A stretch of 28,758 nt of DNA, taken from positions 1 to 28,758 of the IMG/VR virus record IMGVR_UViG_3300020406_000002; one strand, written 5' to 3'. A program made the position numbers and the translations under genes. The notes below the pieces were generated by a model. That model was not told the DNA's origin, made no database searches, and was given only the letters and a program-made list of their open reading frames with translations. Each line of letters begins with the position of its first letter. The first letter of the stretch is position 1. The DNA is from a virus. This document shows positions 1-28,758 of the stretch, piece by piece.

Positions 1-55
1 TCTATTATAGAGATACCAGAAGACCTAGAAGCTAATCTAAAGCCTTACATCATAC
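1..55. repeat. Terminal direct repeat, left copy (circular junction)
   Basis: These 55 bases are identical to 28704-28758. Both copies lie in the same portal codon frame, so joining them rebuilds one uninterrupted gene. An exact overlap of this length is what an assembler leaves at the ends of a circular or circularly permuted molecule. It is inside a gene and is unlikely to be a biological terminal repeat. Confidence 0.95.
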
Positions 56-552
56 AGCCTAGCGGTCAGAACTTAGAGGGCATAATGCGGTGTATTCAAA
101 ACAAAGTAGACGCTATTGATAGGATTACACACATGGGTTCAGTAAGGGCAACAGGTACACAAATAGCTAGTGGCATTGCTCTACAAACAGAATTTCAGTT
201 ATTGAACGCAAGACTATCAGAGAAAGCGGATTATCTTGAGAACGCAGAAGAACAGATTTGGTCTTTGTTTGCTATGTGGCAAGATAAGCAGTTTGATGGG
301 TCAGTAAACTATCCAGACACATTTGATATTAGAGATTGGGCGAACGACCTACAATTCTTACAAATGGCTAAAGCTAGTGGTATCAAATCCGAAACCTTTA
401 ATAAGGAACTAGATAAGCAGATAGCACAGGCGGTCATTGACGATAGCGAAATGATAAAATCTATAAATGAAGAAATAGACAGCACCAGAGCCGTAAGAGG
501 GCAGTTTCAAACAACAGAAGTAGAAGGACAGACAGTTGAAGAAGAAGCGTAA
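1..552 (+). CDS. Portal protein, C-terminal part (continues from 27840)
   Basis: The frame is open from base 1. It continues the gene that starts at 27840 and crosses the circular junction; the whole protein would be 471 residues, a normal portal length. Portals form the dodecameric ring at the capsid vertex through which DNA is packaged and to which the neck binds. The segment with SGIALQTEF and LENAEEQIW has the alpha-helical style typical of the portal wing/stem C-terminal half. The end is acidic (EEEA) and overlaps the next gene by 17 bases. An internal ATG at 85 could be taken for a start but is only an internal methionine. The portal assignment rests on fold-like pattern and on its position directly after the large terminase and before the MuF gene. 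Confidence 0.88.
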   Translation, partial: SIIEIPEDLEANLKPYIIQPSGQNLEGIMRCIQNKVDAIDRITHMGSVRATGTQIASGIALQTEFQLLNARLSEKADYLENAEEQIWSLFAMWQDKQFDGSVNYPDTFDIRDWANDLQFLQMAKASGIKSETFNKELDKQIAQAVIDDSEMIKSINEEIDSTRAVRGQFQTTEVEGQTVEEEA

Positions 553-724
553 ACGTAGGCTAGTTCCGAAAGACAAAAGAACTGGTATTCCTAAAAAATA
601 TCTATCTGGTCTAAAAGGTGCGAAAAGAAGTGCAAGGGCAAGTTTATTGAAACAAGTAAGTGCTTTATACAAAGCAGGTGCAAGAATACCACGTTCATTA
701 CTTAGAAGAAGGAACAGGACATAA
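536..724 (+). CDS. Small basic protein of unknown function
   Basis: A 62-residue protein rich in Lys/Arg (begins MKKKRKRRL, ends LLRRRNRT). The TTG start at 536 lies inside the portal 3' end and has a good ribosome binding site (AAGGA about 8 bases upstream). Its stop overlaps the next ATG as TAATG, suggesting translational coupling. I do not recognise a family with confidence; similar short proteins with a KKYLSGL...R...LYKAG pattern occur next to portal genes in environmental phages (memory, not checked). The charge would suit nucleic-acid binding or packing inside the head, but that is inference. Confidence 0.65.
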   Translation: MKKKRKRRLVPKDKRTGIPKKYLSGLKGAKRSARASLLKQVSALYKAGARIPRSLLRRRNRT

Positions 725-987
725 TGGCAGTAAGAAGAAGACCCTTATCAGCAAAAACACTTGCAACGCTAAGAGCAAAAGCAAAGAAATCAAAATTATT
801 TAATTTAACAGATTTGAAAGCTAGTTTTCGTAGGGGTCAAGGTGCTTTTCTTTCCGCAGGGTCAAGACCTAGAATACCTATGAACGCTTGGGCAATGGCT
901 AGAGTCAACAAGCTAATAAGCAGGGGTCGTTCTGGTACATTTGACAAAGATATTATCAAAAGAGCATCAAAGAGAAAAAAGAAATAG
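724..987 (+). CDS. Small basic protein, DUF5824-like
   Basis: An 87-residue basic protein, start coupled to the preceding stop (TAATG). The middle carries RRGQGAFLSAGSRP followed by an alanine-rich segment with NAWAMARVNKLI, and the tail is KRASKRKKK. The RGQGAxxSxGSRP pattern recalls the DUF5824 family of phage proteins of unknown function; the name is from memory. It sits between portal and MuF with two other basic mini-proteins, so a structural or head-internal role is plausible but unproven. Confidence 0.7.
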   Translation: MAVRRRPLSAKTLATLRAKAKKSKLFNLTDLKASFRRGQGAFLSAGSRPRIPMNAWAMARVNKLISRGRSGTFDKDIIKRASKRKKK

Positions 988-990
988 CTA

Positions 991-1000
991 CAATCCCAGG
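991..1000. repeat. CAATCCCAGG intergenic motif, copy 1 (partial)
   Basis: The nine-base string AATCCCAGG (992-1000) recurs at 10314-10322 and 19106-19114. Each copy is in one of the few intergenic gaps of the late region and lies upstream of an ATG. Here only the core is shared with the two longer copies. Function unknown. Confidence 0.45.
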
Positions 1001-1029
1001 CAAAAAGGCAATAAAATCAAGGACTTAGC

Positions 1030-1317
1030 ATGGCAAAATACAGGGGTAAAGAAGTAAAGCTAAACAAACCATTTAGATTATCAACTGCGGAATCTAAAAG
1101 AAAAAAGTTTGGTGTCTATGTAAAAAACAAATCTACTGGTAAGATAAATAAAGTTACATTTGGTGCTAGGGGGATGTCTATTAAAAAAAGCATACCTGCA
1201 AGGCAAAGGTCATTCTTAGCTAGAATGGGTGGCGTTCTGAAAGAGGTCAAAGGTCAGAAATCTCTATCACCTGCTTTCTGGTCTATCAAAGCTTGGAAAA
1301 AAGACTTCCCCCTATAA
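1030..1317 (+). CDS. Small phage protein with FGVYVKN fold, DUF6321-like
   Basis: A 95-residue basic protein. The central FGVYVKNKSTGK...VTFGARGMSIKK followed by ARQRSFLARMGG and a Trp-containing C-terminus (FWSIKAWKK) matches a widespread small phage module, usually seen as KFAVYVKNPKGN...VNFGD...RRKSFRARHNC...YWSCKMW. In many phages this module is fused to structural or protease genes; here it is a free protein. The usual Cys residues of the module are absent. AAGGAC eight bases before the ATG serves as binding site. The stop overlaps the next ATG (TAATG). The family name is from memory; the precise function is not known. Confidence 0.75.
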   Translation: MAKYRGKEVKLNKPFRLSTAESKRKKFGVYVKNKSTGKINKVTFGARGMSIKKSIPARQRSFLARMGGVLKEVKGQKSLSPAFWSIKAWKKDFPL

Positions 1318-3047
1318 TGTCAAAGATATTAGATAAATTAGCTGACCAACACGAACAGCGTATAATTGATGTTCTCTATAGGCTAGAAGAAGACGTAATA
1401 AAAGAAGTTACAAGAGCTACAGGCGGTAAGCTTGTTTCTCAAAGACTAGCGATACAACTACAACCTGCTATCCGAAACCTTGTGGAAACCACATTCTTAG
1501 ATGAAGCGGATACCATAATAAATGAAGAATATAACAAGATAGCAAAAGAGGTTTTGGATACGTTTGGTGAAATGCCTATACCTAAGAAGTTCAAAAGCCT
1601 AACAGAAGTAGACCTAACAACCTTGAACGCACTCAAAACACAATCCTTTAGTGGCTTTGAAGATATAGCAGAACGATTTCTAAAAGTAATAAACGATGAA
1701 GTATACCAAAGCACAATAGCAGGTAGACCATTTGACGATATGGTTACAAATATAAGGTCACATATCAATGGAGTGTATAAGAGGTCAAACACCGCAGAAA
1801 TAAATGAACTGGTAGATTTTATAAACGAAAATAAGTTTGATAGTGCAAAGAAACTACAAGTAGAAGAAGCGGTGAGAAAACTACACACCCAATACGCAAG
1901 TGACAGGGCAGGTAATAACCTTAGACGCTATGCAAGTCAGATTGCTCACGATTCAGTAATGCAGTTTCACGGACAGTTTACAGTAGCTAAAGCAAAAGAA
2001 GCAGGGTTGACGCATTTCACATACACAGGAACATTAGTAAGAGATAGCAGGGAATTTTGTGTGGGTATGTTAAATAAGACCCTTACAGAAGAGCAAATAA
2101 GGGATATGTGGAACAACAGAGCATGGCAAGGCAAGTCCACAGGTGACCCATTTATAGTAAGGGGTGGTTATAGATGCAGACATACTTGGATACCTACAGA
2201 CCCATCATGGGGTGAGGAAACAGTAGATGAATTGCCTACTGAAGAAGAATTGCCACCACCACCACCAGTTAGGGGTGTAGTTTCAGATGTTTCAATAGGT
2301 GTTTTATTAAATAAAGGTCTGAAAACTAGACCAAGCAAAGCAAAAATAAAAGCCTATGACGATGACTTCAATTCACAACTTACAGACCAACAAAAAATTA
2401 TTGTTGAAAAGTTTCCTAAACCAAAAACAGTAAGAGATACAAAAAGCGGTTACTATGTGCCTAGTACTGGTCAATTAAACGCTGAATTAAATGCAAAGGA
2501 TGGTAGACTATCTACAGTCAAAAGTTATGTTATTGCTCACGAATATGGTCACCACATAGATTATATTGCAGGGGGGAAAGGCGAATTTTGGTCGTTTAGG
2601 AGTAAAAGGTTTAATGATGCTATAAAAGAAGATTTGGAGAACTTAAAAGGAAAGTATGTTGGCGTTAATTATGTAATAGATGAATCAGAGTATAAGAAGA
2701 TGTTTGATAAATTAGCATTTTATGAGGAAAGAGATATCTATTCTAAATTTGATGCGAATAAAATTATTGCAACAGATAAAGCTACGAGTTTAAAAGGTGA
2801 TGGATATGGCGAGGTAAGCGATATATTTGATGCTCTTTCAAAAGGAAAGTTTAGACGTAATTATAAAATGTGGGGTCATACTGTAGGATATTGGAGAAAA
2901 AAAGACTCAGTTCCAACAGAAATATTTGCAAATTTGTTCGCTATAAGAAATGACAAAAAAGCCTATGCAATAGCTAAAAGTTTTATTCCAAATACAGTGA
3001 AAGAGTTTGAGAGATTTTTAGACCAAGCAGAAAACTTAAAAAGGTGA
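1317..3047 (+). CDS. MuF-type minor head protein fused to a zincin-like metallopeptidase domain
   Basis: A 576-residue protein. The start at 1317 was chosen because it overlaps the previous stop (TAATG); an upstream in-frame codon at 1293 would lie within the preceding gene. Residues 1-220 are largely helical and charged. Residues about 235-300 form a MuF (SPP1 gp7-like) domain: FTYTGTLVRDSREFC, then RGGYRCRH with Cys287. MuF proteins sit at the portal and are injected or packaged with the DNA. After a short Pro stretch (EELPPPPPV), residues about 325-576 form a separate domain with HEYGH (408-412) and a downstream VPTEIFANLF in which Glu535 is a candidate third zinc ligand: the HExxH...E pattern of gluzincin-type peptidases. 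MuF proteins with C-terminal toxin or enzyme domains are known. Target and activity here are unknown. Confidence 0.85.
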   Translation: MSKILDKLADQHEQRIIDVLYRLEEDVIKEVTRATGGKLVSQRLAIQLQPAIRNLVETTFLDEADTIINEEYNKIAKEVLDTFGEMPIPKKFKSLTEVDLTTLNALKTQSFSGFEDIAERFLKVINDEVYQSTIAGRPFDDMVTNIRSHINGVYKRSNTAEINELVDFINENKFDSAKKLQVEEAVRKLHTQYASDRAGNNLRRYASQIAHDSVMQFHGQFTVAKAKEAGLTHFTYTGTLVRDSREFCVGMLNKTLTEEQIRDMWNNRAWQGKSTGDPFIVRGGYRCRHTWIPTDPSWGEETVDELPTEEELPPPPPVRGVVSDVSIGVLLNKGLKTRPSKAKIKAYDDDFNSQLTDQQKIIVEKFPKPKTVRDTKSGYYVPSTGQLNAELNAKDGRLSTVKSYVIAHEYGHHIDYIAGGKGEFWSFRSKRFNDAIKEDLENLKGKYVGVNYVIDESEYKKMFDKLAFYEERDIYSKFDANKIIATDKATSLKGDGYGEVSDIFDALSKGKFRRNYKMWGHTVGYWRKKDSVPTEIFANLFAIRNDKKAYAIAKSFIPNTVKEFERFLDQAENLKR

Positions 3048-3054
3048 GGGAAAA

Positions 3055-3264
3055 ATGGCACTAACCAAAAAAGAGCGACTAGAAAAATTAGATTTGGCAG
3101 AAACAGGAAAGGAATATCACGATTTATACAAAGAGGTGTTTGGCGTAGAATATCCAGAAACAGTAACAAGAAATCCCAATGACGATATAGAAAATTTAGT
3201 TCAAGCAATTTTTGATAATGTACCAGTAGAAAAAGTAAACTTGCCAAAAGATGCTAAAATTTGA
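3055..3264 (+). CDS. Small acidic protein of unknown function
   Basis: A 69-residue protein between the minor head protein and the scaffold. GAGG lies about six bases before the ATG. Starts ALTKKERLEKLDLAETGKE, then YHDLYKEVFGVEYPET and a helical end. No transmembrane segment or known motif is visible. The position suggests a head-assembly role, but this is context only. Coding potential is supported by the binding site and tight packing. Confidence 0.65.
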   Translation: MALTKKERLEKLDLAETGKEYHDLYKEVFGVEYPETVTRNPNDDIENLVQAIFDNVPVEKVNLPKDAKI

Positions 3265-3297
3265 TATAAAAATACTATCCAAATAAAGGAGATTTAA

Positions 3298-4008
3298 ATG
3301 GCTGAAGAAAACCAAGTAGAACAGACTACTGAAACAAAAGAAGAAGAAACACCACAAGTTGAGGAAACATCAAGCGAGGTAATGTTCACAGAGGACGAAA
3401 TGAATGAAATCGTTAGAAAGAGATTAGGCAAAGAAAGAGGTATCTGGTATAAAAAGCTTGGTGTTGAGGACTTTGATACAATTCAAAAAGCTGTAAAGTC
3501 ACAAAAGGATGCAGAAGAAAAGCAACGTATTCAAAAAGGTGAGTTTGAAGAAATACTTAAAACCAGAACGCAAGAGTTCAATAAAGAAAAAGAAAACCTT
3601 GAGAGTCAGCTAAGAGATATCAAGATTAACAAGTCGTTATTATCTTCAGCATCTAGGAATAAAGCCATCAATCCAGACCAAGTAGTTGAGTTATTAAAAA
3701 CAAATATTCAACTTAATGAAAGTGGTAACGTAGAAATTCTTGATAAAAATGGAATAGCACGTTATAGTAAAGCGGGTGAACTTTTGACCACAGACGAATT
3801 AGTGCAAGAGTTTCTTACACAAAACCCTCACTTTGTCAGTGCAACCCCAAGTGGTTCTGGCACAGTGTCAAATGTGGATAGGCAAGAACTCAATAAGCCT
3901 TTAAATCTGAGTGAATTAAATATGAACAATCCAGAGGACAGAAAGAAGTATGCTGAATATCGAAAGCAACGAAATTCTAAACCCTATGTGATTAACTCAA
4001 ACCCTTAA
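3298..4008 (+). CDS. Capsid scaffolding protein
   Basis: A 236-residue, strongly charged protein. The first 35 residues are nearly all Glu/Thr/Gln (TTETKEEETPQVEETSSE), followed by a helical, coiled-coil-like region of about 100 residues and a C-terminal segment (KPLNLSELNMNNPEDRKKY) typical of scaffold ends that contact the coat protein. It lies directly upstream of the major capsid gene, the standard place for a siphovirus scaffold, and has a strong binding site (AAAGGAG). Scaffolds guide procapsid assembly and are then expelled. No protease domain or separate protease gene is seen nearby, so removal may occur without cleavage, or the MuF-linked peptidase might contribute; the latter is speculation. 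Confidence 0.85.
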   Translation: MAEENQVEQTTETKEEETPQVEETSSEVMFTEDEMNEIVRKRLGKERGIWYKKLGVEDFDTIQKAVKSQKDAEEKQRIQKGEFEEILKTRTQEFNKEKENLESQLRDIKINKSLLSSASRNKAINPDQVVELLKTNIQLNESGNVEILDKNGIARYSKAGELLTTDELVQEFLTQNPHFVSATPSGSGTVSNVDRQELNKPLNLSELNMNNPEDRKKYAEYRKQRNSKPYVINSNP

Positions 4009-4033
4009 TTTGTTTTATTTAAAGGAGTAAAAA

Positions 4034-4873
4034 ATGGCAAATGAAACAACCAGTAGTACCATTTCGGAACTCTATACCGAAATCGTAGCAGAAGCATTGT
4101 TTGTGGCAAGCGAACAGTCAATCATGCGTAACCTAGTCAGAAACTACACTATTGCAGGTGGCGGTAAGTCTGTGGAAGTACCAATTTATGCAACTGTGTC
4201 AGCTTCAGCCGTAAACGAAGCAACTGACTTGTCAAACACAGCGGTCAACCCAACTTCTGTTACAATTACAGCTAGTGAAGTAGGTGTAATGACCACATTG
4301 ACCGACTTAGCAAGAAACTCAGCATCACGAAATGTTGCAGGTGACATTGGTAGATTATTCGGTGAAGCTATCGCAAGAAAAGTTGATGCAGACTTATCAG
4401 CATTGTTCACAGGCTTTTCTACAGAAAAAGCAGGTGGAGCAGGTCAAGAACTCACAGTGCAAGACATCTTTGAAGCAAGTGCAGAACTAAGAACAGCAAA
4501 CGCACCTGCACCATATTACGGAGTCTTTCACCCAAAGCAGATTTTCAACGTCAAAAAGTCTTTAACAAACACATTTGTGGGTAGAGATACCGAATTGTCA
4601 AACGAAGCCATGCGAAGTGGTTTTGTAGGAACTATAGCAGGGGTTCAAATCTTTGAATCTTCAAATATTTCTGTAGATGGTTCTGATGACTCTATCGGTG
4701 GTGTATTCTCTCAAGACGCTCTTGCTTTAGCAATGATGCAAGACCTAAAGCTTGAAACTCAAAGAGATGCTTCATTAAGAGCAGATGAAATTGTTGCTAC
4801 TGCTGTTTATGGAGTTAGTGAAATTCATGATACCTATGGAGTTAAGTTAACTGCTGACACACTAGCTACATAA
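4034..4873 (+). CDS. Major capsid protein (HK97 fold)
   Basis: A 279-residue protein without Cys, rich in Ala/Thr/Ser. The start MANETTSSTISELYTEIVAE, the early loop with EVPIYATV, the acidic/aliphatic middle (DADLSALFTGF, FEASAELRTANAP), a YYGVFHPKQIF segment and a C-terminal beta strand region fit HK97-fold coat proteins of marine siphophages. The gene follows the scaffold, has a strong binding site (AAAGGAG) and is followed at once by a strong terminator, as expected for the most abundant late product. The N-terminal delta domain seen in HK97 is absent, in keeping with a separate scaffold. Confidence 0.92.
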   Translation: MANETTSSTISELYTEIVAEALFVASEQSIMRNLVRNYTIAGGGKSVEVPIYATVSASAVNEATDLSNTAVNPTSVTITASEVGVMTTLTDLARNSASRNVAGDIGRLFGEAIARKVDADLSALFTGFSTEKAGGAGQELTVQDIFEASAELRTANAPAPYYGVFHPKQIFNVKKSLTNTFVGRDTELSNEAMRSGFVGTIAGVQIFESSNISVDGSDDSIGGVFSQDALALAMMQDLKLETQRDASLRADEIVATAVYGVSEIHDTYGVKLTADTLAT

Positions 4874-4880
4874 AAACTAT

Positions 4881-4907
4881 GGGGGTGGGAAACTACCCCC
4901 TTTTTTT
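4881..4907 (+). terminator. Rho-independent terminator after the capsid gene
   Basis: An 8-bp stem (GGGGGTGG with CTACCCCC, one G-T pair) closes a GAAA loop and is followed by seven T. It lies 8 bases after the capsid stop and just before the next gene's binding site (AAGGA). It would lower expression of the neck and tail genes relative to capsid protein; read-through must occur unless another promoter lies close by. Confidence 0.92.
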
Positions 4908-4915
4908 AAGGAATT

Positions 4916-5122
4916 ATGACAATGGAAATGGTAAAGCTTGTTAAAGGCGATAGGGTAATTGAAAGACGCAAAGTAGATTACGAAAACAATCAAAACATTT
5001 GGCATTTACGAGGTTGGAAGCTAGACGATGGTAAGCCAAAAGCACAACCAAAAGTAGAACCAAAGCCAGTAATGGAAGAAGCACCAAAGCCTAAGAAAAC
5101 CGAAACAAAAAAGGCTGAATAA
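4916..5122 (+). CDS. Small K/P-tailed protein of unknown function (possible paralogue of 6508 gene)
   Basis: A 68-residue protein starting just after the capsid terminator, with AAGGA upstream. A short folded-looking segment (VKLVKGDRVIERRKVDYE...GWKLDDGKP) is followed by a long Lys/Pro/Glu tail. The same plan, KGD...GYKL plus a K/P/E tail, appears in the 51-residue gene at 6508. Its stop overlaps the next ATG (TAATG). It may be a neck or capsid-associated peptide, judged only from position. Confidence 0.7.
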   Translation: MTMEMVKLVKGDRVIERRKVDYENNQNIWHLRGWKLDDGKPKAQPKVEPKPVMEEAPKPKKTETKKAE

Positions 5123-5598
5123 TGGCTACAAACGAATTTAATGTTGCTAATACTAGCTTACAGAAAATACAGCCAGACATTCTAGGTTTTGGGATAACAA
5201 CTTTTGAAGACCAACTTCAATTTGCCGAAAATGATGTAATTAGGCGTGTCAGAGAAGAATGGTGGGAAAGATACAGGCACACAGTACGCTATAAGGACAT
5301 CACAAAAATTACATCAGTAGAAATGGATAGTTCTAAACTCACAGACTCACAATGGACACAATCAGTAGTTTATTTGTGTTTGTGGAAGTATGTTTATCCC
5401 ATTTTGACTAAATGGCGTGACCCAGACACAGGCGAAGGGAAAGACGCTTTTCAAGTGCAAATAGATTTCTATAGGGATAGATATGAAGAAGAATTTCAAG
5501 CTATTCTTAGGGATGGGGTCGAGTATGATGAAGATGGAGGGGGTACAGTAAGCGATAGCGAGAAAGAACCCATACATCATTTAAGATTAGTCCGCTAA
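5122..5598 (+). CDS. Head-tail adaptor (connector) protein
   Basis: A 158-residue mostly helical protein with an aromatic/charged core (VREEWWERYRHTVRY, YLCLWKYVYPILTKW, FYRDRYEEEFQAIL). Length, helix content and position after the capsid gene and before the neck protein match the first head-tail connector that docks to the portal. Near the C-terminus (residues 136-147) it has a DEDGGGTVSDSE loop that looks like an EF-hand calcium loop in which position 5 is Gly instead of Asp/Asn. TAATG coupling on both sides. Confidence 0.75.
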   Translation: MATNEFNVANTSLQKIQPDILGFGITTFEDQLQFAENDVIRRVREEWWERYRHTVRYKDITKITSVEMDSSKLTDSQWTQSVVYLCLWKYVYPILTKWRDPDTGEGKDAFQVQIDFYRDRYEEEFQAILRDGVEYDEDGGGTVSDSEKEPIHHLRLVR

Positions 5599-6068
5599 TG
5601 GCAGTAGACGTAAAAGTTGATGTAAATTCTATTGAGGTCACAAGACTTTTAAAAAGAATTACAAGAAAACAAAAGGCGGTCATACAGAAATCATTGAACA
5701 GGGTTTCAAATATGGCGATGCTGATGATTACAAAGCGTACACAGTCGGGTAAGCTACCCGATGGGGGTCAAATGAGGGCATACGCAAAAGGCACAGTCAG
5801 AAGCCGAAAAAAGAGGGGTAGACAAACAGGCTTTGTAGACCTTACGGACACAGGCAAGATGTTTCGCAGTTTAGATTTCAAAACAATGGGTACAAAAAGC
5901 ACTTTATTCTTCTCAAACATGGAAAGAGCAAAGATTGCTAGTTTTCACGACACATTCGGGGTAGGCAAAAGAAAAATAACAAGACCATTCTTTGCAATAG
6001 GCAATAAAGAAGAAGATAAGCTAAAAGCAGAGTTTGCTAGTTTTTATTTCAAAGAAATGCGGTTATGA
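5598..6068 (+). CDS. Neck / tail-completion protein (HK97 gp10 or virion-morphogenesis type)
   Basis: A 156-residue basic protein. The order PDGGQMRAYAKGT, then VDLTDTGKMFRSL, a strand region, a HDTFGVGK segment and RPFFAIG is the signature of phage virion-morphogenesis (Mu gpG / P2 gpS-like) and HK97 gp10-like neck proteins. These join the head adaptor to the tail. It starts in TAATG overlap with the adaptor and its own stop overlaps the tail-terminator start (ATGA), so the three neck genes are translationally linked. Confidence 0.82.
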   Translation: MAVDVKVDVNSIEVTRLLKRITRKQKAVIQKSLNRVSNMAMLMITKRTQSGKLPDGGQMRAYAKGTVRSRKKRGRQTGFVDLTDTGKMFRSLDFKTMGTKSTLFFSNMERAKIASFHDTFGVGKRKITRPFFAIGNKEEDKLKAEFASFYFKEMRL

Positions 6069-6508
6069 GCAAAAGAGAAAACATAGCAGGTGATATAATT
6101 ACAAAGCTTGATGCGGTTACAAGTCCTATTGAGTTCAAAAAGATTACACGAGAACCATTTGAAGTAGAAGAACTTAGTGACGCACAATTCCCTGCTTTAT
6201 TCGTGCAGTCTGGTGACGAAACAAGGGAAGTGGCAAGCATAGGTGACACAGGTGCAGGTATATATAGGGGAACAATAGACTTTTTGATAGTGGCTTTTGG
6301 CAAGGGTACAGACTCCAACATCGACACAGTTCGCAACCAAATAATAGAAGTGGTTGAAGAAACGCTAGATAATGATATAACTAGAAATGGTAATGCTATA
6401 GATACCCAGATTATTGACGCATCTACAGACGAGGGTACAATATACCCTTATGGTGGTGTAAGAATAACAGCGAGGGTAATGTATGAATTTACAAGAGGGA
6501 GTGCATAA
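6065..6508 (+). CDS. Tail terminator protein
   Basis: A 147-residue acidic protein with FPALFVQSGDETRE, then YRGTIDFLIVAFG, a helix with VRNQIIEVVEETLDND, and a final strand region ending in GGVRITARVMYEFTRG. This strand-helix-strand order and the final aromatic beta strand fit tail terminators (lambda gpU-type), which cap the tail tube and bind the neck. Position between the neck protein and the tail tube agrees. The ATGA overlap at its start couples it to the neck gene. Confidence 0.8.
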   Translation: MSKRENIAGDIITKLDAVTSPIEFKKITREPFEVEELSDAQFPALFVQSGDETREVASIGDTGAGIYRGTIDFLIVAFGKGTDSNIDTVRNQIIEVVEETLDNDITRNGNAIDTQIIDASTDEGTIYPYGGVRITARVMYEFTRGSA

Positions 6509-6663
6509 TGGCAAAAGATATTACAATGAAAAAGGGTGATGAAACAATTACCATATCAGAAGATTTTATAGACCATTACGTTAAATTGGGATATAAATTA
6601 GAAAATGAAAAGGCTGTTAAAAAGGCAGTCAAAAAACCCGAACCAGAAGAAAAGGAGGTCTAA
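6508..6663 (+). CDS. 51-residue K/E-tailed protein, similar in plan to the 4916 gene
   Basis: ATG overlaps the tail-terminator stop (TAATG), and the frame runs 51 codons to TAA at 6661-6663, directly before the tail tube ATG. The protein starts MAKDITMKKGDETITISEDF, continues HYVKLGYKLENEK and ends in a Lys/Pro/Glu tail. It resembles the gene at 4916 (KGD, then GW/GYKL, then K/P/E tail), suggesting an old duplication on either side of the neck genes. Its last codons carry AAGGAGGT, the strongest ribosome binding site in the window, which serves the tail tube gene. Confidence 0.72.
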   Translation: MAKDITMKKGDETITISEDFIDHYVKLGYKLENEKAVKKAVKKPEPEEKEV

Positions 6664-7050
6664 ATGGCTACGCATCATGGGAAAGAAGGAGTTGTAACAG
6701 TAGGCGGTACAGCTATCGGTAATGTCACTGGATTTACTTTAGATACGACGCACGACGTTGTTGAGGATACATCTCTAGGTGATACAGCGAAAACATTCAA
6801 AGCAGGTAGAGGAACATTTACTGCTTCTATAGATATGAATTACAATGAAGAAAATTCACAGCAAGCTTCATTGTTACAGGGTTCAAGTCTTAGCTTTGTA
6901 TTCTTGCCAGAGGGTAATGATTCTGGTGATGAAAGTTTTAGCGGTACTGGTATTGTTACTGGAATGTCAGTTGGTGTTACTTTAGATGGCATGACAACCA
7001 GAACTGTTTCTTTACAAGGTAATGGAGCAATAACCATCGGGACTGTCTAA
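6664..7050 (+). CDS. Major tail tube protein
   Basis: A 128-residue Gly/Thr/Ser-rich beta protein with no Cys. The start (HHGKEGVVTVGGTAIGNVTG), the FTLDTTHDVVEDTSLGD segment, and the closing TLDGMTTRTVSLQGNGAI follow the tube-protein pattern of many siphophages, where hexamers of this protein stack around the tape measure. The very strong ribosome binding site AAGGAGGT, 6 bases before the ATG, fits the high copy number. Placement between the tail terminator and the chaperone pair is canonical. The stop overlaps the chaperone start (TAATG). Confidence 0.9.
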   Translation: MATHHGKEGVVTVGGTAIGNVTGFTLDTTHDVVEDTSLGDTAKTFKAGRGTFTASIDMNYNEENSQQASLLQGSSLSFVFLPEGNDSGDESFSGTGIVTGMSVGVTLDGMTTRTVSLQGNGAITIGTV

Positions 7051-7403
7051 TGTCAGACCAAAACATTGACTACTTTGATGGTATTCGTGACCATTTCAGT
7101 CAGCTAGACACACAGATAATTGAAGTTCCAGAGTGGGGTTTGACAGGCGATAAAGCTATTCATACCAAGCCTTTCAATATGCTTGAGAAACAAAAGATAT
7201 TTAAGGGTGCTACGAATACCGATTTGCTTGTACTCATTGACGTTATCATTGAAAAAGCCTTAACGAAAGATGGCGAAAAGATGTTCAACGCCAAGCATAT
7301 TCTAGCCTTTAAAACAAAAGCTGACACAAACGTAATTGCAGATGTTGCCACAAAGATAATGGGAACTGGTAATGAAGATATTGAGGATTATAAAAAAAAC
7401 TAA
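7050..7403 (+). CDS. Tail assembly chaperone G (frame 0 product)
   Basis: A 117-residue protein between tail tube and tape measure, the place of lambda gpG. It contains PEWGLTGDKAIHTKPFNMLE, a helix with LVLIDVIIEKALTKDGEKMF and a C-terminal helix ending DIEDYKKN. The last sense codons are AAA AAA AAC before TAA, giving a slippery A AAA AAC exactly in frame. Chaperones of this class coat the tape measure protein until the tube polymerises and are absent from the virion. Most ribosomes should stop here and a minority shift to make the GT form. Confidence 0.87.
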   Translation: MSDQNIDYFDGIRDHFSQLDTQIIEVPEWGLTGDKAIHTKPFNMLEKQKIFKGATNTDLLVLIDVIIEKALTKDGEKMFNAKHILAFKTKADTNVIADVATKIMGTGNEDIEDYKKN

Positions 7404-7573
7404 AGAATGATGTAGAATTACATAACATATTTGGTTTAGCCGAAAAGCTTCACAAAACAGTTTCCGAAATCTTGCAAATGTCTGTTGAAGAATTTAATAT
7501 GTGGATTGCTTACTTTCAAATCCAACATGAAGAACGAGAACGACAAGAACGACTAGCAAAGGCAAGTAGATAG
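7050..7573 (+). CDS. Tail assembly chaperone GT, made by -1 frameshift at 7394-7400
   Basis: Read frame 0 to base 7400, then step back one base and continue at CTA (7400-7402). The -1 frame stays open for 57 codons to TAG at 7571-7573, giving a fusion of about 174 residues. The added part contains LAEKLHKTVSEILQMSVEEF and NMWIAYFQIQHEERERQ, which has the E...W.AYF.I..EER look of gpT domains. No ATG, GTG or TTG is suitably placed to start this part alone, and the tape measure begins on the final G of the TAG. A G/GT frameshift pair is a conserved feature of long-tailed phages; expression by shift is inferred from the slippery site and the open frame. Confidence 0.88.
7394..7400 (+). promoter_or_regulatory. 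-1 programmed frameshift site A AAA AAC
   Basis: The heptamer lies in the correct phase of the G frame (codons AAA AAA AAC) one codon before its stop TAA, within a run of eight A. This is one of the classic slippery sequences used by phage tail chaperone genes. I did not identify a clear downstream stimulating structure by eye. Confidence 0.85.
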
Positions 7574-9678
7574 TGGCAACAAAACAAGTAAATATAGACA
7601 TTATAGCGAAGGATAAAACCCGCCAAGCTATGAAGTCAGCCACAGTTGGTATCAACAATTTAAAACAATCTGTTTTTAATTTACAAAACGCATTAGTTGG
7701 ATTAGGTGCGGGATTAGTCGCAAAAAGTTTCATAGATACAGGGCGAGAGGTCGAAAGATTACAAGTACGATTTAAGTTTTTATTTGCTGAAGCAAGCGAA
7801 GGGGAAAAGGCTTTTAAAGGTCTAGTCAAGTTCGCTAGTCAAGTTCCATTCAGCCTAGAGGAAATACAAAGGGGGTCAGCTAATCTAGCGGTTGTGTCAA
7901 AAGACGCTGATGAACTCAATAAACTTCTTAAAATAACAGGCGATATTGCAAGTGCGTCTGGATTAGACTTTCAAACAACAGCGGAACAAATCCAAAGAAC
8001 ATTTTCGGGTGGTATTAATTCAGCAGATTTATTTAGAGAAAGAGGTGTTCGGGCGTTACTAGGATTTGAAGCGGGTGTTGCAATTAGTGCTGAACAATCC
8101 AGAAAGCATATAATGAAAGCCTTTGATGAAGGTACGCTATCAGTAGTAGGTGCTAGTGAAACAATGGCACAAACATTTGATGGCACTCTTTCTATGATAG
8201 GAGATAAGTTCAATTTATTCAAAATGGCGGTCATGGATGCGAGTCCTTTTGAGTTTCTTAAAGCGTCAGCACAATTACTTAATAATGAGTTAGAAAAAAA
8301 CTTTGGAGCAATAGAAAAATCAGCCGAATTAATTGGTGATGCTGTTGTCGGTGCAACTGTAAAAACTATTTTATTTGCAACAAAAGTTATTGACACATTT
8401 AAGCCAGTATTTCAGTTTCTAGGAAATTCTATTGCAAACCTAGTTACTTTTGTTCAAGACTTACCACCACCGATTGACTCACTTGGCGTTGTTGGCTTTT
8501 TAATGCTTGGAAAAAAAGGGAAACTTGCTGTTGGTATTATAGCTAGTCAGATTGATAGACTTAGGGGGATGCTTGCATCACTTATAGATGTAGAAATAAA
8601 AATGCAACAAACTATGAAATCTATCATTCCAGATTTTATAGAGGGCGATTCTATCGATAAAGAACTAGTAAGATTAAAGAAAAGAGCAGAAGACCTTAGA
8701 AAACCATTTAAAGAAGTAGGTTTAGGCATAGAAGAAACTGGTGAGAAAGCTAAAGTTGTTTTCAAAAATATAGGCGTTGAATTAGACCAGACCAGAGTTA
8801 GAGAAGATAGTTTGACGTTTGCTTTTTTAGAGCAGTTGGAAGCTATAGACAAAATAATGGCAAAAAACAAGGAAGCAAAAAAAGTAGTAGATGAAAAATC
8901 AGAAGCACAAACAAATGCTTCTCAATCAACAAGCAAAGCACTTGCAAAAGAAAAGAAACAGATAATGGATTTAGCGGATGCAATGGATGGTGCAAAACAA
9001 GCGGTTGCTGATGCACTTGATTTTCAAGATACAGGTCTTTTCTCAAACTTCTCTAAGGGGTTTAAAGAAGTTGCTAATTCACAAAGAGAAATGTTTGAAC
9101 AAATGCGTGACATAGGTGCGGAATCGTTTGACAGACTCAAAACATCACTAACAGATTTTGTAATGACAGGAAAACTAAGTTTCAAAGATTTAGGAACTTT
9201 TGTTGTTCGGTCAATGGTTGATATGCTTATAGGTCAAGCAATAAAAAGTGCCTTAAATAATTCAGTTGCTATGTTCAAAGCAAGTTCCATCAAGAAAGCC
9301 ATGATAAGCTTGTTTGAGGGTGCAATGAAAACTTTTGCTTCTATACCCTTTCCATTCAACATTGCGGTTGTGGGTGGTGCATTAGCCTTTGGAACAGGTA
9401 TAGTAAACAAAATAAGAGGGTTTGAAAGAGGTGGTAGACCGCCAGTGGGTCAAGCAAGTATTGTCGGTGAAAAGGGTGCAGAACTCTTTGTACCAGACCA
9501 AGCAGGAACAATAGTACCAAATGACAAACTAGGCATGGGTAAACAAGTCACTGTCAATTTTAATATCAATACAGTAGATGCTAGGGGTTTCAACGAATTA
9601 CTGGTAAATAGTCGAGGTACTATAGTGAATCTTATTAATAGTGCTATGAATGAAAAGGGTAGAATGGCAGTGATATGA
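7573..9678 (+). CDS. Tape measure protein
   Basis: A 701-residue protein starting at GTG, which overlaps the chaperone stop by one base. It determines tail length: at about 1.5 angstrom per residue the tail would be near 105 nm (inference). The N-terminus (NIDIIAKDKTRQAMKSATVG) and the FKFLFAEASEGEKAF...SQVPFSLEEIQRGSANL region are typical of lambda-type tape measures. Residues about 380-480 are coiled-coil rich (KSEAQTNASQSTSKALAKE). A hydrophobic stretch near residues 590-615 (FPFNIAVVGGALAFGTGIV) may enter the host membrane. The conserved end GGRPPVGQASIVGEKGAELF is a strong family mark. No lysozyme or peptidase insert is evident. Confidence 0.93.
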   Translation: MATKQVNIDIIAKDKTRQAMKSATVGINNLKQSVFNLQNALVGLGAGLVAKSFIDTGREVERLQVRFKFLFAEASEGEKAFKGLVKFASQVPFSLEEIQRGSANLAVVSKDADELNKLLKITGDIASASGLDFQTTAEQIQRTFSGGINSADLFRERGVRALLGFEAGVAISAEQSRKHIMKAFDEGTLSVVGASETMAQTFDGTLSMIGDKFNLFKMAVMDASPFEFLKASAQLLNNELEKNFGAIEKSAELIGDAVVGATVKTILFATKVIDTFKPVFQFLGNSIANLVTFVQDLPPPIDSLGVVGFLMLGKKGKLAVGIIASQIDRLRGMLASLIDVEIKMQQTMKSIIPDFIEGDSIDKELVRLKKRAEDLRKPFKEVGLGIEETGEKAKVVFKNIGVELDQTRVREDSLTFAFLEQLEAIDKIMAKNKEAKKVVDEKSEAQTNASQSTSKALAKEKKQIMDLADAMDGAKQAVADALDFQDTGLFSNFSKGFKEVANSQREMFEQMRDIGAESFDRLKTSLTDFVMTGKLSFKDLGTFVVRSMVDMLIGQAIKSALNNSVAMFKASSIKKAMISLFEGAMKTFASIPFPFNIAVVGGALAFGTGIVNKIRGFERGGRPPVGQASIVGEKGAELFVPDQAGTIVPNDKLGMGKQVTVNFNINTVDARGFNELLVNSRGTIVNLINSAMNEKGRMAVI

Positions 9679-10283
9679 GTGGAGCATTACCTAAAACAGA
9701 TTTCACAGCTATCAATATTAAGAGCAATCAAAAAACTCTTTTAAGTCAAACAGATAGCGGAAAAACATTCAGAAGACAGGTGCAAGGTCAACGCTTTAGT
9801 TTTACTCTTTCGTACCCTCCCATGACTAGAGCAGACTTTGCACCAGTCATGGCGTTTATTATGAAGCAGAGAAACAGAAAAGAAGATTTTACAGTTAGTT
9901 TTCCAAGCTATCTAAACGCACAGGGCAATGAAACAGGCACTTTGTTAGTCAATGGTTCACATTCTGTAGCCGATACAACAATATCTATTGATGGGTTTGC
10001 AGGGGATGGTGCAGGTAGATTAAAAGCAGGGGATTTTATTAAATTTGCTCACGATAAGGTTTATATGGTGGTTGAGGATGTAACGAGTTCTAGTAACTCC
10101 GCAACAGTTACTATTGAACCACCATTAAGAGAAGCCTTAACAGACAATAGTTCAGTCACTTATGACTCAGTTCCTTTTCGTGTTCATTTAAGAAGTGATA
10201 TTCAAGAGTTCGCTACAGGGCAAAATGACAAGGATGGAAACTTATTATTTAACTATGAGTTTGATGTTATAGAGAGTTTGTAA
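9675..10283 (+). CDS. Distal / minor tail protein
   Basis: A 202-residue protein after the tape measure, starting in ATGA overlap with it. The N-terminal half (FTAINIKSNQKTLLSQTDSG, then QRFSFTLSYPPMTRADF and FIMKQRNRKEDF) recalls distal-tail proteins that cap the tube end. The centre has a small beta domain with AGDFIKFAHDKVYMVVEDV, common in marine siphophage tail genes. The C-terminus FRVHLRSDIQEFATG with FNYEFDVIESL closes the tube-like fold. Function as distal tail or baseplate hub adaptor follows from position and pattern, not from a specific catalytic motif. Confidence 0.75.
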   Translation: MSGALPKTDFTAINIKSNQKTLLSQTDSGKTFRRQVQGQRFSFTLSYPPMTRADFAPVMAFIMKQRNRKEDFTVSFPSYLNAQGNETGTLLVNGSHSVADTTISIDGFAGDGAGRLKAGDFIKFAHDKVYMVVEDVTSSSNSATVTIEPPLREALTDNSSVTYDSVPFRVHLRSDIQEFATGQNDKDGNLLFNYEFDVIESL

Positions 10284-10287
10284 GATG

Positions 10288-10325
10288 TGTAAGTTATTGA
10301 TTTTACTGAATAAAATCCCAGGATA
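10288..10325. repeat. Two-copy intergenic element, copy A
   Basis: About 38 bases (TGTAAGT, TTGATTTTACTGAATAAAA, TCCCAGGATA in order) are nearly the same as 19081-19117: three substitutions and one inserted A. Both copies end just before an ATG and supply an AGGA that may act as binding site. They lie in rare gaps in the packed late region. A promoter, processing site or protein-binding element is possible. Confidence 0.8.
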
Positions 10326-10328
10326 AAC

Positions 10329-10895
10329 ATGGCTAGAGGTTTAACAAGTGCGGTAAAAACAGAACTAGCCACAGGAAACATAGAACCAATAATTTTAATA
10401 GACTTAGGGTTTGCAACACGAGTTTATTTAACCAACGCAAGTTTTGATATTACCTCAAGCGTTTCGGGTTCTTCTCAAACCTATCTTGCAAATGGTCATT
10501 TTAGGGGAATAACCGCAGTCAGTGAAACTCCGACCCCTTCAAAAAACAGCCTTATCGTTTCTTTATCTGGTGTCGATCAAACCTATATTTCAGTAGTACT
10601 TAATGAAAATATTATTAACAGCGATGTATTTATCTACAGGGGTTTTTTAGATGCAAATCTAGCACTAATAGCAGACCCTTTTCTTTTGTTTTATGGAACG
10701 ATAGATGAATTTAAAATTACAGATAATACAAGCACCGCTACATTAAGTTTAAATGTTACGTCACATTGGGGAAACTTCTCAAAGAAAAGCGGTAGGACAA
10801 CGTCCGATAATTCGCAAAAAAGGTTTTTCTCTAATGATAAAGGCATGGAATATTCCGCACTTAATCTTGTAGACATAAAATGGGGTAGGGAATGA
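10329..10895 (+). CDS. Tail tip / baseplate hub protein, DUF2163-like
   Basis: A 188-residue protein. It opens with GLTSAVKTELATGNIEPIIL and IDLGFATRVYLTNASFDIT, a region that binds the previous tail ring in related proteins, then LIVSLSGVDQTYISVVLNE, VFIYRGFLD and a strand-rich end with SGRTTSDNSQKRFF. This looks like a phage tail-tip protein of the DUF2163 or lambda gpL-like group in marine siphophages (name from memory). The start is set by the duplicated element just upstream, which provides AGGA 7 bases before ATG. The stop overlaps the GNAT-like gene by ATGA. Confidence 0.75.
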   Translation: MARGLTSAVKTELATGNIEPIILIDLGFATRVYLTNASFDITSSVSGSSQTYLANGHFRGITAVSETPTPSKNSLIVSLSGVDQTYISVVLNENIINSDVFIYRGFLDANLALIADPFLLFYGTIDEFKITDNTSTATLSLNVTSHWGNFSKKSGRTTSDNSQKRFFSNDKGMEYSALNLVDIKWGRE

Positions 10896-11335
10896 GTAGT
10901 GTACATTTATATCAAGCAGAAAAAAAAGATTTTGATATGATTTATGAAATGCTCATGGAGTTCAAAGAAAGCGAGTTATTTGATAAAAAACTGCCAGAAG
11001 TTGACAAGCCAAAACTTACACTATTCATCAACACTATTTTAGAAAAGGGTAAAGTAATTTTTGCTAAAGATTTAGATTCAGAAACAATTATGGGGTTGTG
11101 TATGTTTCACAAGGCTGAGTATTGGTTCAGCAAAGATAAGCTAATGAATATCCATGTTTTGTACGTCAGAAAGCAATATAGGACGTATAACTTAGTGAAA
11201 GTGATAGTAGATTCTGTTAAAAATGTATCGGAAGGCTTACCAATGTTACTATCAATAAGTACAGGTCTACACAAAGACCCAGTTTTTGAACGATTAGGAT
11301 TTGAAAACATGGGTAGTAATTGGAGAATGTTTTAA
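10892..11335 (+). CDS. GNAT-like acetyltransferase-fold protein in the tail cluster
   Basis: A 147-residue protein with the strand-helix order of GNAT N-acetyltransferases: YQAEKKDFDMIYEMLMEF at the start, VIFAKDLDSETIMGLCMFHK in the middle, IHVLYVRKQYRTYNLVKVIV where the acetyl-CoA loop would be, and DPVFERLGFENMG near the end. The usual R/QxxGxG/A loop is altered (RKQYRTYNLVK), so catalysis is uncertain. It is coupled by ATGA to the tail-tip gene and ends with no gap before the J-like gene. Such proteins sit between tip genes in other marine phages; they may modify a tail protein, or be structural. Confidence 0.6.
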   Translation: MSSVHLYQAEKKDFDMIYEMLMEFKESELFDKKLPEVDKPKLTLFINTILEKGKVIFAKDLDSETIMGLCMFHKAEYWFSKDKLMNIHVLYVRKQYRTYNLVKVIVDSVKNVSEGLPMLLSISTGLHKDPVFERLGFENMGSNWRMF

Positions 11336-14302
11336 ATGTGTGGTTTCGTAACAGATGTTATTTCAGACGTTTTTGAGGGTGTTGTAGACATTGTAGAGGA
11401 TGTAGTAGGCGTTGTTGAAGATGTGGTCGTTGGGGTAGTTGATACAGTTGTAGATGTAGTAGACGAGGTTATAAGTTGGGTAGTACCACAGCCAGAAGTT
11501 CCAGAGTTTTCAGAGGAGTTTGAGGAACAACAGGCAAGAGGAATCTTAGTTAATAAATTTACAGCTAATTCAAGTATTCCTGTAGTTTATGGAACTAGAA
11601 AAGTCGGTGGCAATGTAGTTTTTGTAGAAACGTCTGGAACAGACAATCAATATCTTTACATGGCTGTAGTTCTTAGTGAAGGGGAAATCGACAGCGTTCA
11701 AACACTTTTTGTAAATAATCATCAAGTTACTTTGTCAGGTTCACTCACCGATGGCACACAAAGAACAGTTACAAGTGCGGATGCTAACTTCTTTGATACC
11801 GAAAACACTAATAGTTTAATTACAGTACAGGCACATTTAGGAACAGATTCACAAACATCTTCATCACTATTAGGCGAAGTGAGTTCATGGACATCAAACC
11901 ATAGATTACAGGGTTTAGCCTATCTAGCCTTGCGATTTGAATGGAACGCAGAGAAATTTGGTGCATTACCAAGAGTCCAAGCAACTATAAAAGGTCGTAA
12001 AGTCTACAATCCAAATCTAGATAGCACAGTTACAGGCGGTAGCGGTAGCCATAGAGCAGACACAAGCACAACATGGGAATATTCCGACAACCCGATATTA
12101 CAGCTATTAGACTATCTGAGAAATGACAGGTTCGGCATGGGTATAGCTAATAGTTACTTTGATAGTAACTTTGCAGACTGGCAGACCGCCACCGATGTTT
12201 GTGATGCTGATATTACACCTGTTAGCGGTGCAAGTGCGATAGACCTTTTAGATAGTCATATTGTTGTTGATACGTCTAGAAAAGCTATAAATAATGTTAA
12301 AGAATTTGTAAAAGGGTCACGTTCTTATCTAAACTTCTCTAGTGGTAAATACAATATCCTGGTTGAAACTACAGGTTCAGCATCAATCACACTTACAGAA
12401 GATAACATAATAGGTGGTATTACTGTTCAAAGTAAAAACAAGAATTCACGATATAACAGGGTTATTGTTACTTTTGTAAACCCAGATAAAAACTTTCAGA
12501 CCGACACAGTGCAGTTTCCACCAGTGGATGAAACAGGTTTAGAGTCGGCAGACCAACATGCAACGATGAAAACAGAAGATGGTGAGTTACTTTTAGAAGG
12601 TCGTTTTGATTACACCATGATAACAAATGCCCATCAAGCACAGGAAATGGCTGAAATAATTCTCAGGCGGTCACGGTCAAGTTTAGATATATCTCTTAGA
12701 GCAGATGGTACAGCGTTAGACTTAGCGGTAGGAGATATTGTAAACGTAACCCATGCAACCCCTGCTTTTTCGGCAAAACCTTTTAGAGTACAAAGAATAT
12801 CAATAAATGCTGACCATACAGTAAGTATCCAGTGTTCGGAGCATCAAGATAGTTTCTATACGTTTGGTACACAACAAGCACTACCAACGATACCCGATAC
12901 ATCACTTCCTAACCCCTTTAATGTGCAAGCACCCACTATTTCAGTCACCGATGAATTACGTTCACGAAATGAGGAAGCCATAGCGGTTTTATTGGTTAAT
13001 GTTACAGCAACCGATTTATTTATTACTGATTTTGAAGTGCAAGCCAAAAAATCTACAGATTCAGTTTTTATCAATCTAGGTCGGGGTAGTTCATCGCAGT
13101 TTGAACTTGTTAATGTAGAAGATAATGCAATATATGACGTAAGGGCAAGGTCAGTAAGTTCAATAAGTCGTTCAGTGTTTGTCAGCACTACGCATCAAGT
13201 TGTGGGTAAAACAGCACCACCGCAAGATGTTACAAATTTCAGTGTAAATATAATTGATACAGAAGCACATTTAGCGTGGACTCCAGTTACAGATTTAGAC
13301 TTGTCACATTATCGAATAAGACACGCAAAAGAAACAAGCGGTGCAACTTATGCTAATTCAATAGACATAGCTGACAAGGTTTCAAGACCTGCAAACACAG
13401 TGATAGTACCTGCAATGACAGGAACATATTTTATAAAAGCGGTGGATAAAGTTGGTAATAGTTCAGAAAATGCGGTGTCTACAGTGGCAATAATCGAAAG
13501 TATCAAGGGGTTAAATTTAGTGTCAACAAGCACTCAGAGTCCAAGTTTTTCAGGCACAAAAACAAATATGGTGGTGGTTGATGGTAGTAAACTACAACTA
13601 GGAACAGCAAACCTATTCGATAGTGTAGCAGGCAATTTTGACGATGCAGGGGGGTTATTTGATGGTGGTGTTGGAAATGTTGCTAGTTCTGGGACATATG
13701 AATTTGATACACATATAGATTTGGGTTCGGTCTATACCAGTAGAGTTACAGCCAATATGAATGTCGCACGAATAAGCTTTGTAAATTCGTTTGATGATGC
13801 AACTGGAAACTTTGATGATAGAGCAGGTTTATTTGATGGTGACCCACAAGAATTTGACGATACAAACACAGAGTTATTAGTAGCAACCACAGAAGGTGAC
13901 CCAAGCGGTTCACCCACATATACAGATTTCAGAAAGTTTTTTGTAGGCGATTACAAGGCAAGAGCATTTAAATTCAAGCTACAAATGACAAGTCAAAAAG
14001 GCACAGCAACACAACAAGTGTCAGGATTGTCGGTTACTGTAGATATGCCCGATAGAGTGGTAGCAGAAGCCGATGTTGTAAGCGGAACAAGTACAAGTGG
14101 TAAAGCAATAACATTTAGTCCTGCATTTAAATCATTACAAGGTGTAGGAATTTCAGCACAGAACTTGGCGAGTGGTGATTTCTATGCTATAACCAATAAA
14201 AGTGAAACAGGGTTCACAATAGAATTTTTTAATAGTGCCAGTGCAACAGTGAGCAGAACTTTTGATTATGTTGCACGAGGATTTGGAGAAATAGCAAGTT
14301 AG
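11336..14302 (+). CDS. Central tail tip protein (lambda gpJ-like, host specificity)
   Basis: A 988-residue protein that forms the tip of the tail and contacts the host. Residues 4-48 are a valine/aspartate repeat (DVVEDVVGVVEDVVVGVVD), unusual and probably helical. Residues about 75-500 carry the gpJ-type core: SIPVVYGTRKVGGNVVFVET, RLQGLAYLALRFEW, NPILQLLDYLRNDRFGMGI, and RRSRSSLDISLRADGTALDL. Residues about 626-720 look like a fibronectin type III domain (HLAWTPVTDLDLSHYRIRHA). Residues about 757-840 hold two copies of an F-D-GNFDD-GLFDG motif. No gap separates it from the GNAT-like gene; TAGGAG near its end serves the fibre gene. Confidence 0.88.
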   Translation: MCGFVTDVISDVFEGVVDIVEDVVGVVEDVVVGVVDTVVDVVDEVISWVVPQPEVPEFSEEFEEQQARGILVNKFTANSSIPVVYGTRKVGGNVVFVETSGTDNQYLYMAVVLSEGEIDSVQTLFVNNHQVTLSGSLTDGTQRTVTSADANFFDTENTNSLITVQAHLGTDSQTSSSLLGEVSSWTSNHRLQGLAYLALRFEWNAEKFGALPRVQATIKGRKVYNPNLDSTVTGGSGSHRADTSTTWEYSDNPILQLLDYLRNDRFGMGIANSYFDSNFADWQTATDVCDADITPVSGASAIDLLDSHIVVDTSRKAINNVKEFVKGSRSYLNFSSGKYNILVETTGSASITLTEDNIIGGITVQSKNKNSRYNRVIVTFVNPDKNFQTDTVQFPPVDETGLESADQHATMKTEDGELLLEGRFDYTMITNAHQAQEMAEIILRRSRSSLDISLRADGTALDLAVGDIVNVTHATPAFSAKPFRVQRISINADHTVSIQCSEHQDSFYTFGTQQALPTIPDTSLPNPFNVQAPTISVTDELRSRNEEAIAVLLVNVTATDLFITDFEVQAKKSTDSVFINLGRGSSSQFELVNVEDNAIYDVRARSVSSISRSVFVSTTHQVVGKTAPPQDVTNFSVNIIDTEAHLAWTPVTDLDLSHYRIRHAKETSGATYANSIDIADKVSRPANTVIVPAMTGTYFIKAVDKVGNSSENAVSTVAIIESIKGLNLVSTSTQSPSFSGTKTNMVVVDGSKLQLGTANLFDSVAGNFDDAGGLFDGGVGNVASSGTYEFDTHIDLGSVYTSRVTANMNVARISFVNSFDDATGNFDDRAGLFDGDPQEFDDTNTELLVATTEGDPSGSPTYTDFRKFFVGDYKARAFKFKLQMTSQKGTATQQVSGLSVTVDMPDRVVAEADVVSGTSTSGKAITFSPAFKSLQGVGISAQNLASGDFYAITNKSETGFTIEFFNSASATVSRTFDYVARGFGEIAS

Positions 14303-14311
14303 GAGTGCTAA

Positions 14312-16141
14312 ATGTCGCAAAATGATTTATCAATAGCAAATCAAGGGTTTGCATCGTTTCGGTCAGATTTAAACTCAGCCTTACAAGCATTGGGGTCAAC
14401 GAACTCAGGAACGTCAGCACCCTCAACCACATACGCTAACCAGTTATTTTACGACACTACAAACAACATTCTTAAAATAAGAAATGAAGATAATGATGCT
14501 TTTATTTCGCTTTTTACTCTAGATCAAACAAATGACAATATTGAAGCCTTAACCATAGATGGCACATTAACCTATAATGGTGATTTGGTTTCAGCAACCG
14601 CAGGAACATCAAACTTTAGAGCAGGTGTAAATGCAGGAGATGCCATTACATCAGGTGGTAACAATAATACTCTTGTAGGTGATGAAGCAGGAACGGCAAT
14701 TACAACAGGTGATAGAAATACTGCCGTTGGATTTGAAGCACTAAAAACGGCAACAACGGCATCGTTTAATGTAGCAATTGGCTATCAAGCACTAGAGAAT
14801 AATACAGGCAATAACAATACAGCAGTAGGTGACCAAGCACTTGAAGCTTGCACGTCTGGCAGTAATAATACGGCAATGGGAGATGATGCAGGAGTTAGCG
14901 TTACAACAGGTGACCAAAATGTTCTTATTGGTGTAAGTGCAGGGGACGCTTTAACGGATGCTGATTTCAATATAGCGATTGGAAATGATGCTCTTGGTGC
15001 TGACACTAAAGGCAGTCGTAATGTTGCTATAGGAAGAAGGACATTACACGCACAAAACTTTACATCAGCTACGGATGCCTACAATACAGCTGTGGGTTTT
15101 GAAGCAGGAAATGATATTACAACAGGTATACAGAATACACTTATTGGTGGTAATGCAGGTGATGCAATAACTGATGCAGATGAAAATGTTGCAGTTGGTT
15201 ATAATGCTTTAACTGTTAATACTGTAGGAAGTAGGTCTACGGCAGTAGGGCATAATGCACTTCTTTTTCAAAATCCTTCTTCTGCTGCTGATATGAATAA
15301 TGTTGCTGTTGGTTATGGAGCAGGGTCACAAGTAACAACAGGAGTAAGAAACACTTTAGTTGGTGCAGATGCAGGGGATGCTCTGACAACTGGACAAAAA
15401 AATACTTTTGTTGGAAATCAATCAGGAGATGGAACGGATGATGGAGTACGAAACACAGCAGTGGGAATGGACGCATTAGGTGCAAATTGTGGAGATGATA
15501 ATGTTGCTATTGGTCAAAATGCAGGGCTTGTTATTACAGGGTCAGATAATGTTTGTGTAGGTCAAGCAGCAGGTGATGGTTTAACATCAGCCAATAATTG
15601 TATATTTATTGGTAGTGGTGCAACAGAAAGTGCGAGTGGCACAAGTAATCAGACTGTTCTTGGCACAAGTGTTACTTGTGTTGGAGATAGTAACTTTACT
15701 TTTGGAGGGGGTTCTACAGACAGCAACATAGCCTTTGGAGCTACTTCTATATCTGCACCTTCTGATGAAAGATATAAAGAAAGTATTGAAACTTCTACAG
15801 CAGGACTTGGATTTATAAATGATTTAAGACCTGTTACATACAAATGGAAGATGGAAAAAGATGTACCATCAGACCATAACGCTTATAAAAAAGACTCTAC
15901 AACAAGAGTTATGAACGCTAAAGATGATTTTTATCATGGTTTTATAGCACAAGAAGTAAAAGCAGTATTAGACAATCATAGTGAGGTAAAAAACTATGAT
16001 GGTTTATGGATGGAAAATACAGATGGCAGACAGCGTTTAGCACCTGCTTTTTTAATACCAATGCTTACTAAAGCAGTACAAGAATTATCAGCAAAGAACG
16101 ATGCACTAGAATCTAGGATTAAAACATTGGAGGGTAGTTGA
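14312..16141 (+). CDS. Tail fibre with YadA-like repeats and self-cleaving S74 chaperone domain
   Basis: A 609-residue protein. The N-terminus (NQGFASFRSDLNSALQALGS, YDTTNNILKIRNEDND) is a virion-attachment part common in marine phage fibres. Residues about 115-430 hold roughly 19 repeats of the form N-T/V-A-V/I-G-x-x-A-G/L, as in trimeric YadA head domains, predicting a trimeric beta-roll stalk. Residues 484-609 form an intramolecular chaperone of the Peptidase S74 family: SDERYKESI with Ser484 and Lys489 five residues apart as the expected dyad, GFIAQEV, and a coiled-coil tail. In this family the chaperone cuts itself off after trimerisation, here just before Ser484. TAGGAG precedes the start. 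Confidence 0.88.
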   Translation: MSQNDLSIANQGFASFRSDLNSALQALGSTNSGTSAPSTTYANQLFYDTTNNILKIRNEDNDAFISLFTLDQTNDNIEALTIDGTLTYNGDLVSATAGTSNFRAGVNAGDAITSGGNNNTLVGDEAGTAITTGDRNTAVGFEALKTATTASFNVAIGYQALENNTGNNNTAVGDQALEACTSGSNNTAMGDDAGVSVTTGDQNVLIGVSAGDALTDADFNIAIGNDALGADTKGSRNVAIGRRTLHAQNFTSATDAYNTAVGFEAGNDITTGIQNTLIGGNAGDAITDADENVAVGYNALTVNTVGSRSTAVGHNALLFQNPSSAADMNNVAVGYGAGSQVTTGVRNTLVGADAGDALTTGQKNTFVGNQSGDGTDDGVRNTAVGMDALGANCGDDNVAIGQNAGLVITGSDNVCVGQAAGDGLTSANNCIFIGSGATESASGTSNQTVLGTSVTCVGDSNFTFGGGSTDSNIAFGATSISAPSDERYKESIETSTAGLGFINDLRPVTYKWKMEKDVPSDHNAYKKDSTTRVMNAKDDFYHGFIAQEVKAVLDNHSEVKNYDGLWMENTDGRQRLAPAFLIPMLTKAVQELSAKNDALESRIKTLEGS

Positions 16142-16425
16142 TGGCAAAAACAGAAGAAAGAACAGCAGACGAAATAGCAAAAGCACACAAGGCTTGTTTA
16201 GATGGAGCAGATACAATCAATACTGTAATTGCTACTCACAATAAAGGTAAAGATGCGACAGAAACAGACTTTGCCTATGACATGACACATGACGAAAAGA
16301 AAGAAAGAGTTGCAAGAAGTGTAGGATATTTAAAGTATCAAAAGGCTTTAGAGGATTGGGGTAAAGAAGATTTTACAGTCATAGACAAAGCCATAGCCGA
16401 TGCGGATACATTTACAGGAGCATAA
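16141..16425 (+). CDS. Small acidic protein following the fibre (possible fibre assembly factor)
   Basis: A 94-residue protein. The ATG at 16141 overlaps the fibre stop (TGATG) and is preferred over a TTG one codon earlier. Helical, charged sequence: TADEIAKAHKACLDGADTIN, YDMTHDEKKERVARSVGYL and a C-terminal ALEDWGKEDFTVIDKAI. Position immediately after the fibre, and the W-containing acidic C-terminus, suggest a fibre chaperone or cap, but I recognise no firm family. Confidence 0.65.
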   Translation: MAKTEERTADEIAKAHKACLDGADTINTVIATHNKGKDATETDFAYDMTHDEKKERVARSVGYLKYQKALEDWGKEDFTVIDKAIADADTFTGA

Positions 16426-16427
16426 AC

Positions 16428-16664
16428 ATGAACGAAAAATCACAAGTGGTAACTATTGATGGTAAAGAATACCCTATAGACGATTTAAAAAGTGACCAGA
16501 AAGTATTGATTGACCAAATTACTTTATGCCAAAACAAAATAAATGAACTAAGTGCATTGGTCAGACAAATAGATATTTTTCAAATAGCAAAAAACAATTA
16601 TGTACAAAAACTTTCGACATCTCTTAAAAGTAATGAAAACATAGAGGACTCACAAGCAGGATAA
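16428..16664 (+). CDS. DUF6447-like small protein
   Basis: A 78-residue protein with VVTIDGKEYPIDDLKSDQK, then a helix with ITLCQNKINELSALVRQI and AKNNYVQKLSTSL. The pattern IDGKEY-DDL followed by a coiled-coil-like helix and A-x-x-x-Y-x-x-x-L matches a small phage family I know as DUF6447 (name from memory). It is common near fibre genes of marine phages. The stop overlaps the next ATG (TAATG). Role unknown. Confidence 0.7.
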   Translation: MNEKSQVVTIDGKEYPIDDLKSDQKVLIDQITLCQNKINELSALVRQIDIFQIAKNNYVQKLSTSLKSNENIEDSQAG

Positions 16665-16843
16665 TGACCAAATCAGACATAAATGCAATATTGATGGAAC
16701 TCAGCGTACTTAAAAACGATATGTACCATTTTAGACAGGACATGGAACGAAGGGTTTCACGACTTGAAAGGATAGTTATATCCATAACCGCCTTTTATGT
16801 GATTAGTTCATTCGGGGTTATCTTCAACACTATAGTGCTATAA
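16664..16843 (+). CDS. 59-residue XhlA-like membrane protein
   Basis: Starts in TAATG overlap with the preceding gene and ends at TAA 16841-16843. The first 35 residues form a charged helix (DINAILMELSVLKNDMYHF, MERRVSRLERI), followed by one transmembrane segment (VISITAFYVISSFGVIF). Soluble coiled coil followed by a single C-terminal membrane helix is the plan of haemolysin XhlA-type lysis accessory proteins. It opens the lysis block. The identification is by architecture only. Confidence 0.62.
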   Translation: MTKSDINAILMELSVLKNDMYHFRQDMERRVSRLERIVISITAFYVISSFGVIFNTIVL

Positions 16844-16867
16844 ATGGGATACAGGGGGGGTTCTTAA

Positions 16868-17371
16868 ATGTTTGACCCCATTTCGATCAGTGCCAGTTTA
16901 AGTATCGCCAGTTCGGCTTTTTCGGGACTCAAGCGGGCATTTATGGCGGGCAGAGAGCTTGAATCTATGTCACAGGATTTGTCGAGGTGGATGGGTGCTG
17001 TATCCGACATTGATAACGCACACAAGTCAGCTAAAAACCCATCTTTACTAAAAAAGGTAATGAATGGCAAAAGTATTGAACAAGAAGCCATCGAAGCATT
17101 TACCGCTAAAACCCAACTGGAACAGCAAAGGGCGGACTTGCGGACGTTCATCCAATACAGCTATGGACAGTCAAAATGGGACGAATTACTGCGGATGGAA
17201 GCAGACATTCGTAAGAGAAGGCAAAAGGAGGTTTACGATAAACAGCAATTTAGAGAAAAGGTTATAACATATGTCGCTTTGGCAGTGGTTTTGGTTGTTG
17301 GCGTTGGTATTTTGGGTGGTTTTATATACACTCTTATGGGGTTCGACAGAGGATGGTGGTTATCGGACTAG
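16868..17371 (+). CDS. Membrane-anchored protein with C-terminal TM helix; 3' end overlaps next gene
   Basis: A 167-residue protein. The N-terminus (FDPISISASLSIASSAFSGL) is a small-residue amphipathic stretch; the middle is helical and charged (MEADIRKRRQKEVYDKQQF); residues about 134-157 form a membrane helix (VALAVVLVVGVGILGGFIYT) followed by a short end RGWWLSD. The DNA for this helix, from 17271 on, is also the start of the following gene in another frame. The ATG is preceded by a G-run instead of a clear binding site. No enzyme motif is seen. A lysis or inner-membrane role is inferred from neighbours. Confidence 0.72.
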   Translation: MFDPISISASLSIASSAFSGLKRAFMAGRELESMSQDLSRWMGAVSDIDNAHKSAKNPSLLKKVMNGKSIEQEAIEAFTAKTQLEQQRADLRTFIQYSYGQSKWDELLRMEADIRKRRQKEVYDKQQFREKVITYVALAVVLVVGVGILGGFIYTLMGFDRGWWLSD

Positions 17372-17753
17372 GGATAAATGCGTTAGAAAAGAAGGTGGTC
17401 AAGAAACCTTTGAGTGGCTTTGTACTGATGGGAAAGTGATATATTTAGCACAGTCGGACAATATAAAGAACTGTTTTACCTGTTTTCTTAAAAAATTTAG
17501 CGACTGGACATGGGAACAAGAAATCAGAAAAGGGGTGAGAGAAGACCCAAAGTATGTTACTTGTAGAAGATACAAAAGAGTCAGAGCAAAAAATGGTCAA
17601 CAAGTCTGTTTATATAAAGGTGCGAATGATACATATACGCTTGTAGTTGAAGGAGAATGCCCAAATGAGTATCGTTGTATTTATAACCCACACTCACCTA
17701 AACCCAATATAGATAGCGTTGTTGATTCACTAAACGAAAGCTTTAAAAAATGA
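17271..17753 (+). CDS. Cys-rich protein with N-terminal membrane anchor, overlapping the previous gene by 101 bases
   Basis: A 160-residue protein whose start lies in the preceding gene in a different frame. Residues about 3-23 (LWQWFWLLALVFWVVLYTLLW) form a membrane anchor or signal-anchor; the rest is a polar domain with eight Cys, including CFTC and CPNEYRC, suggesting disulphides in the periplasm. AAAGG lies nine bases before the ATG and no later in-frame ATG is available near the start. The arrangement recalls nested spanin genes, where one reading frame encodes the anchor of a second protein, but no lipobox is present. It ends four bases into the EF-hand gene (ATGA). Confidence 0.68.
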   Translation: MSLWQWFWLLALVFWVVLYTLLWGSTEDGGYRTRDKCVRKEGGQETFEWLCTDGKVIYLAQSDNIKNCFTCFLKKFSDWTWEQEIRKGVREDPKYVTCRRYKRVRAKNGQQVCLYKGANDTYTLVVEGECPNEYRCIYNPHSPKPNIDSVVDSLNESFKK

Positions 17754-18079
17754 CACAGAAGAAACTAGAAAAAGATTCAAAATATAACGAAATGGACGCT
17801 AACAAAGATGGTGTTATTTCCGATATTGAAATAGACAGTTGGCAACAAACAGAAGAAGTCAAAAGAATAAACAGAAAGCAAATGCACCAAAGAAACATGG
17901 CTTGGGTTTCTCTTGGGTCTATGTTGGTCTTTACAATAATAATGTTTACCCCCTTAATACCAGACTCACGAATAAAACTACTCACAGACCTATCAAACCT
18001 ATTTTATCTGGCACAAGCAGGGATAGTTGGTGCTTTTATGGGGTTTTCGGTCTTAGATAGAACAGGTGGAAAAAAATGA
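17750..18079 (+). CDS. EF-hand protein with two membrane helices (holin-like)
   Basis: A 109-residue protein. Residues 16-27, DANKDGVISDIE, are a canonical 12-residue EF-hand calcium loop (D1, N3, D5, G6, I8, E12). A helical linker rich in Arg/Gln follows, then two predicted membrane helices: MAWVSLGSMLVFTIIMFTPL, about residues 49-68, and LFYLAQAGIVGAFMGFSVL, about 84-102. Similar EF-hand plus two-helix proteins occur in marine phages (memory). Position between lysis genes suggests a holin or holin regulator, possibly responsive to divalent cations; this is inference. Coupled by ATGA at both ends. Confidence 0.7.
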   Translation: MTQKKLEKDSKYNEMDANKDGVISDIEIDSWQQTEEVKRINRKQMHQRNMAWVSLGSMLVFTIIMFTPLIPDSRIKLLTDLSNLFYLAQAGIVGAFMGFSVLDRTGGKK

Positions 18080-18537
18080 TAACATTATTGGGTAGCCTAT
18101 TAGGATTTGGAACAAGCTTTCTACCAGAAGTCCTAAATTATTTCAAAAGAGGACAAGAGCAAAAACACGAACTGCAAAGAATGAAAATGGAAATAGAACT
18201 CATGGCAAAAAGGTCAGAGTTCAAAATCCAAGAACTAGACAAAGAAGCAGAAATAAAAGAAGCAGAGGGGTTATATAAACATGATAGTGTGGATGCAGGA
18301 GGTTTTATCAACGCATTACGAGGTAGTGTGCGTCCTATTATCACTTATGCTTTTTTTGGCTTATTCGTTGCCATTAAAGTGACCGCTTTGATTAGCCTTA
18401 TGAGTTTACCAGAAATGCAACTAAACATGGCTCTAAGCATGATTTGGGATGACCAGACCGCAGGTTTATTTTCAGCAATTATGGCATTTTGGTTTGGAAA
18501 TAGGGCAGTTAGCAAGTATTATAAAGCAAAAGGGTGA
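18076..18537 (+). CDS. Holin of the 3-TM type
   Basis: A 153-residue protein starting in ATGA overlap with the EF-hand gene. N-terminal hydrophobic segment (LLGSLLGFGTSFLPEVLNYF), a long charged helix (HELQRMKMEIELMAKRSEF, ELDKEAEIKEAEG), then RGSVRPIITYAFFGLFVAIK and a last segment with TAGLFSAIMAFWFGNRAVSK. The VRP-ITY-F and FWFGNR elements fit the 3-TM holin family of gene transfer agents and many marine phages. It would permit release or activation of the endolysin located two genes downstream. Confidence 0.82.
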   Translation: MITLLGSLLGFGTSFLPEVLNYFKRGQEQKHELQRMKMEIELMAKRSEFKIQELDKEAEIKEAEGLYKHDSVDAGGFINALRGSVRPIITYAFFGLFVAIKVTALISLMSLPEMQLNMALSMIWDDQTAGLFSAIMAFWFGNRAVSKYYKAKG

Positions 18538-18540
18538 ACA

Positions 18541-18618
18541 TTGAACACAGAAGCAATAATAACCCATATATGTGTAGTTTTTGTTGGAGTGGTGTTAGTA
18601 TATTTTTTTATATTTTAA
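18541..18618 (+). CDS. Possible 25-residue membrane peptide (TTG start)
   Basis: TTG at 18541 follows AAGGG with proper spacing and opens a frame of 25 codons: a polar start (NTEAIITH) and a single hydrophobic helix (ICVVFVGVVLVYFFIF). It fills the gap between holin and endolysin. The size, non-ATG start and lack of a homologue in memory keep this uncertain, but the composition is clearly membrane-like and the frame ends just before the endolysin leader. Confidence 0.42.
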   Translation: MNTEAIITHICVVFVGVVLVYFFIF

Positions 18619-18631
18619 GAAAGGGTAAACA

Positions 18632-19093
18632 ATGGCTTTCACATTATCACAAAGAAGTTTAGGACGATTAGACGGAGTTAATAATAAATTACATTCGGTA
18701 GTAACAACCGCCATAGGTCTGACAAATGTCGATTTTGGGGTTACTTGTGGACTAAGAACCGAAAAAGAGCAAGAAGATTTAGTGGCTAGAGGTGCATCAA
18801 AAACCATGAAAAGTAAACACCTCACAGGAGATGCAGTAGACGTTGTGGCTTATATTGGTGGCTCACGCATTTCATGGGAATTAAATTTATATGATGATAT
18901 AGCGGATGCGTTCAAAGAAGCATCAATTAAAGAGGGTGTTGGAATACGATGGGGTGCTTCATGGCATATACCAGACTTGCGAGAATGGGAAGGTTCAGCC
19001 GAAGAAGCTATGATGGCATACATAGACCTTAGACGTTCGCAAGGGCGTAGACCCTTCATTGATGCACCACATTTTGAACTTGTAAGTACTTGA
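18632..19093 (+). CDS. Endolysin, M15 family L-alanyl-D-glutamate peptidase
   Basis: A 153-residue enzyme that cuts peptidoglycan peptide stems at the end of infection. The zinc site is visible: SKHLTGDAVD supplies His63 and Asp70, and APHFEL supplies His147 near the C-terminus; VTCGLRTEKEQEDL before it is the usual substrate-side segment. Length and plan match T5-type and other M15C phage endolysins. No signal peptide or SAR helix is seen, so a holin is needed for access. AAAGGG precedes the ATG. The C-terminal codons overlap the start of the duplicated intergenic element. Confidence 0.92.
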   Translation: MAFTLSQRSLGRLDGVNNKLHSVVTTAIGLTNVDFGVTCGLRTEKEQEDLVARGASKTMKSKHLTGDAVDVVAYIGGSRISWELNLYDDIADAFKEASIKEGVGIRWGASWHIPDLREWEGSAEEAMMAYIDLRRSQGRRPFIDAPHFELVST

Positions 19094-19117
19094 TTTTATT
19101 GAATAAATCCCAGGATA
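19081..19117. repeat. Two-copy intergenic element, copy B
   Basis: Nearly identical to 10288-10325 (TGTAAGT, TTGATTTTATTGAATAAA, TCCCAGGATA in order). It overlaps the last codons of the endolysin gene and ends 7 bases before an ATG at 19125. Retention of the sequence at two places, one partly inside coding DNA, argues for a function. Confidence 0.8.
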
Positions 19118-19124
19118 TAAGGAC

Positions 19125-19301
19125 ATGAAAAAACAAATATACATGAAGCTTTATGATATATTCTCAAGCATAGCGAGTTGTTTTCTTAGAAAATCATTGA
19201 ACCAAAAAACCAAAGGGAGGAATAATGGCACTAACACCAAAACAAAAAAAACTACCAAAAGGACTTCAACAAGCAATCCTAAAAAGTCAAAAAAAGGGTA
19301 A
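19125..19301 (+). CDS. Possible 58-residue protein downstream of repeat element B
   Basis: ATG at 19125 is preceded by the repeat element's AGGA and by AAGG. The frame runs 58 codons: MKKQIYMKLYDIFSSIASCF, then LRKSLNQKTKGRNNG and a Lys/Thr/Ser end. The second half overlaps the 32-codon gene at 19225 in another frame, and its composition there mirrors that gene's A-rich DNA, so only the first 30 residues look independent. It could be a real mini-protein or a leader for the following basic proteins. Confidence 0.4.
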   Translation: MKKQIYMKLYDIFSSIASCFLRKSLNQKTKGRNNGTNTKTKKTTKRTSTSNPKKSKKG

Positions 19302-19323
19302 AAAGAAGAAAGGAAAGAAATAA
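19225..19323 (+). CDS. 32-residue lysine-rich protein
   Basis: A near-perfect binding site (GGAGG, four bases before ATG) supports this very short gene. The protein is MALTPKQKKLPKGLQQAIL followed by KSQKKGKKKKGKK. The TPKQKKLPKGLQQAILKS pattern occurs as a stand-alone micro-protein in other environmental phages as I remember. The stop overlaps the next ATG (TAATG). Role unknown; strongly basic, so nucleic-acid binding or packaging is a guess. Confidence 0.6.
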   Translation: MALTPKQKKLPKGLQQAILKSQKKGKKKKGKK

Positions 19324-19415
19324 TGCCATATCACTATGGAAGTCGCACAATGACTTCAAAACCTATGAAGAAAAAAAAGAAAAAGAAAAAAACCAAAATG
19401 AGAAAGAGAAAATAA
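19323..19415 (+). CDS. 30-residue poly-lysine protein
   Basis: ATG overlaps the preceding stop (TAATG) and the frame ends immediately before the ATG of the next gene at 19416. The protein reads MPYHYGSRTMTSKPM, then eight Lys in a row and TKMRKRK. MPYHYG-plus-polylysine micro-proteins recur in marine phage genomes as I recall. The underlying A-rich run could slow or slip the ribosome. Function unknown. Confidence 0.58.
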   Translation: MPYHYGSRTMTSKPMKKKKKKKKTKMRKRK

Positions 19416-19601
19416 ATGGTTTTAGTCAAATCAATAAAAAAGTTCACTAAGGACTTAACACCAAGACAACGCAAGACCATGAACCGACATGCTAGGCATC
19501 ATTCATTGAAACATATGAAAGAAATGTCTAAAGACTTAGCATCTGGCAGATTTACGTTTGCTCAAGCACATAACAGAGCAATGCGGAAAGTCGGAAAATG
19601 A
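19416..19601 (+). CDS. Small basic protein of unknown function
   Basis: A 61-residue protein starting right after the preceding stop. It contains FTKDLTPRQRKTMNRHARHH, a His/Lys/Met stretch (SLKHMKEMSKDL) and FTFAQAHNRAMRKVGK. The TPRQRKTM...HH...KHMKxM...FxxAHxxAMKKVGK plan is common among small marine phage proteins but has no assigned function that I know. Its stop overlaps the next ATG (ATGA). Confidence 0.68.
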   Translation: MVLVKSIKKFTKDLTPRQRKTMNRHARHHSLKHMKEMSKDLASGRFTFAQAHNRAMRKVGK

Positions 19602-19750
19602 ATGGGTTTACAACCACAGCTACTATTTCTGAACTCATAGACAAAAGACCCATAGGACGTAAGCGGAAACGTACCAGAAAGAACAAAATGCCCTTCAAAG
19701 GCAATTTAAAAGCCGTACAGCGTCTGTTGCGTGTCAAAAGGGTAAAGTAG
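19598..19750 (+). CDS. 50-residue basic protein at the end of the rightward late block
   Basis: ATGA overlap with the preceding gene; the frame ends with TAG at 19748-19750, 11 bases before the convergent VRR-NUC gene. Sequence: MNGFTTTATISELIDKRPIG, then RKRKRTRKNKMPFKGNL and QRLLRVKRVK. Arg/Lys content is very high. It is the last plus-strand gene of the late block. No terminator hairpin fits in the 11-base gap. Function unknown. Confidence 0.6.
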   Translation: MNGFTTTATISELIDKRPIGRKRKRTRKNKMPFKGNLKAVQRLLRVKRVK

Positions 19751-19761
19751 CAGGGAAATAG

Positions 19762-20124
19762 TTAAGACCGCACAGGGACGTTTATTTCGATTATCTCTTT
19801 TATTTGGTTTAAACATTCAGTAACCCCACCCTTTACAATAAAATGAGGTGTACCCATAGCTTTTGATTGCACCGCCCAAAGCTTTTGAGCGTCCGACAAC
19901 CTACCTTTTTCATTCTTCAACTCAATATACAAAACCCTTCCTTCTGGATATTCTACAATAATATCTGGACAACCCGACTTCAAACCCATCTTCTTCAGCT
20001 TTAAATGATAGCCAATAGACTTCTGACCTTCATTCGGTACATGGAAGTGTCGAAAATGGTAGTATTTACACAAATAATTTAGGTAGTCGTTGCAAGATAT
20101 TTGTATGTCTGATTCTTTCGTCAT
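19762..20124 (-). CDS. VRR-NUC domain nuclease, the only minus-strand gene
   Basis: A 120-residue protein made almost entirely of a VRR-NUC fold, a PD-(D/E)XK nuclease type often linked to replication and Holliday-junction-like substrates. The core is KMGLKSGCPDIIVEY with Asp54, then LYIELKNEKGRLSDAQ with Glu68, Lys70 and Gln80; the FHVPNEGQKS stretch is typical too. It faces left, away from the early operon, and converges with the late mini-genes. No Shine-Dalgarno sequence precedes its ATG: the leader on its strand ends in a C-run (ACCCCC). It may be translated from a short or leaderless message. A GGGGGT motif covers the start codon. Confidence 0.88.
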   Translation of the reverse strand: MTKESDIQISCNDYLNYLCKYYHFRHFHVPNEGQKSIGYHLKLKKMGLKSGCPDIIVEYPEGRVLYIELKNEKGRLSDAQKLWAVQSKAMGTPHFIVKGGVTECLNQIKEIIEINVPVRS

Positions 20125-20186
20125 GGGGGTAAAAATTTAAGGTTTAATGAGATTGCACCCATTTAGTTTATAAAATTTACCCCCAT
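20123..20186. promoter_or_regulatory. Inverted pair of ATGGGGGTAAA boxes upstream of the VRR-NUC gene (operator candidate)
   Basis: ATGGGGGTAAA at 20123-20133 covers the VRR-NUC start codon, and its exact reverse complement TTTACCCCCAT is at 20176-20186. A third box, ATGGGGGT, is at 20289-20296 and touches the early promoter's -35. On the minus strand the 20176-20186 copy would fall between weak promoter-like elements TTGTAT (20197-20192) and TTTATA (20174-20169), 17 bases apart. Two or three equal sites across a divergent promoter region fit a repressor, but no factor is identified. Confidence 0.5.
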
Positions 20187-20201
20187 TTGCTATACAAAAC
20201 G

Positions 20202-20212
20202 AATTGGAGTTC
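20202..20212 (+). repeat. AATTGGAGTTC element, copy 1
   Basis: One of four exact copies in the genome. Unlike the others it is not followed by a gene start; downstream is only a TTG-begun frame of nine codons, ending at 20246. It may mark an upstream leader transcript or be a decayed duplicate of the early gene start at 20350. Confidence 0.7.
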
Positions 20213-20217
20213 ATTTG

Positions 20218-20243
20218 TATATTCCGCGTATTGAAGGAATATA
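20218..20243. repeat. Dyad TATATTCC / GGAATATA in the control region
   Basis: Perfect 8-base arms at 20218-20225 and 20236-20243 with a 10-base centre. It lies between the VRR-NUC gene and the early promoter. It could be an operator or a small RNA hairpin; no T-run follows, so a terminator is unlikely. Confidence 0.5.
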
Positions 20244-20295
20244 AAAAAGATAGCAAAAAAAACACCAAACCACAATCTTTTTTACCTTATGGGGG

Positions 20296-20324
20296 TTGAC
20301 TATTCAATAAACCTAGCTTAAAAT
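20296..20324 (+). promoter_or_regulatory. Early promoter, sigma-70 type
   Basis: TTGACT (20296-20301), a 17-base spacer, and TAAAAT (20319-20324): the best match to a host sigma-70 promoter that I found. The start would be near 20331, leaving a leader of about 35 bases before the ATG at 20367. The ATGGGGGT box abuts the -35 and the ACCTAG / CTAGGT dyad spans the -10, so it is probably regulated. Confidence 0.8.
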
Positions 20325-20330
20325 CTAGGT
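20311..20330. promoter_or_regulatory. ACCTAG-N8-CTAGGT dyad over the early -10 box
   Basis: Inverted 6-base arms at 20311-20316 and 20325-20330 flank the -10 box of the early promoter. A protein bound here would block RNA polymerase. Whether it is an operator or chance is open; arms are short but placed symmetrically around the -10. Confidence 0.5.
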
Positions 20331-20349
20331 TATTAATGATAATAATAAT

Positions 20350-20360
20350 AATTGGAGTTC
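20350..20360 (+). repeat. AATTGGAGTTC element, copy 2 (ribosome binding site of first early gene)
   Basis: Exact copy of the 11-base element, six bases before ATG 20367. The GGAG core acts as Shine-Dalgarno. The flanking bases are conserved too, beyond what ribosome binding needs. Confidence 0.75.
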
Positions 20361-20366
20361 AAAAAA

Positions 20367-21056
20367 ATGTGTAAGCAAGCAGAAAAAATCTGGTACACCG
20401 CGATGGATGATACCACCCCTTATTCTGGTGAAGTGGAAATCGACACTTCTAACAAATCTAAAAAAGCCTATGGTATTGGTCATTGTTGGAAGTGTCACAA
20501 TGGCAATGGTATATTCTGGAAAAAAACTTGGAATGGTGCATTCCCAGATACTTGTTGGTCTTGTAATGGAACTGGCAAGGGTAAGGTAAGGCTATACACC
20601 CTCAAGCAAGTTCAAGGGCAAATAAAGAGGGCAGAGAAGAACCACATTCTTTATGTCAACAAAGTTGCACTAGGCAATGAAATCAACGCTCTTAAAAACA
20701 TTGCTTACAACTACTCTGAAAAGGGTGTTGCACAAAGAGCAAAAAGATTAGCTTGGAAAAAAGACAAGATAGTTACAAAAAATAGTTCAGAGTTTGTTGG
20801 ACAAGTAAAGGACAGGGGTACATTTGACCTAACCCTTACTTTCAGAAAAGGCTTTGATACAGACTTTGGTGTAAGCTTCTTGAACACTCTCAAAGATGCT
20901 CAAGGCAACGTCTTTACCTATTGGGGTAATTCTTTTCTTGATGTTGAAGTAGATACCACCATCACAGTTAAGGCAACCATCAAAGACCACAGGGAATATG
21001 ATGGAACTAAGCAGACAGTAATCAACAGACCTAAAATCATTGAAGGGGTAAGATAA
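20367..21056 (+). CDS. CxxCxGxG zinc / OB-like protein, first gene of the early operon
   Basis: A 229-residue protein. ATG 20367 was chosen because the AATTGGAGTTC element lies just before it; a TTG at 20352 would fall inside that element. Residues 40-47 (CWKCHNGNG) and 63-70 (CWSCNGTG) form two CxxCxGxG knuckles like the DnaJ zinc centre. Residues about 135-229 (FVGQVKDRGTFDLTLTF, VFTYWGNSFLDVEVDTTITV, EYDGTKQTVINRP) resemble an OB-like beta barrel seen in single-strand DNA-binding phage proteins. Being the first early gene, it may act in DNA handling or host take-over. Neither activity can be proven here. Confidence 0.7.
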   Translation: MCKQAEKIWYTAMDDTTPYSGEVEIDTSNKSKKAYGIGHCWKCHNGNGIFWKKTWNGAFPDTCWSCNGTGKGKVRLYTLKQVQGQIKRAEKNHILYVNKVALGNEINALKNIAYNYSEKGVAQRAKRLAWKKDKIVTKNSSEFVGQVKDRGTFDLTLTFRKGFDTDFGVSFLNTLKDAQGNVFTYWGNSFLDVEVDTTITVKATIKDHREYDGTKQTVINRPKIIEGVR

Positions 21057-21322
21057 TGATAGAACAACCAACAAAAATAGGGAACAAAACGCTATACAAC
21101 GTAAGAGTCCTAAATATGTCAGTTGCTAAACATTATGGATTAGTCAAAGAATATTGTGAGATTGTTTCAAAAGCTAGGGAAACCAACACCGAAGATTTAG
21201 AGAAGAATGGGGTGCAAGCAGAACTTACTTTGTACTTCTCAGTTAAAAAACATTTAGACCAGTTGGTTTTACAAAAGCTTATGAAAAACAAAATACAAAA
21301 GTTTGGAGCAAGTAACAGATGA
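21056..21322 (+). CDS. Small early protein of unknown function
   Basis: An 88-residue protein starting in TAATG overlap with the zinc/OB gene. Sequence features: NVRVLNMSVAKHYGLVKEYC in the first half, a polar loop, then LTLYFSVKKHLDQLVLQKLM and a basic end. No known motif, signal or membrane helix is evident. The stop overlaps the following 29-codon membrane peptide by ATGA. Confidence 0.62.
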   Translation: MIEQPTKIGNKTLYNVRVLNMSVAKHYGLVKEYCEIVSKARETNTEDLEKNGVQAELTLYFSVKKHLDQLVLQKLMKNKIQKFGASNR

Positions 21323-21408
21323 AAAAGTTATTAGAAATTGTTTTCGATAGTGCATTTTTAATGATGCTTTTTGGACTTGGGTATTTCTTTTTAGTCGCTT
21401 TTACATAG
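21319..21408 (+). CDS. 29-residue membrane peptide
   Basis: ATG overlaps the previous stop (ATGA), and the frame ends at TAG 21406-21408. A short charged start (MKKLLEIVFD) leads to one hydrophobic helix (FLMMLFGLGYFFLVAF). Coupling and composition support a real micro-protein of the inner membrane. Function unknown. Confidence 0.5.
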   Translation: MKKLLEIVFDSAFLMMLFGLGYFFLVAFT

Positions 21409-21429
21409 ACATAACCAAAAAAATAATAT
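21400..21429 (+). promoter_or_regulatory. Candidate promoter for the lipoprotein gene
   Basis: TTTACA (21400-21405), 18 bases, TAATAT (21424-21429). The -35 matches the sigma-70 consensus in 5 of 6 positions, the -10 in 4 of 6. It lies at the end of the micro-peptide gene and just before the lipoprotein start, in one of the few early gaps. Confidence 0.45.
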
Positions 21430-21442
21430 AGGTTTTAAATTG

Positions 21443-21453
21443 AATTGGAGTTC
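21443..21453 (+). repeat. AATTGGAGTTC element, copy 3 (before lipoprotein gene)
   Basis: Exact copy of the 11-base element ending two bases before ATG 21456. It contains the ribosome binding site GGAG and forms part of the same early gene-start family as 20350 and 24409. Confidence 0.75.
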
Positions 21454-21455
21454 GC

Positions 21456-21767
21456 ATGAAGAAATCAAAACTAATTTTCACTTTATTGTTAGCTGTTGTT
21501 ATTGGTGGTTGTTCATCAATGCCAATAGTTGATAGTAGAGGAAAATCGTCAGCCAATATAAAGGGTGACATGAACCGCTTTCACGATGATTATTATACCT
21601 GTAAAAGCTTAGTACAAGACCAGACAAGTTACGTTTGGGATAAGAGCAAAGCAGTCTATAATGGTCTAAGGTGGCGTGTTTTGTGGCTCAGTCCTAAAGC
21701 AAATACCAGAAAAGATTTTATCAATCGGTGTTTAGAGGGTCGGGGTTATAACGTAATTAATAAATAA
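21456..21767 (+). CDS. Phage lipoprotein (possible superinfection exclusion or moron)
   Basis: A 103-residue protein with a lipoprotein signal peptide: basic MKKSK, hydrophobic IFTLLLAVVIGG, lipobox IGGC with Cys19. Ser at +2 after Cys favours transport to the outer membrane. The mature part holds Cys at two places (YYTCKSLV, INRCLEGRG), which could form a disulphide, and aromatic segments (WDKSKAVYNGLRWRVLWLS). It has a private promoter candidate and its own AATTGGAGTTC start element among replication genes, as expected for a moron. Phage lipoproteins such as Cor and Llp block receptors; whether this one does is inference. Confidence 0.78.
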   Translation: MKKSKLIFTLLLAVVIGGCSSMPIVDSRGKSSANIKGDMNRFHDDYYTCKSLVQDQTSYVWDKSKAVYNGLRWRVLWLSPKANTRKDFINRCLEGRGYNVINK

Positions 21768-21777
21768 GGAAAATAAA

Positions 21778-22245
21778 ATGATAATAGATAAAATATTTGA
21801 TAATACGAAAGATGGAGTACCAAACTACTCTATCGACTTAATAGATGGCACTAGGCTGTATTACAGGGGAACAGTTATGAACCCCATGCCACAGAAAGGC
21901 GATGCTATAAACTATACTGTCATCAATACGAAAACGTCAGCTAATGGTAATCAATACACAAATATTAAAGATGTTGAGATAGCATCAATGCCAGATAACG
22001 GACAGCCAGTGTATACGCCTACACAAGCACCACAACCGCCACAACCAATGCCACAGGCTAATAATAGCTTTACACCTAAACAGCCTACTGGTGGCATGAA
22101 TAAGAACGATACACAGCGTTGCGATATTTTTACCACAGGAGTTGTAGGGAGAGCCATGTCAAGCGGACACTTTTCCATAAACGATATTGAGGAGCTTACA
22201 AAAAACGCTGTAAGGGCATTTAATGAAAACCTTAAAGAACTATAA
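21778..22245 (+). CDS. OB-fold protein, probable single-strand DNA binding
   Basis: A 155-residue protein. Residues about 1-75 form a small beta barrel (DLIDGTRLYYRGTV, KGDAINYTVINTKTSANGNQ, NIKDVEIA); residues 80-110 are a Pro/Gln linker (APQPPQPMPQANNSF); the end is helical (FSINDIEELTKNAVRAFNE). Barrel plus flexible linker is typical of phage SSB-like proteins, although the acidic SSB tip is missing and a C-terminal helix is present. AAGGAAA precedes the ATG. Neighbouring nucleases support a role in recombination or replication. Confidence 0.65.
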   Translation: MIIDKIFDNTKDGVPNYSIDLIDGTRLYYRGTVMNPMPQKGDAINYTVINTKTSANGNQYTNIKDVEIASMPDNGQPVYTPTQAPQPPQPMPQANNSFTPKQPTGGMNKNDTQRCDIFTTGVVGRAMSSGHFSINDIEELTKNAVRAFNENLKEL

Positions 22246-22516
22246 GAAGCTCTTTGCCGACTTTTGGGGGTATCACGAAAACGATATTCCCATCTGTTGG
22301 AATTGCAATAAAGAGGTCGCGGTGGATATTCATCACTTGATTGCAAAGGGCATGGGTGGAGTCAAAAACAACAGGCTGAACCGCATAGACAATCTTTATG
22401 CCTTATGTCGCAAGTGTCATACGCTTGGTCATTCAGATAAAGAACTAAATGAGCAGTGGAAAGAAGACCTGCTTGAAAGAATAAAATGGAAGGAAAATAA
22501 TCCCCATGATTGGTGA
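22223..22516 (+). CDS. HNH endonuclease-like protein
   Basis: A 97-residue protein overlapping the OB-fold gene by 23 bases. Zinc knuckles CWNC (25-28) and CRKC (62-65) frame the HNH core: DIHHLIAKGMGG with His37 and His38, Asn57 in RIDNLYALC, and His66. The short length and charged end suggest a free-standing HNH protein without a DNA-recognition domain. In this position (early block, near recombination genes) it resembles NinG/Rap-like junction nucleases rather than the HNH that partners terminase; this is a guess. AAGGG lies before the ATG. Confidence 0.82.
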   Translation: MKTLKNYKKLFADFWGYHENDIPICWNCNKEVAVDIHHLIAKGMGGVKNNRLNRIDNLYALCRKCHTLGHSDKELNEQWKEDLLERIKWKENNPHDW

Positions 22517-22763
22517 AAAATTATGCAAAGAGGTAGTAAGTATTGTTGAAAGTCGTGGCTTAGATTATGGCGATATAAAAACAAACCATGAAGAAATTGC
22601 AAAAGGGTGGTCAATCATTTTAGGAATAGAGGTAAAACCGCATCAAGTAGCGTTGTGTAACGACTGGCAAAAGACAGTAAGACTAAAGGCTAACCCCAAG
22701 CATCACGATTCATACAAAGACAAAATGGGGTATATGATAACCTATGCGGAGTGCATCAAATGA
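22506..22763 (+). CDS. DUF6378-like protein
   Basis: An 85-residue helical protein. The order ESRGLDYGDIKTNHEEIAKG, WSIILGIEVKPHQVALC, NDWQKTVRLKANPKHHDS and DKMGYMITYAECI matches a phage family known to me as DUF6378, thought to resemble small nucleotide pyrophosphohydrolases (MazG-like fold). The typical E-x-x-E metal pattern is not clear, so activity is uncertain. The start overlaps the HNH gene by 11 bases and the stop overlaps the next ATG (ATGA). Confidence 0.72.
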   Translation: MIGEKLCKEVVSIVESRGLDYGDIKTNHEEIAKGWSIILGIEVKPHQVALCNDWQKTVRLKANPKHHDSYKDKMGYMITYAECIK

Positions 22764-23116
22764 CCGATATTTATTCATTACAATTTAACCCCCAGAAGAT
22801 ATCTCACAAACAGGAAGAATTAGGGATGATATTTGCTGACTTAGACACAGCTTGTGAACTAATGAAAAAAGAGGAAAAGATGATAATAGCGGAGTTAACG
22901 CTTCAATTTTCCAGACAAAAAATGTATAAGAATATGAAAGAGTTAGATGGTTTAATTTATAACCATAAGAAGTTTAGGGATTTCGCTAATAGATATAGTG
23001 AAACCTTAAAGAAGAGGAATCGAGCCAAGATAAGGTTTGAGTCCTTTAAAGCGTTTAGAGATGACCTTCGGACGAAGGTAGTTAATGAACGAGAATTAGC
23101 GAAACATAATTTATAG
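22760..23116 (+). CDS. Helical early protein of unknown function
   Basis: A 118-residue protein; ATG 22760 overlaps the DUF6378 stop and is preferred to a GTG at 22751. It is almost entirely helical with many Lys/Glu (DTACELMKKEEKMIIAEL, MYKNMKELDGLIYNHKKF, KAFRDDLRTKVVNERELAK). Proteins of this size and pattern are often found next to OB-fold and PD-(D/E)XK genes in phages. No catalytic motif is seen. Confidence 0.65.
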   Translation: MTDIYSLQFNPQKISHKQEELGMIFADLDTACELMKKEEKMIIAELTLQFSRQKMYKNMKELDGLIYNHKKFRDFANRYSETLKKRNRAKIRFESFKAFRDDLRTKVVNERELAKHNL

Positions 23117-23128
23117 AAAGGAATTATT

Positions 23129-23347
23129 ATGCTAAAAAAATCACAAAAGGAAAATATCCTTGAATACCTTCAAATAGGTAACAAAATAACCCCATTGGAA
23201 GCGTTGTATAAGTTTGGTTCTTTTAGATTAAGTGCCGTTATCTTTGAGTTAAGACAAGAGGGTTACAACATCATCACGCACAAGAAAAAAGTCGATGAAA
23301 AAACCTTTGCTGAATACGAACTTGTAAAGGAGAAAAGCAATGGTTGA
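23129..23347 (+). CDS. Winged-helix DNA-binding protein (HTH_39-like)
   Basis: A 72-residue protein: KKSQKENILEYLQIGNKITP, LEALYKFGSFRLSAVIFEL and RQEGYNIITHKKKV. The order Q..IL..L..G..ITPLEA...FG..RLSA.I.ELR..GY.I is the phage helix-turn-helix family HTH_39. AGGAA before the ATG is a good binding site. It is the only evident DNA-binding regulator in the early block, so it may act on the control region at 20123-20330 or help the replication protein; both ideas are inference. Confidence 0.8.
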   Translation: MLKKSQKENILEYLQIGNKITPLEALYKFGSFRLSAVIFELRQEGYNIITHKKKVDEKTFAEYELVKEKSNG

Positions 23348-23588
23348 ATATGATAATTCAAAGACTTTTCTTGAGTTCGAATTGAAAAGAAAAATTGATA
23401 AGCAGAAAGAACGAGGGTTATCTAAAAATTCAAGTGATATTAGGGTTATGGACAACCTTATGGATGCTCTGCATGAATATGTAACAAGGTTTGGTAAAGA
23501 AAGTAATGTGTACGCAGAATGTGTTCTTCTTTATGCTCAGATAAATAAAAACAAGAAGAAAACTAAAGAGTATATGGATTTGATATGA
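23340..23588 (+). CDS. Small early protein of unknown function
   Basis: An 82-residue charged, helical protein that overlaps the winged-helix gene by 8 bases, with GGAG upstream. Features: SKTFLEFELKRKIDKQKERG and YVTRFGKESNVYAECVLLYA. No known motif, membrane segment or signal peptide. Coupled by ATGA to the nuclease gene that follows, suggesting it works with it, but this is context only. Confidence 0.62.
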   Translation: MVEYDNSKTFLEFELKRKIDKQKERGLSKNSSDIRVMDNLMDALHEYVTRFGKESNVYAECVLLYAQINKNKKKTKEYMDLI

Positions 23589-24361
23589 GGGAACATTTTG
23601 AAAAATTTGATTTGTTCCCTTTATCCTTTAGTCATCTTAATGAGTTCGCTTTTTATCGTGAACGATGGGCGTTAAGGCGAATATTTGGGTATGAGTTCCC
23701 AACAAGTGCGTCAGCCGTCAGAGGGCAATCTGTGGAGAGTGGCATTAATATGTTTCTCAATGGAATACCGCTAGAAGAAGCCAAAGAAAAAATGGTGTCT
23801 GAGTATGATGCAAACTGTTCTAGGATAAATGACCCAAAGATAGAGGATGAACGAAATAACTTAGTGCCATTACTACAGCTAGGTACTAAGGAGTTTCAGA
23901 AATATGCTTATACATGGAATCTATTGACCTATCAAAAAAAGGTAGAATTAGAGATAGATACCATACCTTTTGTGGGTTATACCGACTTTCATTTTGAAGA
24001 TAAAAAGACCAAAGAAGATTTTTATATCGACTTGAAAACGTCAAAAAGCCTACCCCAAAGAGTCAGTATTTCCCATGCAATGCAACAATCCATCTACCAA
24101 AAAGCGACAAATGCCAAGCAAATATTGTGGTATCTAAAGAACCCTACAAAGACAAAAGATGCTGAATTTATTGCTATGTCGTTAGATGATTATGGTGAGC
24201 CTATGCGGATATGTAAGCATATTCTAAAGGTGATGGGTAATTACCTAAAAACTGTTGATACCCAAGATGACGTTAGAAACAGTTTAGTGCCTAATCCTGA
24301 TAATTGGATATGGAAAGAACCTACAGTATTGCAAGCTAGGAAGGAAGTTTGGGGATATTAA
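23585..24361 (+). CDS. PD-(D/E)XK nuclease, RecB/Cas4-like
   Basis: A 258-residue enzyme. The N-terminus (FPLSFSHLNEFAFYRERWAL) and AVRGQSVESGINMFLNG resemble the PDDEXK_1 nuclease entry. The catalytic site is visible: VGYTDF with Asp134, then YIDLKTSKSLP with Asp149 and Lys151, and AMQQSIYQKAT with the Q-x-x-x-Y of RecB-like nucleases. No Cys cluster for an iron-sulphur centre is present, unlike typical Cas4. A role in recombination or host DNA degradation is likely from the family. It ends the first early segment; a strong hairpin follows. Confidence 0.84.
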   Translation: MREHFEKFDLFPLSFSHLNEFAFYRERWALRRIFGYEFPTSASAVRGQSVESGINMFLNGIPLEEAKEKMVSEYDANCSRINDPKIEDERNNLVPLLQLGTKEFQKYAYTWNLLTYQKKVELEIDTIPFVGYTDFHFEDKKTKEDFYIDLKTSKSLPQRVSISHAMQQSIYQKATNAKQILWYLKNPTKTKDAEFIAMSLDDYGEPMRICKHILKVMGNYLKTVDTQDDVRNSLVPNPDNWIWKEPTVLQARKEVWGY

Positions 24362-24367
24362 CCAAAA

Positions 24368-24397
24368 AACCCCTTTAGGTTTCTACTTAGAGGGGTT
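24368..24397. promoter_or_regulatory. Strong intergenic hairpin before the replication gene
   Basis: Arms AACCCCTTTAGG and CTTAGAGGGGTT pair over 12 bases (two G-T pairs) around a 6-base loop. On the plus strand no T-run follows. On the minus strand the stem would be followed by several T (complement of the A-run at 24364-24369), so it has terminator form for leftward transcription, where no gene is known. It may also be an mRNA processing or stability element for the plus strand. A TACAAT -10-like box overlaps its right edge. Confidence 0.6.
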
Positions 24398-24408
24398 ACA
24401 ATCAACTA

Positions 24409-24419
24409 AATTGGAGTTC
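24409..24419 (+). repeat. AATTGGAGTTC element, copy 4 (before replication gene)
   Basis: Exact copy of the 11-base element, three bases before ATG 24423. It includes the GGAG binding site. Confidence 0.75.
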
Positions 24420-24422
24420 AAT

Positions 24423-25289
24423 ATGATTATACACGAAAATTCAAAACCAACGCAGAAAATGAAAGCGTGGTACTTATTCACAGAAGATTTTATTGCAGGT
24501 ACGCAACACCTTTCAGCACAGTCACTTGGCATATACATAAGGCTATTATGTTTTAACTGGAACAAGCGTTGTGCAGGTATACCAAAAGATAAGGAAACAC
24601 AGTATAGGATAGCCAGTTGTTTTAGTAATTCTGAATGTAGTAGCTGTGATAACGTCATAAAAGAGTTCTTTGTTCTTGTTAATGACCACTACCAAAACGA
24701 AAGACAACTACAAGAATATCTCTATATTTCAAGAAGAATGGAAGCATCAAAAGAGAATGGTAAGCTTGGTGGTAGACCAAAAAAACCTAGCACAGAACCT
24801 AACACTAACCTAGATAAAACCCCCCTACCCCTTACCCCTACCACTACCCCTAAAACAACCCCAGTAAGTTATGCACCCTTATTTTTGAAGTTTTGGGACA
24901 AAGTAAACAATAAGGTTTCAAAAGGGACTGCGGAGAAAAACTATTTGAAGCTAGAAGACGAATGGATAGAGAAGCCAGAAGAACTAGCAGAGATGTATAA
25001 CAAATATTATAAATCTGTAGAGGATAAAAAGTTCGCTAAACAACCTGCATATTGGCTTTCAGCGAAAAAGTATGAAGATGAAAAACCAAAAGCACCAAGT
25101 GCAGAAAAGGTTGATATGTATGCCTTTAGACTCAAAGACTACAAAAAGGTTATACAAGAAAAAAAGTCTAGAAATTATGTTTCTCAATGGGCGGTACACA
25201 ATTTATGGGAAGTTGAAAAAGCTATCAAGGAGAGTGAGTTTACCAAAGAGGAAGCAGAAACATATCTTGATTTAAAAGGATGGTTATAA
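24423..25289 (+). CDS. Replication initiation / helicase-loader protein, DUF1376-like
   Basis: A 288-residue protein. ATG 24423 follows the AATTGGAGTTC element; the upstream TTG lies within it. Residues about 12-105 match DUF1376: MKAWYLFTEDFIAGTQHLSA, LGIYIRLLCFNWNKRCAGIP and YISRRMEASKENGKLGGRPK. Residues about 120-150 are a Thr/Pro linker encoded by C-rich repeats. Residues 150-288 form a second helical domain (FLKFWDKVNNKVSKG, YNKYYKSVEDKKFAKQP, YWLSAKKYED) of the kind that binds helicase. Proteins of this type recruit the host replicative helicase, which agrees with the lack of phage polymerase or helicase genes. TAATG coupling to the next gene. Confidence 0.76.
   Translation: MIIHENSKPTQKMKAWYLFTEDFIAGTQHLSAQSLGIYIRLLCFNWNKRCAGIPKDKETQYRIASCFSNSECSSCDNVIKEFFVLVNDHYQNERQLQEYLYISRRMEASKENGKLGGRPKKPSTEPNTNLDKTPLPLTPTTTPKTTPVSYAPLFLKFWDKVNNKVSKGTAEKNYLKLEDEWIEKPEELAEMYNKYYKSVEDKKFAKQPAYWLSAKKYEDEKPKAPSAEKVDMYAFRLKDYKKVIQEKKSRNYVSQWAVHNLWEVEKAIKESEFTKEEAETYLDLKGWL
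24785..24860 (+). repeat. C-rich repeat tract inside the replication gene (candidate origin)
   Basis: TACCCCT occurs three times (24826-24832, 24833-24839, 24845-24851), and related ACCTAA/ACCTAG strings lie just upstream. The tract encodes the Thr/Pro linker of the replication protein. Origins with iterons inside the initiator gene are known from lambda O. The repeats could equally reflect low-complexity coding, so this is a candidate. Confidence 0.4.
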
Positions 25290-25489
25290 TGTTAGAGGTC
25301 ATTACCTTTACAATGTATCTCATTACTATAACAGATATTGAAAACCCTAATGTGGAAGTTCACCGCCTTGTCTTTGATAATCATGCTGAATGTATAGCAC
25401 TAGCAACAGCCATCAACCAAGTTCGTGACCCTATTTCTACTAAAAAGAACTGTAGAAGTGTCAAAAATTATTATTGGGAGTTACCATGA
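25289..25489 (+). CDS. 66-residue early protein of unknown function
   Basis: ATG 25289 overlaps the replication gene stop (TAATG). The protein begins with a moderately hydrophobic stretch (MLEVITFTMYLITITDIENP), then VEVHRLVFDNHAECIALATA and ends KNYYWELP. Two Cys are present. The F-x-x-x-A-E-C-x-x-x-A pattern occurs in small proteins of several phages; no function can be named. ATGA coupling to the methyltransferase. Confidence 0.6.
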   Translation: MLEVITFTMYLITITDIENPNVEVHRLVFDNHAECIALATAINQVRDPISTKKNCRSVKNYYWELP

Positions 25490-26025
25490 GTAAAGCACAG
25501 AAAATAATAGGGTTTGGTGACAATAGGGAAAAAAATGATTTCTATGCAACACCACAAGAGTCAACAGAAAGCCTTTTAAGGGTTGCAAGTTTTAGGGGTG
25601 ACATTTATGAACCCTGTTGTGGTCAAGGTCATATATCCAAAGTACTCATAAAGAATGGCTATAATGTGTTCTCAAGTGACTTAGTAGATAGAGGATATGG
25701 AACGCCACGCATTGACTTTCTAATGGAAACCCAGAAGCACGACAACATTATAACAAACCCACCATTCAAGAACGCATTAGAGTTCGCTGAAAAAGCTGTA
25801 GAATTAGCAAGGTACAAAGTGGCTTTACTTCTAAAACTTAGCTTTCTGGAAGGTGTAGCAAGGCGAGATTTCTTCAAGAGATACCCACCAGAAAAAGTAT
25901 GGGTATTTAGTCAAAGACAGGCACTAATGAAGAATGGTGAAGCGTATAGCGGTGGTATGTTAGCACTAGCATGGTTCATTTGGTCAAAAGGTAATATTGA
26001 ATCACCAACAATAGGATGGATATAA
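25486..26025 (+). CDS. DNA adenine N6-methyltransferase
   Basis: A 179-residue enzyme; ATG 25486 has GGGAG just before it and overlaps the preceding stop, so it is preferred to a TTG at 25474. The order is DFYATP near the start, the AdoMet site YEPCCGQGHISKVL (motif I at residues 42-48), FSSDLVDRGYGTPRIDF, and catalytic NPPF (91-94). NPPF marks amino-methyltransferases acting on adenine. It is short and lacks an obvious target-recognition domain, as in phage Dam-like enzymes. It may protect phage DNA from restriction or from its own HNH and PD-(D/E)XK nucleases. No matching restriction gene is present. Confidence 0.86.
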   Translation: MSKAQKIIGFGDNREKNDFYATPQESTESLLRVASFRGDIYEPCCGQGHISKVLIKNGYNVFSSDLVDRGYGTPRIDFLMETQKHDNIITNPPFKNALEFAEKAVELARYKVALLLKLSFLEGVARRDFFKRYPPEKVWVFSQRQALMKNGEAYSGGMLALAWFIWSKGNIESPTIGWI

Positions 26026-26174
26026 TGGATAAAGATTTCGAAAAAATATTTGCACTCAAGCCTATAGTTCCCGACACAGGACAACGTAATACTAGGGTAT
26101 TCAAAAAGAAAACAGTTGAGATAATGAAAAAACTTGCAGAAAAACAAAGAAGACAAAAAAAGAAAAAACTTTAA
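26025..26174 (+). CDS. 49-residue basic protein at the end of the early block
   Basis: ATG overlaps the methyltransferase stop (TAATG); the frame ends at TAA 26172-26174. Sequence: MDKDFEKIFALKPIVPDTGQ, then RNTRVFKKKTVEIMKKL and a tail rich in Lys/Arg (EKQRRQKKKKL). The tight coupling supports a real gene. No family recognised; basic C-terminus suggests nucleic-acid contact. Confidence 0.58.
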   Translation: MDKDFEKIFALKPIVPDTGQRNTRVFKKKTVEIMKKLAEKQRRQKKKKL

Positions 26175-26203
26175 AAACAAATAATTTATTGCTAAATGTT
26201 ATT

Positions 26204-26291
26204 TGTGGCATTAGTCGACATAGTTAAGGACTGTTTGTTGTAGGTCAGTAGTACAATGATTAGTGGTTGAACCTTGAGAAGCTATGCCACA
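26204..26291 (+). ncRNA. Structured intergenic element before terminase (possible RNA, cos or pac site)
   Basis: TGTGGCAT (26204-26211) and ATGCCACA (26284-26291) are exact inverted arms about 72 bases apart, closing a region with small internal dyads (AGTC/GACT, GGTTGAACC). The 3' arm is followed by CC-A like a tRNA end, but no cloverleaf can be drawn. It occupies most of the gap between the early block and the small terminase gene, the usual site of cos/pac signals or a processed leader. Which of these it is cannot be told from one sequence. Confidence 0.4.
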
Positions 26292-26317
26292 CCACCTTAC
26301 TATAAGGTTAAAATAAG

Positions 26318-26623
26318 ATGGCTAGACCAAAGAAGTACCATATAGACACAAAACAGTTACAAAAGCTTGCTAAATTTGGTTGTACTAATATAGAAATGGC
26401 TGATTTCTTTGGGTGTTCACCAGACCTTCTTGAAAAGAGTTATTCGGAATTTCTGACAAAAGGGCGTAGTGAGATGAAAATGCGTCTTAGACAACTACAA
26501 TGGAAGTCGGCAGAAAAAGGTAATGTGACAATGCAAATATTTCTAGGAAAGAATATTTTAGGGCAACAAGATAAGATAGAAACAAGCGAACTGGATGAAC
26601 CTTTAGTATGGTCAGCTGATTAA
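26318..26623 (+). CDS. terS: Terminase small subunit
   Basis: A 101-residue protein. The N-terminal helix-turn-helix reads KYHIDTKQLQKLAKFGCTNI and EMADFFGCSPDLLEKSY; then the oligomerisation helix with GRSEMKMRLRQLQWKSAEKG, and NVTMQIFLGKNILGQQDK, the conserved end of small terminases. It binds the packaging site on phage DNA and hands it to the large subunit. It begins the late block directly after the structured element. AAGG about 12 bases upstream is a weak binding site. The stop overlaps the large-subunit ATG (TAATG). Confidence 0.9.
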   Translation: MARPKKYHIDTKQLQKLAKFGCTNIEMADFFGCSPDLLEKSYSEFLTKGRSEMKMRLRQLQWKSAEKGNVTMQIFLGKNILGQQDKIETSELDEPLVWSAD

Positions 26624-27840
26624 TGCCATTAACAGAACCACAAAAGAAAGTAATTAAAGATGACTCACGTTTTAGGGTGCTTATTACAGGGCGTAGGTTC
26701 GGTAAAACATATCTAGCCATAAATGAATTAGCTAAGTTTGCAAGTCAACCTAATAAAAAGGTCTGGTATGTTGCACCTAGTTATAGACAGGCAAAGGCTA
26801 TCTGTTGGGGTGTTCTCAAAGAAAAGATGATAAAACACAAATGGGTTAAGAGTATCAACCACAGCGATTTGACTATTACACTCAAGAACAATAGCCAGAT
26901 AACACTAAGGGGAAGCGATAACGAAAATTCACTAAGAGGCGTAGGGTTACACGGATTAGTAATGGACGAGTTCGCAGATATCAGCAAAGAAACATGGTTT
27001 GAGGTGCTAAGACCTACATTGTCAGACACAAAAGGTCATGCGTTGTTTTGTGGTAGTCCTAGAGGGTTTGGAAACTGGTCTTATGAGTTATACAAGATGG
27101 GGGAAACTAATAAGGACTGGAAAAGCTTTCAATACACCACACTAGAGGGTGAGCAGGTAAGTGAAGACGAGATTGAACAAGCAAAGCAAGACCTAGACCT
27201 TAGAACCTTTCAACAAGAATACGAAGCTACTTTTGTTAATTATTCTGGAATGATTTACTACAACTTTAGTAGAGATAAAAACATAGTAGAGAAGTATAAC
27301 AAAAACACAGGAATATTACACATAGGCTTAGACTTCAACGTAGACCCTATGAGTGCTGTTGTATGCGTTATAGAAAATGATAGAATTTTTATGATAGATG
27401 AAGTACAAATATACAGTAGTAATACGAATGAAATGTGTGAGGAAATTAAAACCAGATTTAAGAATGTTCAAATAGTGGTATATCCAGACCCTAGTGCTAG
27501 ACAAAGAAAAACAAGTGCAGGTGGTTTAACTGATTTAGCTATATTGAAAAATAATGGTTTTGATGTAAGATGTAGGAGTACAGCACCTTTGGTAAGGGAT
27601 AGGATTAATGCAGTAAATAGTAAATTAAAGAACGTAAATGGTAAAAGTAGTTTATTTATTGTTAAATCCTGTAAAAATGCGATCAAAAGCATAGAACGAC
27701 AAATATATAAGGAAGGTACGCATATTCCTGACAAAGATAGTGGATATGACCATATGAATGATGCTCTAGGGTATTTAGTAGAGTATAATTTTCCACTCAA
27801 AAGGAATTTTGCACCAAGCCATCCTAAAAGGTGGAGTTAA
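26623..27840 (+). CDS. terL: Terminase large subunit
   Basis: A 405-residue packaging motor. ATPase: Walker A GRRFGKT (23-29) and Walker B LVMDEFAD with Asp115-Glu116; CGSPRGFGNW is the coupling motif. Nuclease: GLDFNVDPMSAV with Asp237, YPDPSARQRKTS with Asp289, and HMNDALGYLV with Asp380, the RNase H-like acid triad that cuts the concatemer. Length is at the short end for siphophage large terminases but both domains are whole. It is coupled to the small subunit and to the portal by TAATG overlaps. Confidence 0.96.
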   Translation: MPLTEPQKKVIKDDSRFRVLITGRRFGKTYLAINELAKFASQPNKKVWYVAPSYRQAKAICWGVLKEKMIKHKWVKSINHSDLTITLKNNSQITLRGSDNENSLRGVGLHGLVMDEFADISKETWFEVLRPTLSDTKGHALFCGSPRGFGNWSYELYKMGETNKDWKSFQYTTLEGEQVSEDEIEQAKQDLDLRTFQQEYEATFVNYSGMIYYNFSRDKNIVEKYNKNTGILHIGLDFNVDPMSAVVCVIENDRIFMIDEVQIYSSNTNEMCEEIKTRFKNVQIVVYPDPSARQRKTSAGGLTDLAILKNNGFDVRCRSTAPLVRDRINAVNSKLKNVNGKSSLFIVKSCKNAIKSIERQIYKEGTHIPDKDSGYDHMNDALGYLVEYNFPLKRNFAPSHPKRWS

Positions 27841-28758
27841 TGGATAGGGAAACACTTACAAGTAAACACGACTTATGGCATGCAAACATAGCAAATTGGG
27901 AGTTCTATATTCGTAGTTATCTTGGTGGAAATGATTATAAAAATGGCTATTACCTTCACCGATATGTTTTAGAGTCACCCGAAGAATATGACGCAAGAAT
28001 AAGACATACCCCTGTTGACAACCATTGCAAGAATGTGGTTCAGATATACACAAGCTTTCTTTGGAGAGTTCCACCAACAAGAAACTATGGTTCATTAGAT
28101 GGTGATGAACAGTTAAAATCTTTTCTAGTAGATGCTGATTTAGATGGTAGAAACTTTAATACTGTGATGCGTGAAGTACAAATGAACGCTAGCATCTATG
28201 GTAATTGTTGGGTGATAGTTGATAAGCCACAGTCAAACGCAAATACAAGAGCAGAAGAACTAGCACAAGATATCAGACCTTATATTAGTATTTACACTCC
28301 AGAAAATGTTGTTAACTGGAACTACAGGCGGTCAGCTAGTGGAAGGTTTTATTTAGACATGCTGATGGTGGTAGAGGATATAAACGCAGATAGAGCAATA
28401 ATTAAAGTATTTACAGAAGAAACCATAAGCACTTATGAGGTTGAGGAGTATTCAGAAGAATATTCAAAAGGTGAATCTAGACTAATTGAAGAAGTACCTA
28501 ATCCAATAGGAAAAATCCCTGCGGTCAATGTCTATAATTTAAGGGGTGCTAAAAGACCTATAGGGATTAGTGATTTAGCAGATGTTGCATTTCTACAACA
28601 ATCTATCTACAACGACTATTCTGAGAAAGAACAGCTTATCAGGCTAGCAAACCACCCAAGTTTGGTTAAAACACCGAATGTAGAAGCTAGTGCAGGTGCA
28701 GGGTCTATTATAGAGATACCAGAAGACCTAGAAGCTAATCTAAAGCCTTACATCATAC
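27840..28758 (+). CDS. Portal protein, N-terminal part (continues at base 1)
   Basis: ATG 27840 overlaps the terminase stop (TAATG) and has GGAG three bases before it. The frame is open to the window end and resumes at base 1 of the window through the 55-base overlap; the joined protein is 471 residues. The N-terminus (WHANIANWEFYIRSYLGG, YVLESPEEYDARIRHTPVD) and NCWVIVDKPQ with RPYISIYTPENVVNWNY have the look of SPP1/DUF4055-type portals. The IGKIPAVNVYNLRG and YNDYSEKEQLIRLANHPSLV segments agree. Partial only because the circle was opened here. Confidence 0.9.
   Translation, partial: MDRETLTSKHDLWHANIANWEFYIRSYLGGNDYKNGYYLHRYVLESPEEYDARIRHTPVDNHCKNVVQIYTSFLWRVPPTRNYGSLDGDEQLKSFLVDADLDGRNFNTVMREVQMNASIYGNCWVIVDKPQSNANTRAEELAQDIRPYISIYTPENVVNWNYRRSASGRFYLDMLMVVEDINADRAIIKVFTEETISTYEVEEYSEEYSKGESRLIEEVPNPIGKIPAVNVYNLRGAKRPIGISDLADVAFLQQSIYNDYSEKEQLIRLANHPSLVKTPNVEASAGAGSIIEIPEDLEANLKPYII
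28704..28758. repeat. Terminal direct repeat, right copy (circular junction)
   Basis: Identical to bases 1-55 and in the same codon phase of the portal gene. See the left copy: the natural unit is 28703 bases. Confidence 0.95.

Follow-up and report, generated by a model that had tools for sequence, protein, structure and literature searches.

Can one stretch of phage DNA supply the membrane helices of two different proteins, and, if it can, is the second reading maintained and how did it come about? The question is raised by a pair of genes in the window analyzed here, that is, the whole 28,758-nucleotide stretch (a 28.8-kb virus record), in which genes 1 to 5 and the features described within them lie on the + strand. 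Gene 1 (16868..17371) encodes a 167-residue protein predicted to be tail-anchored, with a cytoplasmic helical part, a C-terminal membrane helix, and a short conserved tail, DRGWW; the protein ends in ...YVALAVVLVVGVGILGGFIYTLMGFDRGWWLSD and matches the PHROG 32327 profile over residues 1-154 (E 6.1e-12). Gene 2 (17271..17753, from an ATG at 17271 to a stop at 17753) encodes 160 residues that begin MSLWQWFWLLALVFWVVLYTLLWGSTEDGG, with an N-terminal hydrophobic helix followed by a Cys-rich ectodomain. The genes overlap by 101 nt (17271..17371), gene 2 lying in the +1 frame of gene 1, and the DNA for the C-terminal membrane helix of gene 1 (YVALAVVLVVGVGILGGFIYTLM; 17270..17338) includes that for the N-terminal helix of gene 2, a putative signal-anchor (17277..17336). 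An earlier note on this DNA had claimed that the same ~100 bases encode both helices, and the open reading frames, coordinates, and helix sequences are as it described. At its other end, the gene 2 stop overlaps the gene 3 ATG (17750) by 4 nt. The terminase of the window is nearest to that of Pelagibacter phage HTVC026P (57% identity); a SAR11-type host is suggested, rather than proven, for this phage.

Constraint on the doubly read DNA

The overlap is shared by a large group of uncultured marine phages: scans of viral contigs yielded 96 distinct overlap sequences in which both genes can be read, and the +1 frame is open in 96/96, a count that describes constraint rather than independent trials, the sequences being related by descent and found by similarity. 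When the gene 1 overlap is recoded synonymously at the codon usage of the window, the probability of an open +1 frame is 0.001 on average (range 2e-5 to 5e-3; 0.0013 for the window). The strongest control is the homologous gene 1 helix in relatives without the overlap, where the +1 frame is open in 1/57 sequences with the two genes fused, 0/14 with a gene 2 that has its own signal peptide, and 2/45 with no gene 2. NTA accounts for 4.2% of NTN codons in the overlap class versus 38-42% in the homologous helices of the other classes, and wobble positions carry A in 6.7% of cases in the overlap versus 36.5% upstream in gene 1. The earlier note had put the double hydrophobicity down to T/G-rich DNA; this composition stands as a permissive cause but not in a sole role, since the low-A wobble marks the constraint. 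Both frames are conserved beyond chance across relatives, as in an overlapping gene pair, and a chance overlap was ruled out by the synonymous null models and by the stopped +1 frame in the other classes. In a codon-position rate test, four-fold sites reach 0.35-0.51 in the overlap versus about 0.5-0.66 upstream, and changes involving A are reduced, a strong shift away from A; because the four-fold slow-down is only modest, we rank this test as weaker evidence than frame openness.

Once the second frame is open, its hydrophobicity comes largely from the genetic code: on average 62% of the recoded open sequences score above 1.6 in Kyte-Doolittle hydrophobicity. The observed gene 2 helices nevertheless exceed this null (2.37 vs 1.78 in recoded-but-open sequences), an excess that is not significant for the window alone (p 0.27), and the first 22 residues of gene 2 are free of charge in 85/96 relatives. 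For the gene 1 helix, the maximum 17-residue Kyte-Doolittle mean is 2.1-3.5 in the 96 relatives. Hydrophobicity is thus kept in both frames, as the earlier note had proposed to check. The mean pairwise difference within the overlap class is 0.43 for the gene 1 helix and 0.56 for the gene 2 helix versus 0.14 for the gene 2 ectodomain; both helices retain their hydrophobicity while their sequences are free to vary, as is expected of an anchor. Within the overlap clade we found neither an interrupted frame nor an anchorless gene 2, either of which the earlier note would have counted against its reading; distant relatives with gene 2 outside the overlap carry their own signal peptide, and a hydrophobic gene 2 N terminus is kept in every arrangement examined.

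Arrangements of the gene pair among relatives

The earlier note overlooked fused, own-signal, and gene-1-only relatives, and the overlap proves to be one state of a module with several forms. Distant relatives were found with queries from divergent members, and all loci were assigned by script to classes whose counts include near-duplicates: 217 loci have the helix-on-helix overlap; about 20 have separate genes, gene 2 with its own signal peptide (overlapping by 4-46 nt or about 133 nt apart); 86 have a fused single ORF of about 250 aa, with one helix and then Ala-X-Ala in 82 and an Ala-Arg-Gly-type sequence in 4; 10 have a fused form interrupted at nine or ten consecutive A, which a -1 shift would make continuous again; and 63, Roseobacter CRP phages included, have gene 1 alone. 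Relatives of gene 1 occur in Roseobacter CRP phages and in Limnohabitans phage DC31, and Roseobacter CRP-5 was matched by a fused query. PHROG 32327 is also matched by the fused and gene-1-only forms; no function is assigned to this family, and its entry describes neither gene 2 nor the overlap.

In the own-signal contig L256, the N terminus of gene 2 reads MFKILLVLLLSLIALPVNA|EKDRYG, and L256 and L242 have the same mature domain as gene 2 of the overlap class. In four own-signal loci with a gap (L239, L242, L245, and L257), a ~58-aa ORF with a hydrophobic stretch starts right after the gene 1 stop and overlaps the start of gene 2. The fused protein (for example, L331 2501-3253, L327, and L354) has the appearance of a phage proprotein that the host leader peptidase cleaves. 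In the ten broken loci (L329, L338-L343, L347, L348, and L350), a -1 frame change separates gene 1 from the ectodomain at A9-A10 before TTCRLK, where the fused relatives run on without a break; this junction may be a slippage site or a homopolymer error. From the existence of fused forms we infer, by the Rosetta-stone argument, that the products of gene 1 and gene 2 belong together functionally.

In a tree of the N-terminal part of gene 1, from which very long branches were left out and in which the root is not fixed, the overlap class forms one clade (support 97/91), and seven changes are needed over all classes. Own-signal forms fall in two separate parts of this tree, for which reason parsimony favors them as probably the older state, with the overlap derived.

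Initiation, export, and possible function of gene 2

Gene 2 is predicted to initiate at the ATG at 17271. AAAAGG (17256..17261), 9 nt before this ATG, is a weak Shine-Dalgarno-like candidate that recurs in relatives sharing the ATG, and a TAA in the gene 2 frame (17265..17267) closely precedes the ATG. The 30 nt upstream contain such a stop in 28/32 relatives that have a 17271-type ATG (window included) and in 0/64 that do not. Across the 96 relatives, the codon at the 17271 place is ATG in 32 and TTG in 36, and 59/96 have an ATG 36 nt upstream, giving an overlap of 137 nt, where the window has ACG (17235..17237). No ATG stands at either usual place in 21/96: the homologous place holds TTG in 17 of these, and the other 4 have just a TTG, one codon further on. 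Among the 21, a few carry ATGs still further upstream. The pattern is consistent with translation from the upstream ATG in relatives that lack the inner one, but the 21 are not accounted for by the two usual places. In relatives of this kind, for example L090, L096, L100, and L107, the reading frame of gene 2 extends open far upstream; TTG occupies the start place, and ACG replaces the ATG seen elsewhere.

As the earlier note had observed, the second protein is Cys-rich: its eight ectodomain Cys, beginning at residue 37, are conserved in nearly all close relatives, and the count varies by class (fused forms have 4, L157-like forms and the own-signal forms of their type 6, and the window type 8). 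The full-length model is poor (pLDDT 49), with a helix at residues 3-25 and an N-terminal pLDDT of about 82; with a wider alignment, the ectodomain core (17436..17750) is modelled at pLDDT 75.5 as four beta strands and a C-terminal helix that hold 6 of the 8 Cys. The core model gave no fold match at E 0.001, and gene 2 itself had no Pfam match, a best PHROG E of 0.058, and no PDB sequence, with no family match of note in its relatives. No gene 2 was found in the deposited phage genomes searched or, with A1, in bacterial genome contigs. One contig assigned to a bacterial genome, L433 of the Rhodobacteraceae MAG REDSEA-S34_B6, is the only one with an own-signal gene 2 relative (3496-3690) and is probably a viral contig binned with the MAG. 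Gene 2 would represent a disulphide-rich exported domain not described before, carried by phages that abound in marine viral contigs. Visual inspection and motifs served to assess the cleavage and topology of gene 2. Of the overlap-class proteins, only 10/96 carry an [AVSTLIG]-x-A site in the segment that separates the helix from the first ectodomain Cys, and because Ala-X-Ala is near universal in the fused forms, we infer that the ectodomain is released there and stays anchored in the clade of the window, where gene 2 is predicted to span the membrane uncleaved.

The sequence comparisons establish the overlap, its conservation, the codon constraint, the single clade, and the other architectures, and the account of them that we hold to be probable is that gene 2 lost its own signal peptide and now uses the +1 reading of the gene 1 helix as a signal-anchor. 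Together, gene 1 and gene 2 would make up a membrane module of two proteins that is conserved in marine phages and lies most often next to genes for a holin or an endolysin, with gene 1 anchored by its C-terminal helix and gene 2 carrying a disulphide-rich domain to the periplasm. The ancestral layout would have been neighboring genes, gene 2 with a cleavable signal peptide; loss of that signal would have joined the mature gene 2 domain to the +1 frame of gene 1, the overlap arising once. Ribosomes would start inside gene 1 and read the helix DNA in +1, producing a second, unrelated hydrophobic helix that would act as a signal-anchor (N-in, C-out), and selection would then have purged NTA codons, keeping the +1 frame open. 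The genetic code would facilitate this kind of replacement, since helix codons read in +1 tend to specify hydrophobic residues.

Other readings of the overlap have to be weighed against this account. That the genetic code gives rise to the second helix incidentally, the true start of gene 2 lying downstream, agrees with the majority of recoded open sequences that pass the hydrophobicity threshold, but we disfavor it as extremely unlikely: the open frame is improbable yet kept throughout, NTA is avoided, hydrophobicity is in excess, and no relative has an anchorless gene 2. A +1 ribosomal frameshift within the overlap might instead make a gene 1-gene 2 fusion, a cytoplasmic-helix-periplasmic chain as in the fused relatives. 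A shift anywhere would give a working helix, since both frames are hydrophobic; the 86 fused loci, the ten broken ones whose fusion a -1 shift could restore, the open upstream frame in 64/64 relatives without the 17271-type ATG, and the 21 without an ATG at both usual places are all in keeping with it. In 28/32 relatives with that ATG, the window among them, however, the upstream stop would confine any shift to the helix; inspection by eye revealed no conserved +1 slip site, start codons stand at homologous places in most relatives, and upstream openness may be free, given the few T-second codons there. We regard such frameshifting as rather improbable, and slightly more so a combined version, in which the doubly read helix yields the separate proteins plus, via +1 frameshifting, an ancestral-type fusion; a shift anywhere in the helix codons could give this fusion because either frame completes the same membrane segment. 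Somewhat less doubtful, although still unlikely, is that signal peptidase I removes the hydrophobic segment of gene 2 as a signal peptide, releasing the ectodomain in the manner of the own-signal and fused relatives. Released-type sites are near universal in fused relatives and STA follows the hydrophobic segment in L234-L236, but A-x-A-type sites are scarce in the overlap class, the hydrophobic stretch of about 20 residues is longer than a usual h-region, and the residues after the helix (WGSTEDGG, WGWTGVGG) fit the cleavage rule poorly.

The genomic setting bears on function. Upstream of gene 1 lie a tail-fibre-like gene and small genes. Downstream, gene 3 (17750..18079) has a DxNxDGxIS EF-hand-like motif and two hydrophobic segments, and its relatives adjoin gene 1 in CRP-1 and DC31; gene 4 (18076..18537; PHROG 6637) has a weak match to GTA-holin-3TM, below the Pfam cut-off; and gene 5 (18632..19093) encodes an M15-type endolysin. 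A holin or M15 endolysin homologue lies at most 2.5 kb downstream in 33/71 overlap, 26/53 fused, 1/13 own-signal, and 3/46 gene-1-only loci; fused loci sit before a clear GTA-type holin, and some relatives adjoin tail genes, such as the gp5-like hub in L242. The lysis-region position given in the earlier note holds. Because of this linkage in the overlap and fused classes, synteny makes a lysis role the leading idea for these two classes, no more. In about 34 overlap-class loci, genes 2 and 3 do not overlap by 4 nt but stand about 172-243 nt apart, with room for an additional small gene. Small helix plus coiled-coil proteins lie beside gene 1 in several unrelated contigs (window 16667-16843, L272 2981-3208, and L085 2722-2943), and one was found by similarity next to gene 1 in 40/46 gene-1-only loci. 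At window 21456-21767, 2.4 kb past the endolysin, a small protein with a lipoprotein-like N terminus (LAVVIGGC) is a possible o-spanin candidate.

If the module acts in lysis, it might be a two-component spanin of the overlapped layout, with which its overlap, its Cys content (PMC6139136), and the nearby holin and endolysin genes agree. We consider this very unlikely, as gene 2 has no lipobox, its core model is beta-rich rather than coiled-coil, and the window has a separate lipoprotein gene (21456-21767); spanin membership was rejected on the absent lipobox and the beta-rich model. The pair might also act not in lysis but in superinfection exclusion or a different function of the envelope, a minority reading to which we give some weight: membrane anchoring and an exported disulphide domain would suit exclusion, relatives such as L242 lie beside tail genes, and overlapping phage genes with exclusion activity exist (PMC9936078), but the recurrent holin and endolysin linkage in the overlap and fused classes speaks against it.

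Comparison with known systems

The earlier note had likened the pair to nested spanin genes (Rz/Rz1); the likeness of layout stands, but kinship does not, with no lipobox, a beta-rich model, and a tail-anchored gene 1. Overlapped spanins (Kongari et al. 2018, PMC6139136) are similarly adjacent lysis-region envelope genes in which an overlap of ~100 nt codes for the export signal of the second protein, and spanin families, like this module, exist in both overlapped and separated layouts (PMC6139136). In spanins, however, the overlap joins the periplasmic C terminus of the i-spanin to the lipoprotein signal of the o-spanin, whereas here it joins two membrane helices, and spanins differ from this pair in that fused relatives of the pair exist. 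An i-spanin has an N-terminal TMD and a periplasmic coiled coil; the gene 1 helix is C-terminal, and by predicted topology the bulk of gene 1 would lie on the other side of the membrane. The o-spanin lipobox ([LVI][ASTVI][GAS]C) is absent from the N-terminal segment of gene 2 in the window, which has no Cys in or just after its hydrophobic stretch, in agreement with the earlier note. A unimolecular spanin has a lipobox and a C-terminal TMD with no periplasmic Cys (PMC6139136), features not matched by a gene 2 that lacks the lipobox and has 8 Cys.

In the literature on overlapping membrane genes, as far as our incomplete coverage extends, we found no report of a phage pair with two helices read from the same DNA. 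Two parallels, arterivirus ORF5a/GP5 and okavirus ORFX (PMC3139419, PMC2805633), likewise have a membrane segment in a frame overlapping a membrane glycoprotein gene; unlike the present pair, they belong to animal RNA viruses and involve a de novo overprinted gene, whereas here an old exported domain would have had only its signal overprinted. Hydrophobicity profiles survive frame shifts, most of all in membrane proteins shifted by +1 (Bartonek et al. 2020, PMC7084103), which predicts a hydrophobic +1 reading of a membrane helix as in this pair. That work is proteome-wide and theoretical, whereas here a natural gene pair uses both readings: in many lineages one DNA stretch gives the membrane helix of two proteins, with relatives that are separate, fused, and overlapped. 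The module would thereby offer a direct test of the proposal that frame-shifted helix readings supply ready-made hydrophobic segments, in this case one that would have replaced a signal peptide.

Follow-up and report, generated by a model that had tools for sequence, protein, structure and literature searches.

The divergent region between the minus-strand VRR-NUC gene and the first early gene of this virus carries several copies of a short box, ATGGGGGT, and raises the question of whether these boxes are sites for a regulatory protein or parts of a control element of another kind. The window analyzed here is the entire virus record of 28,758 nucleotides; it has a 55-base terminal repeat, and it is therefore probably the complete, circularly permuted genome of a phage. 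The nearest named phages by large terminase are Pelagibacter phages (56-57% identity). A search of bacterial and archaeal genomes for the VRR-NUC family, as host gene or prophage, found nothing, and a tRNA search of the window found none. The original prediction was that the boxes, an early promoter and a dyad over its -10 element form a compact two-way switch, with the protein encoded at 23129 as a candidate ligand. The elements concerned are the following.

19762-20124, minus strand: VRR-NUC endonuclease gene, 120 aa (Pfam PF08774, E 8.6e-08)
20123-20133, plus strand, and 20176-20186, minus strand: exact 11-mer ATGGGGGTAAA
20123 (plus), 20179 (minus), 20289 (plus), 4879 (plus) and 5761 (plus): copies of ATGGGGGT
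20296-20324, plus strand: first early promoter, TTGACT-N17-TAAAAT
20310-20331, plus strand: 22-bp operator-like palindrome AACCTAG-N8-CTAGGTT, AACCTAGCTTAAAATCTAGGTT, covering the -10 element

This anatomy was confirmed. The box at 20123, which overlaps the VRR-NUC start at 20124, its inverse at 20176 and the box at 20289 are all present; the early promoter is near consensus (10/12 matches), and the ACCTAG/CTAGGT dyad does lie across its -10. Furthermore, ATGGGGGT is enriched, with five copies against 0.52 expected, a number reached in none of 100 shuffles, and three of the five fall within the divergent region, as would suit DNA-binding sites for a phage or host regulator. A fourth copy, at 4879-4886, directly follows gene 4034-4873 and lies ahead of the next start at 4916.

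For comparison, relatives were collected by protein search, using the first early protein (15 loci) and VRR-NUC (three sets of at most 80 each). This gave 111 leaders including the window, some of which share contigs. We took out five that repeat one contig before making the loop/RBS, tree, RBS-window, promoter, operator, accessibility and fold counts. At least 200 nt of sequence was available for 103 of the 111, 86 of these being distinct, and 43 representative leaders, the window among them, were picked by k-mer similarity. Two different VRR-NUC copies (L052 and L060) lie near opposite ends of one 30.3-kb contig, reflecting either a true second copy or an assembly effect.

The boxes did not behave as protein sites in these relatives. 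The exact box is preserved in only 6 of the 43 representatives and the third box, at 20289, in 4; the first two boxes are the arms of an RNA hairpin (hairpin C), and these arms vary in step so that pairing is maintained. We therefore rejected the reading of ATGGGGGT as a set of binding sites, which we now regard as highly improbable; what stands of the proposed switch is the divergent control region and its operator-like dyad. Repeated boxes in divergent phage regions may, as a caution, be RNA arms rather than protein sites.

Hairpin C is conserved through pairing, by compensatory and G·U changes, and not through sequence. Complementary arms are found in nearly all distinct leaders, with the 3′ arm ending at the VRR-NUC start codon, which in the window it overlaps. 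Co-varying arm pairs include GGGGGTAAA/TTTACCCCC, GGGGTCTGT/ACAGACCC, GGGGATA/TATCCCC and GGGAGTAG/GCTCCC, and three loci found later have GGGCTGT/ACAGCCC. For 36 distinct pairs of arms (L106 and L115 excluded, L062 set by hand), counting the first 11 base pairs of each gave 348 Watson-Crick pairs, 37 G·U pairs as read on the minus strand, 3 A·C and 8 others. An A·C on the minus strand is a G·U on the plus strand, and the excess of 37 over 3 (sign test, p 2e-08 with relatedness ignored) places hairpin C in a minus-strand RNA. Within the loop of hairpin C, some leaders (L050, L052, L054, L062, L073-L079, L083, L085, L087, L089 and others) contain a strongly conserved insert of about 50 nt that includes the 27-mer TATAAATACTGCGATTTATTTAAGTAC; close relatives whose loop is tiny (L051, L055-L061, L088) lack it. 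IMG/VR contains the 27-mer exactly 21 times, each time in a separate stretch of DNA, and the five inspected all lie in such leaders.

The minus-strand leader has the following predicted parts, 5′ to 3′ in the RNA.

20270-20275, minus strand: predicted -35, TTGTGG, of the promoter of the leader RNA and VRR-NUC, at 17-bp spacing to the -10
20247-20252, minus strand: predicted -10, TATCTT, from the same spacing pattern
20218-20243, minus strand: hairpin A, TATATTCC/GGAATATA, from the minus-strand minimum-energy fold
20191-20221, minus strand: hairpin B, arms 20191-20198 and 20214-20221, from stem variation, loop match, coevolution and accessibility
20202-20212, minus strand: antisense of the early RBS in the hairpin B loop, GAACTCCAATT
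20123-20186, minus strand: hairpin C, arms 20176-20186 and 20123-20133, from complementarity and the strand test
19689-19703, minus strand: terminator-like hairpin and T run downstream of VRR-NUC, a weak candidate (1 found versus 0.7 expected)

The pattern TTGNNN-N17-TANNNH occurs on the minus strand of 35 of the 43 representative leaders, versus a mean of 7.1 and a maximum of 14 in shuffles. This spacing pattern was chosen after the sequences had been seen; among spacings from 11 to 23, none besides 17 exceeds 17 leaders, and generic promoter scoring gave mostly chance matches. From the position of the -10 we infer a transcript start near 20240. The leader also folds more stably as minus-strand RNA, with a z-score of -3.92 versus -2.09 for the plus strand and the lower value on the minus strand in 39 of 41 leaders.

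The putative main regulatory element of the region, overlooked in the original prediction along with the minus-strand promoter, is hairpin B, which lies directly upstream of hairpin C in the RNA. Read antisense, its loop gives AATTGGAGTTC, a sequence that serves three early genes as ribosome-binding site (RBS; at 20350, 21443 and 24409). When the window was scanned without bias for hairpin loops having 9 nt in common with at least two gene starts, hairpin B and no other was returned. The sites on the early side are listed here together with the associated operator-like copies.

20350-20360, plus strand: RBS AATTGGAGTTC of early gene 20367-21056, the first putative target
21443-21453, plus strand: RBS AATTGGAGTTC of gene 21456-21767, putative target
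24409-24419, plus strand: RBS AATTGGAGTTC of the DUF1376 replication-type gene 24423-25289, putative target
21036-21055, plus strand: second-type RBS gaaggggtaagata of gene 21056-21322, resembling the hairpin C arm (suggestive only)
21413-21434, plus strand: degenerate operator copy (11/14) ahead of the second target
24360-24381, plus strand: degenerate operator copy (11/14) ahead of the third target, overlapping a terminator-like repeat

The stem of hairpin B varies widely while the core of its loop does not. Stems include TATACAAA/TTTGTATA in the window, TAGCCTA/TAGGCTA (L080), GCAC/GTGC (L081), TATCTCG/CGAGGTA (L100) and GTTTATTA/TAATGAAC (L108), and the UCCAA loop core is constant in all 22 aligned cases (the stem of L069 was set by hand for the loop alignment and for the wobble count). 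Wobble pairs in this stem are neutral as to strand, with 4 G·U and 3 A·C in 17 outer stems. The stem is absent from the minimum-energy fold of the window, although the loop is mostly open. The unpaired probability of the 9-mer complementary to the RBS averages 0.69 versus 0.37 elsewhere in the leader, and the 9-mer is the more open part in 40 of 41 leaders.

The loop and the ribosome-binding sites of the same genome change together. Of 92 loci with RBSs, 85 have at least one early RBS with the trinucleotide that follows GGAG in the antisense reading of the loop, and in 83 of the 92, the window counted, this is the commonest RBS trinucleotide. By loop class, agreement is 52/53 for TTC, 22/23 for ATC, 5/5 for CAT, 3/3 for AAT, 2/2 for TAT and 1/1 for TCC; the AAC class gives 0/5, where GGAGAA is shared and the third base differs. 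Three later leaders obtained through a different DNA pattern (L134, L137 and L139) all have a TTC loop, and in two of them the first early RBS is also TTC. The VRR-NUC tree requires at least 9 changes of loop class and at least 13 of RBS class. Paired switches are seen between neighbors, L123 (TAT loop, TAT RBSs) lying beside L125 (TTC, TTC) and L124 (TCC, TCC) beside L122 (TTC, TTC), and the CAT class arises in two separate groups. In the five independent contrasts involving TTC, the RBS follows the loop in 4.5 on average and never goes in the opposite direction, although, with p between 0.06 and 0.125, five contrasts do not suffice for significance. The RNA loop and its putative targets show compensatory change, as expected of trans-acting antisense regulation of RBSs.

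A genome's own B element matches 112 of 546 RBS windows versus none of 507 windows taken 40-60 nt upstream; the reverse strand of the element matches none of the 546, and B elements from other genomes, many of them of the same class, match 2909 of 21840. The duplex of loop and RBS is predicted at -14.9 kcal/mol for own targets versus -9.5 kcal/mol when the RBSs come from genomes of a different loop class, a comparison that describes rather than tests the match because the own targets were selected by it. A test of mismatch direction (21 wobble-compatible transitions versus 1 incompatible) was left unused; C-to-A differences equal C-to-T ones in frequency, and composition may account for the bias.

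The other two hairpins may contribute to RBS recognition as well. Own RBSs frequently share 8-10 nt with an arm of hairpin C, and a second type of RBS, AGGGGGTAAACTAATG-like and similar to this arm, is common to the internal early genes (21056 and its relatives). Arm and RBS classes agree only in part: 27/33 for GGTAA, 6/12 for GATAA, 2/5 for GGCAA and, among rarer classes, 1/4 for GGCAT, 0/1 for AGCAA and 1/1 for AGTAA. Matches of hairpin C are at an ordinary level, 9 of 567 in the own genome versus 422 of 23814 in other genomes, which form a mixed control and match as well as the own genome does. Against this, hairpin C is kept as a suggestive candidate for a second anti-RBS element. Hairpin A matches own RBSs over at least 8 nt in 11 of 546 RBS windows versus 0 of 507 control windows (208 of 21840 with other genomes), a weak indication that it is possibly a third.

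The genes that match the loop also share a DNA element. The AACCTAG-N8-CTAGGTT dyad keeps at least 12 of its 14 positions in all 43 representative leaders and is probably an operator, to judge from its placement and conservation. Copies scoring at least 10/14 stand ahead of 44 of the 60 later early genes that have the loop trinucleotide in their RBS versus 16 of 447 other early genes, which argues that this RBS class marks the first genes of units under the putative operator's control. The protein at 23129 does match a DNA-binding family (HTH_39, E 2e-10) and is present in all 20 loci whose early side extends for at least 5.5 kb; seven of ten other early proteins tried are equally universal, so it is one candidate among several for operator binding. 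Pfam has no family matching the first early protein. Its gene, 20367-21056, is a swapped cassette, present in the window's version in 2 of the same 20 loci, and the control region flanking it is conserved. The RBS of this gene is preceded, in the window and most relatives, by a 5′ UTR of TAA repeats (TAATAATAATAAT at 20340-20352).

These observations establish the RNA structure, its strand, its conservation and the joint change of loop and RBS, and provide the basis for a model of control by a leader RNA, which we consider reasonably likely. The minus-strand promoter in the divergent region would drive an RNA that serves as 5′ leader to the VRR-NUC mRNA and that may also occur free, as an antisense RNA; it would fold as hairpins A, B and C. 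The B loop would then offer the complement of an extended Shine-Dalgarno region common to the first genes of several early units. Pairing of loop and RBS would block ribosome binding and lower the early proteins, including the replication-initiation-type protein, so that the translation of the phage's own early units is silenced. In cis, hairpin C would shut the VRR-NUC start codon and the nuclease would be poorly translated. With AACC...GGTT operators over or near the promoters of the target units, transcriptional and RNA-level control would be combined.

The coevolution of loop and RBS taken alone would also fit a recognizer that both share. On the plus strand the loop has the sequence of the RBS, and the plus-strand fold predicted for the window contains both hairpin C and hairpin B; read-through RNA from late genes could present a GGAG loop as a decoy to a translational repressor, or to an antisense RNA encoded elsewhere, that recognizes early RBSs. 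The strand evidence makes such a decoy quite unlikely: although the wobbles of hairpin B are neutral, those of hairpin C follow the minus strand, minus-strand folds exceed the stability predicted from composition while plus-strand folds do so less, and the minus-strand promoter is conserved. The pairing could also work in the other direction, early mRNAs binding the VRR-NUC leader and tuning the nuclease to the level of early transcript. In nearly all leaders the VRR-NUC start codon is shut within hairpin C, and the leader therefore appears built for translational control in cis; however, hairpins B and C are separate, binding at B would not obviously open C, and the B loop matches several mRNAs exactly at their predicted ribosome sites, as silencing would require. 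We regard regulation of the leader by its partners as unlikely.

Alternatively, the RBS-like loop may be a leftover from gene swapping, since the first early gene is exchanged among relatives and operator and RBS modules recur, as they would if identical RBS and promoter modules served as recombination linkers in a variable early region. However, a co-varying stem around the loop would not be expected to persist in such a leftover, and the leader that holds the loop also has a conserved promoter and a hairpin at the start codon; this explanation is very unlikely. We therefore retain silencing of the early units by the B loop as the preferred reading.

The closest parallel in kind is the c4 RNA of phages P1 and P7, in which hairpin-loop sequences pair around the RBS of a phage mRNA (PMC12197685). 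The RNA proposed here is similar to c4 (RF01695) in being a phage RNA whose loop sequence is complementary to phage mRNA around the RBS. A search with Rfam at the gathering score, the c4 model included, gave no match in the window or in 14 related loci; the one weak match, to a yeast snoRNA (E 0.41), was dismissed as chance. The c4 RNA reportedly lies upstream of ant, the antirepressor gene, on the same transcript and has one mRNA target. That layout, on the same strand and just upstream of an antirepressor target, is not found here; unlike c4, the RNA is divergent and is placed by the strand tests on the opposite strand, where it would lead into a nuclease gene, and it matches more than one mRNA. 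In view of the missing Rfam match and of the differences in strand, position and target number, we regard the hairpin RNA as a relative in kind of c4 and not as a c4 RNA.

Other antisense systems share single features with it. The sar RNA of P22 and the OOP RNA of lambda are phage antisense RNAs that limit phage gene expression; they act as cis-antisense RNAs with long complementarity to overlapping genes. The RNA described here is likewise phage encoded, but a loop of about 9-12 nt would pair with unlinked RBSs. Some bacterial sRNAs, the alphaproteobacterial CCUCC-loop sRNAs for instance, carry CU-rich anti-Shine-Dalgarno loops in which CUCC masks the GGAG of target RBSs. Hairpin B resembles them in opposing CUCC to GGAG from a hairpin loop; in contrast, it is encoded by a phage, and its loop flanks vary jointly with those of the RBSs in its own genome. 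A search of openly accessible literature found no description of an RNA of this kind.

If the model is right, an uncultured phage family controls several early units post-transcriptionally through one short RNA loop, and RNA and targets evolve as a matched set. Natural families in which a regulator loop and several targets have repeatedly changed together are rare, and the specificity of loop for RBS, a possible immunity code between phages, would be directly testable. We speculate, as a rather doubtful extension, that the loop trinucleotide is a specificity code, such that the RNA of each lineage would silence early genes wherever the RBS extension is the same, in its own phage as well as in others. 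A joint switch of loop and RBS would then found a new immunity or incompatibility group, comparable to the heteroimmunity of P1 and P7, and one leader might silence several RBS classes simultaneously through hairpins A, B and C.

Two of the relatives by terminase, HTVC111P and DSL-LC06, were searched for a similar hairpin; a comparable one is absent from DSL-LC06, and HTVC111P has one weak candidate (30109-30136, two starts). Among the collected leaders, the B loop is absent from L106, L107, L115 and L116. Short complementarity to its own RBSs (AGGTTAAC) is present in L106, and in L115, by eye, GGAGTAA and GGTTAAC are complementary to its own RBSs with one wobble pair each.
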